Positions 1 through 64,000 of a DNA stretch of 64,000 nt are shown here, piece after piece. Numbering within the stretch: position 1 is the stretch's first letter; each line of letters opens with the position of its first letter. The notes beneath the pieces are model-generated. The model was not told the DNA's origin, did not search any database, and saw nothing but the letters and a program-made list of their open reading frames with translations. This DNA comes from a bacterium (GTDB taxonomy: Bacteria > Armatimonadota > UBA5829). The translations under genes were made by a program, and so were the position numbers. The stretch spans positions 50,646 through 114,645 of the forward strand of contig JAJFUS010000033.1 of the NCBI GenBank assembly GCA_021372295.1, in the 5' to 3' direction.

Positions 1-717
1 CACGATACCCTTTCGCATCTGGCCCTCAGCGAAGTGCAGATTCACCTTGACCACATCCCCCACAAAAACGAAATCCCTGCGCTGTTCGCCGTCGCCGTAG
101 CCGTCGGTTCCAGTGAAGAGCCGCGCAACACCCGTCTCGCGCAATTGCCTATGGAGTTGATAGACCATCGAGGCCATCTTACCTTTATAATGCTCCCTGG
201 GGCCGTAGACGTTGAAATATCGCAGCCCGACCACGGTGCTCTCGGCGCTGGGCAAAAATCGACGGACATACTGATCGAAAACAAGTTTTGAGTAGCCGTA
301 GACATTCAGTGGTTTCTCGAACTCAGGGCTCTCGCGAAAAGTGCTCCCTCCTCCATAAGTGGCGGCACTGGAGGCATAGACGAGCGGTATCCTGTTATCA
401 AGAGCATAGTGCAGGACAGCCTTTGAAAAAGTGAAGTTGTTGTCCAGCATATAGCGGCCGTCAGTCTCCATGGTGTCCGAGCACGCGCCCTGATGCAGAA
501 TAGCCGTTATGCCGCCAGGCAACTTCCCGCTTGAAATCAAGGTTCTGAACTCATCGCGGTCGAAATAATCGGCGATGCGCAGGTCGCAGAGATTCTTGTA
601 CCTCTCGTCGCCCTTGCCGATCGCATCAACTACGATAATATCGGTAATACCCCTCTCATTGAGCGCGCTTACCAGTTGACTCCCGATAAAACCAGCTCCG
701 CCGGTAATAATATACAT
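1..717 (-). CDS. hldD: ADP-L-glycero-D-manno-heptose 6-epimerase, C-terminus cut by window edge
   Basis: Short-chain dehydrogenase-type epimerase that converts ADP-D-glycero-beta-D-manno-heptose to the L-glycero form for LPS inner core synthesis in the cytoplasm. The first 239 codons are present (family length about 310-330), so the substrate-binding C-terminus lies outside. The N-terminal Rossmann motif GGAGFIG is at residues 6-12 and the catalytic YxxxK is Y140-G-Y-S-K144. It is followed by the segments RYFNVYGPREHYKGKMASM and a GDVVKVN stretch typical of HldD rather than of GalE. Start is the ATG at 717. It is divergent from the ABC operon. A related nucleotide-sugar epimerase is the alternative. 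If the assignment holds, the cell makes heptose-containing LPS. Confidence 0.85.
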   Translation of the reverse strand, partial: MYIITGGAGFIGSQLVSALNERGITDIIVVDAIGKGDERYKNLCDLRIADYFDRDEFRTLISSGKLPGGITAILHQGACSDTMETDGRYMLDNNFTFSKAVLHYALDNRIPLVYASSAATYGGGSTFRESPEFEKPLNVYGYSKLVFDQYVRRFLPSAESTVVGLRYFNVYGPREHYKGKMASMVYQLHRQLRETGVARLFTGTDGYGDGEQRRDFVFVGDVVKVNLHFAEGQMRKGIV

Positions 718-885
718 TAACTTGCTCCCTTACTCGTCAACGCTCAGTCGTACCTGAATTGATTCTACATCGCGCACCATAAAACCTTCTATTTCCTGGA
801 GACATCACGCACAATTTCCTTATGATATAAGCATGGCAGGCCGATAATATAGGTTGGCAAAACTCACATATTCGGAACGGGAAAT

Positions 886-1806
886 ATGCACACAATGCAA
901 CCGATTATAGCGCAAAATCTCTCAAAAACATACAAACTCGGCAAGAAAGGCCACACAAGGACAGCAGTAGATTCACTGAACATTGAAGTCCCAGAAGGGG
1001 TAATCTTCGGGTTTCTGGGGCCCAACGGCGCGGGAAAAACGACAACCATCAAAATGATTCTGGACTTCGTCAGACCCACGCGCGGCAGCGTGACCGTTTA
1101 CGGCAAGCCCACTGACGACCCGAATACTCGCCGAATGATCGGATACCTGCCCGAACAGCCTTATTTTCACAAGTTTTTGAAACCGATTGAGGTGCTCTCG
1201 ATGCACGCAGGGTTGGCCGGAGTCGACAAGCGAGACTCCAAAAAGCGCGCAATGGCCTGCCTGGAACGAGCTGGAATAGCCGAATATGCCGAAGTCCCAA
1301 TATCGAAGCTCTCCAAAGGGCTTACGCAGCGGGTCGGGCTTGCGCAGGCCATAATAGGTGATCCGAAGCTGCTGATCCTCGACGAACCCACATCCGGTCT
1401 CGACCCTATAGGCCGGCGTCACGTTCGCGACCTATTGCTGGAACTGCGAAACGACGGCAAGACAATATTCCTCAGTTCGCATTTGTTGAGCGAGATAGAA
1501 AACGTGTGCGATATAGTGGCGGTTATGAAATCCGGCACGCTTGTGGCTCTCGGAGCGCCCGATGCTGTGCGTAACAATAATTCACAAATTGTGGTTCAGA
1601 CTATCGCCATTGACGATGAAACTCGCGATAGGCTTAAGTTCATCGGAGTATGCGTTGAGCGCAATCGAGATAACACACTGCTTAAGATTGACCCAAGAAA
1701 CATATACGAAGTTATGCGAGCAATGGAAGAACTGAACCTGCCCATCACTAAGATTGAAACCCAGCGCGAGTCTCTGGAAGAGGCTTTCCTGCGGCTGGCT
1801 GCATAA
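886..1806 (+). CDS. ABC transporter ATP-binding protein (ABC-2 type exporter)
   Basis: ATPase subunit of an ABC-2 exporter, acting at the inner face of the membrane with the next gene as permease. Of 306 residues, Walker A (GPNGAGKT) is at about 45-52, the Q-loop Q at 91, the signature LSKGLTQ at 142-148 and Walker B LLILDE at 162-167, followed by PTSGLDP. The C-terminal 80 residues are the usual regulatory tail of CcmA/NatA-like ATPases. An in-frame ATG at 895 is an alternative start. It is the first gene of a tight four-gene operon (13 nt to the permease). Substrate is unknown; drugs, lipids, sodium or a peptide are all possible for this family. Confidence 0.9.
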   Translation: MHTMQPIIAQNLSKTYKLGKKGHTRTAVDSLNIEVPEGVIFGFLGPNGAGKTTTIKMILDFVRPTRGSVTVYGKPTDDPNTRRMIGYLPEQPYFHKFLKPIEVLSMHAGLAGVDKRDSKKRAMACLERAGIAEYAEVPISKLSKGLTQRVGLAQAIIGDPKLLILDEPTSGLDPIGRRHVRDLLLELRNDGKTIFLSSHLLSEIENVCDIVAVMKSGTLVALGAPDAVRNNNSQIVVQTIAIDDETRDRLKFIGVCVERNRDNTLLKIDPRNIYEVMRAMEELNLPITKIETQRESLEEAFLRLAA

Positions 1807-1819
1807 GGATGTATAAGAA

Positions 1820-2587
1820 ATGACTCAAATCTGGATCATTGCAAAAATGTCTTTGCTGGAAAATAGCCGCAAGCAAGTCTTTCACGTGCTGTGTCTAATA
1901 ATGCTCGCGGTAATTGCAGGCTCGACACTACTTTCCATCTTCACCGAGGGAACCAAACTCAAGATTCTCAAAGACCTGTGCATGAGCTGCATACTCTTCG
2001 GAGGAGCGGCTCTGGCTATAGCGCTGGGCTCGACCGGCATCCCCAACGACGTCGAGCATCGCACCCTCTACCCCATCGCGGCTCGCCCCATCAGCCGGTC
2101 GCGATATGTGGTCGGAAAGTTTTTCGGCACATTTCTTACAGTAGCGCTGGGAGTTTTCGCTATGGCACTGGTATTCGGCGCGCTCATATACACATATCAG
2201 CGCAGTTTCGATACATTCCTGCCCTTGGCGACTCTCTTCGCTCTCCTGGAAGTGTCGATCATAGCGGCAATATCGACGGCGCTCTCGACAATCGCGAGCC
2301 CAGCCGTCACGTCGCTGGTAGGCTTTCTGATATACGTATGCGGATCGGTGAAGATCGGATACTTTGGCAGCATGATCGAGCGCACCGGAAATTCGTTCGT
2401 CAAGACGCTCTATTCGGTCGTATATCATGTCCTGCCCAATCTCGAATGCTTTAACCTCAAGACCGCGCTCGTCCACAACGACGCCGTGCCGGTGACATAT
2501 CTGATCCAGGTGGCCGCCTATGGAGTCTGCTATGCGGCAATTATGCTGGCGCTCGGCTCGATGGTTTTCGCTCGCAAAGAGGTCTGA
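1820..2587 (+). CDS. ABC-2 type transporter permease
   Basis: Integral membrane partner of the upstream ATPase. The 255 residues hold about six hydrophobic segments, the first at about 20-40 and the last close to the C-terminus (AAIMLALGSMVFARKEV). A charged loop between segments 2 and 3, beginning NDVEHRTLYPIAARPISR, is the conserved loop of the ABC-2 permease family (NosY-like) that contacts the ATPase. Start ATG at 1820 is preceded by AAGGAT; two bases separate its stop from the next gene. Transport substrate cannot be read from the sequence. Confidence 0.85.
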   Translation: MTQIWIIAKMSLLENSRKQVFHVLCLIMLAVIAGSTLLSIFTEGTKLKILKDLCMSCILFGGAALAIALGSTGIPNDVEHRTLYPIAARPISRSRYVVGKFFGTFLTVALGVFAMALVFGALIYTYQRSFDTFLPLATLFALLEVSIIAAISTALSTIASPAVTSLVGFLIYVCGSVKIGYFGSMIERTGNSFVKTLYSVVYHVLPNLECFNLKTALVHNDAVPVTYLIQVAAYGVCYAAIMLALGSMVFARKEV

Positions 2588-2589
2588 TT

Positions 2590-2811
2590 ATGAAATATAT
2601 GATCCGAATTTGGGCATTCATCGCGACATTTCTGCTTGCGCATCCACTCTTTGCCCACGGTGACGCCGAGGAACTCGGTCATCACTGGGACGCGCGCGCT
2701 TATGTCGGAGAAATGCGCATCCAGTTCGTCATAATGGCCACACTTGCCGTAATATTGATCGTCTCCAACATACTCGCGCGCATGCGCAGGAACAGGAGAG
2801 CCGGTCAATGA
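2590..2811 (+). CDS. small membrane protein in the ABC operon
   Basis: A 73-residue protein with an N-terminal hydrophobic segment that looks like a signal peptide (ending ...HPLFAHG) and a second hydrophobic helix at about 47-64 followed by a basic tail RMRRNRRAG. The predicted layout is a short periplasmic segment between, or after cleavage of, the first helix, with the tail in the cytoplasm. It is sandwiched without gaps between the permease and the TPR-like gene (ATGA overlap with the latter), so it is probably translated with them and may be a small accessory subunit. I do not recognise a family. Confidence 0.6.
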   Translation: MKYMIRIWAFIATFLLAHPLFAHGDAEELGHHWDARAYVGEMRIQFVIMATLAVILIVSNILARMRRNRRAGQ

Positions 2812-3389
2812 AAAGCAGATTGCCTATTATCGGGCTTATGGCAATACTGTTCGCCGGAATGTGCATAATCGAGAACGATGCGATATCGCACATGCCTCGC
2901 GAAGAGTCCGATGCGGGATCGTCATCGGTCTATATGCTCGCGGGAGAATTTCGCACGGTATTCGCCAATCTACTTTGGATAAAGGCCGAGCAGTATCATC
3001 ACGAATACATCGCACGCAATGCCGACTGGACGAAAGACGATGAACTCCTCGGGCTGATTACTCTCATAGTAAAGCTCGACTCGCACTTTCCTGAGGCTTA
3101 CGCGGTTGGGACGTATCTTTTCGCCGATGGACGCAAAGATAATCGCCAGGCCGTGAGGTTTATTCTCGAAGGAATACGCAACAATCCCACACATTGGGAA
3201 CTCCATCAGATTGCCGCCATAATATACGCGCGACGAATGCATGACCCAGATCGCGCGATACCTCAGGCCAAGCTGGCGCTCAAATACTGCGACGATGAGT
3301 TCTATCGCAAGTCCACACGAATGCTGCTTAATACGATTGAGGAAATGGCCGCGCAAAAAAGAGTCGTAAAACTTCAGCAGCGACTATAA
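2808..3389 (+). CDS. exported TPR-like protein, last gene of the ABC operon
   Basis: 193 residues with an N-terminal signal anchor (residues about 4-18), then a helical region that reads like degenerate tetratricopeptide repeats: LDSHFPEAYAVGTYLFADG, then LEGIRNNPTHWELHQIAAII, then DPDRAIPQAKLALKYCDDE. The motif FRTVFANLLWIKAEQYHHEY near residue 50 resembles a segment seen in uncharacterised bacterial TPR membrane proteins. It overlaps the preceding stop by four bases (ATGA). Its place in the operon suggests a scaffold or partner for the exporter. Function is inferred only from context. Confidence 0.6.
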   Translation: MKSRLPIIGLMAILFAGMCIIENDAISHMPREESDAGSSSVYMLAGEFRTVFANLLWIKAEQYHHEYIARNADWTKDDELLGLITLIVKLDSHFPEAYAVGTYLFADGRKDNRQAVRFILEGIRNNPTHWELHQIAAIIYARRMHDPDRAIPQAKLALKYCDDEFYRKSTRMLLNTIEEMAAQKRVVKLQQRL

Positions 3390-3419
3390 CATCTCTGCTT
3401 TTGGGCCGTACATATTTGA

Positions 3420-3447
3420 AGGCCCGGGCGAGAGATTTCCCGGGCCT
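3420..3447. terminator. hairpin between convergent genes
   Basis: Perfect 9-bp stem AGGCCCGGG / CCCGGGCCT with a 10-nt loop, placed 30 bp after the plus-strand ABC operon and about 50 bp beyond the end of the convergent minus-strand gene. There is no clear T-run on either side, so intrinsic termination is likely but not proved. Confidence 0.5.
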
Positions 3448-3495
3448 GTGGATGAGAGGACCGCATGAGATTGCGTATCAGACAATCCTTAAAAA

Positions 3496-4023
3496 TCACT
3501 TGCTCGCGGTCAGCATAGGAGTCGGCTGCGCGCACTTCACGAATATTACGTTGAATTTGTCCAGGAACTTGCCTTTTGAGTTCTCTTCGATCAAAAGAGT
3601 CGCGTCTTCGTTGGCAATCATCGGATCGGAAGCCGGTTTCTTCTCGGCAATTCCCACAGCTTTGATCGTCATCGGGTTCGCACCGCAGCGATCCGACTTC
3701 ATCGCGTTCTCCAGCGAACTCGCATACGAGACCATACCGTGATCCTCTAAAAAGTCATAGTCCACTTTGACCGTGCCCCAGACCTCCGTGCCGTCGGCTC
3801 GCCTGATCTTTGGACTCATACTCCTCTGAAGATCAAAACCGCTGGTATCAATGATGACCGACGTATACGGCTTACCCGGTTCAGACGGTTTAGCAAGCTG
3901 ACTCGTGGCGCTTGTGACGGCAATGTCCGTGCCTGCGGCATCCTGATCCGCCTGCGCCCACGCCACCGAAACCGGCAGCATCAACAATAACACCCACATA
4001 ACCCGCAATCCACGCTTTACCAC
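3496..4023 (-). CDS. secreted protein with the domain shared with the LPP20-like gene at 5437-6354
   Basis: 175 residues with a clear signal peptide (MVKRGLRVMWVLLLMLPVSV, cleavage near AWA-Q). Residues about 50-165 are paralogous to the C-terminal half of the gene at 5437-6354: both carry GKPYTSVI, then MSPKIRR.DG.EVWGTVKVD, then NPM..(K/R)A(V/I)G, SDP.I and LDK.NVI in the same order. I recognise this pattern from uncharacterised secreted proteins found next to LPP20/FlgP-like lipoproteins in several phyla, but cannot assign an activity. Here the domain stands alone. Location is probably periplasm or outer envelope. Confidence 0.7.
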   Translation of the reverse strand: MVKRGLRVMWVLLLMLPVSVAWAQADQDAAGTDIAVTSATSQLAKPSEPGKPYTSVIIDTSGFDLQRSMSPKIRRADGTEVWGTVKVDYDFLEDHGMVSYASSLENAMKSDRCGANPMTIKAVGIAEKKPASDPMIANEDATLLIEENSKGKFLDKFNVIFVKCAQPTPMLTASK

Positions 4024-4122
4024 GACGCACCTCTTGCCCCAAATCTTATCTTCTAACCTGTTGTTCCGCGTGGGTTCGGAAAACCAAACTCGCAGGATTG
4101 CGGGGTTTGAGGAAATTGCCGT

Positions 4123-5412
4123 CTACGGCGCAGCGGGCAAACCGGCAGCCTTGCGCAATTTGGCCATCGACCAGCACCACCAACTGCTCTGCTCACCGTT
4201 ACCTGGGTCATTTAGGTGCATCTTGTTATCGGCATCCGTCCAGAAACACTCGGCATAGAGCGGATCGGTATTTGCGGCTTGTATGAAGTCCAGCCATGCG
4301 CAGATTCTGGAATACTCACATTCGCCAAGGGAATAAACCATGTCCCATGCAAGCCCTTTCCCTATGACTTGATTACATCCGCCGTTAGGCGTCCACTCCG
4401 TGGCAAGCAGATGATGACCGTTCCAATCCAGAACAGACTTCTCGCGCAGTTTGTCTACGGTATTCCGCAGCAACTTGGAATCGGCTCCCTGCCATTGCGC
4501 AGCCACCGGACCCAGATTGACCCAACTGAGACCTTCGAAGATCTTTCCTTCACCTCCATCGGGAAGGCGCATCTCGGCGTATATTCGCTTGCCCTCCATA
4601 TTAGTGGTCAAGTTGTCATTTATGGCTCTTTCAATGTCCGCGCATGCGGATTTCCAGTTCTGTGCGTGAGTGGTGTCCCCTCTTCTGGCGGCAACATCAG
4701 CCAGAAGAGACAGCGCGCGGCAGGCAAAAGACTGTGTAAGTATGTCGTAAGTGTCCCAGTAACGGCCTTCGCGCGAGTGCTCAAGACAGGGATTGCGTAT
4801 CAGGCCGATGAAGATGGAGTGGCCAGTGACGCCTGCCGGTTCGGGAAGTCGATATGGCCAGTCTATGGCTGTGTCGGTGAGATGGACCACTTGATTATAA
4901 GTCTCATCCTCCCACTGCTTTACGTCCGAGTTAAGAGCGACCATTGCCCAACTCATAAGCACATGAAAATTACCGTCTATCTCGTCAAATCTGGAGATGA
5001 TTGGGTAATCCGAGCTCATTTCAGAATTGGCCGGGACAGCGGGCCTGCCCATAACATGCGGGCATCTCGTCATATTGTTGGCCTTTGTCGCCTTCAAGAC
5101 TACATTGACCAGCTTGCGGGCTTTCTCCATCTCTCCCGTTTCCACAAGAAGAGAAACCATCCCGCCGACCGTCCTCGGAAACATTCCCGGATACCCGTTT
5201 TTGACCGACTCACGCATGTAACCGTCATCTTCCACTCTACTCAACAGGCTCTCGTAAGTCCGCTTATAGAGTCCCTGGTGGAAATCCGACTTGAGCCTCG
5301 CCTCGACGTCCGGCAGACCCGCAACATCGGCTGAATACGCGCTCAGGCAAGTCAATGACAAAATCACGCCCAACATAATAACTACGACTATCCCTCTGAC
5401 CACAATCAACAT
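4123..5412 (-). CDS. secreted glycosidase-like protein, helical toroid type
   Basis: 429 residues. Hydrophobic N-terminus (about 5-27, ending SAYSADV) is a signal peptide. The mature part is mostly helical and rich in conserved Trp, Asp and Glu of the six-hairpin ((alpha/alpha)6) type: NGYPGMFPRTVGG, FDEIDGNFHVLMSWAMVA, GLSWVNLGPVA, ATEWTPNGG and a C-terminal GNGEQSSWWCWSMAKLRKAAG. This resembles bacterial trehalase/rhamnosidase-like enzymes used on plant or microbial glycans, but I cannot assign a GH family or catalytic residues. It lies between the two paralogous secreted proteins with short gaps, so all may be co-transcribed. Confidence 0.55.
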   Translation of the reverse strand: MLIVVRGIVVVIMLGVILSLTCLSAYSADVAGLPDVEARLKSDFHQGLYKRTYESLLSRVEDDGYMRESVKNGYPGMFPRTVGGMVSLLVETGEMEKARKLVNVVLKATKANNMTRCPHVMGRPAVPANSEMSSDYPIISRFDEIDGNFHVLMSWAMVALNSDVKQWEDETYNQVVHLTDTAIDWPYRLPEPAGVTGHSIFIGLIRNPCLEHSREGRYWDTYDILTQSFACRALSLLADVAARRGDTTHAQNWKSACADIERAINDNLTTNMEGKRIYAEMRLPDGGEGKIFEGLSWVNLGPVAAQWQGADSKLLRNTVDKLREKSVLDWNGHHLLATEWTPNGGCNQVIGKGLAWDMVYSLGECEYSRICAWLDFIQAANTDPLYAECFWTDADNKMHLNDPGNGEQSSWWCWSMAKLRKAAGLPAAP

Positions 5413-5436
5413 GTCCCCCCTAGGTATGCAAGCCGC

Positions 5437-6354
5437 CTACAGCCTGCCGTCTTTGATAATTATGACATTCAGCTTGTCGAGAAATCCGCTCTTCGCGTTT
5501 TCGGCAAGCAAAGCAGCGGAATCGGCATCGGAGATCACAGGATCGGAATTGAACCGTCCACCCGCCCTGCCGATTGCTCTGACGACCATCGGATTCTCGC
5601 CGGCGCGAGCATTGTTCTTAGCATCGGTCATGGATGTCGCGTAGGAGCATATCCCTCGCTCCAGGACAAAATCATGATCGACTTTCACCGTCCCCCACAC
5701 TTCCGAACCGTCGCCCCGGCGAATTTTCGGGCTCATGCATCTGTCGAGCTTATAACCCGTAGCGTCGAAAATGACCGAGGTGTATGGCTTGCCCTCAGTC
5801 GAGGGGCATACAGTCACCGGCTGATCGATCTCGACCTTTGAGGGCTTGATGTCTGGGTCGAGAGTGACATTGACTTCCGCGGCGGCGGCCGGTTGAGTCA
5901 AAGCCTGATCCAGCAGCACCGAACCTGGGCTGTACTGCCCATACATTGGAGCGCGAACGGTCACCACGACCATGGTATCGCCTTCGAACTTCTCCTTGCG
6001 CTCGTCGACAACCTCAACGTTCTTGACGTAGCCCTCGATCCTCTGGCGGATTACGGCGTCTTCCATGTAATCCTTGCCAGTGGCTTCAAAGCTGATGGTC
6101 GTCCCCTCGATAGCTTGCAGCAAGTTGGCAATAGCCTGCATCCTGGCATAGCCTTTAGCCTTAAGATATGCCTTTGCTCTGTTGGGCTCATCCACAGGCG
6201 AAGGCATCACGCCCTCGCCGGTCGCGGTGTAGATGAGGTCGGTCCAGTTGATTTGCGACTTGCCGTTAAACTTCTCCACGCTGGGACTACACACGCCCTG
6301 CGAAACCAAAACCGCACACAATACCAATGCAAATATTATGCTTTTCATAGCCAT
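5437..6354 (-). CDS. secreted LPP20/FlgP-like protein with paralogous C-terminal domain
   Basis: 305 residues with signal peptide (about 1-22, cleaved near VCS). Residues about 55-140 (RAKAYLKAKGYARMQAIANL, then IEGYVKNVEVVDERK and VVVTVRAPM) match the LPP20 fold, the family of FlgP and other outer-membrane-associated basal-disk components. No lipobox cysteine is obvious at a normal distance apart from the Cys at the cleavage region. The C-terminal half repeats the domain of the gene at 3496-4023. A Vibrio/Campylobacter-type flagellar disk protein is one possibility, since the flagellar cluster starts about 4 kb away, but a general envelope role is equally open. Confidence 0.65.
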   Translation of the reverse strand: MAMKSIIFALVLCAVLVSQGVCSPSVEKFNGKSQINWTDLIYTATGEGVMPSPVDEPNRAKAYLKAKGYARMQAIANLLQAIEGTTISFEATGKDYMEDAVIRQRIEGYVKNVEVVDERKEKFEGDTMVVVTVRAPMYGQYSPGSVLLDQALTQPAAAAEVNVTLDPDIKPSKVEIDQPVTVCPSTEGKPYTSVIFDATGYKLDRCMSPKIRRGDGSEVWGTVKVDHDFVLERGICSYATSMTDAKNNARAGENPMVVRAIGRAGGRFNSDPVISDADSAALLAENAKSGFLDKLNVIIIKDGRL

Positions 6355-6365
6355 CCTCCAAATGA

Positions 6366-6379
6366 GAAGTTAGAGGTTA
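6366..6379. repeat. two heptamer units (GARGTTA)
   Basis: GAAGTTA followed directly by GAGGTTA, immediately upstream of the 5437-6354 gene. It is the shortest member of the period-7 repeat family described in the findings, and on its own could be chance. Confidence 0.35.
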
Positions 6380-6388
6380 GGATTGCCT

Positions 6389-7207
6389 CTATTTGAGAGC
6401 GATTTCTATTGCTGATCCACTGCTGATGATGATACAAATCTTTTTCTTGCCTATATGCAGGCCGGCGATATTCTCGCGAAACTCGCTCCTATTTAATTTA
6501 GACTTAACTAATAGTTCACCATCGCCATTTTTAAACGATTCATGCAAAATCTCTACACATCCTCTGGTCTGGCGCACAAGTTTTTTGATTGAGAAAAATT
6601 CATCGTAAGTGACTGGCTCGCATCTGAGAGTAATCGGGTGGCCGCTGTTAACCTGATCGACCCATTGCGCGATTACATGACTTGTGAACCCGATCTTATC
6701 GTTATTGATGAGCATCTCGCCCGCCTTGATGAGAGCACGGTTCGCACAGTCTTGATAACCGGCAAAACCGGCCACCGGCACGTTAATCGGTTCGGCGGCA
6801 TAAAGCACCTCACCGGTCTGAATCCATATAGCCTTGGCCGAAAAATGCGCTACTGCCGACTTCACATCCAGACCCTTGATACCAGGCAGGATCTCAGCCC
6901 TGGCTGACCCGACGATCAATATATCCGGAAGCGGAGAAATACCGAAGCCTTTGTCCTTGAGCGCCCTGGTCAGACCGTCTCCGCTTAAAGTATCAATCTC
7001 TGAAATCGAGCCGAGATTGTCTTCTCGAACCGCAATGCCGATCCGCGGCCGCTCCATGTGATCCAGTAGCGCTAAGGCCGCCCGGCTTTTAGCATCTTCG
7101 CTTTGAGCCATTAGCGATATTCCATCTCCAGAATGAACAAGAGACGCCAAGTCCATCATCAGAATCACAGCCACTGCACAAATTCGGAAAGCTCTCAAGT
7201 CGATCAC
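6389..7207 (-). CDS. secreted protein of the FlgT/CsgG-like type
   Basis: 272 residues with an N-terminal signal sequence (about 5-26). The pattern DILIVGSARAE ... AKAIWIQTGEVLYAAEPINV ... ALIKAGEMLI ... LVRQTRGCVEILHESF followed by a (V/L)KSKLN stretch is the recurring layout of FlgT middle/C-terminal and CsgG-like envelope proteins: a nucleoside-like alpha/beta fold, then a small domain. It heads the group with the LPP20-like gene. A role in an outer-membrane or flagellar accessory ring is inferred from this pairing and is not shown by the sequence. Confidence 0.5.
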   Translation of the reverse strand: MIDLRAFRICAVAVILMMDLASLVHSGDGISLMAQSEDAKSRAALALLDHMERPRIGIAVREDNLGSISEIDTLSGDGLTRALKDKGFGISPLPDILIVGSARAEILPGIKGLDVKSAVAHFSAKAIWIQTGEVLYAAEPINVPVAGFAGYQDCANRALIKAGEMLINNDKIGFTSHVIAQWVDQVNSGHPITLRCEPVTYDEFFSIKKLVRQTRGCVEILHESFKNGDGELLVKSKLNRSEFRENIAGLHIGKKKICIIISSGSAIEIALK

Positions 7208-7334
7208 CTCGCCTACACGTCATTCTATCACAAACACACTTATTCGCGGGCAAACCATGCATTACCCATTGCCTAAGAATGGGCAGTTGTGCTATCTTTG
7301 ATTATACTCACTAAGACGAATTGAGGCTTTTTTA

Positions 7335-8033
7335 ATGTCCAGGGCGCACGAAAACTGGTTGTTTGTAGGTGTTATTTTTATTGCAATTCTGCTGACTGGC
7401 CGTCCCACGGCCATTATGGCTAATGAGCGTTTCGATCTTATTGCAGACGCGGCAGGATTTACAATCGCGGTTTTAGGGCTGCTGATGCGTGTTGTGTCTC
7501 GTGACTGGAAACTGGTGCACGGCCAAGACACCCTTGTAACGACGGGCCCCTACTCAATGGTTCGCAATCCGATGTATGTAGGGAGCTTCCTTGCCGGCTT
7601 CGGTATATGTCTGGTGCTCGGCAGCACAATTTTTGCCATCATCTTCACAGTGTGCTTTTTTGCCGTACATATCTCAATCGCCCGCCGGGAGAAGCGCTAT
7701 CTCATTACCTGTTGGCCGGATGAATATTCACAGTATATGGCGGACGTCCCGGAATGGATTCCTTCGTGCAAAAGGATCTTCGATTTCCTGTTCCGTTCCG
7801 GCAGGCACCTATCGACTATCCCTGGAGCTTTCATAAGGGAACGAAGTTCCATCTGCGGTGTGCTTATCGGAGCATGCCTGGCAGAAGTGGCTGCAGATAC
7901 TATCTTGAGAGGCTGGGCAAGAACACACGCCGAGGCGATTATCTTGTTGGGCGTCGTTTTTGCGCTTAGTTTGACCTGGATTGTCGCCGGAAAACTCTAT
8001 AACCTCCCCGGTTTTGCAAAATATCGAGTTTGA
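7335..8033 (+). CDS. isoprenylcysteine carboxyl methyltransferase-like membrane protein
   Basis: 232-residue membrane protein. The central segment LVTTGPYSMVRNPMYVGSFL followed by a hydrophobic stretch and RREKRYLITCWPDEYSQYM is the signature of the ICMT/PEMT-like methyltransferase family, in which the RNPMY loop and the later E..L....Y..Y region bind SAM. Two extra hydrophobic segments at about 175-220 extend beyond the usual core. Substrate is unknown; bacterial members methylate lipids or small molecules. It is a single gene with 120-bp gaps on both sides. Confidence 0.75.
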   Translation: MSRAHENWLFVGVIFIAILLTGRPTAIMANERFDLIADAAGFTIAVLGLLMRVVSRDWKLVHGQDTLVTTGPYSMVRNPMYVGSFLAGFGICLVLGSTIFAIIFTVCFFAVHISIARREKRYLITCWPDEYSQYMADVPEWIPSCKRIFDFLFRSGRHLSTIPGAFIRERSSICGVLIGACLAEVAADTILRGWARTHAEAIILLGVVFALSLTWIVAGKLYNLPGFAKYRV

Positions 8034-8152
8034 TGCGCTTCGGGCACAATATCGCGCCTTACTGCGTATAATCTACCAGGCGGCGCTTGATCGCGTCACG
8101 CTCATCTGCTATCCTGAGTTAGAATATATTGGTCAGAGGTTCCCCTAAACAA

Positions 8153-8785
8153 ATGAAAAGATGGATTATCGTCGCAGCGCTGCTTGCCGGAATGATCGGC
8201 GCCTATCAATGGACTTCCGAGACAAAAACTGAGCCTACGCGCAAAGAAGTAGTAAAACCGCCTGCTTCGCCGCCGGAAAAGCAAGCGACTATGACCCCCG
8301 GTCGAGTGGTCGAACTGCACACAACAAAAGGACAGATCGACTTTGTGCTCTTCGAGAAAGACTGCCCCGTTACAACGAAGCGGATCGCCGACCTGGTCAC
8401 CAAGGGATCTTATAATGGAATCGAGTTCAATCGCATTGTGCCGCGGCGCTTGATTCAGACAGGACCCGCTAAAGGGAACAAATCGTTGGAGAGGATTGGC
8501 CGAGAGTTCGCCGACGGGCTCATTCACACAAAGGGCACTGTGGGAATGGCTCGAATGGACGACCCTAATAGCGCAACCAGTGTCTTTTATATATTGATCG
8601 AGCCTATGCCGTGGTTGAACTACGAATACACCTCATTCGGCCGACTGATCCGTGGAATGGATGTTGTAATCTCAATAAGAAAAGGCGATATAATAAAGAG
8701 CGCCAAACTGCGCCCATTCACCGATTTGGACAAAAAAGCGCTGAATGAAGTGCTTAAAACCGAATCGGAGAGACGGGTAAACTAG
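8153..8785 (+). CDS. cyclophilin-type peptidyl-prolyl isomerase, membrane-anchored or secreted
   Basis: 210 residues from the ATG at 8153, chosen over an upstream TTG at 8129 because AGAGG lies at the right distance and the signal anchor (about 4-18) then begins at once. The cyclophilin core follows: FNRIVPRRLIQTG holds the catalytic Arg, MARMDDPNSATSVFYI and WLNYEYTSFGRLIRGMDVV complete the fold. The usual Gln of NSxxSQFF is Val here and the last Phe is Tyr, so activity may be reduced. Role would be proline isomerisation during folding outside the cytoplasm. Confidence 0.85.
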   Translation: MKRWIIVAALLAGMIGAYQWTSETKTEPTRKEVVKPPASPPEKQATMTPGRVVELHTTKGQIDFVLFEKDCPVTTKRIADLVTKGSYNGIEFNRIVPRRLIQTGPAKGNKSLERIGREFADGLIHTKGTVGMARMDDPNSATSVFYILIEPMPWLNYEYTSFGRLIRGMDVVISIRKGDIIKSAKLRPFTDLDKKALNEVLKTESERRVN

Positions 8786-8807
8786 GGATTCGTGAGGAGG
8801 GTCGCCA

Positions 8808-8966
8808 GTGGAAGAAATTACAAAACAGAAGTTTACGGTCACAATCGAGTGGTCTCCTGAATCGGGACAAAGAGTCACTGAAGGCGACATAAAGGAAGCC
8901 GTCGAAGAGCTGGCGCTGGATGTAGACGAAGACGCAGTCGTCGAAGTTGAGGAAACTTTTGGTTAG
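8808..8966 (+). CDS. 52-residue acidic protein coupled to the MoeA-like gene
   Basis: Starts at GTG 8808 with the strong ribosome site GTGAGGAGG at 8791-8800 and ends at TAG 8964-8966. The protein is acidic: residues 8-20 form a likely beta strand (KFTVTIEWSPESG) and 25-50 a helix plus strand rich in Glu and Asp (EEL, DVDED, VEVEE). Its tail overlaps the start of the MoeA-like gene in another frame, and its GAGG at 8949-8952 is that gene's ribosome site, so the two are translationally coupled. No family recognised. Confidence 0.6.
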   Translation: MEEITKQKFTVTIEWSPESGQRVTEGDIKEAVEELALDVDEDAVVEVEETFG

Positions 8967-9855
8967 GACTGACTCCGAAACTGCCAGCGGCGTCACGCTC
9001 GACTTGCCCCGCGCGAGAGAATGCGCAATCGAATCGGTCAGCCTCATTGGGTCGGAACAGGCAGGTATTATCAACACATTCGGCAAAACGCTGGCCGAAT
9101 CCATAGATGGCGAAGAGATTATCTCGAAAGGGACTGTAATCGGGCCTAGTGAGATGTCGATGCTTGCGCGCATGGGAAAGCCGGGAATCGCGGTCAGGCG
9201 AAAACCGAAAGTCGCTGTAATCACCACTGGCGCCGACGTGGTTGAGATCGTCGAGGATATAAGGCCGGGACAGGTTAGAAATGTCGCTCGATACGAGATT
9301 GTCGGCATGGTGCTGGAGTCCGGCTGCGAAGTCGGCCGCCTGATACATGTCAGAGATGAGGCGTCTGGGCTGGAAAAAGCGATATCGGAAAGCTTGGGGT
9401 CGGACGCGATAATTATTGCGCTCGGATCGAAAGATAGTCATGAGATTGCCGTCACCGCGCTCAAGAACCTGGGAGACATACGCTTTGCTCAAGTGCGTCT
9501 GGCTCCAGGCTTCGCGACTGCATTCGCAATGGTGGAGGGAAGACCCGCGTTTATCGTGCCGGAAGCGGCGGCGCTGGAATCGTTTGAAGCCCTGATAAGA
9601 CCGGCTCTTCTCACAATGCTGGGACGCACGGCGGTCGACAGGAAAAAAGTCACCGCCACAATAAGCGCCGCGGTGAAACTCGACTCTAAGCTGACCCATT
9701 ATATTCGCGCCTTAACGGTTTTTGAAGACGGCCGCTATGTCGTCAAACCGTTCGATTCACATAGACACGAGTGTTTGAATTCGCTGATAGTCGTTGGGGC
9801 GAATGTCGAATCGGTGAGGCGCGGCGATGAAGTTGAAGTGATGATGCTGGCCTGA
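8959..9855 (+). CDS. MoeA-like protein lacking key molybdopterin motifs
   Basis: 298 residues from TTG 8959 (GAGG six bases upstream; TTG 8947 is an alternative). The order of elements follows MoeA: an N-terminal part LIGSEQAGIINTFGKTLAES, then KPKVAVITTGADVVE, then RPGQVRNVARYEIVGMVL (MoeA: GPGQIRNSN), then a C-terminal all-beta domain from about 215. The GGVSxGDxD loop is replaced by ALGSKDSHEI and the PGNPVS loop by VPEAAAL. It is also about 100 residues shorter than MoeA. It is probably a divergent relative with another role, not a functional molybdenum insertase; no other moa/moe gene is in the window. Confidence 0.65.
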   Translation: MVRTDSETASGVTLDLPRARECAIESVSLIGSEQAGIINTFGKTLAESIDGEEIISKGTVIGPSEMSMLARMGKPGIAVRRKPKVAVITTGADVVEIVEDIRPGQVRNVARYEIVGMVLESGCEVGRLIHVRDEASGLEKAISESLGSDAIIIALGSKDSHEIAVTALKNLGDIRFAQVRLAPGFATAFAMVEGRPAFIVPEAAALESFEALIRPALLTMLGRTAVDRKKVTATISAAVKLDSKLTHYIRALTVFEDGRYVVKPFDSHRHECLNSLIVVGANVESVRRGDEVEVMMLA

Positions 9856-9865
9856 CAATACATTA

Positions 9866-9893
9866 CCGCCGAGCGGATATGTCCACTCGGCGG
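9866..9893. terminator. bidirectional hairpin between MoeA-like gene and fliA
   Basis: CCGCCGAG / CTCGGCGG, 8-bp stem with a 12-nt loop that can pair further (GGA/TCC), in the 69-bp gap between convergent genes. Downstream on the plus side is a pyrimidine-rich tract. It is a plausible terminator for both. Confidence 0.6.
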
Positions 9894-9924
9894 CAGCTTC
9901 CTCTCTCTCCCTGTCTCCAAACTT

Positions 9925-10683
9925 CTATACGGCCAATGCAAAGCACGCGGAGGTGCGGCTCAGCTTGCCGGAAAGCCTCAGGACGGCTTTCGTATGAATC
10001 TGGCAAACACGCGACTCCGTAACCCCCAACACTGCAGCGATTTCTTTCTGGGTCAGGTTTTCGTAATAATACAAGGCGACAACCTGCTTTTCGCGCTCAG
10101 GAAGTTCGTCAATCGACCTGGCCAAGAGTCTCTTCTGATCCGCACGCTCGGCACATGAGGCGGGGTCGTCGAACTCGTCACCCGAGCGGGCAAGTATATC
10201 GCCTCCGCTGGCGATCATCTCGTCAAGTGAAAGCAGCGCCGACTGACCGACATCGGCAAGCATTCTCTCCAGATAGATGACGTCTATGCCCAGATATTCC
10301 GCCACTTCGATATCGTTCGGAGGACGCTTGAGCTGCATTTCCAGCCGCGCGTAGGCGTCGCGGAGAACGGTCTCATTCTTTCTGACCGACCTCGGCGTCC
10401 AGTCAAGACTTCTGATGACGTCGATCACCTCGCCGCGTATCCGGGTAAGCGCATAAGTCTCGAATTTGACATTGCGCTCAGGGTCGAACTTCTCGATGGC
10501 GTCAATAAGCCCGACCACGGCGTGACCGATCAGGTCTTCATAACCTAACGCGCCCGACGGCGACAGATTGAGCCGGTCGACGGCATACTTCGCCAGGTAG
10601 GCGTATTCAGAGATAAGACCGTCCCTGGCCTCTTCGCTGCCGTTCAGTTTGTACTCACGCCACAGCTTTCCTCGCTGATCCAT
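9925..10683 (-). CDS. fliA: flagellar RNA polymerase sigma-28 factor FliA
   Basis: Directs RNA polymerase to late flagellar and chemotaxis promoters. 252 residues with sigma region 2 (YEDLIGHAVVGLIDAIEKFD ... FETYALTRIRGEVIDVIRSL), region 3 (WTPRSVRKNE, LKRPPNDIEVAEYLG) and region 4 (LPEREKQVVALYYYENLTQ, then EIAAVLGVTESRVCQIHTKA). Length and RGxxxD spacing fit FliA/WhiG, not RpoD or SigB. It is the last gene of the flagellar supercluster, preceded by flhG and a small membrane gene. A candidate target promoter is at 50263-50290. No flgM anti-sigma gene is visible nearby. Confidence 0.93.
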   Translation of the reverse strand: MDQRGKLWREYKLNGSEEARDGLISEYAYLAKYAVDRLNLSPSGALGYEDLIGHAVVGLIDAIEKFDPERNVKFETYALTRIRGEVIDVIRSLDWTPRSVRKNETVLRDAYARLEMQLKRPPNDIEVAEYLGIDVIYLERMLADVGQSALLSLDEMIASGGDILARSGDEFDDPASCAERADQKRLLARSIDELPEREKQVVALYYYENLTQKEIAAVLGVTESRVCQIHTKAVLRLSGKLSRTSACFALAV

Positions 10684-10703
10684 GCTACATCAACCTCTCC
10701 AAA

Positions 10704-10931
10704 TCACGACTTGCTCTCTTCGCTCTCTTCGTCCTGGATCGAGTTCTTCATCACGGCAATCAGCATATTGCCCAGATAACCCAACACTATCCAGCATACG
10801 AAAAACGATCCGATAGACTTTGCGACAATCCAAATCAAGTCCTCGCCGGCCAGCCACAACGCCGCACCGACCGAAAGAAACATAACCAACCCGAGCACCA
10901 GGCTTATCAGCTTCCACACGGGCTGAACCAT
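10704..10931 (-). CDS. small two-helix membrane protein between flhG and fliA
   Basis: 75 residues from ATG 10931, preceded by GGAGG inside the end of flhG, one base after its stop. Hydrophobic segments at about 5-25 and 30-57 flank a short loop (AGEDL); the C-terminus is charged (DEESEESKS). Position is fixed in the flagellar operon between flhG and fliA. Function unknown. It could be a membrane partner of FlhF/FlhG. Confidence 0.65.
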   Translation of the reverse strand: MVQPVWKLISLVLGLVMFLSVGAALWLAGEDLIWIVAKSIGSFFVCWIVLGYLGNMLIAVMKNSIQDEESEESKS

Positions 10932-10932
10932 C

Positions 10933-11808
10933 CTAAGCCTCCACCAGTTCCGCCAATTCCAGAGAATCTGGCACAAACTCCCGCCTACGAATGCGGTCAT
11001 CCAGCTTGATCGCCATCTTCTTCAGCCACGGCCCCACCGCGCAGTGCGGCGACGAAAGCACCAATGGCTTCTGAGTGCGAATCGCCCAACCCACTGTTGC
11101 GTCACTGGGCAGATACTCATGCCTCTGGAAACTCCTGCCAAGAAACCGCTCGCATATATTCTTCAGGCCGTCAGCAACAGACGAAGCCTGCGACGGTGAC
11201 GAGCAGCAGTTGGCAACCAAAGTAATCTCGGCATCCGGTATTTTCGACAGCAACACTTTCATTGCGGCATAAGAATCCGTAATGGACGTCGGTTCGGGCG
11301 TGGTCACCATCATTACTTCGTCCGCAAATGCCAGGATCGACCCGATAGATCGATCTATGCCCGGCGATGTGTCGATCACAACAACCTCGCCGTCGGACGC
11401 CGTTCTCAAAACAAAATCTATTAAGCTGACCCCGGCTTCTCCATCGAGGTTCGCCATATCTTCCAAACCCGATCCCGACGACAGCAGCTTCAGGCCTTCA
11501 GGGCCATTCGCCCAGGCGTCGGAGGCATCCACTCGACCCCGAAGAACATCATTGAGCGTATGCCTGGGAGCCATTCCAAGCAAGACTTCAGCGTTCGACA
11601 GGCCGAAATCGGCATCCACAAGCCGCACGCGCCGTCCCGACCTCGCCAGCAGCAGCGCAAGGTTCACCGCGACGCTGGTCTTACCCACGCCGCCCTTACC
11701 GCTGGTGACGGCTATGGTGTAAAGCCTGGGCGACCTTATGTCGGAGCCGCAGCACATAACCCTGTCTCGAACAAGCATCCTTAAAGCCTCGGCCTGGTCA
11801 AGCATCAA
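10933..11808 (-). CDS. flhG: MinD-like ATPase FlhG (FleN/YlxH)
   Basis: 291 residues. ParA/MinD-type deviant Walker A SGKGGVGKTS at about 32-41, VDADFGLSN at about 63-71 and VVIDTSPGI near 149. FlhG stimulates the GTPase FlhF and limits the number and position of flagella; a short N-terminal segment before the P-loop (DQAEALRMLVRDR) corresponds to the DQAxxLR activation helix that touches FlhF, and is present here. Overlaps the end of flhF by four bases (ATGA), so translation is coupled. Soluble or membrane-peripheral. Confidence 0.93.
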   Translation of the reverse strand: MMLDQAEALRMLVRDRVMCCGSDIRSPRLYTIAVTSGKGGVGKTSVAVNLALLLARSGRRVRLVDADFGLSNAEVLLGMAPRHTLNDVLRGRVDASDAWANGPEGLKLLSSGSGLEDMANLDGEAGVSLIDFVLRTASDGEVVVIDTSPGIDRSIGSILAFADEVMMVTTPEPTSITDSYAAMKVLLSKIPDAEITLVANCCSSPSQASSVADGLKNICERFLGRSFQRHEYLPSDATVGWAIRTQKPLVLSSPHCAVGPWLKKMAIKLDDRIRRREFVPDSLELAELVEA

Positions 11809-13007
11809 GCAACCTCCACAACTACTCGGGCCATCTTGCCCGCTTCAGCAAAATCTATATCCTGCGGGACATTCTGCCCCGCCGTCATACACGATATTCC
11901 GAGCCCGGTCGACAAAGGCAGATTGATTACACAGCCCCGGTTCGGCGACTCGTCCAGCTTAGTGATAATCAGGCGCGTCGGCGAGAGCACTTTGAACTTC
12001 TCAACGGCCTCGCGCTGAATTTCCGGCGACAAAGACGCCGCAATCACTAGATGGGTCTGGGTGGGCGACGCCGCGTCCACAAACGCCTTAAGCTCCTGCA
12101 GATGTTCGTCGCTGCGCTGACTGCGCCCGACCGTATCGATCAGGACAACGTCTTTGTCCTGGTGCCTGGCGACACCGGCAGTCACTTCTTCGGGCGATAG
12201 AGCAATCTCAATCGGCACACCCATAATGCGGGCATAAGTGCGAAGCTGCTCGACAGCGCCAATGCGGTAGGTATCAGCCGTGACCAGCGCGACTTTCTTC
12301 CCCTGCTCCAATGAATACTTTGCGGCAAGTTTCGCCAGTGTGGTGGTTTTCCCCACCCCTGTGGGGCCAACTACCGCTATTACCTGGCGGCTGTCCAAAA
12401 CCGTCGGCATCGCAAAACCTTGAATCTTGGCCGCAAGCATCGAGGCGAGCTGAGTCGGGTCTTCTATATGAAGAAGGTCGGAAAGCAAATTGCGGGCGAT
12501 ATTTTCGTCGACTCCGACTCTCATCAATAATGGCTTACTCAAATTGCCAGCCGGGCGCTCATGACTACTCTGTATGCCCTGTCCGCTCAGAAGCCTTTCA
12601 ACGACAGAGCTGAGTTCTCTAAGCTCGGAGCGGAGCTGACTGACTTCCGAACTCGAATCATGCGCGACGGCGGTTGCGCCGCCATATAATCTGGCCGCAA
12701 GCGGAGCGGCCGAAGGCACGCTCTGCGGAACACTCGGCATGGTCAACGGCTCGCTCTGGAAACTGAACGACCCAACGGGCTGAGCCTGCGGCAGCGTAGT
12801 CTCCGCTCTCCACTCTCCACTCTCCACTCTTTGCTCTCCACTTTCTACAGCGGCCATCAGTTCAACTCTGTCATGACCGCCCAAGCCCAGAAGTCCACCG
12901 GACTTCACGTGCTTGGTGTTGAGCACCACCGCGTCCTCGCCAAGTTCCACTTTTGCGAGCATCAGCGCTTCCTGCATTGTTGGGGCCTCAAAGGTCTTAA
13001 TTCGCAT
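11805..13007 (-). CDS. flhF: SRP-type GTPase FlhF
   Basis: 400 residues. N-terminal B domain starts MRIKTFEAPTMQEALMLAKV; the NG GTPase domain starts near 190 with VVGPTGVGKTTT (G1), followed by DTYRIGAVEQL, DTVGRS and TKLDE. Together with FlhG it recruits the flagellar export apparatus to the pole or chosen site. The linker near residues 54-68 is encoded by a six-unit heptamer repeat (12806-12847), giving VESGEQRVESGEW. Starts 11 bases inside flhA. Linkers of FlhF are variable, so the insert is probably tolerated. Confidence 0.93.
   Translation of the reverse strand: MRIKTFEAPTMQEALMLAKVELGEDAVVLNTKHVKSGGLLGLGGHDRVELMAAVESGEQRVESGEWRAETTLPQAQPVGSFSFQSEPLTMPSVPQSVPSAAPLAARLYGGATAVAHDSSSEVSQLRSELRELSSVVERLLSGQGIQSSHERPAGNLSKPLLMRVGVDENIARNLLSDLLHIEDPTQLASMLAAKIQGFAMPTVLDSRQVIAVVGPTGVGKTTTLAKLAAKYSLEQGKKVALVTADTYRIGAVEQLRTYARIMGVPIEIALSPEEVTAGVARHQDKDVVLIDTVGRSQRSDEHLQELKAFVDAASPTQTHLVIAASLSPEIQREAVEKFKVLSPTRLIITKLDESPNRGCVINLPLSTGLGISCMTAGQNVPQDIDFAEAGKMARVVVEVA
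12806..12847. repeat. six-unit heptamer repeat (CTCTCCA) inside flhF
   Basis: Six consecutive 7-nt units: CTCTCCA three times, CTCTTTG, CTCTCCA, CTTTCTA. It is in the flhF reading frame; 42 bases equal 14 codons, so the frame is kept. It is the only coding member of the period-7 repeat family found in the window. Confidence 0.8.
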
Positions 13008-15102
13008 TTTTGAGCTTCACCATTCCTATAGAGTCAACTTCGATCTCAGGCGCAATTTCCGCATAAGAGAGAACCGTAAGTGTCGGCATGCTTTGCTCGA
13101 CCAGTCCTCTTACGTGCATTCTTGTCCTCGGAGAGCACAACACCACCGGGGAATGTCCCCGCGCGGCCAGCTTCTCCACCTGGTCACGTATTGCAGATAG
13201 CAATTCCTGTACCAGGCCGGGATCAAGGATCAGGCGCATACCAAGTTCAGTCTGGCGAATGTTTTCGGTGATGATCTGTTCCACGCTGGGATGCATCCCG
13301 AATACCGTGAGTTTGCCTTCAACTCCTTGGTGCTGGCGGCATATCGCGAGAGCCAGTCTCTGGCGAGTATATTCGGTCAAGATGTCTGTGTCTTTCGTCG
13401 CGCCGGCAAAATCGGCCAGGGCTTCGAGTATGGCAACTATATCGCGGATGGACACACGCTCGGCAAGCAGGTTCTGCAAGACTTTCTGGATATCGCCGAT
13501 CCCCATAACATCGGGAATAAGCTCGCCCACGACGGTCGGCGCCTCTTCTTTCGCGGCGTCGAGAATCTGCTGAGTCTCTTGCCTGGTGAGCAGTTCAGAC
13601 GCATGCCTGCGGACGAGCTCCGTAAGGTGCGTAACGAGGACAGTCGTCGGGTCGACCACGGTATAGCCCGCCACTTCCGCGAACATCTTCTGAGACTCGG
13701 ATATCCACGTCGCCGGAAGACCGAACGCAGGCTCGACGGTGTTTATTCCGCTGAGCTTTTCCGCCGCGCCGCCAGGGTTCATCGCCAGATAATGGCCTGG
13801 GAAGACCTCTCCACGCGCGACTTCAGTGCCTCGCAGCTTTAAGACATACTGGTTCGCGCCGAACTGGACGTTGTCTCGCACGCGGATAGCCGGAACGAGC
13901 GCGCCCATATCCATCGCGGCCTGTTTTCGCAGCATCGTGATCCTGTCCAGAAGTTCCCCACCCTGCTTAGGATCGGCAAGTGGAATCAGGCCGTATCCGA
14001 CCTCCAGCGCCAGCGGATCGACGCCGATCAGGTCGGTCATAGACTCGGGCTTGTTGGACGCCGTAGGTGCAGCAGCTTTCATAGCTTTTTCCTTGGCAGC
14101 CTGAACCGCCGCCTGCTTTTCATTTTGAGTCAGGAAATATGCGATCAGACCGGCAAGCCCCGCGGCAAGAAGCAGCGGCAGCTTAGGCATTCCCGGAACA
14201 ACCACCAGCATTCCAAACACACAAGCCGTAATAGCGATGGCCTTGGGGCTGGAAAAGACCTGGCTCATCAATTCAAGTCCCAGGCTCTTCTCGCCGCCGT
14301 TCTTTGTGACCATCAGACCGGTGGCGGTCGAGATCAAGAGCGCAGGTATCTGAGTGACCAAGCCTTCACCAACCGTGAGCAGAGTATATGTTTGAAGCGC
14401 CTGCATGATATCCATGCCGCGCTGAGCAATACCGACGGCGAACCCGCCAAGAACATTCACGATTATCATAATAATCGCGGCGATGGCGTCTCCACGCACG
14501 AACTTGGTGGCACCGTCCATAGCTCCGTAGAAGTCGGCTTCGCGCGCTACATTTTTTCGACGTCGAAGCGCCTCTTTCTCGTCGATGACACCCGCGTTGA
14601 GGTCGGCGTCGATTGCCATCTGCTTGCCGGGCATGGCGTCCAAAGTAAACCTCGCGGCGACTTCCGCGACACGCCCCGCACCATTGGTAATAACAACAAA
14701 CTGGATGATTACAAGGATTATGAAGACGACTATGCCGACCACATAATTGCCCCCGACAACGACCGACCCGAACGCCGATATGACCGCTCCTGCGTCGGCG
14801 TGCAGGAGGATCAGCCTGGTCGCGGATATGTTCAGCGATAGTCGGAATAAAGTCGCCAGCAAAAGCAGTGATGGGAACGAACTGAACTCCAGCGGCTCGG
14901 AAGTATACATCGACACCAGTAGAATCGACAGCGCCAGCGCTATATTGGCGCACAAGAGCAAGTCCAACACCCAGTGCGGCAGCGGCAGGATCATCATTGC
15001 GATAATCATTACCGCAACGCCAGCGATCAAAAGGTCGCTGTGGCGGGAAAGCACACCCATCGGCGACTGAGACTTATCCTGTTGTTGAACTACTACGGAC
15101 AT
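12997..15102 (-). CDS. flhA: flagellar type III export gate protein FlhA
   Basis: 701 residues, normal for FlhA. Seven to eight hydrophobic segments lie in the first 330 residues, with the conserved FHIPEP-family stretch ARFTLDAMPGKQMAIDADLN near 145-165. The C-terminal cytoplasmic domain (about 345-701) forms the nonameric ring that docks chaperone-substrate complexes. Start ATG 15102 lies eight bases downstream of flhB's stop (15110). It works with FlhB, FliP, FliQ, FliR in the export gate. Confidence 0.96.
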   Translation of the reverse strand: MSVVVQQQDKSQSPMGVLSRHSDLLIAGVAVMIIAMMILPLPHWVLDLLLCANIALALSILLVSMYTSEPLEFSSFPSLLLLATLFRLSLNISATRLILLHADAGAVISAFGSVVVGGNYVVGIVVFIILVIIQFVVITNGAGRVAEVAARFTLDAMPGKQMAIDADLNAGVIDEKEALRRRKNVAREADFYGAMDGATKFVRGDAIAAIIMIIVNVLGGFAVGIAQRGMDIMQALQTYTLLTVGEGLVTQIPALLISTATGLMVTKNGGEKSLGLELMSQVFSSPKAIAITACVFGMLVVVPGMPKLPLLLAAGLAGLIAYFLTQNEKQAAVQAAKEKAMKAAAPTASNKPESMTDLIGVDPLALEVGYGLIPLADPKQGGELLDRITMLRKQAAMDMGALVPAIRVRDNVQFGANQYVLKLRGTEVARGEVFPGHYLAMNPGGAAEKLSGINTVEPAFGLPATWISESQKMFAEVAGYTVVDPTTVLVTHLTELVRRHASELLTRQETQQILDAAKEEAPTVVGELIPDVMGIGDIQKVLQNLLAERVSIRDIVAILEALADFAGATKDTDILTEYTRQRLALAICRQHQGVEGKLTVFGMHPSVEQIITENIRQTELGMRLILDPGLVQELLSAIRDQVEKLAARGHSPVVLCSPRTRMHVRGLVEQSMPTLTVLSYAEIAPEIEVDSIGMVKLKNAN

Positions 15103-15109
15103 TGTTCAC

Positions 15110-16174
15110 CTACAGCTTCTTGAATTTCTGGCTAAGCCGATACACATACGCCAAAACCTCGGCCACAGCCTGGTAGAGGTTGGCCGGAATCTCGTCGCCT
15201 ATCTCCACCGCCGCATATAAAGCACGGGCCAGTTGCACGTTCTCGACCAGCGGAACATTGCTCTCCATGGCAATCTCTTTGATGCGTTTAGCGATAAAGT
15301 CCTTGCCCTTTGCCACCACAATCGGCGCAGTGGACTTCTGGGCGTCATATTTCAAGGCAACGGCAAAGTGCGTCGGGTTGGTAACGACCACATCGGCCTT
15401 AGGCACTTCCCGCATCATTCGCCGCTGCGCCATCTGTCGCTGCTTCTGGCGAATCTTACCTTTTATGTGCGGGTCGCCTTCAGACCGCTTCAGATCCTCT
15501 TTGACTTCCTGCTTGGTCATCTTCAGACTTTTATTGAGCTGCTGACGCTGAAACATATAATCGAGCGCCGCAATTACGAACAGAACAATGGCGGTCCTCA
15601 AAAGAATCTGCCAGACAAGCCCACTGATCTGGACACACGCAGTAAAGTAGCTTGCGCCGGCCAGCGTCGCGATATCGGCGTATTTGTCTCGAATAAACGA
15701 GTAGACCATCCCCCCGACAATCGCTATTTTTGCCACCGACTTCAGCAGTTCCACACCGGCCTGCGCCGAAAACATCCTGGTGATGCCCGAGAGCGGGTTG
15801 AGCCTCTCTCCCTTAAACTGAAGAGCCTTGCCGGAGATCGTAAAACCGACCTGCACCACGTTCGCCACAAACCCGATCACGGCCACGCCAAAGAACAAAG
15901 GCGCAATAGCCGGACCGATTCGCAGCAATAACTGTACCAGCCCATATCTGACATCGTAGATAGTGAGATCATGCGAAGGAAACTTGGTAAACGAATCGAT
16001 AGCCAGACCTCGGAGTGAATCGATGACCTTCGGACCTGTGGAACGCAATATGATCAGCGCAGATAAAAGAATGAGTGCGGAGTTAAGCTCGACGCTGCGG
16101 GCGACCCGGCCTTCTTCGCGGGCTTCATGTTTTCTACGGGGGGTTGCATCCTCGGTTCTGTCTTCTAAAGGCAT
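15110..16174 (-). CDS. flhB: flagellar export switch protein FlhB
   Basis: 354 residues. Begins EDRTEDATPRRKHEAREEGR, the standard FlhB start, followed by four transmembrane helices (about 30-205). The autocleavage motif NPTH is at 266-269 in VVTNPTHFAVALKYD; cleavage between Asn and Pro switches export from rod/hook to filament substrates. One base separates it from fliR. Nothing unusual in length or motif. Confidence 0.96.
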   Translation of the reverse strand: MPLEDRTEDATPRRKHEAREEGRVARSVELNSALILLSALIILRSTGPKVIDSLRGLAIDSFTKFPSHDLTIYDVRYGLVQLLLRIGPAIAPLFFGVAVIGFVANVVQVGFTISGKALQFKGERLNPLSGITRMFSAQAGVELLKSVAKIAIVGGMVYSFIRDKYADIATLAGASYFTACVQISGLVWQILLRTAIVLFVIAALDYMFQRQQLNKSLKMTKQEVKEDLKRSEGDPHIKGKIRQKQRQMAQRRMMREVPKADVVVTNPTHFAVALKYDAQKSTAPIVVAKGKDFIAKRIKEIAMESNVPLVENVQLARALYAAVEIGDEIPANLYQAVAEVLAYVYRLSQKFKKL

Positions 16175-16175
16175 C

Positions 16176-16952
16176 TCAAGCCCTCAAGTGCTTCAGCAGC
16201 GCGATAATATCGCCGTGCATGCCGCCGAATAGCCCGACCATCACACCTATAGCAATCGGCAACACAGCAATCACCACGAAAAGACCGACGGTCAGCTTTG
16301 CGGGGAAGCCTACGATAAAAACATTGAGCTGTGGAACCGTGCGGGCGAGAATACCCAGCGAGACATCGGTGAGGAAAATCGCCCCAACAACAGGCGCGGC
16401 GATTCTCAGAGCCGCCATGAAGATAGTCGCAAACATCCCAAGCATTCCGGCAGCGCTCTCCGGTGAGAACTGCATTTGACCGAGTGGCAGTATGCTGAAG
16501 CTCTCCGCCAAACCCGTTATCATCATGTGATGACCGTTGACCGCCAGGAACACCAATGTAGCCGCCAGGTTTTGAAGCTGACCGATAACCGCGCCGCTCT
16601 GCTTCGTCATCGGATCGACCACCTGCGCAAAACCCAGACCCATCGAAAGATCGATATACGACCCAGCCATCTGGATAGCCGCAAACATCAGCGACGCCAA
16701 AAACCCCATCAACACTCCAATCAGAGTCTCCTTAATAATCGCAAAGAAAAACTGCAGCATGTCGGGCGACACGCTGCCCGCCTGAGCCATCGGCAGAAAC
16801 ACAAACGTCAGCGACAACGCCACGCAGACGCGCACTTGAACCGTCACATTCACGTTGCCGAATATCGGCGCGGACGTAAATATGCCCCCAACTCGCGCAA
16901 GAACGAGCAGAAATGTCATTATTTGAGTTATTCCAAAACCTAATATATCCAT
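16176..16952 (-). CDS. fliR: flagellar export gate protein FliR
   Basis: 258 residues, six hydrophobic segments, with family hallmarks VLARVGGIFTSAPIFG near the N-terminus and LSMGLGFAQVVDP in the middle. Forms the FliPQR pore core in the membrane. No convincing ribosome-binding site precedes the ATG (the bases before it read GTCGACTTAACT), and a 17-bp hairpin lies just upstream (16971-17024), so translation may depend on RNA structure or coupling. Confidence 0.95.
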   Translation of the reverse strand: MDILGFGITQIMTFLLVLARVGGIFTSAPIFGNVNVTVQVRVCVALSLTFVFLPMAQAGSVSPDMLQFFFAIIKETLIGVLMGFLASLMFAAIQMAGSYIDLSMGLGFAQVVDPMTKQSGAVIGQLQNLAATLVFLAVNGHHMMITGLAESFSILPLGQMQFSPESAAGMLGMFATIFMAALRIAAPVVGAIFLTDVSLGILARTVPQLNVFIVGFPAKLTVGLFVVIAVLPIAIGVMVGLFGGMHGDIIALLKHLRA

Positions 16953-16970
16953 AGTTAAGTCGACGCGTCC

Positions 16971-17024
16971 AAGCGTCTGCGCGTCGGGAAAAGGACACTT
17001 CGACTCGCCGACGCGCTGACGCTT
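16971..17024 (-). promoter_or_regulatory. large stem-loop between fliQ and fliR
   Basis: On the minus strand, AAGCGTCAGCGCGTCGG pairs with CCGACGCGCAGACGCTT: 17-bp stem with a single A/A mismatch and a 20-nt loop. It begins at the fliQ stop codon and ends just before fliR. There is no U-run, so it looks like an mRNA processing, stability or attenuation element rather than a terminator. Confidence 0.6.
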
Positions 17025-17292
17025 AATGCACCAAGTTCGGCAGGCTGACGAACAGTTTCGTGGTAAAATTCACCATGCTTTTCAGCATCCAAGGGCCGAA
17101 GACCACCATCGCCACCACCACAGCAAGAATCTTTGGAACGAACGTCAACGTGGACTCTTGAATCTGCGTAGCGGCCTGGAACACGCTCACCGTGAGGCCG
17201 ACAATCATTCCAAGCCCTAAAGCCGGGGCGCATACCATCAGCGATATCATGACCGCGCGCTGCGCGAGTTCGAGTACTCCTGAATCCGTCAT
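17023..17292 (-). CDS. fliQ: flagellar export gate protein FliQ
   Basis: 89 residues, two hydrophobic helices at about 14-40 and 50-75, with the typical RAVMISLMVCAPALGLGMIV and TQIQESTLTFVPKI segments. Four copies assemble around FliP5R1 in the export gate. A sigma-54 promoter (17352-17367) and a heptamer repeat precede it, separating it from fliP, so fliQ-fliR-flhB-flhA and onward may have their own start of transcription. Confidence 0.95.
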   Translation of the reverse strand: MTDSGVLELAQRAVMISLMVCAPALGLGMIVGLTVSVFQAATQIQESTLTFVPKILAVVVAMVVFGPWMLKSMVNFTTKLFVSLPNLVH

Positions 17293-17310
17293 TTTAGTTA
17301 CTCCATTGGT

Positions 17311-17338
17311 GCGTTGTGTGTTGTGCGATTACGCATTA
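17311..17338. repeat. heptamer-period repeat upstream of fliQ
   Basis: Four 7-nt units GCGTTGT, GTGTTGT, GCGATTA, CGCATTA. It lies between the sigma-54 promoter and fliQ, so it would be in the leader of the transcript. Confidence 0.6.
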
Positions 17339-17351
17339 CGAGGGTGGTTAT

Positions 17352-17367
17352 AGCAATTTCCGGGCCA
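17352..17367 (-). promoter_or_regulatory. sigma-54 promoter upstream of fliQ
   Basis: Minus strand reads TGGCCCG-N4-TTGCT, one mismatch from the -24/-12 consensus TGGCACG-N4-TTGCW, with the exact 4-base gap. The same GAAATTGCTATA core occurs at the promoter at 23623-23638. Expected start of transcription is about 50 bases before the fliQ start. Confidence 0.65.
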
Positions 17368-17427
17368 GCTTATTGGAGGTTAGATGTGCGAATGCATGAG
17401 CAACCAGCGTAACGACCGTCGGCGTCT

Positions 17428-18201
17428 TTAGTGAAAGCTCAACGCCAGCGACTTAACGATCAAGTGCCAGCCGTCAACGAGAACAAAGAGGAGTATCTTA
17501 AACGGCAGTGAGATCATAACAGGCGGAAGCATCATCATACCCATTGACATCAGCGTCACCGAGACGACCATGTCGATCACCAAAAACGGTATGAAGATCA
17601 CGAAACCTATGGTAAAGGCTGTCTTTAGTTCGCTTATGAGGAACGCCGGAATCAGGACGTGCATCTGCAAGTCGTCTCTGGTTTGGGGTCTCGGCGCTTT
17701 CGAGAGATTGACAAATAACGCGATGTCCTTCGGGCGAGTCTGCTTGAGCATGAAGTCTCTCAGCGGGCCTGCTGCACTGTCGGTCGCCTGCTGGAATGTA
17801 ATCTGATGCTCCATATAGGGCTTCAGGGCATGCGAGTTGATCTGCTGCCACACCGGAGCCATTGTAAAAAATGTCAGGAAGAGCGCAAGACCGATCAGAA
17901 CGGAGTTCGGCGGAACCTGAGGCGAACCCAACGCGCTGCGGGTAAATGAGAGCACGATTATAATCCGCGTGAATGAGGTCAACATTATAAGCAGAGCCGG
18001 GGCAAGCGAGAGAATCGTCAGTATGAACAGAATCTGCAGGCTGCTGGAGACCTCTTCAGGACTCTTCGCACTGCCGACTCCAATGTCGATTTTCGGCACG
18101 ACACCGGCGTTTTGCGCATAGCACGACGTGCAGGCAAACCCCACACACAGCGCGACAAACACCAGCAAAACAACCAGTTTTCGCATCCTGACTTTAGGCA
18201 T
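17428..18201 (-). CDS. fliP: flagellar export gate protein FliP
   Basis: 257 residues with a cleavable signal peptide (about 1-29, as in most FliP) and four membrane helices. Family motifs [38 protein letters not shown] and [12 protein letters not shown] are all present. Five copies form the core of the export pore. Overlaps fliO by eight bases. About 135 bp separate its end from fliQ. Confidence 0.96.
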
Positions 18202-18937
18202 CTCTATAAGTCCTTCGGAAGCTTCCTACTTCCCTGACCTTGTCCTGCAAAAATGAACTGGACTCGCGCAGCATCTGCGCCACTGTCTTCGCGCTCTCGC
18301 TGGTATCGGGCTTGTTGCCCAAGAAAACCGAGAGCTGTTCTTTAAATCCACCGGTCGGCTGGCCGCCAGTGGGTATATTTGTCTCAATGTCAGCCACATC
18401 TTCGGGGTCAAGCTCCGCAACCAGGCTTACCTGGTTCGCCGTCGATGCCACCAAAAGCCGCTTCGACCCGACCGCCACCAGATGCAGCGACCTGTTCGCG
18501 CCAAGTTGAGAGTGCTCAATAACCTTGATCCGACCGTGAGTCGCGCCGACCGTGGCCTTGAAATTTGTGAACTTCTTGAGCACCATCACCGTGCCGTAAG
18601 CAAGCGCCAAAACCAGCGCCAATTTGAATATAAAGCTCAGGGCGGTTATATATACCGGCGCTTCTTTCTCGGCGGCAGGCTCATTTTCAGATGCTTCCAG
18701 CGAAGCCAAAAAGTCCTGATCTTCAGCATCGGAACTCGACGTGACGGCCTGAGCCGTTGCCTTAGCGGCATGCGATTTCGACGTGTCGGACGCAACTGAC
18801 CGCCCGGCTATCGAGAACGCAAGCATTACAGCAAGAACTATGCCTGCCGGTCTGAGCGCATGTATTCGCAGATAGGCCATTAGTCTGAACCGCAGACGAA
18901 GAATCTCAACACCGCGAACGTTAAGCTGCCTTTGCAT
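18194..18937 (-). CDS. fliO: flagellar biosynthetic protein FliO
   Basis: 247 residues from ATG 18937 (an in-frame TTG at 18985 lies deep in fliN). One N-terminal hydrophobic segment (about 20-40), an acidic periplasmic linker, then a second transmembrane helix at about 95-115 ([20 protein letters not shown]) followed by a small cytoplasmic beta domain ([20 protein letters not shown]) that is the FliO/FliZ signature. FliO helps assemble the FliP ring. It lies directly before fliP, the conserved place. Confidence 0.85.
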
Positions 18938-19457
18938 GGGATTCTCTTTCCCTCGATCCGATGATCTCGGTGATCCTGACGCCAAAGTTCTCGTCGATGA
19001 CGACCACTTCGCCGCGAGCCACCGTCTTGTTGTTTATCACCACTTCGACCGGTTCACCGGCATGTTTGTCCAGCTCGACTACCTTGCCCGGTCCTAACGC
19101 GAGAATCTCCCGCACGGACAAAGTTGATCTGCCCAATTCCACAGCCACATTCAGCCGCACATCCATAATCAACTCGACACCATTGCGCGACGCCGAGTCG
19201 GCAGCCGACGCCATAGGCGCAAACGCCGCAGCTCGGACACCTGGTGTCGGTGCCGAACTCACTGTTATATTAGGCTGAGGCGCGGCGGCAGGCGCAGGAG
19301 CAGGAGCGGACACTGGCTCCATCTGCTCGGCTTCAGCGGATTGTTCCGGCGCGGCGGCAGCAGCTTCAGCCGGAGTCTCCGCGGCGGCCTCACTGCTTTG
19401 ACCGGCTCCACTCAGCAGAGCCTCTATCTCAGCTTGAGAAAGTACTTCATCTCCCAT
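18921..19457 (-). CDS. fliN: flagellar motor switch protein FliN (FliY/N type)
   Basis: 178 residues. N-terminal helix (VLSQAEIEALLSG) is the FliN/FliY/FliM family start. It is followed by a low-complexity Ala/Pro/Glu linker and a C-terminal SpoA (SURF) domain at about 95-172 (LIMDVRLNVAVELGRSTLSV, LDKHAGEPVEVVINN). It lacks a CheC-like phosphatase domain, so it is FliN rather than full FliY. No fliM precedes it, unlike the usual fliM-fliN pair. Confidence 0.9.
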   Translation of the reverse strand: MGDEVLSQAEIEALLSGAGQSSEAAAETPAEAAAAAPEQSAEAEQMEPVSAPAPAPAAAPQPNITVSSAPTPGVRAAAFAPMASAADSASRNGVELIMDVRLNVAVELGRSTLSVREILALGPGKVVELDKHAGEPVEVVINNKTVARGEVVVIDENFGVRITEIIGSRERESHAKAA

Positions 19458-19474
19458 CAGGTCACCTCCAGTCT

Positions 19475-19927
19475 TTATTGCATTGCGAATTCATTAAAGA
19501 ACACTTCCACGGCCTTGCCTTCTTCGAGACGTTCGTTGACCGCTGTTATAATGTCTTTTTTGAGTTTTTCCTTGCCGTCGGGCTCGGACAACTGCGCAAA
19601 CGTCTTGCTGCTCAAAACCTGGATTACAGCATCCCTGATGCGAACATCCGCGCCGCCCTCTCCGCCTTCTCCACCTTTTGCCGCCGGAGCGCCGCCTTCG
19701 ACTTCCAGCACGATGGTCGTCTTAAGATATCTCACCTGATCGGTATCCGCCAGGTTGACCACAAAGTCTCCCAGCGCCATCTCGGCTGTCGGAAGTTTCT
19801 CGGGCTTCGCGTTCTTCGCAGAGCCTTTCGACTTAAACATCATAAAGCCCATTCCAGCGAGAATCACCACAACTCCCACCGCCACAATCATAATCGTCTT
19901 GCTCTGTCCACTGTTGTTCTTCATCAA
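19475..19927 (-). CDS. fliL: flagellar basal body-associated protein FliL
   Basis: 150 residues: one N-terminal transmembrane helix (about 11-30), a short linker, then a periplasmic stomatin-like domain with VNLADTDQVRYLKTTIVLEV and the C-terminal DIITAVNERLEEGKAVEVFFNEFAMQ typical of FliL. It surrounds the stator and increases torque. Follows motB with a four-base overlap. Confidence 0.93.
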   Translation of the reverse strand: MMKNNSGQSKTIMIVAVGVVVILAGMGFMMFKSKGSAKNAKPEKLPTAEMALGDFVVNLADTDQVRYLKTTIVLEVEGGAPAAKGGEGGEGGADVRIRDAVIQVLSSKTFAQLSEPDGKEKLKKDIITAVNERLEEGKAVEVFFNEFAMQ

Positions 19928-20721
19928 AAATCGACACTCCTTTGAAACACTGATTCGGTAGGATCACTGATCTTCACCGGACTTTCCTTGGGTTTCTTGC
20001 CAAGCAAAGCCTCGGGACGCAATATCACTATTTCGACCCGCCTGTTCTTTTTCCTGTGTTCGTTTGTATCGTTTAACGCCATCGGCCTGACAGCGCCATA
20101 GCCGGATGCCGCAAATCTATTTGCCTGCAGTTGCTTCTTCTCCACCAAATAGCGTAGGACGTTCGTCGCCCTGGCTGTCGAGAGTTCCCAATTGCTGGGA
20201 TATCTCGACGAATTCGTAGGCAGACTGCACGTATGCCCCTCGATCAAAACCAGATTGTCGACTTTCGCCAGCATTGTCGCGATCTTATCGAGCATCGGAT
20301 AGGCCTTGGCTCGAACCACTGCGCTGGCCGGATCAAATAACATAGAATCGCTGCCTATTGTGATAACGATGCCTCTGTTGTCCTCGCCTATCTCGACAGT
20401 ATTTTCACCATCGCCGCTTTCTATATAATTGACCAACGGCTTGAGCACTCTCCAGGACACCCCGGCAGTATCGCCTTCTATGGCGGAAGGCTTCGGGCCA
20501 AACTGCCCGGCGGTTCCCAGCGGAGATTTCCCCTGCCCTTTTATCATTCCGCCGAACCCGCTGCGAATCGAGATGGCGGCCTCTCGAAATTTGGACAGGT
20601 TCAGCACGGACATCGAATACATCATGATGAAAAACGCCATCAGGAGCGTAATCATGTCCGAGTATGTCAGCAACCAGCGTTCGGAGTTGCCGTGACCTCC
20701 ATCATCGCGTCGTTTTCTCAT
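19924..20721 (-). CDS. motB: flagellar stator protein MotB
   Basis: 265 residues. Single N-terminal helix (SERWLLTYSDMITLLMAFFI) with the proton-binding aspartate D22. C-terminal OmpA-like peptidoglycan-binding domain at about 120-240 (EGHTCSLPTN, LSTARATNVLRYLVEK, RKKNRRVEIVI). MotA/MotB couple proton (or sodium) flow to rotation, anchored to the cell wall. Four-base overlap with motA. Confidence 0.94.
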   Translation of the reverse strand: MRKRRDDGGHGNSERWLLTYSDMITLLMAFFIMMYSMSVLNLSKFREAAISIRSGFGGMIKGQGKSPLGTAGQFGPKPSAIEGDTAGVSWRVLKPLVNYIESGDGENTVEIGEDNRGIVITIGSDSMLFDPASAVVRAKAYPMLDKIATMLAKVDNLVLIEGHTCSLPTNSSRYPSNWELSTARATNVLRYLVEKKQLQANRFAASGYGAVRPMALNDTNEHRKKNRRVEIVILRPEALLGKKPKESPVKISDPTESVFQRSVDF

Positions 20722-21524
20722 GCCGCCATCTTATCCCTAACGCGTGTGACTGACTTAGTCTTTTCGCGTTCAGCCCTCAAAGCGGGCGGCAGATAAGCCA
20801 TCATTCGTGTCTCCACAATCCTCGGATTGTCGCCGGACTGGATAGACATGACTCCTTCTATGACCATCTCATAAGCCAGCACTTCGTCCGCCGTCTTAGA
20901 CTTGAGTTTTCCTGCTATCGGCAGATATATCAGGTTCGCAAAACCCACGCCATAGAGCGTCGCCACAAACGCCGCCGCTATGGCATGACCCATGCTGCCC
21001 GGCTCGTTCAGCTTGGCAAGCATGCTAATCAGACCCATAACCGTACCGATAATGCCCAAAGTAGGCGAAAAACCGCCGAGTGTGGAGAAAATTGTCTCGC
21101 CGACTTTGTGACGCTCCTGCATCGCCACGATCTCGGTCTCAAGTATCTCGCGAACCATCACGCTGGGAGTGCCGTCAACCACCAGCTCGATGCCCTTTCG
21201 CATGAACCTGTTGCTGATTTTGTTGGCGGCCTCCTCAAGAGCAAGGACGCCTTCGCGTCTCGCGATCTTGGCGAAACCGACCATCGCATCAATCACCTCG
21301 ACCTGGTCCAGGTCGTTTATCACAAGAGCGCTTTTGACAATAGACGGTATGGTGGCCAGTGTCTTCATACTGGTACCAATTACGGTCGCGCCGATAGTGC
21401 CGAGCACTACCAGGACAAAAGCTGACACGTTAAACAGATCTGCTAATTTGCCGCCTTCAAGACTCAGGCTGATAAATACCGCGCCCCATGCCATTGCAAG
21501 GCCAAGGATTGTCGCTAGGTCCAT
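20718..21524 (-). CDS. motA: flagellar stator protein MotA
   Basis: 268 residues, four transmembrane helices: two near the N-terminus (1-50) and two at about 150-200 (STLGGFSPTLGIIGTVMGLI and IAAAFVATLYGVGFANLIYL). The long cytoplasmic loop between helices 2 and 3 interacts with the rotor. It overlaps flbD by ten bases. This is the common five-to-two stator of MotA5B2. Confidence 0.95.
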   Translation of the reverse strand: MDLATILGLAMAWGAVFISLSLEGGKLADLFNVSAFVLVVLGTIGATVIGTSMKTLATIPSIVKSALVINDLDQVEVIDAMVGFAKIARREGVLALEEAANKISNRFMRKGIELVVDGTPSVMVREILETEIVAMQERHKVGETIFSTLGGFSPTLGIIGTVMGLISMLAKLNEPGSMGHAIAAAFVATLYGVGFANLIYLPIAGKLKSKTADEVLAYEMVIEGVMSIQSGDNPRIVETRMMAYLPPALRAEREKTKSVTRVRDKMAA

Positions 21525-21769
21525 CTCTCGAAACCTTTCACATCCGCCCTGAGCGAATTATTGCCCCTGGCGCCAAACATTCGATGGCTTTTTGAAAGCA
21601 GTCGCCTGTAAAAAACCACCTTTGAAATAACGTCGTCCACCGATTCCCTGACCATAATCTTCTTGCCAGTGGTCAGAGTGACCAGCGTGTCGGGCGTGCG
21701 CTCCACCGACTCGATCAGGTCCGCGTTCACAATAACATCTGCGTCGTTGTAGAGCGTAAGTTTAATCAT
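21515..21769 (-). CDS. flbD: FlbD family flagellar protein
   Basis: 84 residues from ATG 21769 (AAGGAG five bases upstream; the GTG two codons earlier overlaps that site). Starts MIKLTLYNDADVIVNADLIE, contains RTPDTLVTLTTGKKIMVRES, the pattern of the short FlbD (YlzI/SwrD-type) family. In Bacillus the equivalent SwrD increases motor torque and is encoded between flgE and fliL, matching its place here just before motA. It should not be confused with the Caulobacter sigma-54 activator also called FlbD. Confidence 0.9.
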   Translation of the reverse strand: MIKLTLYNDADVIVNADLIESVERTPDTLVTLTTGKKIMVRESVDDVISKVVFYRRLLSKSHRMFGARGNNSLRADVKGFERWT

Positions 21770-21782
21770 TTCCACTCCTTAA

Positions 21783-21813
21783 GTGGGCGGCAATTGTTTG
21801 GATTGCCGCCCAC
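21783..21813. terminator. perfect 12-bp hairpin between flgE and flbD
   Basis: GTGGGCGGCAAT pairs perfectly with ATTGCCGCCCAC around a 7-nt loop. It separates flgE from the stator genes. No U-run follows on the minus strand; the next bases are the ribosome site of flbD. It may protect the upstream 3' end, tuning hook versus stator expression. Confidence 0.55.
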
Positions 21814-21823
21814 AATCCATTCA

Positions 21824-23098
21824 TTACCTCTTCAGGTTAACAAGCTCTTCAAGAACCTGGTCGGATATTGTGATGATTCGCGAGTTGGCCTGGAAACCAC
21901 GCTGCGCAACGATCATACTAGCAAACTCCGCGGCCAAGTCTACATTAGACGCTTCCAGATAACCAGAAGTTATCGTGCCCAGACTGCCGGAACCAGCGGT
22001 GGAAATCAGAGCGCGTCCAGAGTTGGGACTCTCACTATACAGGTTGCTGCCCTCTTTAGTGAGACCGGAAGGATTATCGAAAGAAGCCATCGCAACCTGA
22101 GCGATGGTCCGGGTCGCACCGTTTGTAAACGTGCCGGTAATTATACCGCTTGCATCGATAGTATACGACTCAAGTGTGCCGTAACTCATACCATCCACAC
22201 TCGACAGCGCCACGGTGTTATCCCCGTCCAACTGGCTGAGGGTCGATGTATCAATAGATGCAACCAGCGGGGTCACCGAACCGTTGTTGGTGGCAAACGT
22301 CAGCGACAGAGGAATACTAGCCAGATTGCTGTAACCTGTGGAACTGAACGTGATGTTGCCTGTAGCCACAGGAACCGTAGTGCTGACATCGTCGCACATA
22401 ACATCATACCGCCAGGTGGACGGCCCGATGGGCGGTGTCGCTGCGGCGTCTACAGCCAGTTTGGTAAATGTAACATCGAGAGTATGTGTCGTTCCGAGCG
22501 AGTCATATATGTCGAATGACACAGTATAATCGTCGCCGGTAGCCGAAGAAGCATCTAGGTTGCCTGCGAGTTCGGCGGTGTCCGTCGCCTCTGCAAGCGA
22601 CATCTTACCGACCGGGATCTCGATCTTTGAACTGCTGGTTATAGCCGAAGACGTATCCAGAACTCCGGTAGTGGCATCGGCCTGCCAGCCCAACGCATAT
22701 TTCCCCGATGAAGACGACACCAGATTATAATTGGAATCAAGAGCAAAGCCGCCGTCTCGAGTATAGGAGATTCCTTCGCCTCCACCCAGCACAAAGTAGC
22801 CGTCACCGTCGATTGCCATATCGGTGTCGTTACCCGTATATGTCAGGCTGCCCTGGGCGCTCTTAGTTGTGATTGAGCCTATCGACACTCCAAGGCCGAT
22901 CTGAGACGGGTTAGTGCCACCCCTGCTTGCGGACGGAGCGCTCGCCGAGTTGATTGTCTGAGACAGAGCCTCCTTAAATGTGACGCCCTGACTCTTATAA
23001 GCAGTCGTATTCGCGTTTGCTATATTGTTTCCGACGACATCGAGGGCCGATTTGAAAGCTTTCATCCCCGAAACGCCGCTGAACATTGCTTGTATCAT
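21824..23098 (-). CDS. flgE: flagellar hook protein FlgE
   Basis: 424 residues. N-terminal rod/hook motif MKAFKSALDVVGNNIANANT, then KSQGVTFKEAL. The C-terminal helix is FASMIVAQRGFQANSRIITI followed by LEELVNLKR. The central surface region (about 90-350) is Ser/Thr/Asp rich as in other hooks. FlgE subunits form the universal joint. It follows the TIGR02530 gene, a conserved pair. Last 49 codons of the C-terminus are canonical, so it is full length. Confidence 0.95.
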   Translation of the reverse strand: MIQAMFSGVSGMKAFKSALDVVGNNIANANTTAYKSQGVTFKEALSQTINSASAPSASRGGTNPSQIGLGVSIGSITTKSAQGSLTYTGNDTDMAIDGDGYFVLGGGEGISYTRDGGFALDSNYNLVSSSSGKYALGWQADATTGVLDTSSAITSSSKIEIPVGKMSLAEATDTAELAGNLDASSATGDDYTVSFDIYDSLGTTHTLDVTFTKLAVDAAATPPIGPSTWRYDVMCDDVSTTVPVATGNITFSSTGYSNLASIPLSLTFATNNGSVTPLVASIDTSTLSQLDGDNTVALSSVDGMSYGTLESYTIDASGIITGTFTNGATRTIAQVAMASFDNPSGLTKEGSNLYSESPNSGRALISTAGSGSLGTITSGYLEASNVDLAAEFASMIVAQRGFQANSRIITISDQVLEELVNLKR

Positions 23099-23190
23099 TT
23101 GATTTGACCTCCCAATTTATCCTTTAGGCCGCTTCAATCGATCGGCAGCCACGCACTTCCTCGTAGAGGTCCAGTGCATTGTCATTAGTT

Positions 23191-23574
23191 TCATACAATC
23201 ACCGCGCTGTCAATATCCGTGAACACGGCGTCCCTGGCATTGCCGGAATCGACCGCCGTAATCACCACGCGGTTCCTTGCGCTTACCACCAGAGCGAGAT
23301 CGTCCATCAACACCAGTGACTTGTCAGCTCCCTTGGCGTTGATCTTGTCCATTCCTGACCCAACCCTGGCCTGTTCTTCCTCACCAAACTGCAGGTTTCG
23401 CTCGGCAAGTCTCTTCTGAGCATGCGCCGACAGCTTGACTCCGGCGCTTTTCGACATCTCGGTGGCCAGCGCACTCTCGAAAGCCGATCCATTATTGGCC
23501 TGCTTCGATATGCCCTGCCCCTGCGTCTTTCCCGATATGCCGGTTATGCTCGCATCCAGTCTCACCGGAGACAT
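23191..23574 (-). CDS. flagellar operon protein of the TIGR02530 type
   Basis: 127 residues. Contains LSAHAQKRLAERNLQFGEEE, KGADKSLVLMDDLALVVS and NRVVITAVDSGNARDAVFTD, the family found between flgD and flgE in Gram-positive-like flagellar operons; its function is unknown but a hook-assembly role is assumed from position. A sigma-54 promoter (23623-23638) stands 50 bases upstream, so this gene and flgE may be expressed as a unit separately from flgD. Confidence 0.88.
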   Translation of the reverse strand: MSPVRLDASITGISGKTQGQGISKQANNGSAFESALATEMSKSAGVKLSAHAQKRLAERNLQFGEEEQARVGSGMDKINAKGADKSLVLMDDLALVVSARNRVVITAVDSGNARDAVFTDIDSAVIV

Positions 23575-23622
23575 TTCACACCCCCTTCAAGTAGTTAGTA
23601 ACTTCAGGTCTCTGCAGTCTAT

Positions 23623-23638
23623 AGCAATTTCCGTGCCC
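23623..23638 (-). promoter_or_regulatory. sigma-54 promoter upstream of the TIGR02530 gene and flgE
   Basis: Minus strand reads GGGCACG-N4-TTGCT: six of seven bases of the -24 box, exact 4-base gap and complete -12 box. It lies in the 73-bp gap after flgD. Initiation would be about 36 bases before the downstream start codon. Confidence 0.75.
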
Positions 23639-23647
23639 GGAAAACGC

Positions 23648-24103
23648 TTAGGCCGTTTTGTCTGAAGTTGATCCGGCACTGGTCGAGTCCGACTTGCCAT
23701 AGACAGCGACAATATTGTCCATCGCGACCTTGTCGGAACCCACCATGAGCGACGCATTGCCGTTGTCGTAATATACTCCCTTAACGGTGCCGGTCTTTGT
23801 GGCGGTCTTGTCGCTGGAATTGCTGTACGCGACAGTCGTGCCGATAAGGCTCAGCGCTTTAGAACCGTCGTTCATATCGGATATCGTGTTGTTCATCTTG
23901 GTCATCTGTTCAAGAGAGGAGAATGTCGCAAGCTGCGATACATACTCCGTGTTGTCGACCGGCTGCAGAGGGTCCTGATTCTGCATCTGCGTGATAAGCA
24001 GTTTCAGAAATGCATCCTGACCCAATGTTGAGCCGACTTTCCTGGTCGCTGCGGCGCTGCTCTCGGCGACGCCGGTACTCGATACTGAGCTGGTTGTTGA
24101 CAT
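23648..24103 (-). CDS. flgD: flagellar hook assembly scaffold FlgD
   Basis: 151 residues, the short form lacking a full C-terminal FnIII/tudor pair. N-terminal signature FLKLLITQMQNQDPLQPVDN followed by QLATFSSLEQM is complete. FlgD caps the growing hook. The gene lies between fliK and TIGR02530 as usual. The C-terminal part has VKGVYYDNGNASLMVGSDKV, a remnant of the beta domain. Confidence 0.93.
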   Translation of the reverse strand: MSTTSSVSSTGVAESSAAATRKVGSTLGQDAFLKLLITQMQNQDPLQPVDNTEYVSQLATFSSLEQMTKMNNTISDMNDGSKALSLIGTTVAYSNSSDKTATKTGTVKGVYYDNGNASLMVGSDKVAMDNIVAVYGKSDSTSAGSTSDKTA

Positions 24104-24116
24104 CTCGTATTACCTC

Positions 24117-25772
24117 CTATGCCAGCCAACTATAACCGTAACCCTCCGCTCCGGCTGTCTGGCCGAGGGAGATATTCGGTATTGTCTCGACGCCCATAGC
24201 AGCCTGATAACCGGAACGATTATGTCTGCGTCCGGCAAATTGCTGCTGCGCGCCATCGCGAGTCGTGTCGTCCTGCATCAGCGAGCCAAACGACGTACCC
24301 GAAGTCACCGACACCGAGTCCATCTTGAGTCCCGCGTCAGACAGAGCCTGATGCAAGGCAGGAAGATTGGCCTGCAGAAGTCCTCTGACCTGCTCGCCGC
24401 TGGTCTGGATCTGCGCGGTCATTCCCTGCTCGGCCTGAGAGATTTGCACGCGGAGAGTGCCGAGTTCGGGCGGAGTTAACCGAACCACGAGATCGGTTCT
24501 CTGCGGCAGTTTTATCATTCGCACTTCCTGCACGATCTGATCGATCACTCGCTGCTGCAGCGACTGATCGGCCCTGGGCGCATTCTGTGCCTGCACGGTC
24601 GCGGTTGTCTGTTTTACGGCTGAATCGAAGAACGTCTGACCCGCAAACGCGCTCGTCTGACCGTCACTTGACGTATTGAGGTTCGCGCTGCCGTTTTCAG
24701 TCGATGCGACCTTGGAAACGGCACCACTCGTCAGACCCTCAACAGTCGCCATCCGACTCATCACCGGATTGATAACCTGCGGCTTGATCGTGAACTCTCG
24801 CGCCGTTTCAGTGCCGACACTCACCTCGATCTTCGTCTGATTGCCAAACACCGATGCTTTGCGTCCGGCATTCGAGTTCAGCGCCTCGCGCATGACGGCG
24901 TTCTTCGCTGCTTCGACTGCCTGAGCCTGGTTATTTGCGACGTTCGTATTCTGCACCCTGACACCGGACTGCATGGGCGAAACCACTTCCGCGTTCTTGC
25001 CCATTTGTCTAACTGCCGCTGCCTGAGCCTCTACGGGCTGATCCTCGGCATCTGTTACGACCGGATTACTGTCGTTTTGCTCCGATTTGGTGATTGATTT
25101 GGTCAGATTCTGCCAATAAGCGACGATATCGTCGTCATTGTTAAGCGAGACCTCATTCAAATCGTTGGCGACGGCCGCTGAAGCGATCATCTCCGAACCC
25201 GATTTGATCCCCAAAACCGACGCAGTCGTTGAACTCCCTGTCTGCGACTGCCCGAACTGGCCGCCATCCTGCGCGGCAGTGTCCGCCGAGAAAAGCGTCG
25301 GATTCCACGTTTGAGCCTGCAAAGACTCACCGCCGGTCTCGACTTTCGCCGCAACCGACGTCTGTATCGACTGAGCAAACGCGCTGCCATCACTCAACAC
25401 CGATGCCTCAACCATACTATCAGCCAAAACATCAACGTTGACGCCATCACTGTCGGTTTTCACCGTCTGTCCAACGACCATTGCCGTGACCTGAGCATTG
25501 ACGACAGCCATCATCTGGGCCGCCAACCCTTCGGCTGCCGACTGCGCATCCGTGCCGTCGGTCTGATCGCTCACCTGCATTTCTGGAGCAACCTGCTCCA
25601 CTGTGCACTCCTCAACCTGAATCTGCGCGTCCTGCGCCTGAGTCTGCTGTCCGTCATGGAATGTGGCACTCAACACGTCCGCAAACTGCGAACCGTCCTG
25701 CGCCGCGCTGTCGCTGCCCTGCGCAACCATTTCAGCGCTCTGAGGAGCAATAGAAGATATTGAGTCTACCAT
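24117..25772 (-). CDS. fliK: flagellar hook-length control protein FliK
   Basis: 551 residues from ATG 25772. The strong site AAAGGAGGTG at 25781-25790 argues against the GTG at 25784, which lies inside it. Long Gln/Ala/Ser-rich N-terminal ruler region (about 1-400) and C-terminal Flg_hook domain (LPQRTDLVVRLTPPELGTLR, VRGLLQANLPALHQALSDAG) at about 425-500. Measures hook length and triggers FlhB switching. Coding N-terminal part is very repetitive in composition, as in other FliK. Confidence 0.9.
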   Translation of the reverse strand: MVDSISSIAPQSAEMVAQGSDSAAQDGSQFADVLSATFHDGQQTQAQDAQIQVEECTVEQVAPEMQVSDQTDGTDAQSAAEGLAAQMMAVVNAQVTAMVVGQTVKTDSDGVNVDVLADSMVEASVLSDGSAFAQSIQTSVAAKVETGGESLQAQTWNPTLFSADTAAQDGGQFGQSQTGSSTTASVLGIKSGSEMIASAAVANDLNEVSLNNDDDIVAYWQNLTKSITKSEQNDSNPVVTDAEDQPVEAQAAAVRQMGKNAEVVSPMQSGVRVQNTNVANNQAQAVEAAKNAVMREALNSNAGRKASVFGNQTKIEVSVGTETAREFTIKPQVINPVMSRMATVEGLTSGAVSKVASTENGSANLNTSSDGQTSAFAGQTFFDSAVKQTTATVQAQNAPRADQSLQQRVIDQIVQEVRMIKLPQRTDLVVRLTPPELGTLRVQISQAEQGMTAQIQTSGEQVRGLLQANLPALHQALSDAGLKMDSVSVTSGTSFGSLMQDDTTRDGAQQQFAGRRHNRSGYQAAMGVETIPNISLGQTAGAEGYGYSWLA

Positions 25773-25846
25773 TATTGGTTTCACCTCCTTTCTATGCGAA
25801 GTAGATTATCTGATCGCGCGCAAGCAAGACTCACGCGCGTATCAAA

Positions 25847-26458
25847 TCATTGCGAATAATCCTCGCGATACGAAAGCACTTTCTTCACGTATCCTTGCGT
25901 CTCGCGATAAGGCGGGACACCGTTGTACTTGGCCACAGCTCCAGGCCCGGCATTGTAAGCCGCAAGAGCACAGTCTGTGCTGCCGAACCTGTCCAACTGC
26001 TGCTTGATATACTTCGTTCCGGCTTCAATATTCTGCGCAGGATCGAACGGATTGGAACAGCCCAACGCCTTAGCTGTCGAAGGCATAAGCTGCATCAACC
26101 CCTGCGCACCGACGCTGGACACAGCATTCGGATTGAATCCACTCTCGGCCTTGATTACAGCCGATATGAGCGCTGGATCAACGCCGTACTTAGCGGCGGC
26201 AGACTCGATCATCGACTTGTATCCCGAAGCGCCGTTACCTGACGATGTGTCTTTCGCGACTGTTTGAGCCGTTTGAAGCAAATAACTGGGAAAGAACGGC
26301 TGCACCGACGCCGATTGCTGTGCTGAGTTCGAAGCGGAAACAGGCCCGGACGCGTACGAGTGCGGAGCGATACTCACCACACCGCTCGTGCGCGCCGAAT
26401 TGAAATACGCCTTTATCTCTTCCACGCGGGCTATTGCCGCCGTCACGTTCTCCAGCAT
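25847..26458 (-). CDS. lytic transglycosylase (SLT domain) in the flagellar operon
   Basis: 203 residues. The soluble lytic transglycosylase domain covers about 95-200: catalytic Glu in AVIKAESGFNPNAVSSVGAQ, then GLMQLMPSTAKALG, then ALAAYNAGPGAV. The N-terminal 90 residues are Ser/Gln-rich. Placed between fliJ and fliK with no gap to fliJ, it probably cuts peptidoglycan to let the rod through, the job done by FlgJ in Proteobacteria. No classical signal peptide is visible, so it may leave by the flagellar export system. Confidence 0.88.
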   Translation of the reverse strand: MLENVTAAIARVEEIKAYFNSARTSGVVSIAPHSYASGPVSASNSAQQSASVQPFFPSYLLQTAQTVAKDTSSGNGASGYKSMIESAAAKYGVDPALISAVIKAESGFNPNAVSSVGAQGLMQLMPSTAKALGCSNPFDPAQNIEAGTKYIKQQLDRFGSTDCALAAYNAGPGAVAKYNGVPPYRETQGYVKKVLSYREDYSQ

Positions 26459-26911
26459 TTACATCCCTCTCGCATATCTCAGTGAAGCCATTTCGTCGAG
26501 CTCGTTTTGCTCGGCTTTCGCCACAGCCGCCAGATATTCGGCCTCCTGCTTATCCCGTAGAGCCTCTAAAACCTGTCGATCCTGCATAGCTTTCACTACT
26601 TCCAGACGTTTCGCCTCGACCCGCTCCCGCACGGCTTCCAGCGTAAGCTGCTGCACTTTAATGTCGTCGCGAGTCGCTTTCGCATATTCGTCCAGGCGAC
26701 TGATCTCCTCAATTGGGTCATTTTTACTCATCGCCGTTTCCAAATTCTCCAGAGCTGCTTCAAGTCGATCATAAAGAGAATCGAGCCTCTCGACCTCCGC
26801 AGCCTCCTCGCGTCGCACTTCAGCCAGCTCGGCAAGGAGTATATCCTCCACCGACTTGCGCTGATCCAGCAGCGTCTGCAGCCTGAACTTAAACCGTTTC
26901 ATTATCGCCAA
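26459..26911 (-). CDS. fliJ: flagellar export chaperone FliJ
   Basis: 150 residues, entirely helical coiled coil (KRFKFRLQTLLDQRKSVEDI, then heptads rich in Glu/Arg to the end). FliJ is the central stalk of the FliH-FliI ATPase and delivers chaperones to FlhA. The start overlaps the end of fliI by 23 bases; ATG 26902 is an alternative start giving MKRF. Immediately followed by the transglycosylase gene. Confidence 0.88.
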   Translation of the reverse strand: MAIMKRFKFRLQTLLDQRKSVEDILLAELAEVRREEAAEVERLDSLYDRLEAALENLETAMSKNDPIEEISRLDEYAKATRDDIKVQQLTLEAVRERVEAKRLEVVKAMQDRQVLEALRDKQEAEYLAAVAKAEQNELDEMASLRYARGM

Positions 26912-28226
26912 ACATGTTAGTCAGCGCCGAGACCGTAGCGGTGAAATCGCTGGGTTCGTCCACAGCCTGTCTCAGGAACGCATTTGCGTCGTCGATCTTG
27001 CTAAGGGCATAATCCACACCAGGATTGCTGCCGTGAGCGTAAGCGCCGATATTGATTAAATCTTCACTGGACTTGTACGTCGCCAGCACGTCGCGCAGCC
27101 TGCCCGCGCATGCGCGGTGCTCCTTGGTAGTCACGTCGGGCATAACCCGGCTCACGCTGGAAAGCACTTCGATCGCCGGATAATGATTTCGAGCGGCGAG
27201 CGCGCGGCTGAGGACAATGTGACCGTCCAAAATACCGCGAACGGTATCCGCGACAGGCTCGTTCATGTCGTCGCCTTCCACCAACACCGTATAAAGCCCC
27301 GTAATCGAGCCTTTGGACGACGTCCCCGCCCTCTCCAGAAGTTGGGGCAATGCGGCGAACACCGACGGCGTATATCCACGGGTTGTAGGCGGTTCGCCTG
27401 AGGCCAGTCCGATCTCACGCTGCGCCCACGCGACGCGGGTGACGGAATCCATCATAAGCAAGACGTCCAGGCCGCAGTCTCTGAAGTATTCGGCGATACC
27501 CGTCGCGACCTGCGCGCCTCTCAGTCGAACTACCGGAACCTGGTCGGATGTCGCCACAATTACTACACTGCGCGCCAGACCTTCCTCGCCAAGATCTTTT
27601 TCGAGGAAGTCGCGCACCTCACGGCCTCGTTCTCCGATCAAGGCGATTACGTTCACATCAGCCGAGGTATTTCGCGCGATCATGCCCATAAGAGTACTTT
27701 TTCCGACGCCGCTGCCCGCGAATATACCGATTCTCTGACCCTTGCCTATCGTCAGCAGACCGTCAAGCGCCCTCACGCCGAACGTAAGCGGCTCTTTGAT
27801 CCTGGCGCGGGACAACGGGTGCGGAGGCTGGCATGCGGCTGTAATCTCCGCCTCGCGGTTGATCTGGCCTTTCTCATCAAGAGGCTTGCCGAGACCGTCA
27901 AGCACTCTACCAAGGAGTTCGCGCCCGACCGATACGCGCAGCGAAGAACCCGTCGCTATAACTGGGCTCCCCGGACGAATATCGCTCACGACCCCAAACG
28001 GCATCAATAGCGTGCGAGATTCTCTGAACCCGACCACCTCGGCCAAGATCGGCGGTTCGTTGCGAGAGTTGTGAATTTCACATATCTCGCCAACGCCACA
28101 TATCGGCCCGCACGATTCCACCAACACACCAATTACCTGCGAGACCCTGCCGTCAAGCCGGACGGTGTCAATTCGGTTGATCGCATGCCGGTATTTAGCT
28201 ATATCAGGGACAGTTACCGCTGCCAT
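26889..28226 (-). CDS. fliI: flagellum-specific export ATPase FliI
   Basis: 445 residues from ATG 28226 (longer in-frame opening starts inside fliH and lacks homology). F1-beta-like ATPase: Walker A GSGVGKS near 172-178, GERGREVRDFLE, Walker B LLMMDSVTR, and the family motif TTRGYTPSVFAALPQLLERAG. Powers or regulates unfolding of export substrates with FliH as inhibitor and FliJ as stalk. Overlaps fliH by 23 bases. Confidence 0.96.
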   Translation of the reverse strand: MAAVTVPDIAKYRHAINRIDTVRLDGRVSQVIGVLVESCGPICGVGEICEIHNSRNEPPILAEVVGFRESRTLLMPFGVVSDIRPGSPVIATGSSLRVSVGRELLGRVLDGLGKPLDEKGQINREAEITAACQPPHPLSRARIKEPLTFGVRALDGLLTIGKGQRIGIFAGSGVGKSTLMGMIARNTSADVNVIALIGERGREVRDFLEKDLGEEGLARSVVIVATSDQVPVVRLRGAQVATGIAEYFRDCGLDVLLMMDSVTRVAWAQREIGLASGEPPTTRGYTPSVFAALPQLLERAGTSSKGSITGLYTVLVEGDDMNEPVADTVRGILDGHIVLSRALAARNHYPAIEVLSSVSRVMPDVTTKEHRACAGRLRDVLATYKSSEDLINIGAYAHGSNPGVDYALSKIDDANAFLRQAVDEPSDFTATVSALTNMFGDNETV

Positions 28227-28896
28227 CTTCGTAAGTGTCTCCAATTTTCTTCTCGATTCGATCCATTTGAGTCTCGATAGTGGCGTCAAAATCGCCCGAA
28301 GACGTCTCAATCACGCATCCGCCGGCTGAAATCCGACGATCATCCACCACGCTGATACCTCGCAGACCATCCGCAAGCCCCAGCAGTTCGTCGCGCTTCG
28401 CTCGCACGGCCGCGAGTTCACTCGGATTGACCCTAACGCGCACCTCGCTGGAATTCTTCACTCTACGCAGGCACGACTTTATCACGCGCAGCACGATCCT
28501 GGAGTCGATTTTGATCTCATGCCTAATTATCTTCTCGACAGCATCGACGCATAGCTTTAGCACTTCAGGTTCGATCTCGCTTAAGACGGCTTCTTTGTCG
28601 ATCTCGACAGAGGCTATATCGGCTTCCAATTGCTCGACAAGCTCCTGTACGCGCTGCCTGCTTTCTTCAATACCGGCGTTATAGCCTTCGGCATGCGCCT
28701 CGTCTCTTGTTTTCTTCTTGATCGACTGGGCTTCGGCGCGCGCCGTGCGAACGATAATTTCGGCTTCCTGACGGGCAATTTCCCGCGGATCAGGCTCCGA
28801 TTCGGAGTCATCCGCCACAGTGACTTCCATCGGTTGAAGCTTCACCGGATTAGCCATCAGGTCTGAATCCCTGCCGCACTTGATAAGCCTGTTCAA
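28204..28896 (-). CDS. fliH: flagellar assembly protein FliH
   Basis: 230 residues. Start TTG 28896 is preferred: GGGGAG lies seven bases upstream and MNRLIKC resembles conserved FliH beginnings (ATG 28857 is the alternative). A long charged helix (EIARQEAEIIVRTARAEAQS) precedes the vacuolar-ATPase-E-like C-terminal domain (SEIEPEVLKLCVDAVEKIIR, VNPSELAAVRAKRDELLGLA). It binds FliI and FliN at the C ring. Gap to fliG is 29 bases. Confidence 0.88.
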   Translation of the reverse strand: MNRLIKCGRDSDLMANPVKLQPMEVTVADDSESEPDPREIARQEAEIIVRTARAEAQSIKKKTRDEAHAEGYNAGIEESRQRVQELVEQLEADIASVEIDKEAVLSEIEPEVLKLCVDAVEKIIRHEIKIDSRIVLRVIKSCLRRVKNSSEVRVRVNPSELAAVRAKRDELLGLADGLRGISVVDDRRISAGGCVIETSSGDFDATIETQMDRIEKKIGDTYEDGSGNCP

Positions 28897-28925
28897 ATCT
28901 AAATCTCCCCGACGATCGTCATTGG

Positions 28926-29885
28926 TTACTGACCGATTATTGGTTTCAGTTCATTGCCGGAAATATGTATCGCAGCAGAATCCACATTGGCTTCCAGATG
29001 CTTCATTACTTCGACAATCCGCTTCTGCGCAAGCTCGACATCCTTCAAGCGAGCTTGGAGCGGCGCCGCCAATTCACGCTGGATCGATAGCGAAAGCTCC
29101 TCGGGCGCGCATCTGAGCACAGCCGATTTCAAATCTTCGCTGGATACTCTCAGCGCAAGACATAGATCAGCTGTGTCAACCAGCGAGATCACCTGTCGTA
29201 TTTCGGAATCGGTGAAACTCACCAGGTCTTCCGGGCCGGATATCTCACCGCTTGACGCCAACGGATCGGGCTTCGTAAAAACTCCCGCCACCGTCTCTCT
29301 GACACAGTCACGGGCGTTGCCGAGTATCCCCATTAAAGTATCGCTTTTGCGACCCAACGCGCTATCCAAGGTTTTCGCCGCGCGCTTGCGCATCACTTCA
29401 TCGACCGCCTCGATCACTTCCTTCGACGGCTTCCTCATATTCGCCAGGCGATGCGCGGCCTGATTACGGGCGCTTTCACCAAGACGCGATAGCACGGCCG
29501 CAGCCGCCTGCGGAGCCAGATGCGCCAGCACCAGAGCCATATTCTGCGCTCTTTCCGAGGCCAGCATCTTCGCGACTTCGTCCGGGTCCAGCTTTTCGAG
29601 CCATTTGAACGGTTCGCCCGAATCAGCCGGTTCGACCGGTTCGTTCTCCGAAGCCTTACTGCTTTCGGATACTGTCCCGGACTTCACAATCCGGCTGACC
29701 TCTTCAAAGACTCTCGAACGAGTCACATCATCAACATGTCTCAGCCTGGCAATATGCGCTCCCAGCAGATCGCGCTCAGATACGGATAGCTGCTCGAACA
29801 CCTTGGCCGACACCGACGCGCCAAGCGACATCAAGAGCACAGAAGCCTTGTCTATTCCAGTTAATTCACGTGTTTTAAGCGCCAT
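28926..29885 (-). CDS. fliG: flagellar motor switch protein FliG, divergent
   Basis: 319 residues, slightly short. N-terminal FliF-binding domain (TGIDKASVLLMSLGASVSAK) and C-terminal domain (DLCLALRVSSEDLKSAVLRC, RLKDVELAQKRIVEVMKHLE) are recognisable. Two motifs are unusual: the FliM-binding EHPQ of the middle domain reads ERAQ (ASERAQNMALVLAHL), and the acidic torque pair near LRDDL reads QREL. It connects the MS ring to the stator. Its place between fliF and fliH is standard, so it is still the operon's FliG. Confidence 0.85.
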   Translation of the reverse strand: MALKTRELTGIDKASVLLMSLGASVSAKVFEQLSVSERDLLGAHIARLRHVDDVTRSRVFEEVSRIVKSGTVSESSKASENEPVEPADSGEPFKWLEKLDPDEVAKMLASERAQNMALVLAHLAPQAAAAVLSRLGESARNQAAHRLANMRKPSKEVIEAVDEVMRKRAAKTLDSALGRKSDTLMGILGNARDCVRETVAGVFTKPDPLASSGEISGPEDLVSFTDSEIRQVISLVDTADLCLALRVSSEDLKSAVLRCAPEELSLSIQRELAAPLQARLKDVELAQKRIVEVMKHLEANVDSAAIHISGNELKPIIGQ

Positions 29886-29913
29886 TTGGATCTCCTAAAT
29901 AACCACGCCTGTA

Positions 29914-31530
29914 CTATTCGGTCATCCAGTTTCTGACCAATCGTGCCAACTCCTCAGGGCTGGATTGAGTGATTTCTGGCGGCAGTTCATCCCCTTGCGG
30001 ACGCGCTGTGCTGAACGGTTCTGCCGGTTGCTGTGGCACCGGTGACTGCGCAAGGGTTTGAGAATCAAACAAAGCCGCCGGGTTGGGCAGTGTCATTCCA
30101 GCCTGATCGACATCCGCTGCGACATCCACAACCGGCTCGTCGGCAGGAACCTGCACTTTTATCTGCTTGATGATTTTCGTCAGAAACACAAGAAACACAA
30201 TCAATAGCAGAGCCGCGCCAGCGTTCTTGGCGATTGCCATTATCATCTCGGTCTTGGCGGCCTTAGCCATATCAGCCTCAACTGCCTTGGACGACGCCGT
30301 GTCGAACCCGACCCTCTGCACCGTCACCTGATCGCCGCGCTTCTGATCTATGCCCGCCGCCGCAGTGACGGCTTCAGTTATCGCCGCGACCTTTGTCGGC
30401 TCGACCTTATCGTCAACCAACACCGCCACCGAAAGTCTCTGAAGCTTGCCCGGAGCTGTCACAACCTCCTGAATACGCTTGGTTACCTGGTACTGCGCCG
30501 TCGTCTGCGTGCGATTATAGCTGTCCGACGCAGATCCCGTTGAGTTGTTTGAACGATTAGCTGCAGGAACTCCGCCCGGAGGCAATACGCCGCCTGCATA
30601 AGTCTCGCTGGATTTGTCCTCGCTCAAAAGCACGCCCTTCGCCTCGGCATTAACGGCCTGCCCACTTCCGGCGGGCTGGTATTCTTCAGACTTGGTCTGC
30701 GTTTGATCGAAGCTCATGTCCGCGCTGACCCGCACGACCGCCTTGTCCGTGCCCACAATCTTTGCGAGCATGCTCTGGATATTTTGAGAGAGTTCAGTCT
30801 CGAACTGCCGCTTCATCTTGGTCTGATTCGCGGTCATAAGACTGTTGCCGCCGGAACCCGCACCTTCTGAGAGCACATTGCCATCAGTATCGAGGACGGT
30901 AACGTTGGATGGGATCAATCCCTCGACCGCCGACGAAACCAGATGCACCACGCCGCCGACTTGTTCGTCGGTGAGCGGCATCCCACGCCTCAGCTTCAGC
31001 ACGACCGACGCCTTCGCCGGTTCCTGCTCGGACGAATAAATTTTCTGCTCCGGCATAGTAAGCAGCACCTTGGCGTCTCTTACAGGATCGAGATGACACA
31101 GCGTCCTGGTGAGCGTGCCCGTGATTGCCCTCTGGTAGGTCACTTTCTCGGTGAACTCGGTCATGCCGAAGTTGGTCTTGTCGAAAAGCTCGAAACCTAC
31201 GCTGCCGCCCTGGGGTAAACCCTGAGTGGCCAATTGGAGCCTGAGGTCATAGACTTTGTTGTCCGGGACTTCGATGGTTGTGCCGTCGGCGGAAAGCTTG
31301 TACGGCACTTTCTGCTCGCCGAGTTTCTGCACGATCGTGCCCGCATCTTCCTGAGCAAGACCTGAAAACAACACCGACATCCGCGGCTTAGTGGCGGTCA
31401 TCCCGACCAGAAGCATCAGAGCGACCGCAAGGGTAACGAACGCAATGACGACCACGCGCTGTGTGGAATTAAGATCGCCCCAAAGTTTTGCTAAGGCCGC
31501 AAGCGGACCGGATTTTGTTATTTTGTCCAT
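29914..31530 (-). CDS. fliF: flagellar MS-ring protein FliF
   Basis: 538 residues. Transmembrane helices at about 25-45 and 445-465 bound the periplasmic ring-building domains: LFSGLAQEDAGTIVQKLGEQ, QLATQGLPQGGSVGFELFDK, RAITGTLTRTLCHLDPVRDA. The C-terminal cytoplasmic tail binds FliG. FliF is the platform for the whole basal body. Ends 29 bp before fliG, begins 36 bp after fliE. Confidence 0.95.
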   Translation of the reverse strand: MDKITKSGPLAALAKLWGDLNSTQRVVVIAFVTLAVALMLLVGMTATKPRMSVLFSGLAQEDAGTIVQKLGEQKVPYKLSADGTTIEVPDNKVYDLRLQLATQGLPQGGSVGFELFDKTNFGMTEFTEKVTYQRAITGTLTRTLCHLDPVRDAKVLLTMPEQKIYSSEQEPAKASVVLKLRRGMPLTDEQVGGVVHLVSSAVEGLIPSNVTVLDTDGNVLSEGAGSGGNSLMTANQTKMKRQFETELSQNIQSMLAKIVGTDKAVVRVSADMSFDQTQTKSEEYQPAGSGQAVNAEAKGVLLSEDKSSETYAGGVLPPGGVPAANRSNNSTGSASDSYNRTQTTAQYQVTKRIQEVVTAPGKLQRLSVAVLVDDKVEPTKVAAITEAVTAAAGIDQKRGDQVTVQRVGFDTASSKAVEADMAKAAKTEMIMAIAKNAGAALLLIVFLVFLTKIIKQIKVQVPADEPVVDVAADVDQAGMTLPNPAALFDSQTLAQSPVPQQPAEPFSTARPQGDELPPEITQSSPEELARLVRNWMTE

Positions 31531-31540
31531 AGTTTCCCCA

Positions 31541-31561
31541 ACTCACAAATCATGACTCACA
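31541..31561. repeat. heptamer-period repeat between fliE and fliF
   Basis: Units ACTCACA, AATCATG, ACTCACA in the short gap between the genes, followed by ACCGATT. Period is 7 exactly. Confidence 0.5.
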
Positions 31562-31566
31562 ACCGA

Positions 31567-31950
31567 TTAGACCTGCATCCTCATGACTTCCTGATAGGCT
31601 TCGATAACCTTGTTTCTAACCTGCACCGTAAACTCAAACGACAGCTTGGCCTTTTGCATCGCGATCATGGCTTTGTGAACATCCTCGAGTTCGCCTGATG
31701 CCAGGCTGTTTGCAAGATTATCCGCCTGGGTCTGAAGGCTGTTGACTTCCCTGACGCCCTTCTTCATAAGCCCTGAGATCGATATGTCGTCCGACTGCTT
31801 CTGCGGGTCGTCAAGACTTGTGATGCTCGTCTTTATGAGATCGCCAAAACTACCTGAGCCGGACTGGCCGACCGTCGAATTCGAGCCGGACGAAGTGGCA
31901 TCCGTCAGTGATTTAATTGGCCCCGGAAGGCCGACTGGTGTAATTCTCAT
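31567..31950 (-). CDS. fliE: flagellar hook-basal body complex protein FliE
   Basis: 127 residues. C-terminal family motif AMIAMQKAKLSFEFTVQVRN then KVIEAYQEVMRMQV. FliE connects the MS ring/export gate to the rod and is the first exported rod component. Preceded by flgC with four bases between. A Ser/Gly-rich N-terminus (GSNSTVGQSGSGSFGDLI) is normal for the family. Confidence 0.94.
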   Translation of the reverse strand: MRITPVGLPGPIKSLTDATSSGSNSTVGQSGSGSFGDLIKTSITSLDDPQKQSDDISISGLMKKGVREVNSLQTQADNLANSLASGELEDVHKAMIAMQKAKLSFEFTVQVRNKVIEAYQEVMRMQV

Positions 31951-31954
31951 TTAT

Positions 31955-32374
31955 TTACGCCTTGCCGATGTCTATAGCTGAAGAAGTCATCGTCTTTGCC
32001 GCGTTAAGCGCGGTCACATTAGCCTCGTAGGCTCGCGTCGCCGATATCATATCAACCATCTCTTCCACAACATTCACGTTCGGCATTCTGACATATCCGT
32101 TTGCGTCCGCGTCCGGGTGACCGGGATCGTAAACGGTTCGATAATCGGTCGCGCTTTCCTGCACGCCCTCCACTTTCACTCCCGCCGGAATTACACGATT
32201 GCCGACGGCATCGTCATATACAGCTCTAAATGTCACGGTCTGCCTCCTGTAAGGTCCGCCGTTTGCGGTGCGTGTGGAATCCGCGTTGGCTATGTTGTTC
32301 GCGATGGCGTCCATGCGCACACGCTGGGCGAATATCCCCGATGCGCTTATGTCAAATGCGGAATTATGCCCCAT
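31955..32374 (-). CDS. flgC: flagellar basal-body rod protein FlgC
   Basis: 139 residues. N-terminus FDISASGIFAQRVRMDAIAN NIANADS carries the rod signature; the C-terminus NVNVVEEMVDMISATRAYEA NVTALNAAKTM is typical of FlgC. Builds the proximal rod with FlgB and FliE. Four bases after flgB. Confidence 0.94.
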   Translation of the reverse strand: MGHNSAFDISASGIFAQRVRMDAIANNIANADSTRTANGGPYRRQTVTFRAVYDDAVGNRVIPAGVKVEGVQESATDYRTVYDPGHPDADANGYVRMPNVNVVEEMVDMISATRAYEANVTALNAAKTMTSSAIDIGKA

Positions 32375-32378
32375 TTAC

Positions 32379-32759
32379 TTACTTGCCTCCGTTTATTGCA
32401 GTGCGAAGAAGCGAAATCTTGTTTTCCAGAAGAGTCGTGGCGGCTCTGTGCTGGCCTTGAGTTTTCGCAAGATCCGCTATTTCGGCGTCAATGTTCACGT
32501 TGTTGCCGTCTGGCTTGCACTCGCTGATTACGTCCGTCTGCCGAACCGGTTCAAGATCGCGCACACCCTGTCGCAGTTTATGACCGGACTTGGTCTCTAT
32601 AATCCGCTTGAGTTCGGTCTCAAAATTGACGTAGCTGCGTTTGTAACCCGGGGTCTCGACATTGGCTATGTTGTTGGCGATAGCCTTCTGTCGCGCCGCC
32701 GCCGCGTCGAGCGTCTTGGATAGTACGGTCGAAGTAATGTCCGAAAAGAAATCTGCCAA
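32379..32759 (-). CDS. flgB: flagellar basal-body rod protein FlgB
   Basis: 126 residues. Contains the rod motif RQKAIANNIANVETPGYKRS and the C-terminal helix KTQGQHRAATTLLENKISLL. Proximal rod component and first gene of the flagellar supercluster. A sigma-54 promoter (32792-32807) lies 33 bases upstream, and it is separated from mreD by 163 bp. Confidence 0.95.
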   Translation of the reverse strand: MADFFSDITSTVLSKTLDAAAARQKAIANNIANVETPGYKRSYVNFETELKRIIETKSGHKLRQGVRDLEPVRQTDVISECKPDGNNVNIDAEIADLAKTQGQHRAATTLLENKISLLRTAINGGK

Positions 32760-32791
32760 TTCAAGTTCCCCCTTTCAGCCGAGGGCTTTAC

Positions 32792-32807
32792 AGCAATTTG
32801 CGTACCA
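32792..32807 (-). promoter_or_regulatory. sigma-54 promoter of the flgB operon
   Basis: Minus strand TGGTACG-N4-TTGCT: six of seven -24 bases and a complete -12 box with the exact 4-base gap. Initiation would fall about 20 bases before the flgB start. It is the main candidate promoter of the entire supercluster. No enhancer-binding activator gene is seen in the window. Confidence 0.78.
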
Positions 32808-32923
32808 GGGGGCTTAGGAGAGATAACGACTGTTGGGTGATAGATGTTGGAACGATCATCAGTTACACTGGAGGACTATGCCAGGCGTGTAAATGCAACT
32901 CGCGAGAGATCGGCGTGGTTTTA

Positions 32924-33418
32924 TTACAGCCTTGCGTTGGCCATGCGTATCTTGCGGCGGATATCGAGGTGTCTCAAGAAGTAATAAAAGAAAAGCGCAA
33001 AGACTGCATTGCAGATGCACTCCCCAAACAAAGTGCGAAGAGCATGCGCAAAGTCCGGCAGAGGATTTGCGAGCAGAAACATTCCCTCGCAGACAAGAGT
33101 GAGCCAGACTGCGGCAAACATTGGCACAATGGGGTTCTCGCTAAAAAGCCTTCGGTGAACAAGCCCCGCCAAGAAGCCCGTGATCGTGCGAGTAACGATG
33201 AAGCTGCCGAGGTTCAGCCCGACTTCAGACCCATGAATAAACCCAGCGATAAACCCAACCACGGCGCCGAAATCGGGGTCAGCGGCAAGAGCGTAAATTA
33301 TCAGGACAACCAGCACAAGGTCGGGCTTTGCGCCCATAATAGTCATCCAACCCGGCAAATTACCCTGCACCACCGCAGCTATCACCAGACTCAATATCGC
33401 CCAGAGGTATCGCATCAT
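32924..33418 (-). CDS. mreD: rod shape-determining protein MreD
   Basis: 164 residues, five to six transmembrane helices. Contains YLWAILSLVIAAVVQGNLPG at the start, KPDLVLVVLIIYAL and AVVGFIAGFIHG, the MreD pattern. Part of the elongasome with MreB, MreC, RodA and PBP2. Overlaps mreC by four bases (ATGA). Confidence 0.9.
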   Translation of the reverse strand: MMRYLWAILSLVIAAVVQGNLPGWMTIMGAKPDLVLVVLIIYALAADPDFGAVVGFIAGFIHGSEVGLNLGSFIVTRTITGFLAGLVHRRLFSENPIVPMFAAVWLTLVCEGMFLLANPLPDFAHALRTLFGECICNAVFALFFYYFLRHLDIRRKIRMANARL

Positions 33419-34248
33419 TGTGCCGAAGCCTGCCCCAGCTTCACTACGAAAACCTGCTCCACTTCGTCGAAACGCACGCTGGGCCGAATAAGCGCGGAGG
33501 TAGTGCCGGCGGTTGAATTGCGCACAACTTTCACCACTCGACCAATCACCAGCCCCTTCGGAACCACTTTTCCCATACCCGAAGAGACAACAACATCTTT
33601 AACGCGTACATCCGAATCCTTAGGCAAATACGCTAACACCAGATAGTCCGCTCCCTGCCCATAAAGCATCCCCACAGCTCGCGAGCGCTGCACCATTGCG
33701 CTGACGGCGCTGTCCGAGTTGGTCAGCGCCACGACTTGCGAAGTGAACGGGTCAACGTCCGAAACTTGCCCTATCAGCCCAAGATGGTTGACAACTGCAG
33801 AGCCACGCTCGACACCGGCCTTGGTCCCCCGGCTAATGGTGGCAGTGTCGAACCAGTTGCTTTGATCGCGAGACACAACCTCCGCTGAAACCATATCCAT
33901 CTTACTCGACTCACGAAGCTCCAGAGCTGCCCTAAGGACGGCATTTTCCCGGGCAGCCTCCTGCAGACGTGCGTTTTCCCTTGCAAGCCGCTTCACACGC
34001 GCGCGAAGTTGCCTGTTTTCCTTGAGGAGAACCGACCTCGGACGAAAACTCACCACTGCCACTTTTCCCACCGAGAGAACAGCATGAGCCGCAACATCGA
34101 CCGGAGCAAGTGAGGAACGAACCGTATCCTGGACGTACAGCGACCTGCCGGTCTTCAGTTCCCGATTGTGTAAGGCTCCGACCACCAAACCGAGAATCAG
34201 AAGACCAACCAGATTAGCGATAGTCTTGTTGCGAAGATAGTTGAACAT
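33415..34248 (-). CDS. mreC: rod shape-determining protein MreC
   Basis: 277 residues. One N-terminal transmembrane helix (about 8-25), a coiled coil at about 75-110 (LKENRQLRARVKRLARENAR), then the beta-barrel pair with VSRDQSNWFDTATISRGTKA and LIGQVSDVDPFTSQVVALTN, and GKVVPKGLVIGRVV. It is the periplasmic scaffold that links MreB to PBP2. Starts directly after the mreB stop. Confidence 0.94.
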   Translation of the reverse strand: MFNYLRNKTIANLVGLLILGLVVGALHNRELKTGRSLYVQDTVRSSLAPVDVAAHAVLSVGKVAVVSFRPRSVLLKENRQLRARVKRLARENARLQEAARENAVLRAALELRESSKMDMVSAEVVSRDQSNWFDTATISRGTKAGVERGSAVVNHLGLIGQVSDVDPFTSQVVALTNSDSAVSAMVQRSRAVGMLYGQGADYLVLAYLPKDSDVRVKDVVVSSGMGKVVPKGLVIGRVVKVVRNSTAGTTSALIRPSVRFDEVEQVFVVKLGQASAQ

Positions 34249-35313
34249 TTAACCTACGGATTGAACCTGCCTTGTGGCGCCGAGAAGCACCTTCTTGAGC
34301 GCGGGATTGCTCTCGGACTCTTCAAGCGCCTTGGCAGTGCCAAGCACCACACAGCTCAAAGGGTCGGGCGCAATGTGCACCGGCATGCCGGTCTCGACGT
34401 TAATCAGTTGATCCAATCCGCGAAGCAGCGCGCCTCCGCCCGCAAGCACGATTCCGCGCTCCATGACATCCGCCGCAAGCTCGGGAGGAGTCGATTCCAG
34501 CGTCAGCTTCACAGCCTCCACAATATCCATCATAGGATCGTGAATAGCTTCGCGAATTTCCTGGCTGGAAATAACGGCGCTCCTCGGCAGACCAGATATG
34601 AGATCTCTGCCGCGAACTTCCATGGTCATCTCTTCTTCCAGAGCGTAGGCCGAACCGATGTCGATCTTGACCTCCTCGGCAGTGCGATCACCAATCAAAA
34701 GATTGAACACGCGCCGGATATAGCTGACGATGGCTTCGTCAATCTCATCGCCCGCAACCCTTATCGACCTGCTGCACACGATGCCTCCGAGCGATATAAC
34801 GGCAACTTCACTGGTTCCGCCGCCGATGTCTACAATCATGCTGCCGGTAGGCTCGCTGACCGGCATACCCGCGCCTATTGCCGCCGCGAACGGCTCTTCC
34901 AGCGTATATGCCTCGGATGCGCCGGCTTTCATAGCGGCCTCTTTGACCGCGCGCCATTCGACTTCTGTCACACCCGAAGGTATCCCCACAACCACCCTGG
35001 GGCCGAATATACCGTTGTGACGCTGCACTTTTCTGATAAATCCGCGCAGCATGGCCTCGGTCTGATCAAAATCAGCTATTACGCCGTCCTTAAGAGGTCG
35101 AATTGCGATAATACTGCCCGGCGTTCGCCCGAGCATGCGCTTCGCTTCCTCTCCGACCGCGAGCACCTTTCTGGACTGACTGTCCAGAGCAATAACGCTT
35201 GGCTCGCGCAGAAGAATACCGCGTCCGCGCACGTGCACCAACGTATTCGCCGTGCCCAAGTCAATACCAATTGCTCTTGAAAATCTGCCGAATAATTTTG
35301 AAAAAACTGCCAT
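34249..35313 (-). CDS. mreB: rod shape-determining actin homologue MreB
   Basis: 354 residues from ATG 35313, the position that begins [20 protein letters not shown] as in other MreB; the in-frame ATG at 35373 adds 20 residues without homology. Phosphate-binding motifs [10 protein letters not shown] and [19 protein letters not shown] and the adenosine loop [15 protein letters not shown] are all intact. Forms short filaments that direct side-wall synthesis. An extended -10 box (35376-35381) lies upstream. Confidence 0.96.
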
Positions 35314-35375
35314 TTGACCCAGGTTAGACCCGCCTTCCGTTATGGGGTAGTAATTACACTCATCCCTAATCACAT

Positions 35376-35381
35376 ATCATA
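35376..35381 (-). promoter_or_regulatory. extended -10 box upstream of mreB
   Basis: Minus strand reads TGGTATGAT, that is, TG-n-TATGAT. No convincing -35 box, which is usual for an extended -10 promoter. Placed about 60 bases upstream of mreB. Confidence 0.35.
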
Positions 35382-35422
35382 CCACAAAACCCCGGTCCGT
35401 TTCGAGTCCTAAATCAAACTGT

Positions 35423-36427
35423 TCAAACGGCGAATGTATCCATACGATGACCCATCAACAACTGGACATACTGAGCCCGCTCGAAAGCGTAGGGATCGCC
35501 AATATTTCGGCGGTTCAGCTCGCCTCTAAAATCCTCTAAATCGCCGTATCCATGAGAATCCATCCAGCCGGCAAGATCGTTGTTCATCTCACTAATTCGA
35601 CCAAGTCCATTCTGGTAGAGCGTCGAAACACACTGCACGGCTTTCGCTCCGGCCAGAATGTGCCGGATTACGTCCTTGCCTGTGTGAACACCAGTGCTGG
35701 CGGCCAGATCAACATCCAGCGCACTCGACAAAATACCGATCCACCTCAACGGCAATCGAGTATCCTCCTGCCTGCTGAGATCTAAACTAATGTCGGCGCG
35801 CTCGTTGTCTGGATCGATAAATGGCTGATAGAAACGATTGAAGATAACGAGTCCGTCCGCTCCCGATTCCACCACCCTGCGTGCGAAGTTCGCAAGAGAT
35901 GTGTAGAATGGACTCAGCTTCACCGCCACCGGAACCGACACTTCATTCTTAACAGTCGCAATGACATCAAGAGCTTGTTTCTCTATGTCCGAAGAGGTCT
36001 TGTCGGGATTTGTTTCGACGGAGTAGAGGTTCAACTCAAGCGCGTTGCATCCCGCCTCTTCGAGCTGTCTGGCATATCGAACCCACTCACCGACGGATGT
36101 CGCGTTCAAGCTGCCGATAAGAGGCATCGCAACCGCTCTGCGTGCATTCTCGACCCACATTACATGTTCGCGCGGCCCGGCATGCTCCATGTGGGGAAAA
36201 TATGACAGCGCTTCAGGAAACTCCTCGCCGTGAGCACCCAATTCTTCATCGAGTTCTTCCGTTTCCAGCTCGATCTGCTCTTGAAAGAGTGAATGAATAA
36301 CCAGCGCACCTGCTCCGGCATCTTCAGCACGTTTGATGTGTTCGATCTTGCGCGACCACGTCGATGCCCCGACAATCACGGGACTTGCCAGTTCTATCCC
36401 CATGTAGGAAGTGCTTATATCCGCCAC
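35423..36427 (-). CDS. dihydroorotate dehydrogenase-like flavoprotein
   Basis: 334 residues from GTG 36427, which has GGGGGA at the right distance; the TTG at 36442 is inside that site. TIM-barrel FMN enzyme of the DHOD-like family: MGIELASPVIVGAST, LIGSLNATSVGEW, NALELNLYS, VPVAVKLSPFYTSLANFARR, GADGLVIFNRFYQP and a C-terminal GVHTGKDVIRHILAGAKAVQ. It differs from PyrD in that the catalytic Ser/Cys loop is not obvious and a C-terminal helical extension is present. Real substrate unknown. Confidence 0.8.
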   Translation of the reverse strand: MADISTSYMGIELASPVIVGASTWSRKIEHIKRAEDAGAGALVIHSLFQEQIELETEELDEELGAHGEEFPEALSYFPHMEHAGPREHVMWVENARRAVAMPLIGSLNATSVGEWVRYARQLEEAGCNALELNLYSVETNPDKTSSDIEKQALDVIATVKNEVSVPVAVKLSPFYTSLANFARRVVESGADGLVIFNRFYQPFIDPDNERADISLDLSRQEDTRLPLRWIGILSSALDVDLAASTGVHTGKDVIRHILAGAKAVQCVSTLYQNGLGRISEMNNDLAGWMDSHGYGDLEDFRGELNRRNIGDPYAFERAQYVQLLMGHRMDTFAV

Positions 36428-36544
36428 AATATTATCCCCCAATCAGTAATGATTGACGAAATAATACCCTTCCGAACCGGAAAGAAAACAGCGGAGCTAT
36501 TTCCCAGCGCAACCGGCGTCATTCATTGGCACTCGCTCGGGGCA

Positions 36545-36573
36545 TTGTGCGCAAAGCTCATATCGAGTATAAT
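36545..36573 (+). promoter_or_regulatory. sigma-70 promoter of the lipoprotein gene
   Basis: TTGTGC, 17-base spacer, TATAAT. Initiation would be about 50 bases before the TTG start at 36630. Confidence 0.6.
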
Positions 36574-36629
36574 GCTTGTGTCAATATGACGATGCGCCTT
36601 GAGCCATGATGTGATATGGAGGCAACAAA

Positions 36630-37118
36630 TTGTTCGACACCCTGATTCGTCCTAAAAAAATACTCATAACCACTATCGCGACCGCGTCAGTGTGCGCATT
36701 TCTATTCTCCGGCTGTGGAAACAACTCGTCTGATACCGGATCGGCCACCGCGCCACCACCGCCATCGGCTTCCGCGCCGAAAGTGGCTGCAGCCGGCCCA
36801 GCGATATCTGAGAAGCTAAGCTTCGATCAACTTGCGCTGGAGTCTCCGGTGAAAACCGTTACCGACAAAAACGGTTTGACGTTTATGGAGTTCCAATATG
36901 CCGGCAGAGACGGCAAGGTCTACAAGTGCAGACTTCCCAAAGCGATGTCCGAAGGCCAATACGAACCAGATCAATGGGTTCGCACGTTCAATATATACAA
37001 GTTGCCGAAAGTAATAAAGCAAAAGAAGATCATCAAGAAAAACGGACAAGAAGTAAACGATTTCCCGTTTATTGCTCCAAAGCCACAGCAAGAGTCGACA
37101 GGCGCATCTGCTCAATAG
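36630..37118 (+). CDS. small lipoprotein of unknown function
   Basis: 162 residues from TTG 36630 with GGAGG eight bases upstream. The lipobox LFSGC sits at the end of a hydrophobic signal, so the mature protein starts at a lipidated Cys. A Pro/Ser/Ala-rich linker (APPPPSASAP) is followed by a compact domain: FMEFQYAGRDGKVYKCRLPK, EGQYEPDQWVRTFNIYKLPK and a lysine-rich KVIKQKKIIKKNG. It stands alone between divergent and convergent neighbours. I do not recognise a family. Confidence 0.7.
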   Translation: MFDTLIRPKKILITTIATASVCAFLFSGCGNNSSDTGSATAPPPPSASAPKVAAAGPAISEKLSFDQLALESPVKTVTDKNGLTFMEFQYAGRDGKVYKCRLPKAMSEGQYEPDQWVRTFNIYKLPKVIKQKKIIKKNGQEVNDFPFIAPKPQQESTGASAQ

Positions 37119-37182
37119 CGCGCTCTTTGTTAAAATTCACGCAAGACACAAAGTGCGAGTTGTTTTGCGCGCCCAAAAGGGC

Positions 37183-37211
37183 TTGACAAGCAGCCATTTA
37201 CCTGGTATAAT
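37183..37211 (+). promoter_or_regulatory. consensus sigma-70 promoter without a downstream gene
   Basis: Perfect TTGACA, 17-base spacer, perfect TATAAT. The downstream gene (ychF) is on the other strand and ends about 110 bases away. A 16-bp palindrome (37202-37217) covers the -10 box. Confidence 0.75.
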
Positions 37212-37217
37212 TACCAG
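37202..37217. promoter_or_regulatory. palindromic operator over the orphan promoter
   Basis: CTGGTA-TAAT-TACCAG, perfect inverted repeat with 6-bp arms and a 4-bp centre that is part of the -10 box. A repressor bound here would block open-complex formation. Confidence 0.6.
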
Positions 37218-37328
37218 TGCTTCTTTTTCTCCTTTTACTACCTTTGTGGGCTTGGCTGGACGCCCAACGGCCAAGTCATCTTTTGGTTTTGGCAAATCTG
37301 CACGCGCGGGTTTCGCGCCAATAGAGCT

Positions 37329-38417
37329 TCAAACCTTGAACCTTATATACATTACGTCGCCATCCTGAACGACATAATCCTTGCCCTGAAGTTGAATAAT
37401 ACCCTTCTGCTTGGCAGCGTCCCATCCGCCTGCGGCCTCGACATCTTTGAAGTTCGCGACCTCCGCCCGAATAAACCCACGCGCAAGGTCGGAGTGGATC
37501 GTTCCTGCCGCGTCGACCGCTTTTTCGCCTGCGTGAATAGTCCAGGCGCGCACTTCAGGCTCACCCGCCGTCAGAAATGATATCAGACCAAGCGCCTCGT
37601 AACACGCGCGGATCAGCACGTTTCTGGCAGGTTCCTCGACTCCCATTGACTGCAGGAACTCAGCTTCCTCTTCGTCGGCAAGTTGGGACACCTCCATCTC
37701 AATCTCTGCGCACAACTCAATCGCCGGAATGCCCGACTCTTCACATGCTTTGTGAAATGTGATCGTCTGCTCACTTTGAGAACCTAGTTCGCTCTCAGAA
37801 ATGTTGAGCACCGCGATCATTCGTTTGAGGGTCAGAAAGTCGTAGCCGCGAATGATTTTTTCTTCGTCCGAGGCAAACTCGATCGTTTTCAGTGAATTCC
37901 CCTCTTCGAGCGTGGTTTTAATGCGCTCCAAGAGCTCCATCTCGACATTTGCAGGAGTGGCAGCGCCCTTTTTGACTCCGTGAAGCTGCTTTTCCACACG
38001 AGGAATGCGATTTTCTACAAGCTGCAAATCAGCAAGCATCAACTCGTCCTGCAGAGTTTGAAGATCATGGACGGGTGTCGGCGCTTCTCCGCCCGATCCA
38101 GTGTAGCCGCGAACCACATGCACCAAAGCGTCCACCTGGCGAACATCGGCGAAGAAGTCCGACCCAAATTTTGTCCTGCCGTGGTCGGTCGCAATCTTTG
38201 CCGCGCCATCGATAAACTCGATGCTGGCATAAGTTATTTTTTTGGGATGATATTCGTTGACGAAATAATCTACTCGGCTGTCCGGCACGCTCACCACGCC
38301 GATATTGGGCTTGCCCCCCTGACCGTAGCTTTCCTCGACTTTAACCGTGCCCCTTGTGAGCGCCTTAAACAAAGTGGTCTTGCCGGATGACGGCAGTCCC
38401 ACGATTCCTACTCTCAT
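37329..38417 (-). CDS. ychF: ribosome-binding ATPase YchF (EngD/OLA1)
   Basis: 362 residues from ATG 38417, which gives MRVGIVGLPSSGKTTLFKAL; a longer opening lacks homology. Obg-like P-loop at 8-16 (GLPSSGKTT), G2/G3 region PNIGVVSVPDSRVD, IEFIDGAAKI and the TGS domain near the C-terminus (LISFLTAGEPEVRAWTIHAG, GFIRAEVANFKDVEAAGGWD). The NKxE-equivalent motif is altered as usual in YchF, which prefers ATP. Acts on 70S ribosomes and stress responses. Confidence 0.93.
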   Translation of the reverse strand: MRVGIVGLPSSGKTTLFKALTRGTVKVEESYGQGGKPNIGVVSVPDSRVDYFVNEYHPKKITYASIEFIDGAAKIATDHGRTKFGSDFFADVRQVDALVHVVRGYTGSGGEAPTPVHDLQTLQDELMLADLQLVENRIPRVEKQLHGVKKGAATPANVEMELLERIKTTLEEGNSLKTIEFASDEEKIIRGYDFLTLKRMIAVLNISESELGSQSEQTITFHKACEESGIPAIELCAEIEMEVSQLADEEEAEFLQSMGVEEPARNVLIRACYEALGLISFLTAGEPEVRAWTIHAGEKAVDAAGTIHSDLARGFIRAEVANFKDVEAAGGWDAAKQKGIIQLQGKDYVVQDGDVMYIRFKV

Positions 38418-38500
38418 ACAATCCACCTGATTCCAAATTATTGCCTTAGCATTGTAACACATCCGAGGCAATATACGGAACCGTCAGACTTTATTGTGAG

Positions 38501-39445
38501 TCAACGCCGATGAACTCGTCTGGCTCTTAACGGACGAAACCTGAAAGCGGGCCGCCTGCGTATCTCGGTGTCAGGTTTACTTATTTCGTTGATTGTGTCC
38601 GGCTCGATGTGGGTCACAACTGTGGTGTTAGGCAGTCTTGCCCGCATCTTGTTTTCGATTTTTTGAGCAATATTGTGCGCCTCCATTACCGGCATCGCAG
38701 CTGGCACGATCAGGTGGAAGTCTATTTCGCGCGCCGAACCGGACTTGCGCGTCCTCAGCTTGTGATAACCCACAACTTTCGGCGTGCCCATCACAGCTTC
38801 CTCCAGTATGCGGATTTCTTCAGTGGGCAACCGCCTGTCCAAAAGCATATTGGCCGATTCTCTGGTTAACGAATACGCCACCCACAGAATAGTCGCGGCG
38901 ACCCCGAGAGCTACGATTGGGTCGACAATCTGCAGGCCGCTGAACTCGATCAGGATCAGCCCCGCAAACACGCCGAGACACGTCCAGACGTCTGTCGTGA
39001 GATGATAGGCGTCGGCTCGAATGGCTGCCGAATCGGTCTCACGCGACACCCTCAGAAGATATCGCGACACGAATACATCCACCAATGCTGTAATCCCCAT
39101 CACGACCAACCCCAACGGAACCGACTCCAGCGGCCTTGGATTTACGATTTTACGGATTGCCTCATAGATAATATAGATAGCCGCGCCGAATATCAACAGC
39201 GCCTGAACAGCCGCGGAGATGTTCTCGATCTTGCCGTGACCGTAAGGATGCTCGTCGTCTGCAGGAACTCCTGAAGCTCGCACACTCAGAAGCGCAATAA
39301 GCGACGCAACCAAGTCATTTAGCGAATCGGCGGCAGCGGATATGATACTGATCGAACCGGTAAGCACACCCACGACCAGCTTCATCACCAAAAGCGACAC
39401 ATTCGATATTACAGATACAGACGCAGCCTTGACTTTGCGATCCAT
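38501..39445 (-). CDS. cation diffusion facilitator (CDF) transporter
   Basis: 314 residues. Six transmembrane helices in the first 210 residues; metal-site histidine/aspartate pairs lie in SAAADSLNDLVAS, DDEHPYGHGKIE (HP-x-x-GHG loop) and AIRADAYHLTTDVWTCLGVF. A C-terminal cytoplasmic domain (VGYHKLRTRKSGSAREIDFH, NTTVVTHIEPD) is present. Exports divalent metals such as Zn, Fe, Mn or Cd against protons. Divergent from the amidohydrolase. Confidence 0.92.
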   Translation of the reverse strand: MDRKVKAASVSVISNVSLLVMKLVVGVLTGSISIISAAADSLNDLVASLIALLSVRASGVPADDEHPYGHGKIENISAAVQALLIFGAAIYIIYEAIRKIVNPRPLESVPLGLVVMGITALVDVFVSRYLLRVSRETDSAAIRADAYHLTTDVWTCLGVFAGLILIEFSGLQIVDPIVALGVAATILWVAYSLTRESANMLLDRRLPTEEIRILEEAVMGTPKVVGYHKLRTRKSGSAREIDFHLIVPAAMPVMEAHNIAQKIENKMRARLPNTTVVTHIEPDTINEISKPDTEIRRRPAFRFRPLRARRVHRR

Positions 39446-39461
39446 AAATCACATCCGTTCG

Positions 39462-39491
39462 TATGGGATTCACTATTTCAGTGTTCCCATA
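39462..39491. promoter_or_regulatory. nested inverted repeat between divergent CDF and amidohydrolase genes
   Basis: Outer arms TATGGGA / TCCCATA enclose inner arms CACT / AGTG. The right arm runs into TATACT, a possible -10 box for the amidohydrolase. Placement in the 85-bp divergent gap suggests an operator. Confidence 0.4.
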
Positions 39492-39530
39492 TACTCGAAG
39501 GAAAAGACCACCACTGTGAATAATCCAGAG

Positions 39531-40802
39531 ATGAACATGATATACAAGGCGTCCCACATACTCACGATGACCGGCGATACGATAGCAGACAGCGCAGTGC
39601 TGGTTCGCGACGGCGGTATATGCGACATTGGCAGCAATCTGGCCGCAGCCTACCCTGACGAGCCTGTTCGCGATCTCGGCAAATGTGCCCTGATGCCGGG
39701 GTTTGTAAACGCGCACTCGCACATCGACTACACGATGCAGCGAAACCGGCACGACGCACTAAATCTTTGGGATTGGATCGATAACTTAGGCTGCCGGACA
39801 GGCTGTTTTCCCGACTATGACCTCGCACTGCAATCGGCAATTCTCGGAGCAACAGAATGTGCGCGCTCGGGCATTACTTGCCTTGGCGACTCAACGTTCA
39901 CCGGAGCCGCAGCCGAGGCAATGAGTAAAGTCGGGCTGAGGGGAATTGCTTACCTGGAGCTTTTCGGCCAGAGTATGGGCAACAACTATGAACAAGATTT
40001 CATTACCAAGCTAAACACTGCCCGTGATATACAATCTCGAATTTCGGCGCTGGTGCGCATCGGACTGTCTCCACATGCCGTGTATACGTCGAACCAGGAA
40101 GTGTTAAAGTTATGCGCCGATTCTTGTGCTATATCAGACATTCCAATCGCACTTCACCTGGCGGAGACATGGGCAGAAGCCGATTATACTCTTAAGGGCA
40201 CCGGCCCAATCGCACAATGGCGCGCACGCATGGATAGGCCACCTATGATCACCGGCTTATCCCCGACACAGACCATTTATGAAGCCGGATTGCTGAGAAA
40301 AGGCGTATGCCTCGCTCACTGCGTGCACGTTACCGATGACGAGATCGACCTTATCGCGCATTCAGAGGCAAGCGTGGCGCACTGTCCACGTTCCAACGCA
40401 TATCTGGGTGCCGGAATCGCGCCGATGACTAGGTTCAGATCGGCAGGCGCAACAATCGGTCTGGGCACGGACAGCGCCGGGAGCTGCATGCGGCTGGATT
40501 TCTTTGAAGAGATGCGTTTCGCTCTCGGGCTTGCGCGCGCAATCGAGCAGGATGCGGCGGTGACAACGGCGAATGATGTCTTGAGGATGGCTACAATCGG
40601 CGGTGCGGAAACACTGGGACTCGATAAGTGCGTAGGAACAATAGAGGTCGGAAAACGCGCGGATATTGTCGCTGTCGATCTGTCCGATGCGCTTTCTGAA
40701 GAAGACCCGGCACTCGCGATAATGTCGCGTAGTCCGTCTGATGTGAAGCTCGTCCTTGTGGACGGAACCGAGATCGTAACAAAACGGCCGTCCGGCCCGT
40801 AA
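39531..40802 (+). CDS. amidohydrolase of the S-adenosylhomocysteine/guanine deaminase-like family
   Basis: 423 residues from ATG 39531 (GTG 39516 and ATG 39537 are possible). Metal- and substrate-binding residues of the TrzA/Atz/MtaD group are all present: NAHSHIDYT (HxH), IALHLAET (His), LAHCVHV (His) and GLGTDSAGS (Asp). N- and C-terminal beta-sandwich segments (VLVRDGGICDIGSNLAA, VGKRADIVAVDL) flank the barrel. Probably deaminates an adenosine- or purine-type compound. Exact substrate not determined. Nine bases before the next gene. Confidence 0.87.
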   Translation: MNMIYKASHILTMTGDTIADSAVLVRDGGICDIGSNLAAAYPDEPVRDLGKCALMPGFVNAHSHIDYTMQRNRHDALNLWDWIDNLGCRTGCFPDYDLALQSAILGATECARSGITCLGDSTFTGAAAEAMSKVGLRGIAYLELFGQSMGNNYEQDFITKLNTARDIQSRISALVRIGLSPHAVYTSNQEVLKLCADSCAISDIPIALHLAETWAEADYTLKGTGPIAQWRARMDRPPMITGLSPTQTIYEAGLLRKGVCLAHCVHVTDDEIDLIAHSEASVAHCPRSNAYLGAGIAPMTRFRSAGATIGLGTDSAGSCMRLDFFEEMRFALGLARAIEQDAAVTTANDVLRMATIGGAETLGLDKCVGTIEVGKRADIVAVDLSDALSEEDPALAIMSRSPSDVKLVLVDGTEIVTKRPSGP

Positions 40803-40810
40803 AGGAGCTT

Positions 40811-41515
40811 ATGACCTTGGGTAAAGGCAAAAATAAGTTTGTCACGTTCGTGGTGTCGGTTGTAGGCGCGGCGGTCGTCGCGGCTCTCTATTATTTCAAC
40901 AAAAACGCGATAAGCTACAATCAATATCTGGTGGGCAATCTGATCGGGATTTTCTGGATACCGATGCTGTCGATTTTGTTCCTTTTCGGCGAAGAACCGA
41001 GCAGTTTCGGTTTTTCTCTGGGTTCATGGCGGCGAATTTGGATCGTATTGGTGATAGCATTTGCAGCCCTTTTTCCAGTAATGCTCTATGTCAGCCATTG
41101 GCAGGGCTTTCAGAATTACTATCCGTTATTCAAATGGTATCCCGAATTCAAATATAGAGTGTTCGCGGACTATCCCCGACTCAACCCGTTCACGACAGCG
41201 CCGATGACAATGCTTTTTGCCGAAGCCAGTTACGGTATGTATATGTTTTGCTGGGAATTCTTCTTCAGAGGATATTTGCTGTTCGGGCTGCACAGGTCGA
41301 TAGGCTGGTCGGCGATATTGGTTCAGGCGATCGCGTTTGGAATCCTGCACGCTGGAAAGCCCGGAATCGAGATTATTGCATCGTTTGGCGCGGGGGTGAT
41401 TCTAGGTATTATAGCGTTGAATGCAAAGTCGTTTATGCCAGGCTTTGTGTTGCACTGGGTCGCCTCTATCACATTTGACATAATGATTGTCGCAGGGCGT
41501 CCTCATAGTAGTTGA
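40811..41515 (+). CDS. CPBP-family intramembrane metalloprotease
   Basis: 234 residues, about seven transmembrane helices. Motif 1, normally EExxxR, reads WEFFFRG (first Glu replaced by Trp); motif 2 FxxxH is FGILH; a third histidine is in FVLHWVAS. Members cleave membrane proteins, prenylated proteins or bacteriocins and may protect against them. The lost Glu is found in some members and does not by itself exclude activity. Directly follows the amidohydrolase gene. Confidence 0.8.
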   Translation: MTLGKGKNKFVTFVVSVVGAAVVAALYYFNKNAISYNQYLVGNLIGIFWIPMLSILFLFGEEPSSFGFSLGSWRRIWIVLVIAFAALFPVMLYVSHWQGFQNYYPLFKWYPEFKYRVFADYPRLNPFTTAPMTMLFAEASYGMYMFCWEFFFRGYLLFGLHRSIGWSAILVQAIAFGILHAGKPGIEIIASFGAGVILGIIALNAKSFMPGFVLHWVASITFDIMIVAGRPHSS

Positions 41516-41541
41516 CAGATCAAAGCATGGTAGTGTATACT
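41512..41541 (+). promoter_or_regulatory. sigma-70 promoter of the STAS gene
   Basis: TTGACA, 18-base spacer, TATACT. The -35 box overlaps the end of the CPBP gene. The STAS start at 41570 is about 20 bases from the predicted start of transcription. Confidence 0.7.
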
Positions 41542-41569
41542 TTTGAGACTTCGGACAGGAGGAGTTACA

Positions 41570-41926
41570 TTGGAAGGTATCCGTCTGGAAACCGAGTTGA
41601 GAGATATCGAAGGTATGAAAATCCTGGACGTGGCAGGTGAGATCGACGTCTACACAGCGCCGCAGTTTAAGGAAGCAGTTAATTCCGTTCTTTCCGCCGG
41701 TCAGCGGCATCTTATAGTCAACATGGCCAATGTAACCTATATGGACAGCAGCGGTTTCGGCGCGCTGCTCTCCGCCACAAAACGGCTCAGACCTGCCGGC
41801 GGGACAGTTAATCTTGTCAAGTGCAGCGGGGCAATCGACAGAATCCTCAAAATCACCAGGCTCAACACCGTATTTGCCACATTCGACAGCGTTGACGAGG
41901 CGCTGGACGCGGCGAAATCACTTTAG
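41570..41926 (+). CDS. STAS-domain anti-sigma factor antagonist
   Basis: 118 residues from TTG 41570 with GGAGGAG seven bases upstream. Whole protein is one STAS domain like SpoIIAA/RsbV: MKILDVAGEIDVYTAPQFKE, then LIVNMANVTYMDSSGFGALL with the phosphorylatable Ser in DSSG, and NLVKCSGAIDRILKITRLNT. In this family the unphosphorylated form binds an anti-sigma kinase and frees a sigma factor. No RsbW-like kinase or partner sigma is in the window. Confidence 0.93.
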   Translation: MEGIRLETELRDIEGMKILDVAGEIDVYTAPQFKEAVNSVLSAGQRHLIVNMANVTYMDSSGFGALLSATKRLRPAGGTVNLVKCSGAIDRILKITRLNTVFATFDSVDEALDAAKSL

Positions 41927-42017
41927 TATTCTTTAAGTCTGCGTGACTGTCCTTATTGATGTGACTCCCGTAAAAATCCACAGGGCATAAGGCCGTTGAT
42001 GGCGGGCAAGGTTGGTC

Positions 42018-42044
42018 AAAAACCTGTCATCATTACCGGTTTTT
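42018..42044 (+). terminator. weak AT-rich terminator after the STAS gene
   Basis: AAAAACC / GGTTTTT, 7-bp stem with a 13-nt loop and a T5 tract in the 3' arm. Weak. Confidence 0.35.
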
Positions 42045-42082
42045 AGCCCTAAACTACTGTATCTACCTCATCAAACACCCTC

Positions 42083-42098
42083 TGGTACGGCATTTGCA
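42083..42098 (+). promoter_or_regulatory. sigma-54 promoter of the GH130 gene
   Basis: TGGTACG-N4-TTGCA: -24 box identical to that of the flgB promoter, complete -12 box (TTGCW), exact gap. Initiation about 80 bases before the GTG start at 42190. Confidence 0.7.
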
Positions 42099-42104
42099 CA
42101 ATAC

Positions 42105-42136
42105 TTGACTACCTACTTGAGCAATCAAGCAGTCAA
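42105..42136 (+). promoter_or_regulatory. stem-loop in the GH130 leader
   Basis: TTGACT / AGTCAA enclose CTTGA-GCAA-TCAAG: two nested stems just downstream of the predicted sigma-54 start point. It may act as an RNA element or as a protein-binding palindrome. Confidence 0.45.
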
Positions 42137-42189
42137 CTAAATACAGTACCGACGGGCATATTTGCAGCCCGTTGACAAGGAGGGTAAAC

Positions 42190-43332
42190 GTGACAGTAAG
42201 CTGGAGAACAAGGCTCAGCGTGGAGCGCATCAATCACGGACTTCCGATCATCTCTGCCGATCCGAACGGCTGGGACAACGGATACACCCTCAACCCAACC
42301 GCGGTTCGCCTTGAGAGGTCGCCCGTCAACGACGAACTCATCAGAGGCATACTCGGCGAGTTCGACATGAGCGATCCAAAGCTGCAAGATGGAGTGGTGG
42401 CGGTTTTCTATCGTGGGATACCTCAGGAGGTCGTGGGTCGCCCGACGCTGAGATCGTCTGTAGGACTTGCAGTCTTCACGCCAGACATGCATCTGATTAA
42501 AAGGTTCGCCTACCCGCTTGTGGTTCCTACCGACGACCCGATGGGCTATGACTACAACGGCGTCGAAGACCAGCGAGTCACTCGCATCGGCGACGCATTC
42601 TATATGCTCTACTGCGGTTACAATCCCAACTTGCCGATCGAGCATAATATACATATATGCATGGCCGTCTCAACCGACCTGCTACATTGGACGAAGCTCG
42701 GGCCGGTCTGCGGCAGCGTGAATCGTTATCCGAACAAGGATGGAGTCCTGCTGCCGGAGCCCGTCAACGGGTTGTATTATATGCTGCACAGGCCGATGGT
42801 GGGCGCACAGTCGGACTATAACGTCGCGCTGGCGGTCAGCGATTCGCCGACAGGCGAATGGATCGACCTGGGCACGATCATGAGAGCCGAGCCGGACCCT
42901 CGATATACATGCTTGTGGACCGGCGCGGGCGCATCTCCGATCCCGCTGGGCAATAATCGCTATCTGGCGGACTACCATACCGGCAGTTATTATGCGACCG
43001 GCGAGAGGGATTACGCCTCAGGTTTTGCGATCATCAATTTTAACAGGTTTGATATCGACAACCCAGAATCCATCGTCGAGTGCCGATACCAGAACGTGAT
43101 TGAGCCGGAAACGCCTTACGAGCTTAATTCCCCCTGGCCGCACAGCAAAAATCTAAACTGCGTCTTCTCTGCGGGCAGCTTCGTTTATGGCAACGACGTA
43201 ATATTGCTCTACGGTGGAGCCGACGCCTATGTTTTGGGAGCAAGGTTTGATAAAACTGATCTGGTTGATTTTCTGGAGATATCCGGTTCGACGGAAAACA
43301 ATAATCGGATATCCGCCGTATCCGCAGCCTAG
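42190..43332 (+). CDS. GH130-type beta-mannoside phosphorylase/hydrolase
   Basis: 380 residues from GTG 42190 with AAGGAGG six bases upstream; the TTG at 42172 is inside that region. Five-bladed beta-propeller enzyme: conserved LNPTAVRLE, GVEDQRVTRIGDAFYMLYCG (catalytic Asp in ED), YPNKDGVLLPEPV and LLYGGADAYVLGARF fit GH130. These enzymes cleave beta-1,4- or beta-1,2-mannosides with phosphate. No signal peptide, so cytoplasmic. The family arginines are not all assignable by eye, so phosphorylase or hydrolase cannot be decided. It stands alone with its own sigma-54 promoter. Confidence 0.88.
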   Translation: MTVSWRTRLSVERINHGLPIISADPNGWDNGYTLNPTAVRLERSPVNDELIRGILGEFDMSDPKLQDGVVAVFYRGIPQEVVGRPTLRSSVGLAVFTPDMHLIKRFAYPLVVPTDDPMGYDYNGVEDQRVTRIGDAFYMLYCGYNPNLPIEHNIHICMAVSTDLLHWTKLGPVCGSVNRYPNKDGVLLPEPVNGLYYMLHRPMVGAQSDYNVALAVSDSPTGEWIDLGTIMRAEPDPRYTCLWTGAGASPIPLGNNRYLADYHTGSYYATGERDYASGFAIINFNRFDIDNPESIVECRYQNVIEPETPYELNSPWPHSKNLNCVFSAGSFVYGNDVILLYGGADAYVLGARFDKTDLVDFLEISGSTENNNRISAVSAA

Positions 43333-43644
43333 TGTTCATATAACTGAGTCTTGTGTGTTTTTGATTTGGGGCTCTGCCCCAAACCCTGCAAGAGACTCTG
43401 TCTCTTGACTCTGCAAGGAAACCAGGTTTCCTTGACCTTCTGACCCGAACTTGATTATCCCACTCAAGGGGATAATCAAGTTCGATACGGTGTCTGGGGA
43501 CGCGTCCCCAGCGCAGGTTCAGGGGCGCGGAGCCTTCTGATGGAAGCCTGAGGGTAAAGCCCTCAGATAAAAACTTACAAGTCTAGATTTCAACAACGCT
43601 AGCATTTGAATGTTACACCCTCGCTTCTGACCAAAGGCGTACGA
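43333..43644. other. 312-bp gap between GH130 and vWA genes
   Basis: No coding signal. Most of it is a run of perfect hairpins (43365-43566, listed separately). The last 75 bp hold no further recognised element. The two flanking genes are convergent, so the hairpins probably terminate both. Confidence 0.7.
43365..43566. repeat. array of consecutive perfect palindromes
   Basis: In order: TTTGGGG/CCCCAAA (43365-43383), CAAGAGAC/GTCTCTTG (43389-43407), CAAGGAAACC/GGTTTCCTTG (43414-43434), a 16-bp stem beginning CGAACTTGATTATCCC (43446-43484), CTGGGGACG/CGTCCCCAG (43494-43511) and CTGAGGG/CCCTCAG (43548-43566). Each stem is perfect, sequences differ, gaps are 5-12 bp except the last. Similar modular palindromic repeats are known from other bacterial genomes. 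Confidence 0.85.
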
Positions 43645-46053
43645 TCAAAGAGCGTTACTGGAATAATCGGGCGGAGCGATGCGCGTGACACCATTTAGCA
43701 ATGCCGCTGCTTCGAGTTTACCTATCGGCAACCATCCGAGCAGAATTTTGTCCTTAACAGCCCAAGTGTTACCCGAAAGTCCAAGTTTCTTGAGTTTCGT
43801 GAGATGCTCACAAGACTTGACCCATATCATAACCTCCACCTTTCCGTTCTTCACGATCAGCTTACCCGGAATCGAAAGCCCACTTGACTTGCCGGATTTC
43901 TTGTATTTCGCGATAAGGTCAGTCAGCAGAGTATTCAAGTGATTCCCAGGTGTTTTTGCGTCAGATTTCGTTGCGGCCTTTTCTTCCAACCTGCTATATG
44001 AGCCGTTCGCCGGGCTGGGCGCGCAGGCAAAATAGCAGCACTTGGCATTGGCAGCCTGTCCCACAATACTGTCGCACTCACTCTTGCCGAGCACTCCCTC
44101 ATAGCTTACGCCCTCGGGCATCTCAACAGGCACAGCGACAGTTCTCGGGGTCCCACCAAATGTCACGACCATCTTCTCGACCGCTACAAAGGATGTGTAT
44201 TGTGTGACCAGATTGTAGTCCAATGCCACGTCTGTAATGGCCTCTTTGACATCCGGCATAGGATTGCCGGTCTGCGCACCTATCCAGTCCTGGCTCATCA
44301 GATCGTCTACTTTAGCTCTGGCCCATATAGGTATTATGCCGTCGTTGTCGAGTTGTTCTGCCGGAAGTGTGACCGTGATCGCCTGCGACCATGCTCTGCC
44401 GTTCACTCGTCCGTGCACAATTATTTCGCCCGACGCAGGCCCGGTATATCGTCCTTTCATCACCAGCGGGGTCGAACCGAAGAGGTCGGGGATGGCCTTT
44501 GGATAGACCTCGTCAACTTGGATCGGCAGTCCGTTCCAATCCACTGAGATGTCTGTCAGAAGAGGATTGTGGATGCGCTCGTAGAACTTCTCGGCAATAC
44601 CTTTGCTGTCCGAATTGAGTAGCACGACCTGCGCAGCGCCGCGTCCTGCTTCCGCCATCTTCTCGATAAGGAAACGGTTCACGCTGCTGCCGATCCCGAA
44701 CGGAAACATGCGGGCGTTACCTGAGTGCTTTTGAATATAATCTATAACCTCGAAGTCGTTGCCGATATATCCGTCGGTGAAAAAGACGACAACGCGCAGC
44801 CGGTTAGAATCGGGCGAGGCGTCGAGAGCGGTCTTGACTGCGGGAAGCATCATAGTCCCACCAGTCGCATTGCATTCATCGAGATATCGAAGCGCAGATT
44901 GTTCATTTGTGCTGTTGAACGGCTGAGGGGTATCGAAAAGCTTCTTCACGTCACTGGAAAACGAGATCATATTGAACGTGTCGCCGGGATTCATATTGCG
45001 GATGCAATGGATCATCGTTTCCTTTGATTTTGCGAGCGGTTCGCCCTGCTGGCTGCCTGATGTATCGATCACAAAGACCATCTCTTTGGGAGTGATCGAT
45101 TGCGGCTTCGGCGACTTCGGCGGCTGCATGATCAATGCGAAGAATCCACCATTGCCTGTGGGCGCACTTGTTATCAGCCCGCTTGTGATCTGATCTCCAG
45201 CGACATCGTATTTGAGCACGAAATCCTTATTGGGAATTACGGACTGATCCTTGAGAGTGACGATTGATGACGACTGATCTGGAAATTCGCAGTCCACCTC
45301 GTGCGATTCGCTCCAAGCCTTCGCAATCGGTATGCCGGCGTCTATTTCCACACGAACGGATATGTCGTGGCCTGCCCGAGTGCCTTTCGGAGTGATGGGC
45401 GCGGTGATTTTTGATGCGTCGGGCACCTGGTCTGTATCCGGTTCGCGACCCGTTCCAGAGCATGCAGTCGGGATGCCGGGGATAAACCTAGGGCCGACCA
45501 CCATCGGAAATACGAACTCATACGTGCTGTCCTCGTATTTGAGAAGTTGGGTATAGCTGATGGTGATTTCAACTTTTTCGCCGGGCATTATGTTCGCGAC
45601 CGACTGCGTGAATATATTGGGCCGCTCCTGGTCGAGCAGGCTTGCAACGTGTCCTGCTTCCTTTGCGGCTTCGTATATCTCACGCGCTTCCTCACGCCGG
45701 TGAATCTCGCCGACGATAGTCCGCTTGCCGACGGTCATCTCCATCCGATCCACTGCGGCATCTTCGGGAAGAGGGAATGTGTAAACGGCCTCGATCTTCT
45801 CTTTTGTGGGATTGAAAAACTCCTGCACAACGTTCACCCGGGCGCAAAAGCCGATAATCTGCGCGTCGACATCGGTATGCTTCAAAGGGCAGGCGCCTGC
45901 CGGTTTACCATCTGTCCCGGTTATTACAAGTTCACCGGGCGTTATGGGGGTCTCTAGCGGGTTAGCTGTGGCGAGGGCGTTGCTCGAGTTGAGCGTCGCG
46001 GCCGCGCACACCACCACTGCGATTAAAACGACACTGACCAGAACTTTCATCAT
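43645..46053 (-). CDS. secreted VIT and von Willebrand A domain protein
   Basis: 802 residues from ATG 46053 (GGAG seven bases upstream). Signal peptide about 1-20, VIT domain at about 45-180 (VQEFFNPTKEKIEAVYTFPL, RPNIFTQSVANIMPGEKVEI), vWA domain at about 325-490 with a complete metal site (DTSGS at 330-334, TGGTMM, FTDGYIGND), and the VIT-associated VTQYTSFVAVEK. The last 60 residues share a domain with the upstream anti-sigma factor. No C-terminal membrane anchor or sorting signal. Probably an adhesion or sensor protein acting outside the cell. Confidence 0.9.
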   Translation of the reverse strand: MMKVLVSVVLIAVVVCAAATLNSSNALATANPLETPITPGELVITGTDGKPAGACPLKHTDVDAQIIGFCARVNVVQEFFNPTKEKIEAVYTFPLPEDAAVDRMEMTVGKRTIVGEIHRREEAREIYEAAKEAGHVASLLDQERPNIFTQSVANIMPGEKVEITISYTQLLKYEDSTYEFVFPMVVGPRFIPGIPTACSGTGREPDTDQVPDASKITAPITPKGTRAGHDISVRVEIDAGIPIAKAWSESHEVDCEFPDQSSSIVTLKDQSVIPNKDFVLKYDVAGDQITSGLITSAPTGNGGFFALIMQPPKSPKPQSITPKEMVFVIDTSGSQQGEPLAKSKETMIHCIRNMNPGDTFNMISFSSDVKKLFDTPQPFNSTNEQSALRYLDECNATGGTMMLPAVKTALDASPDSNRLRVVVFFTDGYIGNDFEVIDYIQKHSGNARMFPFGIGSSVNRFLIEKMAEAGRGAAQVVLLNSDSKGIAEKFYERIHNPLLTDISVDWNGLPIQVDEVYPKAIPDLFGSTPLVMKGRYTGPASGEIIVHGRVNGRAWSQAITVTLPAEQLDNDGIIPIWARAKVDDLMSQDWIGAQTGNPMPDVKEAITDVALDYNLVTQYTSFVAVEKMVVTFGGTPRTVAVPVEMPEGVSYEGVLGKSECDSIVGQAANAKCCYFACAPSPANGSYSRLEEKAATKSDAKTPGNHLNTLLTDLIAKYKKSGKSSGLSIPGKLIVKNGKVEVMIWVKSCEHLTKLKKLGLSGNTWAVKDKILLGWLPIGKLEAAALLNGVTRIAPPDYSSNAL

Positions 46054-46144
46054 AGCACATCTCCTTTTGGATGAGTAGAACATCATCGTGCGATTTGCAC
46101 ATAGTGTTAGACCCCTAAGGTTGGAGATGCTTCAATATAATTGT

Positions 46145-47197
46145 TTATTTGTCAGTCGTTACAGTCTGAACTGGAGAAATTCGGACGACGAAATTGAGCT
46201 GGGCAGTCTCCTGGAGCTTATCGACGGGTGCCGACGCCGTAAATGTGCGGGTTTGCCTGTCCCATTTAATTTCCGACAGGCCAAGCTTTTCAAAGCAGTT
46301 TATTGCGTCTTTTGGCGGAAGCTTTACTTGAATGACAACCTTCGCGTAGCTGCGAGCACCGCCCGATTGTTTACTCCGCTCGACATTTTCGCGTAGTGAG
46401 TTGTCGAGTTTTTCTTCCGCCCTAGAGTTGAGTGACGAACCCGCTACTGCATTATCGCGAGACACAGACGCTACCTGAGGCGTTTGCGCGTGAAATTCCA
46501 GCTTTGCTTCTTCTGCTTTTGAAGAAACCACGTCAGCGGTATATGACGCGGCCGGGGCTTCTTTGAGCGTTCTCCCTTTGCTGACAGGTTCTTCGGGCAC
46601 CGGCAAAGCTTTACTGGCCTTGAATCCGTCGATATTTCCCAGCGATTTGGTTCGCTCAACACTGCGAACATCAGGCTGGGCGACAGGAGCGATGCCAGCA
46701 GGCGACTTAGCCATAACATATTTCTTGCCGACAGGCTTTTTGGCTACGCGCGCATCCCTGTAAATCGTCGATGCAGGTGCGGCACTTTTGGCGATTTCAG
46801 GACTCTGCGCAATCCTGGCAGTTGCCTGAGGCGCGGAACATGATGCAACTTCACGCGTCAGTTGCGGTTGCATGCCCGGACGTATGATCGCCAATGCAAT
46901 CACTGCCACCAGCACAGCCGCGACGCCTGCAGGCATTAAGCTCCAGATCCACGATCTTTTCGCAGGCGTAGGTTCATCGGATATTCGCGCGTTCACTTTT
47001 GCCCAAAGGTCCGGTGCAGGTTCCATAGCTGGGTTATCCGCCTGCCTCAACGCACTCGAAACCGAACGCACCATCTCCAGTTCGCATCTGCACTGATCAC
47101 AATGCGCAAGGTGGCGTTCGAGCCGTGTGCTCGAATGCTCGTCCAGTGAATTTTCACTATATGAGATCAGCAGTTTTCGACATCTATGACACAACAT
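46145..47197 (-). CDS. zinc-finger transmembrane anti-sigma factor
   Basis: 350 residues from ATG 47197 (GGTGG five bases upstream; ATG 47209 possible), overlapping the sigma gene by 14 bases. N-terminal ZAS/zf-HC2 domain ends in the H29-x3-C33-x2-C36 motif (RHLAHCDQC); a transmembrane helix spans about 83-105; a long Ala/Pro/Ser/Lys periplasmic linker leads to a domain at about 286-343 (KVVIQVKLPPKDAINCFEKL) also found at the end of the downstream vWA protein. It sequesters the ECF sigma factor until signalled. Confidence 0.88.
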   Translation of the reverse strand: MLCHRCRKLLISYSENSLDEHSSTRLERHLAHCDQCRCELEMVRSVSSALRQADNPAMEPAPDLWAKVNARISDEPTPAKRSWIWSLMPAGVAAVLVAVIALAIIRPGMQPQLTREVASCSAPQATARIAQSPEIAKSAAPASTIYRDARVAKKPVGKKYVMAKSPAGIAPVAQPDVRSVERTKSLGNIDGFKASKALPVPEEPVSKGRTLKEAPAASYTADVVSSKAEEAKLEFHAQTPQVASVSRDNAVAGSSLNSRAEEKLDNSLRENVERSKQSGGARSYAKVVIQVKLPPKDAINCFEKLGLSEIKWDRQTRTFTASAPVDKLQETAQLNFVVRISPVQTVTTDK

Positions 47198-47789
47198 TTG
47201 AACCACCATCCCCCAACCACCCGATCTGGCCTTTGAGTTTTCTGCACGCGAAATGCAGCCTCGACCAAACAGTACCCACCGAGCAACCCAGTATCTTCGC
47301 AATCTCCGCGCATGAGCAGTTTTGGAAATAGTGAAGCACCACAACCGCGCGATGTTTCTCGGGCAGTGTTTCGATGGCCTTGCGCAAAGCCTCATTGCGC
47401 GCACTCTGCTCGGCTATCTTGTCCGGCTGATCATTCTCCAAGCCAGGCAGTGTCTCACCGAGCCTGGTGAGTGGGTCATCGATAGATATTGCCCGGCGTG
47501 TCTTGATCTTTTTCATCTGCTTAAGGGTTGTATTTACAGCAATTCTGTAAATCCAGGTCGAAAAGGCCGAATCGCAGCGAAATGTGGCAATCGACTTGTA
47601 GGATATGACAAATACCTCTTGGACAATATCGTCAACATCGTCCCGATCACTCACCATGCGCGAGACGACACCATACACGACGCCTTGATACCGCATTACG
47701 AGTTCCCCGAATGCGGCAACATCGCCCACTTTGCTCCTTGCCACAAGCGCGGCATCAGTTTGTTCCCCGGAAGTCTGTATCGGGGACAC
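47184..47789 (-). CDS. ECF-family RNA polymerase sigma factor
   Basis: 201 residues from GTG 47789; TTG 47819 and TTG 47882 are in-frame alternatives that would add 10 or 31 residues before the normal ECF start (DAALVARSKVGDVAAFGEL). Sigma region 2 (DVDDIVQEVFVISYKSIATF) and region 4 (LPEKHRAVVVLHYFQNCSCA EIAKILGCSVGTVWSRLHFA) are canonical. No clear ribosome site precedes any start, so a leaderless mRNA is possible. It starts the sigma/anti-sigma/vWA operon. Confidence 0.9.
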   Translation of the reverse strand: MSPIQTSGEQTDAALVARSKVGDVAAFGELVMRYQGVVYGVVSRMVSDRDDVDDIVQEVFVISYKSIATFRCDSAFSTWIYRIAVNTTLKQMKKIKTRRAISIDDPLTRLGETLPGLENDQPDKIAEQSARNEALRKAIETLPEKHRAVVVLHYFQNCSCAEIAKILGCSVGTVWSRLHFACRKLKGQIGWLGDGGSNVVS

Positions 47790-47889
47790 TTGGTCGATCG
47801 AGACTATAATTAACTCCAAAGCAACCAGATATGCGTTGACGACAAACTGCTGTCGAAAATATAAGCTAATGATACCATGCAAATCGCTT

Positions 47890-47904
47890 GGTAATCCGAT
47901 TACC
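47890..47904. promoter_or_regulatory. perfect palindrome upstream of the ECF sigma gene
   Basis: GGTAATC-C-GATTACC, 7-bp arms with a 1-bp centre. Perfect symmetry and position before a sigma operon suggest a repressor or activator site. Confidence 0.5.
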
Positions 47905-48008
47905 GCCTCCGTATTATTTAGACCTCACAACAATGCTATCGCTTCAAAAAAACTGTCCAATCCAAAATGACGGGCAAAAAAGGATGCGTGTCAAAAATGG
48001 GGAAAGTG

Positions 48009-48090
48009 ATCTGAGGGTTTTACCCTCAGACTCTCATAAATGGGTTCCACCCCTTACCACCAGGAACCGAGTGGCCCCCTGAACCTCCGT
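48009..48090. repeat. inverted relative of the palindrome array
   Basis: Contains CTGAGGG/CCCTCAG (48011-48029) and GGTTCC/GGAACC farther right, ending at CCCCTGAACC. Its reverse complement runs GGTTCAGGGG ... CTGAGGGTAAA, the same order as 43516-43568, so it is a related copy in the opposite orientation. Confidence 0.7.
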
Positions 48091-48110
48091 TCCAGAGGCA
48101 AGCTCAAATT

Positions 48111-49223
48111 CTACAAGCTCTCCGCCGCAGTCCTGGCAGTCAACTCGTCGATCTGTCGCTTCAGTTTCTCCGGCAATCCTGTAGCCTCAATCTTCAGAAA
48201 CCCGCGCACGATAGCTGAAGTGGCCTCGTCACGGGTAAGTCCCCTGGACATCAGGTAGAGAACCTCGTCCTCAGCGATTTTACCGACTGCCGCCTCATGC
48301 GACATCTCGACTCCGTCCGCTCGACCTTCAAGCTCCGGGATCGCGTGTATAACACCATTTTCAGACAATATGAGCCCGCTGCACTCAAGATGCGCTCGAA
48401 TTCCAGACACCTCGCCTATCAGATGCCCGCGAGATATATTGACGCCTCCCGTAGTGATCGCCCTGGCGATGGATTCGGCTCGAGCGCCAGGTGCCTGCAG
48501 ATAAATCCTGCTGCCGACGTCCAGTGTCGAACCAGGATGAGACACAAGCACCGAGTTCATAGTAGCCGTCGAGTTTTCGCCTTTGAGGTAAACAGTCGGG
48601 TACATCTGCAGCATACGTACCGGTCTGAAGCAGAAGTAATTGTTTACGAGCACCCCACCCTGTTCAACTATGATCGCACTTCTTGGGCGAACATCTACAT
48701 CCAGCCCCCAGTTGTGAATCATAGTAAAGTTAAGGCGGGCATTTTTCTTAATGTACATCTCGCTCACACCGATGTGCATGCCTTGTTGCTCGGCCTTAGA
48801 AGTGGCGCAGCCGGTGACGATTGTAAGCTCAGACCCTTCTTCTGCGATCACGATGTTGTGCACTTTTTGAGTTTGGCCGGACTGCTTGATATACATGCAC
48901 GTCTGAACTGGCACGGTCACTTTCGCGCCGGGCAGCGCTCGAATGAAATAGCCCGCCGGTTCGACTTCGGCTGTAGCTCTGGTATAATCATCCTTGTCGG
49001 GCTGTATAGCATTCCAATAATAATCTTTAACCCAACTATACTTATCCAGGGCCGAAGCGACATCCATCACTTCGACATCACTTTGCATGGACTGTTGGCT
49101 CTGAGCTTTTTGCCCAACTTGAATAAACGTCCCGCTGCGCTCTATCTCATGATTAATATCGACTCCCACAGTAAGCATGCGCTCTGCGTCTTCTCTGGTC
49201 AGTTCATCAGTTTTGGTATTCAT
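48111..49223 (-). CDS. SufB/SufD family Fe-S cluster scaffold protein
   Basis: 370 residues from ATG 49223, overlapping sufC by four bases (ATGA). Beta-helix core of the SufBD family: TGCATSKAEQQGMHIGVSEM YIKKNARLNFTM, RSAIIVEQGGVLVNNYFCFR, NSTATMNSVLVSHPGSTLDV and the C-terminal MSHEAAVGKIAEDEVLYLMS RGLTRDEA. Forms a complex with SufC that assembles iron-sulfur clusters. Only one SufB/D-type gene is present, as in minimal sufBC-type systems, and no sufS/sufU is adjacent. Confidence 0.88.
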   Translation of the reverse strand: MNTKTDELTREDAERMLTVGVDINHEIERSGTFIQVGQKAQSQQSMQSDVEVMDVASALDKYSWVKDYYWNAIQPDKDDYTRATAEVEPAGYFIRALPGAKVTVPVQTCMYIKQSGQTQKVHNIVIAEEGSELTIVTGCATSKAEQQGMHIGVSEMYIKKNARLNFTMIHNWGLDVDVRPRSAIIVEQGGVLVNNYFCFRPVRMLQMYPTVYLKGENSTATMNSVLVSHPGSTLDVGSRIYLQAPGARAESIARAITTGGVNISRGHLIGEVSGIRAHLECSGLILSENGVIHAIPELEGRADGVEMSHEAAVGKIAEDEVLYLMSRGLTRDEATSAIVRGFLKIEATGLPEKLKRQIDELTARTAAESL

Positions 49224-49975
49224 TGTGCGCCTCCATTCGGCGAAGGGCATATCCTGCACCGATCATAGCCGAATTGCCTGATGTGTTCGAGCATGTCGCG
49301 TGGATTTCCTGAGCAGGTGATTGAGCCATCGCAGAGAATGTGACCCTTGTCCGCATTAACATACTCGAGAATGAAACCCGTGTGGGTTATTATCAGCCCG
49401 GAAGCGGCTCTGGGCCCCTTACGAAGCTCGTTTTTGTGCAGCAGTTCGTTAATGGCATTTCCAACAAGCCCAATGTTCACCAGATCGACTCCCGACTCCG
49501 GTTCGTCAAACATTATCAGGTCAGGCGATTGAGCCAACAGCTGCAAAAGCTCGGAACGTTTCGCTTCGCCGCCGCTGTAGCCCAGATTGAGGTCTCGGTC
49601 AAGAAGATATGATACATCCAGTCGATTCGCAGCGCCGGTCACGTCGAGATTGTTGCCGCTCAGACCGGTCGTCATCTGCACCGCGTCTTGAAGAGTAATC
49701 CCTTTGATGGCCGGAGGCTTCTGCACGGATATTCCAACACCAAGCCGGGCGCGCTCGTCCACTGTCATATTGGTGATGTCCTGACCCTTGAATATAATCC
49801 TGCCGGAGGTCACCTTGAACTGAGGATAGCCCATTATGGTAGACAGGAGAGTGCTCTTGCCCGATCCGTTCGAGCCAAGCAAGGCATGGACTTCGCCTTG
49901 TTTGATCTCGATATTTACTCCATTAAGTATCTGCCGGTCGCCAATCGACACTGAAAGATCTTCTATCTTAAGCAT
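49220..49975 (-). CDS. sufC: Fe-S cluster assembly ATPase SufC
   Basis: 251 residues from ATG 49975 (MLKIEDLSVSIGDRQILNGV). Walker A GSNGSGKST at about 36-44, SufC-type GYSGGEAKRSELLQLLAQ signature and Walker B LIMFDEPESGVD, followed by LIITHTGFILEYVNADKGHI. ATP binding drives structural change in the SufBD scaffold. ABC ATPase without a transporter partner. Followed by the SufB/D-like gene. Confidence 0.93.
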   Translation of the reverse strand: MLKIEDLSVSIGDRQILNGVNIEIKQGEVHALLGSNGSGKSTLLSTIMGYPQFKVTSGRIIFKGQDITNMTVDERARLGVGISVQKPPAIKGITLQDAVQMTTGLSGNNLDVTGAANRLDVSYLLDRDLNLGYSGGEAKRSELLQLLAQSPDLIMFDEPESGVDLVNIGLVGNAINELLHKNELRKGPRAASGLIITHTGFILEYVNADKGHILCDGSITCSGNPRDMLEHIRQFGYDRCRICPSPNGGAQ

Positions 49976-50060
49976 AACGGGTTTCTCCCGAACAGACTGC
50001 GCTGCAACTAGCACAACAGTTATACCCTCCTCAGATCCATCCAAACCGCATAGATCGTAC

Positions 50061-50095
50061 AAAAAATAAAACCCGCCGCAATAGGTCGGCAGGTT
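50061..50095 (-). terminator. intrinsic terminator after tRNA-Arg
   Basis: Minus strand AACCTGCCG / CGGCGGGTT (one G-U pair) with an 8-nt loop, followed by TTATTTTTT. It separates the tRNA from sufC. Confidence 0.85.
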
Positions 50096-50103
50096 TCAGT
50101 TAT

Positions 50104-50179
50104 TGGCGCACCCGGCGCGATTCGAACGCGCGGCCTTCTGCTCCGGAGGCAGACGCTCTATCCACTGAGCTACGGGTGC
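50104..50179 (-). tRNA. tRNA-Arg(CCG), CCA encoded
   Basis: Minus-strand cloverleaf of 76 nt: acceptor GCACCCG pairs with CGGGTGC, D arm GCTC/GAGC, anticodon stem TCTGC/GCAGA with loop CTCCGGA (anticodon CCG), T arm GCGCG TTCGAAT CGCGC, and encoded CCA at the 3' end. Strong promoter and terminator flank it, so it is a separate transcription unit. Confidence 0.95.
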
Positions 50180-50193
50180 ACACCAGCCTTATG

Positions 50194-50221
50194 ATTATAT
50201 CACGTGACTACCACATGTCAA
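50194..50221 (-). promoter_or_regulatory. sigma-70 promoter of tRNA-Arg
   Basis: Minus strand TTGACA (50216-50221), 16-base spacer, TATAAT (50194-50199). Initiation about 10 bases before the tRNA. Confidence 0.85.
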
Positions 50222-50262
50222 GCCTGCACCCAGATTCTTATACTTATGCAGGCAAATTGACG

Positions 50263-50290
50263 TAAAGTTTGCCAAACAACTCGCCAACAA
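50263..50290 (+). promoter_or_regulatory. sigma-28-like promoter of the GAF membrane gene
   Basis: TAAAGTTT (perfect -35), 12-base spacer (consensus 11), GCCAACAA (six of eight bases of GCCGATAA). Points toward the gene at 50381. Confidence 0.5.
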
Positions 50291-50380
50291 TATGGATTAG
50301 AGTGTTAAAGGTCTCACCGCAAATTATGCGCTTTCGAGGAGGCAAACGGGGCGGCTGGCTGTTCTCGAGGGGTGAGGAAA

Positions 50381-51820
50381 TTGGTAGTAAAGGAAGGCGT
50401 GAGAAGCGCCAATCCAAACGCAAAGTCGCTGTTCGAGCGAATCACGACAGCGTCCGGTGAAGCATTATGGCGCAGGCTTCTGGCAGGAGGCATAGTTGCC
50501 ATAACCGCAAGCGCAGCCATCGAGCTGCTGGCACCGCGTTACTTCGTGACAGTCTTCGGAGCGGCTTCAACTATAATGCCCGCAATCAGCGCAAGCGTAG
50601 TGTTCGGTGCGAGTGTGTATTGTCTCGCGATGTTGCTTCTGACATGGGAACTGCGCTATCTGCTGTCGGCAGTGGCATTTTCTACGCTCGGCGCAGGAAT
50701 GGCGCTGCAGATATTTGTTGATCTACGAATGCCGGGCTCGTTGCCGTCCGAATGGATTTCAACAATATCCTGGACGATTTCTGCGTTGTTTTTTGCAGTA
50801 GCCGCCTACATCGGCATCTCTTGCCCGGCAAGTACACGCGTTAGGAGTCTGGTGCAGTTCGGACTGAGCGCATTACTGGTGCTCTCACCATGGTTCCTTT
50901 TCGCGCCTTATGTAATCAGCAAATCCTCATATCATCTTCTTACCGACCTCGCATATCAATCCATACCATTTGCCATTGCCGGAATGCTCGCCAGATCCAT
51001 TACAATCGCGCTGTATGCGATCGCATTTGTCGGCTTTTACCGACGCGCCAATACAGGCGGTAATCGTGTTTCAGGATTGTTATGCTATGCGTTTGTGCCG
51101 CTAATAGTCGGGCTGATATATCGGCTCGGTTCCGGCACCGGGTCCAATCAATGGTCGATTATGAGCGAGGCGCTATCAACCATTGCGTGGCTGGCGTTAA
51201 TAGGCGGGTTCGGAATAGAAAATGCCATTATGCAGCGTGAAGCCCGTGACCGAGTTCAAGAGCTTGATGCTCTGCACCATGTTTCCTGGTCGATAGTCGG
51301 CGCAGGCTCGGTGCACGATCTTCTCGAAATGTTCGCGCGCACACATCACGAACAGCTTGGGGCAAGTGTCGCTGCGGTATACCTTGCCAGCCAAGCCGGA
51401 GACTATCTGGAACTCTTCGCGATCTGCGGCCCGGACGACTGCCCCGCAAAAGTCGGAGCAAAATATGCTGTTCAGTCAGCCAACAGAAGACCAGGCTTCC
51501 ACACAGGCCACACAGCAAAGGCATTTTTAAGCGGAGAGGTGCAGATTGCCAATGACGTGTTTGCCGACGTGGAATTCGTGCCGTGGAGGCTCATCGCAGC
51601 CGACGATGGATGCGCCGTGTCGCTGCCATTGATGATTGGAAGAAAAGCGATAGGGGTCGTCAATCTTTACTTCAGTGACTGCAGACAACTGACACGCCAG
51701 CGCCTACGATTGCTGGGCACGATTACACAAGCCGCAGCTCCCGCGATAGCAAGCGCACTAGCAAAGGAAGCCGCTGAGAAGCAAGGCACGGGAGATGTCG
51801 AACTGGACATGGCAGCTTAA
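50381..51820 (+). CDS. multi-pass membrane protein with C-terminal GAF domain
   Basis: 479 residues from TTG 50381 (GAGGGG eight bases upstream; GTG 50372 and GTG 50399 possible). Eight to nine hydrophobic segments occupy about 25-290, a 7TM-like sensor, followed by a GAF domain at about 300-465 (DLLEMFARTHHEQLGASVAA, AISLPLMIGRKAIGVVNLYF-like stretch). No kinase, GGDEF or phosphatase output follows. It may bind a small molecule at membrane or GAF part and signal through a partner. A sigma-28-like promoter precedes it. Confidence 0.75.
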   Translation: MVVKEGVRSANPNAKSLFERITTASGEALWRRLLAGGIVAITASAAIELLAPRYFVTVFGAASTIMPAISASVVFGASVYCLAMLLLTWELRYLLSAVAFSTLGAGMALQIFVDLRMPGSLPSEWISTISWTISALFFAVAAYIGISCPASTRVRSLVQFGLSALLVLSPWFLFAPYVISKSSYHLLTDLAYQSIPFAIAGMLARSITIALYAIAFVGFYRRANTGGNRVSGLLCYAFVPLIVGLIYRLGSGTGSNQWSIMSEALSTIAWLALIGGFGIENAIMQREARDRVQELDALHHVSWSIVGAGSVHDLLEMFARTHHEQLGASVAAVYLASQAGDYLELFAICGPDDCPAKVGAKYAVQSANRRPGFHTGHTAKAFLSGEVQIANDVFADVEFVPWRLIAADDGCAVSLPLMIGRKAIGVVNLYFSDCRQLTRQRLRLLGTITQAAAPAIASALAKEAAEKQGTGDVELDMAA

Positions 51821-51829
51821 CAAAACAAT

Positions 51830-51854
51830 CGGGTGCGATACTTGACCGCACCCG
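51830..51854. terminator. bidirectional terminator between GAF gene and rplY
   Basis: CGGGTGCG / CGCACCCG, perfect 8-bp stem with a 9-nt loop, T-rich on both flanks (GTTTATT on the plus side, ATTGTTTTGTT on the minus side), between convergent genes. Confidence 0.8.
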
Positions 51855-51861
51855 CTAGTGT

Positions 51862-52512
51862 TTATTCTGATGCTTTGCTTTCAGTCGATGCACCGGCAGT
51901 CGACGACTCGGCTGCAACTTCGACTTCCTCAGTTTCCACAGCCACATGAGGAGGTCTGCAGTTGGCTACCAGAGTCTCAGGATCGGCCAGAACTTCAACT
52001 CCGTCCGGCAATGCGAGTTCATCAACCCGGATCATGCTGCCCATTTCCAAACCACTGACATCTACCACAATTTTGGCCGGTATATTGCCCGGCAGGCAGC
52101 TTACCTGAAGCTCATCGAGCATCTGCTCTAACATTCCGCCAAATTTTGCTCCTGGAGCGTCTCCCACCAGTTCAATAGGCACTCCAACGTGGATTTTCTC
52201 CTTCATAGAGACGCGCTGAAACCCAACATTCAGCAACTTTCTGGTCAGAGGATCCTTTAGGACATCTTTTATAACAACCATGCCGTCTGCTTTCTTAGGC
52301 GATCCTTTGATCTTCAGGTCGATGAGTGAGTGCACACCCGTTTCGGAGCTTTTTATCTGGTCCAACAAATCCTGCAGTTTGACCTCAATTGCGACAGACT
52401 CCGAATCATGTCCAAAGACATTCGCCGTCACAAAGCCTTCGCGTCGGAGCTGCTTAGTCCGCCCCTTGCTAGTGTTAGAGCGATAACTCGCTTCAAGTTT
52501 CAACTTATCCAT
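51862..52512 (-). CDS. rplY: 50S ribosomal protein L25 (Ctc form)
   Basis: 216 residues from ATG 52512 with GGGAGG nearby (the longer in-frame opening is not homologous). Begins MDKLKLEASYRSNTSKGRTK; the 5S rRNA-binding domain covers about 1-95 and the TL5/CTC beta domain about 100-185 (KIHVGVPIELVGDAPGAKFG, LEQMLDELQVSCLPGNIPAK). The tail is acidic (VETEEVEVAAESST). Binds 5S rRNA in the central protuberance. Confidence 0.93.
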   Translation of the reverse strand: MDKLKLEASYRSNTSKGRTKQLRREGFVTANVFGHDSESVAIEVKLQDLLDQIKSSETGVHSLIDLKIKGSPKKADGMVVIKDVLKDPLTRKLLNVGFQRVSMKEKIHVGVPIELVGDAPGAKFGGMLEQMLDELQVSCLPGNIPAKIVVDVSGLEMGSMIRVDELALPDGVEVLADPETLVANCRPPHVAVETEEVEVAAESSTAGASTESKASE

Positions 52513-52692
52513 TATATTGTCCTCCCAATCGTCGCGCCCAGTATACTTACTGCAACAGCCACTCGCAACCCATAAGGGCCACTGATAGATCATCCGTACG
52601 CTAACATTGGCCCGGCGATACACACCGCCGGACCAATCCAACTCCAATACACTCGTCCCAAAGAACATTGGGAGACCCGGGGCAGCCCGCAA

Positions 52693-53088
52693 TTAACGCT
52701 TGCTGAACTGGAATCCTCTTCTCGCTCTCTTGCGTCCGTATTTTTTTCGTTCTTTGACCCTCGGGTCTCTGGTCAGAAAGCCCTGGCGCCTGAGCGGTGT
52801 GCGCATGTCGTCGGCGACCTCAAGGAGAGCCTTACTGATGCCATGTCGCACAGCACCCGCCTGCCCTGAGATTCCGCCGCCCTTGCACTTGGCGATCACA
52901 TCGAACTTGCCCATCGAATCGACAGCCTCAAACGGCTGCATAATAAGCAGTTCAAGAGCCTTTCGCCCAACATATTCCGCCATAGTCCGGCCGTTAATAG
53001 TGACGTTGCCCTCACCCGGGGCCAACCACACTCTGGCCGTCGCATTCTTTCTGTGACCCGTGCCGTAAAATCTTGCGGTCTGTTCCAA
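52693..53088 (-). CDS. rpsI: 30S ribosomal protein S9
   Basis: 131 residues: FYGTGHRKNATARVWLAPGE, LLIMQPFEAVDSMGKFDVIA, KCKGGGISGQAGAVRHGISK and the C-terminal KKYGRKRARRGFQFSKR, whose final Lys-Arg reaches the P site tRNA. Forms the usual rplM-rpsI pair, 24 bp after rplM. Confidence 0.97.
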   Translation of the reverse strand: MEQTARFYGTGHRKNATARVWLAPGEGNVTINGRTMAEYVGRKALELLIMQPFEAVDSMGKFDVIAKCKGGGISGQAGAVRHGISKALLEVADDMRTPLRRQGFLTRDPRVKERKKYGRKRARRGFQFSKR

Positions 53089-53112
53089 ATCATTCCTCCG
53101 TTAAGAGTCAAA

Positions 53113-53541
53113 CTAAAATTTAAGTTCCTCTGGTTGCTGAGCTTCCTGCCCATGATCAGGGCCGGCGTAAACTCTCAGCTTTTTCAGGATGGCGTCGCCG
53201 AGCTTGTTGTGCGGCAGCATTCCCTTGACGGCGCGCATAACGGCCTTCTCGGGAGTCTCCTCCATCATCTGGGCACGCGATACGCTCTTGATCCCGCCCG
53301 GGAACCCAGAGTGCCGATAAATCTGTTCGTCGCCCTTATTGGTGCCGGTAAGCACGAGCTTGTCCGCATTGATGACGATCACGTGATCGCCACAGTCCAC
53401 ATGCGGAGTAAATGTCGGCTTGTGCTTGCCCCTGAGAATCTTGGCAACCTCGGCAGCCATGCGCCCGAGCGGCATTCCGGCTCCATCCACCAGATACCAC
53501 TTTCTAGTCATATTTTCGCGATTAGCAAAATAAGTACCCAT
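53113..53541 (-). CDS. rplM: 50S ribosomal protein L13
   Basis: 142 residues: [52 protein letters not shown] and [20 protein letters not shown]. Binds 23S rRNA early in assembly. Full length. 12 bp after truA. Confidence 0.97.
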
Positions 53542-53553
53542 CGAGTATCCTCT

Positions 53554-54288
53554 TCAGTATTCAACTTCAACAAGGCAAAGTCCCTGCGGCGGAGCTGTTC
53601 TGCCCCCCGCCTGACGATCCCTCGCCTCCAGAATATCACCCATCACACCGCCGGGCAATCTGCCCAGCCCCATATCAACCAGTGTCCCGACAATCACCCT
53701 GACCATCGACCGCAAGAAAGCGTTAGCCCGCATCTCGATAATCACATGCTCGCCGCAGCGCCTGATGTCAACCGACATCATATCGCGAATTGGACAATGA
53801 TCGTCCCCCTTCGCACACCAAAACGACGAAAAATCATGCACACCAACAATACATTCAGCAGCCGTACTCATCGCCTCAACATCCAGCGCCCTGTTCACAT
53901 GCCAGCAAAACCGCCCTGCAAGTGCACTCGGCATCTCGCGATTGAGTATGTCATACCGATAAAGCCGAGACCTAGCCGAATACCTTGCGTGAAAGTCGCC
54001 CTCCACCTCAGTTGCTTCGACTGCAGCTATCCCTGACGCAAGCAACGAGTTCATCGCTACACAGAGCCTACTCGTCGGAATGCTGCCACGGGTTCGGAAA
54101 TTAATCACCTGCCCCGCAGCATGCACCCCGGCGTCCGTCCGGCCTGAACCATAAACTGTAACTCGCTCTTTGACGATCTTTCCGAGAACTCGTTCAAGCT
54201 CCCCTTGAATCGTCGGCACACCCGGCTGAAACTGAAAGCCGTGGTAGTCAGTGCCGTCGTACTCGACGACGACCTTGACATTGCGCAC
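53554..54288 (-). CDS. truA: tRNA pseudouridine(38-40) synthase TruA
   Basis: 244 residues. Catalytic Asp is D52 in YGSGRTDAGVHAAGQV; other motifs are VEYDGTDYHGFQFQPG, FHARYSARSRLYRYDILNRE and MRANAFLRSMVRVIVGTLVD. Modifies the anticodon arm of many tRNAs. Adjacent to rplQ (one base shared), a common arrangement. Confidence 0.95.
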   Translation of the reverse strand: MRNVKVVVEYDGTDYHGFQFQPGVPTIQGELERVLGKIVKERVTVYGSGRTDAGVHAAGQVINFRTRGSIPTSRLCVAMNSLLASGIAAVEATEVEGDFHARYSARSRLYRYDILNREMPSALAGRFCWHVNRALDVEAMSTAAECIVGVHDFSSFWCAKGDDHCPIRDMMSVDIRRCGEHVIIEMRANAFLRSMVRVIVGTLVDMGLGRLPGGVMGDILEARDRQAGGRTAPPQGLCLVEVEY

Positions 54289-54716
54289 TAGTCTACCGCA
54301 AGCTCCAACTTGACCACAGAAGCGGCGTCGCCTCTGCGCAACCCGATTTTCGTCATTCGGGTGTAACCACTCTGCTTGTCGGCAAACTTCGGCGCAATCA
54401 CGTCAAAGAGATGCTTGACCGCATCATTCGCGACCATCTCTTCACGCATAGTCTTCTGCGCCTTGCCGTGCGCACTGAGCATGCCTTTAGGCATATTCGC
54501 CGTCGGCAGTACCCGTCGAGCCATCCTGCGAGCATGAACAGTGTTCTGCTTGGCAAGCGTGATCAGCTTCTCGGCTATCACCCTGGCCTCTTTCGCTCGA
54601 GGCTCAGTTGTCTCTATCTTTTCATACATTATAAGGGATCGAACCAGGCCATGCAGCAGCGCCAACCTCTGATCGGTTGGCAAACCCAGTTTTCTCCCTG
54701 CAACGCGATGTCGCAT
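54288..54716 (-). CDS. rplQ: 50S ribosomal protein L17
   Basis: 142 residues: [49 protein letters not shown] and a C-terminal [20 protein letters not shown]. Lies at the polypeptide exit region. Usual place after rpoA. Confidence 0.97.
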
Positions 54717-54733
54717 TCTAAGTTACCCGCCTT

Positions 54734-55834
54734 CTACTCTTCAGCTTCTTCGATCTCTTCTTCAGTTTCTTCCTCGACGGCCTCTTCTTCCTCCGTCTCG
54801 TCGAAATCCTCGTCGAGATCTTCGTCGTCGTAATCCTCGTCGTCGGTAGGCGGAAGAATCTTCAACTCGCCTCGCTCACCGCTCGATCGCAAAGACAGGC
54901 TCAGCGATTCCAATTTGTCTCTGACCTCATGCAAAGACTTCTTGCCGAAGTTTCTGATGTTCATAAGGTCGGCTTCAGTAAGCTGAACCAGCTCGTGTAT
55001 CGTAAGCACATTCGCCTTTTTCAGGCAATTATATGTCCTGACGGAGAAGTCCAGTTCTTCGATCCTGGCATCGGGCGGCCCGGGCAGATGCCCCCCACCC
55101 GCTTCGCCGTAATCAATGCCCATACCCTTGGGCTTTCGAGCAAAGTCGAAGAACAATCTCAACTGCTTATCCAGGATTTTTGCCGCGTCACTCACCGCAT
55201 CGCTGGGCATAACTGTTCCATTAGTTGTCACTTCAAGCACCAGGCGGTCATAGTCGGTTTTGTGTCCAACCCTTGTGGGATCGACCGTATAACTGACCTT
55301 TCGAACCGGCGCAAAAATCGCGCCGACGGGAATCACCCCAATGCTCTGTTTAATGTTTTCCTGCTTCTCCGGCAGAACATAACCCTTGCCGCGTTCAACA
55401 GTCAATTCCGCGCGCAGGGTTGCGGTTTCATCGTTAAGAGTCGCGATATGCACCTCGGGATTGACGATCTCCACCTCTGACGACGTCTGCAGATCGGCTC
55501 CCGTGACTTCACCCGGACCGTGAACGTCGAGCCTGATAATGCGCGGCTCGTCGTCATCCTGCGCTCCATCCAGTTCCATTTTAACAAACAGTTCCCGAAG
55601 GTTCAGGATCAACTCCGTAGTATCTTCCTTTACCCCAGGTATCGTTGCAAACTGGTGCAGCACACCGTCGATTTTGATTGATGTGATCGCAGCTCCCGGT
55701 ATTGATGCCAGCAGCGCTCTTCTCAAAGCGTTGCCTATTGTATAACCAAACCCCTGTTCCAGCGGCTCCACAACGAACTTGCCATAGGTTGCCCCGTCTT
55801 CCAAAATCTCGATGCGCGGCGCTACCATCTCCAT
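54734..55834 (-). CDS. rpoA: RNA polymerase alpha subunit with acidic tail
   Basis: 366 residues (usual 310-330). Alpha-NTD about 1-230 (TIGNALRRALLASIPGAAIT, assembly surface), alpha-CTD about 255-320 (DFSVRTYNCLKKANVLTIHE, NIRNFGKKSLHEVRDKLESL). A C-terminal tail of 40 residues contains 27 Asp/Glu. NTD dimerises to assemble the core; CTD contacts UP elements and activators. The tail is unusual in length and charge; it is encoded in frame without any disruption. Confidence 0.96.
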   Translation of the reverse strand: MEMVAPRIEILEDGATYGKFVVEPLEQGFGYTIGNALRRALLASIPGAAITSIKIDGVLHQFATIPGVKEDTTELILNLRELFVKMELDGAQDDDEPRIIRLDVHGPGEVTGADLQTSSEVEIVNPEVHIATLNDETATLRAELTVERGKGYVLPEKQENIKQSIGVIPVGAIFAPVRKVSYTVDPTRVGHKTDYDRLVLEVTTNGTVMPSDAVSDAAKILDKQLRLFFDFARKPKGMGIDYGEAGGGHLPGPPDARIEELDFSVRTYNCLKKANVLTIHELVQLTEADLMNIRNFGKKSLHEVRDKLESLSLSLRSSGERGELKILPPTDDEDYDDEDLDEDFDETEEEEAVEEETEEEIEEAEE

Positions 55835-55853
55835 GTTTTGGTCGCCTCCGTAT

Positions 55854-56486
55854 TTACCTCGAATAGAACTCGACTATAAGCGATTCTTGCACATCCGTGT
55901 CGATCTCGTCCCGCGTAGGGGCCGACACGATGCTGCCCCTGAATTGATTCGCATCGAACTGGAGCCAAGTGGGCAAAGCCCTGCCGCCCGACGCCTCGAT
56001 CGCGCTCACAAGCGGCGGAATCTTACGCGCACCCTCGACCACCGAAATTTCGTCGTTCGGACGAACCTGGAAAGAGGGAATGTCCACACGCCGACCGTTA
56101 ACCTGAATATGCCCATGATTAACGAACTGACGCGCCTGCGCCCGTGAAGTCGCCAATCCCAGCCGGTAAACCACGTTGTCTAAGCGCATCTCCAATATCT
56201 GGAGCAGGTTTTCACCCGTAACGCCCGTTCGCCTGGTGGCTTCCTTCACACAAATCCTGAACTGGCCTTCTCTCAGACCATAAACACGACGCATCTTCTG
56301 CTTCTCACGAAGCTGAACGCCGTAGTCCGATATTTTACGCCGCATACCGCCCTGACCATGTTGACCAGGCGGATAGGCCCGCTTCTCGACGGGGCACTTG
56401 CGGGAATAGCACTTGTCGCCCTTAAGATAGAGCTTTACGCCTTCTCGCCTGCACAACCTGCAGACGGGATTTCCTTCCGATGCCAT
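55854..56486 (-). CDS. rpsD: 30S ribosomal protein S4, zinc-binding form
   Basis: 210 residues from ATG 56486; ATG 56498 is placed on the ribosome-binding site and is rejected. N-terminal cysteines C9, C12, C26 and C31 ([10 protein letters not shown] ... [12 protein letters not shown]) form the zinc site. S4 domain: [30 protein letters not shown]. Early assembly protein of the 30S body. Preceded by two heptamer-period repeats in the gap to rpsK. Confidence 0.96.
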
Positions 56487-56524
56487 ATCTTGTATCATCT
56501 CCTAAGGCCATAATGACCTGTCGA

Positions 56525-56552
56525 ATTTAATATTTTAGATCGAATATTTAAT
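56525..56552. repeat. AT-rich heptamer repeat, first tract (rpsK-rpsD gap)
   Basis: Units ATTTAAT, ATTTTAG, ATCGAAT, ATTTAAT. Approximately the reverse complement of the second tract at 56581-56608, so the two can pair in RNA. Confidence 0.65.
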
Positions 56553-56580
56553 ATCTGGAAGAGGCCATGCGCCACCATGC

Positions 56581-56608
56581 AAATATTAAATAGTAAATAT
56601 TAAATATA
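56581..56608. repeat. AT-rich heptamer repeat, second tract (rpsK-rpsD gap)
   Basis: Units AAATATT, AAATAGT, AAATATT, AAATATA. Lies directly after the rpsK stop region on the minus strand and 28 bases from the first tract. Confidence 0.65.
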
Positions 56609-56614
56609 AAATCC

Positions 56615-57010
56615 CTATACTCGTCGTCTCTTCGGCGGACGGCAGCCGTTGTGAGGAATCGGGGTGCAGTCTTTGATCAAACTGACCTCAAGACCCACAG
56701 CCTGCAACGAGCGGATGGCAGTCTCTCGGCCCGAACCAGGACCTTTGACAAAAACCTCCACGCGCTTCATGCCGTGCTCCATAGCCTTGCGAGCGGCTGC
56801 TTCAGCGGCAAGCTGCGCCGCGAAAGGCGTGCTCTTTTTCGTACCCTTGAAGCCGACCTGCCCCGCGCTGCACCATGCCACAACCGCGCCGTTCACATCG
56901 GTAATCGAGACTATAGTATTGTTAAATGTACTCTTAATGTGCGCGACGCCCTGGACTATATTTTTCTTTTCCTTCGCCTTAACACGCACAGTTGATGCTT
57001 TTCTTACCAA
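56615..57010 (-). CDS. rpsK: 30S ribosomal protein S11
   Basis: 131 residues: [53 protein letters not shown] and C-terminal [18 protein letters not shown]. Platform protein next to the mRNA exit. Ten bases after rpsM. Confidence 0.97.
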
Positions 57011-57020
57011 TTAGAGCCTC

Positions 57021-57392
57021 CTACTTTTTGCGTCGAACACCGACTGTTCTTCTCGGGCCCTTGCGCATTCGGGCATTCGTCTTCGTCCTCTGTCCGCGCA
57101 CTGGAAGTCCGCGGCGATGCCGCAGACCCCTATAGGAGCCGATTTCCATAAGGCGTCGAATGCTCATCGAAAGCTCACGCCGCAGATCACCTTCCACGGT
57201 GTACTCGCCTTCAATAACACGCCTCAATTCAGAGACTTCACCTTCCGTCAGGTCGCGCATCCTAGTTGTCGGATCCACACCGGCTTTCTCAACAATGTCC
57301 TTGGCGCTGGAAAGCCCGATCCCGTAAATATAAGTCAGCGCGTATTCAACTTTCTTGTCCCTGGGAAGGTCTACACCTGCAATTCTCGCCAA
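57021..57392 (-). CDS. rpsM: 30S ribosomal protein S13
   Basis: 123 residues: [66 protein letters not shown]. Contacts P-site tRNA and the L5 bridge. 60 bp after rpmJ. Confidence 0.97.
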
Positions 57393-57452
57393 GTTACGTT
57401 ACCCTCCAATCGAAAACGGTTGTGGTTTCACTAACCTACAACCCAAAGCGAT

Positions 57453-57569
57453 TTATCCTTGTCTTTGTTTGTGCTTCGGATACTGCTTGCAAATCACGCG
57501 GATAACACCTTTCCGCTTGATGACTTTGCACTTGTCACACATAGGCTTCACAGAAGCTCTTACTTTCAT
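57453..57569 (-). CDS. rpmJ: 50S ribosomal protein L36
   Basis: 38 residues, starting ATG 57569 with AGGAGAGG upstream. Zinc-binding residues C11, C14, C27 and H33 are present ([26 protein letters not shown]), so this is the zinc form. Standard place between infA and rpsM. Confidence 0.95.
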
Positions 57570-57752
57570 CTACTTAACCTCTCCTGAAACCGCATATCTG
57601 CAACACATTATTGTTCGCGCCCAGACCGGTTTCCAATCGAATCAGGTAGGCAACCCCCACACTGGAGGCTCAGAACGTAGAAGGCACATTGACCGAAGTC
57701 CCACCCGGATTCAAGATGTGAGGGTGAAGACCAGCCGCCGGTCGCCATGCCA
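57570..57752. other. 183-bp gap between infA and rpmJ
   Basis: No ORF with ribosome site or family resemblance. An unusually long spacer for this operon; no clear hairpin or promoter was identified by eye. Confidence 0.5.
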
Positions 57753-57971
57753 CTACTTGTATCGATATATAATTCTCCCCCGCGACAGATCATATGGGCT
57801 TAATTCCAACAGCACCCTGTCACCCGGCAGAATCTTGATGAAGTGCATCCTGATCTTGCCCGAGACATGCGCCAACACCGTATGCCCATTCGGGAGTTCC
57901 ACACGAAACATTGCATTTGGAAGAGAGTCCACGACTCGCCCTTCCACTTCTATGGCTTTCTCTTTAGCCAT
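57753..57971 (-). CDS. infA: translation initiation factor IF-1
   Basis: 72 residues, single OB fold: [60 protein letters not shown]. Binds the A site during initiation. Overlaps the end of map by eight bases. Confidence 0.97.
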
Positions 57972-58746
57972 TAGCGCTTAACGCCTCCTCAGCCGGTGCT
58001 ACAGTCAGGATATCAGGTCCGTCCCGCCGAATCGCCACCGTATGTTCGAAATGGGCTGAAAGGGACCCGTCCCTTGTAACAACCGTCCAACTGTCACCCA
58101 GAGTCTCAACCTCATACGAGCCTATATTCACCATAGGCTCGATGGCCAGAGTCATACCCTCTTCAAGCCTCACGCCCTTGCCTGGACGACCATAATTCGG
58201 AACATGAGGATCCTCATGCATACTCCGACCGATCCCATGCCCGACCAGATCGCGAACCACTGAGTAACCATTCTTTTCAACGTAAGACTGGATTGCATGC
58301 CCAATATCCGACAGCCTATTACCCGGCCTTGCGGCTTCTATACCTTTATAAAGCGCCTCGCGTGTAACCCGCAGCAACTTGGTAGCCTCATCTGAAGCCT
58401 TACCTCCAACCGCTACGGAAATTGCCGAGTCACCATGCCAACCGTCAACAATCGCTCCAAGGTCTATACCCACTATATCGCCGGTCATCAGCGCTCGATC
58501 ACCCGGAATTCCATGCACCACTTCTTCGTTGACCGCCACACATACCGTATTCGGATAGCCTCGGTAATCCTTGAACGAACTGATCGCGCCGTACTTTGCA
58601 ATCAGTTCCTCGGCCATCCGATCTATGTCCATAGTCGTAGTCTTTCCTGGAACAATCCTCTCGGCGATCTCTCTTAGACACCGCGCAACCACCGCTCCTG
58701 CGGCTCGCATCTTCTCAATTTCAGCAGGTGTCTTCTTGACGATCAT
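57964..58746 (-). CDS. map: type I methionine aminopeptidase
   Basis: 260 residues. Metal ligands occur in [20 protein letters not shown] (two Asp), [18 protein letters not shown] (His), [11 protein letters not shown] (Glu) and [10 protein letters not shown] (Glu). Removes the N-terminal Met from nascent proteins. Overlaps adk by one base. Confidence 0.96.
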
Positions 58747-59387
58747 TACAACCCTAACGCCTCAGCTATTCTATTCTGAATTTCAGCAATTTGACCGACG
58801 GCATCTATATTCTTCAGAATTCCCTTGCCGTCATAATATCCCAACACGGGAGCCGTCTGATTGTTATAAACCTTAAGCCGGTTCCGAATGGCTTCCGCCT
58901 GATCATCGGCTCTGTGAATAAGGTCGCCGCCACACTTATCACACTTATCTTCGACCTTGGGCACTTTAGTGTCCACATGATAAGGCTCGCCACAACTCGG
59001 ACACACCCTCCGCCCCGACAGACGCTTCACTAATTCCTCATCGTCAACCCGCAGGTTAACAACCGAGTCCAGCGGCCTACCAATCTCAGCAAGAGCAACA
59101 TCCAAGGCCTCGGCCTGCGCTATCGTGCGAGGAAAACCGTCCAAAATGAACCCGCTCTCACCAACTGAAGCCAGTTTGTCCTTCGCGATCGCGATCACGA
59201 CTTCATCGGGAACCAGCTCGCCCTTTTCCATATAGCCCTTGGCCCTCAGGCCAACCTCGGTCTGATTCGCAACTGCTTCACGAAGAGTATCTCCCGTCGA
59301 AATGTGCGCAGCCTTATACTTATCCTTCAACAGACTCGCCTGAGTGCCTTTACCAGATCCCGGCGGTCCAAACAAAACTATTCTCAT
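58746..59387 (-). CDS. adk: adenylate kinase with zinc-binding lid
   Basis: 213 residues from ATG 59387 with AAGG nine bases upstream; the TTG at 59396 overlaps that site. P-loop GPPGSGKGT at 7-15, LDGFPRTIAQAEAL, and a LID with four Cys (VCPSCGEPYH, DKCDKCGGDL) that binds zinc. Interconverts ATP, ADP and AMP. Own promoter at 59404-59433. Confidence 0.96.
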   Translation of the reverse strand: MRIVLFGPPGSGKGTQASLLKDKYKAAHISTGDTLREAVANQTEVGLRAKGYMEKGELVPDEVVIAIAKDKLASVGESGFILDGFPRTIAQAEALDVALAEIGRPLDSVVNLRVDDEELVKRLSGRRVCPSCGEPYHVDTKVPKVEDKCDKCGGDLIHRADDQAEAIRNRLKVYNNQTAPVLGYYDGKGILKNIDAVGQIAEIQNRIAEALGL

Positions 59388-59403
59388 TGAGTCCAACCTT
59401 ACA

Positions 59404-59433
59404 ATTATACACTATTTACACAGCATTCGGCAA
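59404..59433 (-). promoter_or_regulatory. sigma-70 promoter of adk-map-infA
   Basis: Minus strand TTGCCG (59428-59433), 18-base spacer, TATAAT (59404-59409). The predicted leader to adk is only about 10 bases and consists largely of the ribosome site. Confidence 0.7.
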
Positions 59434-59492
59434 CCGGCTAGGATACACTCCCTGACAGCCGATTGCCTGAATTGCCGATCAATTCAAATCCA

Positions 59493-60788
59493 CTATTTTA
59501 TGAAGCCTTCATAATGCCTCATCAATAGGTGACTTTCAATAGCCTGCATCGTCTCAAGCGCAACGCCAACCACAATCAATAGCGACGTTCCACCAACGAG
59601 ACTAAATGTCTGAATTCCAGTAAACGCAGGCACGTAATACTGCAGCAATGCAATGATTGCAAGAAAAATCGCGCCAGAAAGGGTAATTCTCGTCATGATC
59701 TTGTCCAGGTAGTCCTGAGTCGGTTTGCCCGGCCTGATCCCCGGAATAAAGCTGCCCCACTTCTTAAGATTGTCGGAAACATCCTTTACATTGAACGTAA
59801 CCGCTGTATAAAAATAAGTAAAGCCAATAATCATGAGCGCATAGAACAACGAACCCCACCATGTGGCGCCCGGGGCGATATTTGTCGCAAACGCCTGCAT
59901 GTGTTCCCAGAACCAACCCTGTGGTTCCCCATGAGTAAAGATATTCACTATAGTCATAGGGAAGTACTGGATCGACACGGCAAAAATGATCGGTATAACG
60001 CCCGCCGAGTTGACTTTCAGCGGAAGGAAACTCGACTGCCCGCCATACATCTTGTTCCCAACCACGCGTTTGACGTGCTGGATTGGGATCTTGCGCTGAG
60101 CCTGAGTAACCGCGATCATAAACGCCACTGTCGCAACAAACAGCACAACCAAAAGCGCCAGCGAAAACCACGAGTTATTGGTAATGACGACCCCAAGCGT
60201 ACTGAACACCTGGCTGGGCAAATACGCAATGATACCGGCGAAGATGACAATCGAAACGCCATTGCCGATGCCTTTGTCCGTAATCTGCTCGCCCATCCAC
60301 ATTAGGAACGCAGTGCCGGCCGCAAGTGTTATCGCGATCCACCAAATTACGGGGTCCAACATACCGCCTGGCGACTGAATCGCGCCCATTGCGCGCAGCC
60401 ACGTAGTAGTCCCGAATGCTTGGAACAATGCCAGAACGCCGGTAAGCCATCGCGTCCAGAGCTTGATCTTCTTCTGACCAGCCGCGCCCTCTTTTTGCAA
60501 CTCCTCCAACTGCGGAATCGCAATCGTGAGAAGCTGCATAATAATTGACGCATTGATATAGGGCATAATACCCATCGCGAAGATCGTGTACTTCTTGAAC
60601 GCACCTCCGGTGAATGCATTCAGAATATCGAAGAGACCACCACTGAGCTTCTCCGAAAGAATGACTGTATCCACTCCCGGCACCGAGATATGGAGACCAA
60701 TCACATAGACGGCAAACATACCGAACAGGAATGTAATCCTTTTCTTCAAGTCCGGAACTCTGAAGGCTGCCATCAACGATGCAAGCAT
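59493..60788 (-). CDS. secY: protein translocase channel subunit SecY
   Basis: 431 residues, ten transmembrane helices. Begins AAFRVPDLKKRITFLFGMFA; plug and pore region GLHISVPGVDTVILSEKLSG; conserved cytoplasmic loops with QAQRKIPIQHVKRVVG and SFIPGIRPGKPTQDYLDKIM. Sec-dependent export and membrane insertion. One base separates it from rplO. Confidence 0.97.
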   Translation of the reverse strand: MLASLMAAFRVPDLKKRITFLFGMFAVYVIGLHISVPGVDTVILSEKLSGGLFDILNAFTGGAFKKYTIFAMGIMPYINASIIMQLLTIAIPQLEELQKEGAAGQKKIKLWTRWLTGVLALFQAFGTTTWLRAMGAIQSPGGMLDPVIWWIAITLAAGTAFLMWMGEQITDKGIGNGVSIVIFAGIIAYLPSQVFSTLGVVITNNSWFSLALLVVLFVATVAFMIAVTQAQRKIPIQHVKRVVGNKMYGGQSSFLPLKVNSAGVIPIIFAVSIQYFPMTIVNIFTHGEPQGWFWEHMQAFATNIAPGATWWGSLFYALMIIGFTYFYTAVTFNVKDVSDNLKKWGSFIPGIRPGKPTQDYLDKIMTRITLSGAIFLAIIALLQYYVPAFTGIQTFSLVGGTSLLIVVGVALETMQAIESHLLMRHYEGFIK

Positions 60789-61235
60789 TTACAATACCTC
60801 CGCCGTGCCACCGGCAGCATTGAGCTTCTCCACGGCGTTCTTGCTGAACTTATGCGCGCGCACCGTAAGAGATTTAGTTATTTCACCGTCGCCAAGAATC
60901 TTGATGCCGTCCATAGCACCGCCGCCGACAACGCCGCTCTCAATAAGCAGGCTCGGCGTAACTTCAGTTCCGGCATCGAATCTTTCCAGATCATCAAGAT
61001 TGACCACCGCGTAAACTTTGCGATTGACATTCCTGAACCCCCGCCTCTGCGGAAGTCTGCGGTGCAGAGGAGTCTGCCCGCCTTCAAATCCAGGTCTGGG
61101 CTTCTGTCCGCTGCGAGCTTTCTGGCCTTTGTGACCCTTTCCCGCTGTTTTGCCCTGGCCCGAACCCGTTCCCCGGCCAACACGCTTCGACTTATGCGTC
61201 GATCCCGGGGCAGGACTCAAATCCTCTAATCTCAT
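60789..61235 (-). CDS. rplO: 50S ribosomal protein L15
   Basis: 148 residues: [60 protein letters not shown]. Basic N-terminal tail reaches into 23S rRNA. Four-base overlap with rpmD. Confidence 0.97.
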
Positions 61236-61429
61236 ACCTTTACCTCCACAGGATCGCTGAGTGTCTCTACATCAAGCAGATGACCCACTTTCTTGATCAT
61301 GCCTTTTACGCAGTCGTTTTCGGACTGCACGACAGAAGAACCGATCTTGCCCAATCCGAGAGCCTTAACGGTTGCACGCTGCCGCTTATTGTATCCTATA
61401 ACACTATTCTTCAATGTAATCTTAAGCAT
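61232..61429 (-). CDS. rpmD: 50S ribosomal protein L30
   Basis: 65 residues: [30 protein letters not shown], then [14 protein letters not shown]. Overlaps rpsE by eight bases. Confidence 0.96.
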
Positions 61430-62039
61430 CGGCGGCCTCCACAGTCTCGGCCTGCGCCTCTACTTCATCGCCACTCACATCCGGCCCACCGAACTCACCG
61501 CCTGCAGCCATTGCTTCTTCACGTCGCTTGCGAACCAGCCACGGAACCATCTCTTCCATAGACTTGCCCCGCAATTCAGCAACTTTCTCGGCAACTCGCA
61601 GATTCTGGAAACACTTGATAGTTGCTCTGGCAGTGTTCACTCCATTGGGCGACCCCAACGACTTCGCGAGCACGTCTCTAACACCAGCGAGTTCCAATAT
61701 CGGTCTGATTGCTCCGCCCGCCACAACTCCAGTACCTGGAGAGGCCGGCTTCATCCTGACCTTGGCCGCACCGAAGTCCATCTCAATGTCGTGGGGGATT
61801 GTTGTCCCGACCATCGGCACATCAATTATGTTCTTCTTGGCTTCCTCGATGCCCTTACGAATGGCGTCGGGAATACCTGCAGCCTTACCCAAGCCTATAC
61901 CCACGTGGCCGTTGCGATCGCCGACCGCCACAAGAACGCTCCAACTCAGGGTGCGTCCGCCCTTATGGGTTTTCTGAACCTTATTCGTTCGGATGACCTG
62001 CTCTTCCAAATTGAGCACATCCGCATTGATCTTAGGCAT
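61422..62039 (-). CDS. rpsE: 30S ribosomal protein S5
   Basis: 205 residues (longer than the usual 165). Core: [78 protein letters not shown]. The C-terminal 40 residues add a basic KRRE stretch and an acidic tail ([16 protein letters not shown]). Decoding fidelity protein. Twenty bases after rplR. Confidence 0.96.
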
Positions 62040-62058
62040 GCTTCCTCCCCTGGGCTTG

Positions 62059-62418
62059 CTAGAACTTCAGCCCAGCCTCGCGCGCGCCGGCAGCCAGCGC
62101 GGCAACTCGGCCATGATACTTATATCCGCCGCGGTCGAATACGACGGTCTCAATTCCCTTGTCAACAGCCCGCTTTGCAACGAGTTGCCCCACCATCTTC
62201 GCAGCATCAATATTTCCGCCGCTCTTTATCTGCGACTTCAATTCGCCGTCGATGGTGGACGCCGCAACAAGAGTGTTACCGGTCTGATCGTCAATCACCT
62301 GGGCATATATATTGCATACGCTCCTGAAAACGTTCAGTCTCGGCTTCACATCCGTGCCGACCACGGTCTTTCTTAATCTCTTATGGCGCTTGCGCCGAAG
62401 AAGTTCTTTCTTATCCAT
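62059..62418 (-). CDS. rplR: 50S ribosomal protein L18
   Basis: 119 residues from ATG 62418 (GGGGGT just upstream). [60 protein letters not shown]. Binds 5S rRNA. Confidence 0.96.
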
Positions 62419-62488
62419 AATACCCCCAAACAAGTTGTGTGTCAGGAGTCGGGGGTGGGGTTTCGGCTCCAATGTCGCCTAGTCTCTC

Positions 62489-62516
62489 CAACTCAACACT
62501 CAACACTATTAACTCG
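62489..62516. repeat. heptamer-period repeat between rplF and rplR
   Basis: Units CAACTCA, ACACTCA, ACACTAT, TAACTCG in the 99-bp gap between the genes. Confidence 0.6.
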
Positions 62517-62517
62517 A

Positions 62518-63078
62518 TTACTTGCCCGCCTTGCCGCTCTTACCGGCCTTGCGCCTAATTACCTCGCCATAATAGCGAATGCCCTTGCCTTTGTACGGCT
62601 CCGGCGGCCTTACTTTGCGGATGTTCGCCGCCTGTTGCCCCAGCACTTCCTTGTCGATGCACCTTGCGATAATGAACGGCATCCTGGTGTTTGTGTCCAT
62701 ACCGACCTCAAACTCGACGCCCTCCATCGGCTCGACCAGCACAGGGTGGGACAATCCAACCTGCAAATTCAGGTTCTTTCCCTGCAGTTCAGCGCGATAA
62801 CCCACGCCCTGCACCTGCATTTTCTTCTCATACCCCTGCGTAACGCCGATCACCATGTTGCTGACCAGTGTCCGAGTAAGCCCGTGCAGCGAGCGATGCT
62901 CTTTGCTGTTCGACGGCCTCTCACAAACGATCTGTTTGTCTTCAACCTTGATCGCAATAGCGCCCGGCAAAGTGCGGCTTAATGTTCCCTTGGGGCCTTT
63001 CACCGTCAATGTGCCGTCGTCCTGGCTAATCTGCACTCCACTCGGCAGCGGTATAGGCAATTGTCCGATTCTGCTCAT
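62518..63078 (-). CDS. rplF: 50S ribosomal protein L6
   Basis: 186 residues from ATG 63078. MSRIGQLPIPLPSGVQISQD, VKGPKGTLSRTL, LVSNMVIGVTQGYEKKMQVQ GVGYRAELQGK and the C-terminal VRPPEPYKGKGIRYYGEVIR. Near the factor-binding site. 16 bases after rpsH. Confidence 0.97.
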   Translation of the reverse strand: MSRIGQLPIPLPSGVQISQDDGTLTVKGPKGTLSRTLPGAIAIKVEDKQIVCERPSNSKEHRSLHGLTRTLVSNMVIGVTQGYEKKMQVQGVGYRAELQGKNLNLQVGLSHPVLVEPMEGVEFEVGMDTNTRMPFIIARCIDKEVLGQQAANIRKVRPPEPYKGKGIRYYGEVIRRKAGKSGKAGK

Positions 63079-63094
63079 AACAACCTCTCCTACT

Positions 63095-63493
63095 CTACCA
63101 AATGTAACACAGAACTTCGCCACCGATACCCATTTTCCTGGCATCGCGGTCAGTCATAACGCCTCTGGACGTGCTTATCACGGCAACTCCCAGCCCGCGA
63201 AGCACTCTAGGCACTTTGTCGCGTTTGGCGTATACTCTGAGTCCGGGTTTTGACACCCTCTTCAGATTACTAATAATCTTTTCTTGCCTTGGCCCATACT
63301 TCAACGCGATTTTCGCAGTTGGAAACTTACGATCTTTCAAAGTCTCATACTGCTTGATGAACCCCTCATCCCTCAAGATGCGAAGTATTTCCATACTCAG
63401 CTTGGAAGCAGGAACCTCTACGAAGTCATGCTTTGCTGAATTCGCGTTCCGAATCCTCGTCAGCAGGTCTGCCACAGGATCTGTCACGGTCAT
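63095..63493 (-). CDS. rpsH: 30S ribosomal protein S8
   Basis: 132 residues from ATG 63493: [76 protein letters not shown]. Early 16S-binding protein and, in other bacteria, repressor of this operon. Confidence 0.97.
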
Positions 63494-63578
63494 GCTTGAT
63501 CCTCCGTCTATCGGCCCACACAAGTACGTAGTTTAACATTTTGTGCGAGTCGCTGTCAAACAAATTCCAGTCTATAAA

Positions 63579-63764
63579 CTACCAGCTCGATTTTGTAACG
63601 CCGGGTATCAATCCCTGATGCGCCATTTCTCGGAAACATATTCTGCAGATGCCAAACCGGCGGATATATCCTCTCGATCTGCCGCATAGCCCGCAACGAT
63701 TGTATTGTCGCACCTTGAACTTGGCCTTGCGCTTCTGCTTTTCAATCAGGCACTGTTTTGCCAC
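63579..63764 (-). CDS. rpsN: 30S ribosomal protein S14, zinc-binding form
   Basis: 61 residues, the short form with two CxxC pairs ([22 protein letters not shown]). Basic throughout, ends [11 protein letters not shown]. Standard place before rpsH. What precedes it here is an EF-G-type gene instead of rplE. Confidence 0.97.
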
Positions 63765-63781
63765 GGAATCAACTCCCTGTC

Positions 63782-63809
63782 TAGATGTTGTAGATTAGAT
63801 GTTGGAAAA
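63782..63809. repeat. heptamer-period repeat between the EF-G-type gene and rpsN
   Basis: Units TAGATGT, TGTAGAT, TAGATGT, TGGAAAA. It runs into a small hairpin GTTGG-AAAA-CCAAC (63801-63814). Confidence 0.55.
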
Positions 63810-63829
63810 CCAACGTTCTAACCTATTGT

Positions 63830-64000
63830 CTACTCTTCTTTTTTGACCTTTTCGGCCTCAGCGATTATCTGCTGCGCAACACTGTGCGGAGCCTCTTCAT
63901 AATGCGAAACCTTAGCGGCGAACCGCCCACGTCCGCGAGCGATTGACCTCAGGTCAATCGAATATCTCAGCATCTCCGACTGCGGAACCTGAGCCTTAAT
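63830..64000 (-). CDS. elongation factor G-type protein, C-terminal end only
   Basis: The last 56 codons of a gene entering from the right edge, ending TAG at 63830-63832. The stretch AQVPQSEMLRYSIDLRSIAR, GRGRFAAKVSHYEEAPHSVA and QQIIAEAEKVKKEE is the end of EF-G domain V (compare PLAEMFGYxxDLRSxTQGRxxF, SHYEExP). It could be canonical FusA or a paralogue (EF-G2). Its location between the expected rplE and rpsN is unusual. Confidence 0.8.
   Translation of the reverse strand: MKAQVPQSEMLRYSIDLRSIARGRGRFAAKVSHYEEAPHSVAQQIIAEAEKVKKEE

Follow-up and report, generated by a model that had tools for sequence, protein, structure and literature searches.

Related systems

In the RpoE-RseA-RseB system of E. 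coli an ECF sigma factor, a membrane anti-sigma factor and an outer protein are encoded in the same operon, and RseB, bound to the outer region of RseA, has to come off before RseA can be cleaved (cited part of PMC8103513). In the SigV-RsiV system of Bacillus subtilis the outer part of RsiV itself binds and inhibits lysozyme; cleavage frees the sigma factor and defence genes are induced (cited part of PMC5014341). We compared these systems with a locus in a 64,000-nucleotide stretch of a contig from an uncultured bacterium, likely of the Armatimonadota (hereafter the window), where an ECF sigma factor gene is followed by genes for a predicted anti-sigma factor and a VIT-vWA protein. The locus is like RpoE-RseA-RseB in its ECF sigma factor, predicted membrane anti-sigma factor and predicted outer protein, but unlike RseB the outer protein is a VIT-vWA protein whose gene has its own predicted promoter box, and it has a domain in common with the anti-sigma factor. 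SigV-RsiV is alike in idea only: the ligand there is lysozyme, not a protease, and no separate effector carries the same domain. Among the matches listed from the open PMC literature, no such sigma/anti-sigma/VIT-vWA system was found. The nearest report, in the part cited here, concerns Azospirillum, where over-producing one ECF factor upregulated a cluster of genes that includes some for vWA proteins (PMC12826043). Another candidate was rejected, since in the cited part of PMC3188799 the vWA gene belongs to a kinase operon and is not beside an anti-sigma gene.

Gene organization of the locus

The features of the locus, all on the negative strand, are the following (positions in the window):

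47918..47947 (-) predicted promoter of ECF type ahead of the ECF gene, box TTGAAG-N18-GTCTAA
47184..47882 (-) gene of the ECF sigma factor, read as a 232-aa ORF beginning with TTG, true start uncertain
46145..47197 (-) gene of the anti-sigma factor (350 aa)
47090..47113 (-) zinc-finger motif Hx3Cx2C at residues 29-36 of the anti-sigma factor, from a motif scan
46883..46939 (-) membrane-spanning helix predicted at residues 87-105 of the anti-sigma factor (19 residues, mean hydropathy 2.76)
46172..46351 (-) anti-sigma copy of the shared C-terminal domain, residues 283-342, from alignment, profile and model
46107..46135 (-) predicted promoter of ECF type ahead of the VIT-vWA gene, box TTGAAG-N17-GTCTAA
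43645..46053 (-) VIT-vWA gene, 802 aa, with an N-terminal signal-type helix
45553..45885 (-) VIT domain (PF08487, 131.2 bits)
44629..45084 (-) vWA domain (PF13768, 79.4 bits) with a DTSGS motif from a motif scan
43672..43842 (-) VIT-vWA copy of the shared C-terminal domain, from alignment, profile and model

These coordinates agree with the sequence-only reading, which had placed adjacent anti-sigma and VIT-vWA genes on the same strand behind one ECF gene. The sigma factor has regions 2 and 4 (Pfam Sigma70_r2, 57.6 bits; Sigma70_r4_2, 64.2 bits) and matches NCBIfam TIGR02937 with 110.8 bits. The ATG of the anti-sigma gene overlaps the 3' end of the ECF gene, and its product scored 19.0 bits against Pfam zf-HC2, just below the 22.2 cut-off although the Hx3Cx2C motif itself is present, and 55.7 bits against NCBIfam antisigma, below the cut-off of 100.

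The VIT-vWA gene starts at the ATG at 46053, preceded by AAGGAG. Its product has the VIT domain before the vWA domain, as in inter-alpha-inhibitor heavy-chain-like proteins, and its later vWA motifs are presumably of MIDAS type. Proteins of NCBIfam TIGR03788 (marine proteobacterial sortase target protein) have the same VIT-vWA architecture, and residues 71-664 matched that family with 511 bits, below its 551.65 cut-off; the window's protein ends in the shared domain. The closest solved fold of the core was inter-alpha-inhibitor heavy chain 1 (PDB 6fpy; 18% identity and a TM-score of 0.71 when normalised to target length), from which the protein differs in being bacterial and in its C-terminal domain. 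The transmembrane helix of the anti-sigma factor and the signal-type helix of the VIT-vWA protein, predicted to be secreted, would place both copies of the shared domain on the outer side of the membrane.

The shared C-terminal domain

An ungapped alignment of 57 residues (KVVIQVK...RISP with KVEVMIW...RIAP) had a BLOSUM62 score of 74, against a best score of 47 in 5000 shuffles. A profile of 120 VIT-vWA C-termini, including the window's own and leaving out the anti-sigma factor, matched anti-sigma residues 286-342 with 41.5 bits (E 8.5e-15, one-sequence search). The order strand-helix-strand-strand-helix-strand was found in both the model of the anti-sigma domain and that of the whole VIT-vWA protein, the alignment behind the latter containing no row from the window's anti-sigma factor. 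By these comparisons the last ~57 residues of the two proteins are homologous. The common C-terminal domain proposed in the sequence-only reading is therefore upheld, with both checks named there, profile comparison and structure prediction, in agreement.

The predicted fold is closest to subtilisin propeptides, which have the same order of strands and helices. Unlike those propeptides and Inhibitor I9, the domain stands here at the C-terminus of non-protease proteins. The window's domain had no match in Pfam, Inhibitor I9 included, and 50 domain members gave only weak matches, to CspB_prodomain (3), Fervidolysin_NPro-like (2) and Inhibitor_I9 (1), the best with E 0.02, none of them convincing. 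A PDB sequence search with the domain profile returned nothing significant (best E 0.074), and Foldseek with the domain model found no match at E <=0.001.

A predicted promoter box before the ECF and VIT-vWA genes

With box hexamers chosen from the two window sites, the strict pattern TTGAAG-N17/18-GTCTAA was found in 2.65 Mb only before the ECF gene and the VIT-vWA gene; TGAAGC-N16/17-GTCTAA likewise had two sites, exactly these two, versus none for the backwards-read pattern. In a genome of the same genus with divergent gene order (G002), TTGAAG-N17/18-GTCWAA had two sites in the whole genome, one directed towards the ECF gene and one towards the VIT-vWA gene, and its backwards-read control had one. 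All 14 genomes with the ECF ortholog examined have the box ahead of it (seven by pattern, three by a looser pattern, three by eye and one before the preceding gene). Judged by sequence alone, this is a predicted autoregulated ECF-type promoter.

A matrix built only from the boxes upstream of 13 ECF orthologs detected a box ahead of the VIT-vWA gene in all six genomes of the class with both genes, 34-66 bp before the ATG. The scores were 13.9-20.7, each computed after excluding the ECF site of the genome in question. In four of the six the VIT-vWA gene is not adjacent, and the box is kept. The VIT-vWA gene of G005, a genome without a close ECF ortholog, had no box (matrix score 7.9); G001 has a box before a VIT-vWA gene of a second type, yet no close ECF ortholog. 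When 277 upstream regions were ranked by the matrix, six of the top seven belonged to VIT-vWA or ECF genes, the control regions of the matrix scans including the ECF and VIT-vWA sites and the random windows not being cleaned of true sites. Since the same box precedes both genes, transcription of the sigma operon and of the VIT-vWA gene is likely driven by this sigma factor; the box in six of six class genomes makes the latter a conserved predicted target, likely switched on by the ECF sigma factor. A widespread bacterial type of VIT-vWA protein with the inter-alpha-inhibitor heavy chain fold would thus be linked with a specific sigma factor and a specific promoter box, and its function would become open to experiment.

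Distribution of the domain and of the gene pair

The domain is common in this VIT-vWA subfamily and was present in 52 of 291 genomes of the phylum, with 56 places listed. The one anti-sigma factor seen among these 56 is the window's own, which scores there by construction because the search alignment included its row. At loci L131-L160, 29 of 30 places also match the VIT-vWA body (L157 is a 159-aa piece); the other 25 places were judged by ORF length alone, two being short (260 and 38 aa). Three other anti-sigma relatives checked with the domain profile had no such domain. The anti-sigma copy scored 140 against P0025, 105 against the VIT-vWA protein of G002 and 74 against its own VIT-vWA neighbour. 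P0025 is a VIT-vWA protein much like that of G002, which is of the same genus.

A genome-context search, also advised in the sequence-only reading, showed that 10 of 80 VIT-vWA loci (the best 80 of 581) have an ECF gene on the same strand just before the VIT-vWA gene. Within the same best 80 of 581, and with at least 3 kb of flank, the ECF gene was upstream on the same strand in 7 of 54 loci versus downstream in 1 of 55. The upstream excess is modest, and several Bryobacterales are among the cases.

Proposed mechanism and alternatives

We give a probability of about 0.5 to the following reading: the VIT-vWA gene and the sigma operon are likely both under the control of the sigma factor, and through the shared domain the VIT-vWA protein, once secreted, would act back on the anti-sigma factor, the two competing for a single outer partner. 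The partner, perhaps a protease in view of the domain fold, would bind the anti-sigma domain outside the membrane and promote cleavage of the anti-sigma factor; the freed sigma factor would cause more VIT-vWA protein to be made; and this protein, with the same domain behind a flexible linker, would soak up the partner, so that the anti-sigma factor recovers. This return path through the shared domain is what we infer. An anti-sigma factor with a domain that is also present on the predicted effector of its regulon would be a simple way to close a loop. The relatives' anti-sigma factors end otherwise, so the VIT-vWA protein there would be a sigma output without this return path, and the feedback step depends on a single case. 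Also against this reading, the anti-sigma copy is closer to that of P0025 than to that of its own VIT-vWA neighbour, and four ECF-linked VIT-vWA proteins of other lineages (L094, L108, L110 and L124) had no domain-profile match. The sequence-only reading had suggested that ligand binding by the VIT-vWA protein is passed to the sigma factor through the shared domain. This idea is supported in part. The domain is real, with both copies predicted outside, and the VIT-vWA protein does belong with the sigma factor, judging from the conserved box, the upstream ECF genes and one-piece forms in other lineages (see below). As a general signalling route the idea fails, because the domain was seen on an anti-sigma factor in one genome only; and the clearest link of the VIT-vWA protein to the sigma factor is as a predicted target, a role as its sensor being hypothetical.

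It is possible, if rather unlikely, that the VIT-vWA protein is a sigma output only, and that a duplication inside the genus gave the anti-sigma factor its copy of the domain, which would then be a general-purpose outer module with no part in feedback. The confinement to one genome is in line with this, as are the quite different anti-sigma C-termini of relatives, repeat-like by eye in six orthologs (G002, G016, G017, G018, G020 and G024) and short tails ending LFxYP in three (G010, G013 and G015), from which the C-terminal region seems to exchange freely. However, the module acquired comes from the protein encoded next door, itself a conserved predicted target of this sigma factor and so an unlikely random pick, and the copy still reaches 41.5 bits against the domain profile.

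We consider it unlikely that the VIT-vWA protein is an RseB-like sensor or co-regulator that binds an outer ligand and, by pairing of the two domains, itself keeps hold of the anti-sigma factor or lets it go. The gene order sigma, anti-sigma, VIT-vWA and the predicted location would fit such a role, and so would the one-piece forms: three VIT-vWA ORFs with an N-terminal segment and a transmembrane helix lie directly behind an ECF gene (L094, L124 and L037), and P0032 has a zf-HC2 finger, a transmembrane helix, VIT-vWA and the domain in one ORF. Against it, apart from P0032 the N-terminal segments of these forms match no anti-sigma family, and the VIT-vWA gene lies elsewhere in four of the six class genomes with its box kept, as for a target. 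A search with the P0032 N-terminus for more one-piece anti-sigma/VIT-vWA proteins returned P0032 itself only.

A more doubtful proposal, of which the fold is suggestive, is a protease-defence switch, the protease counterpart of RsiV and lysozyme. The shared domain would bind a subtilisin-type protease, the anti-sigma factor having taken the main effector's inhibitor-like domain as a direct sensor, and the VIT-vWA protein would be one of several induced relatives of plasma protease inhibitors (heavy-chain-like VIT-vWA proteins, alpha-2-macroglobulins and a serpin), so that the same domain would detect and neutralise an attacking or runaway protease. The box was found before 4 of 12 alpha-2-macroglobulin (MG2) genes in genomes with the ECF ortholog versus 0 of 5 in those without (L294 being left out of the count), and before 1 of 3 versus 0 of 7 serpin genes in a scan of 10 of 15 places. 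If these targets are true, the sigma factor would have a regulon of protease-inhibitor-like proteins. The genome has four S8 peptidases, which agrees with this proposal; their ORFs gave no match to the domain profile.

Chance likeness or an assembly artefact, to which the single anti-sigma carrier might point, is contradicted by a score beyond 5000 shuffles, by the profile match and by the record of the anti-sigma sequence from two contigs (longest 184,559 bp), which speaks against an assembly join, and we regard it as extremely improbable.

Further matches to the box

A looser box pattern gave 73 matches in 15 genomes versus 51 for the reversed pattern and fell below this control in G015 (11 versus 14) and G017 (3 versus 7). 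As the excess is only modest, position and conservation of the box carry the argument for the promoter. The three further looser-pattern sites in G000 all lie inside ORFs: one in a 1106-aa and one in a 368-aa ORF of the same strand, and the remaining one covered by a 158-aa same-strand ORF and a 749-aa ORF on the opposite strand.

Anti-sigma factor, VIT-vWA protein and their C-terminal domain

Three genes of the window were considered:
47184-47882, negative strand: ECF sigma factor
46145-47197, negative strand: anti-sigma factor, overlapping the end of the ECF sigma gene
43645-46053, negative strand: VIT-vWA protein

The sequence-only reading had placed the last two genes on one strand behind the ECF sigma gene, with which the coordinates agree, and had proposed that their products share a C-terminal domain, which was confirmed. 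An ungapped alignment of the final 57 residues of both proteins scored 74, against a maximum of 47 over 5000 shuffles, and the anti-sigma C-terminus was matched at 41.5 bits by a profile of the C-termini of 120 VIT-vWA proteins, with that of the window included and the anti-sigma factor left out. The window also holds what we take to be a STAS-type anti-anti-sigma protein (41543-41926, positive strand) and, beside a tRNA-Arg (50104-50179), presumably SufB/SufC-like genes (48111-50062, negative strand).

A predicted promoter box before the ECF and VIT-vWA genes

Inspection of the DNA by eye revealed that the ECF and VIT-vWA genes are each preceded by a matching two-part box, a putative ECF-type promoter. 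In its strict form, TGAAGC-N16/17-GTCTAA, it occurred twice in 2.65 Mb, at these same two sites (chance expectation within the window, 0.02); independent tests weigh more, since the hexamers were picked from the two window sites themselves. In the same-genus genome G002 the ECF and VIT-vWA genes are divergent, and the whole genome contains two sites of the form TTGAAG-N17/18-GTCWAA, one directed at each gene.

The comparison was extended to 28 genomes, i.e., our own and 27 labelled from same genus to same class. An ECF ortholog was present in 14 (≥170 bits; next score 131), and all 14 had the box upstream: seven were detected by pattern, three by a looser pattern, three by eye, and the last was G015, where the box lies ahead of the ECF gene's upstream neighbour. 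A matrix built from the 13 ECF boxes other than that of G015 was run on VIT-vWA genes of the window-type subfamily. In the six genomes with both genes the box was always located 34-66 bp ahead of the VIT-vWA ATG, with scores of 13.9-20.7 when each genome's own ECF site was omitted from the matrix; at most 181 of 20,000 random 200-bp windows matched the lowest of these. The VIT-vWA gene of G005, which has no close ECF ortholog, scored 7.9. When 277 upstream regions were ranked, VIT-vWA or ECF genes accounted for six of the top seven, one of the six being from outside the class (G029). Four of the six genomes carry the two genes apart (on separate contigs in three cases, 4.6 kb from each other in the fourth), and this conservation of the box even away from the ECF gene makes the VIT-vWA gene a conserved predicted target. 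From these sequence comparisons, the VIT-vWA gene and the operon of the ECF sigma factor itself are most likely both under the control of that sigma factor.

Other genes behind the box

The box also preceded alpha-2-macroglobulin genes in G016 (L293), G019 (L299), G021 (L301) and G025 (L298), at a constant 486-488 bp from the MG2 domain. It was found at 4 of 12 MG2 genes in genomes with the ECF ortholog versus none of five in genomes without it, in a scan that took in 17 of 27 MG2 places. A serpin gene of G015 (L255:1685-2998, 383 bits) had the box 52 bp ahead of its start. A second, distant VIT-vWA family, with no shared-domain match in a domain search of the phylum genomes, had it in G010, G015, G020 and G001 (L225, L226, L229, L230), that is, in four of seven class genomes scanned versus none of three outside the class; G001 carries this box yet has no close ECF ortholog. 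We treat these three groups as a lead, because the families were picked after the matches had been seen. Overall, 12 of the 14 ECF-ortholog genomes had the box before at least one alpha-2-macroglobulin, serpin or VIT-vWA gene, and scans of these families found none in G013 and G024. Further genes preceded by the box in relatives include those of a trypsin-like peptidase, an ARPP-1 protein and an ankyrin-repeat protein.

Distribution and origin of the shared domain

All 120 VIT-vWA proteins among the matches listed (120 of 2053) carried the shared domain, in a list biased to carriers because the query region contained it. In 80 loci and 19 stretches, partly the same places, it was present on 68 ORFs, every one VIT-vWA, and had no match in 34 of 102 VIT-vWA ORFs or pieces. 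Within the phylum, 52 of 291 genomes had the domain (29 of 30 loci were verified as VIT-vWA and 25 further places assigned on ORF length), and the lone anti-sigma-type ORF seen with it was the window's own; three other anti-sigma relatives, from a large protein collection, lacked it. Among 170 domains compared, the closest to the anti-sigma copy came from a VIT-vWA protein, P0025 (score 140), that on visual inspection much resembles the VIT-vWA protein of G002; the G002 domain scored 105 and that of the window's own VIT-vWA 74. Given its rarity on anti-sigma factors and these closest copies, the domain was probably acquired by the anti-sigma factor within the genus. Some anti-sigma relatives have a conserved tail ending in LFxYP (loci L169, L170 and L172; proteins P0002 and P0004) and others, by eye, repeat-like C-termini; such differing tails suggest that the outer end is often exchanged.

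A possible regulatory loop

Through the shared domain, the VIT-vWA protein, which is predicted to be secreted, would compete with the anti-sigma factor for one partner, and this competition would close a regulatory loop. A Peptidase_M50 is present in the genome; sigma release in other systems uses a site-2 protease of this type. The boldest step concerns the partner itself: the predicted subtilisin-propeptide-like fold, the inhibitor-like targets and the analogy with RsiV, described as binding and inhibiting lysozyme (PMC5014341), suggest a protease. For the gene order of the window the nearest model is RseB, as presented in PMC8103513.

ECF and VIT-vWA genes in other lineages

A same-strand ECF gene lay shortly upstream of a VIT-vWA gene at 10 loci among the best 80 of 581:
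L110: zf-HC2 protein between the two genes
L054: TM-type protein with TonB_C at its end (1163-2593) between the two genes
L056, L066, L082, L089, L103, L127: TM-type proteins, with no anti-sigma family match in family scans
L124: the two genes overlap, with no evident separate anti-sigma gene
L094: a lone 114-aa ORF without a recognised identity between the two genes, with no evident separate anti-sigma gene

At L094, L124 and L037 (from the phylum) the VIT-vWA ORF, directly behind the ECF gene, starts with a segment and a TM helix. P0032 is a single ORF in which a zf-HC2 finger (35.3 bits) and a TM segment are joined to VIT-vWA and the shared domain; its only source is one 4-kb contig. TonB_C was also found on VIT-vWA proteins of other records (P0093, P0105), and the VIT-vWA protein of L054 itself was without it; TonB_C is perhaps a second domain common to TM-type and VIT-vWA proteins. 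The VIT-vWA protein of L094 (2915-6355), with an N-terminal TM, matches the squalene-hopene cyclase C-terminal family over a stretch at its own C-terminus.
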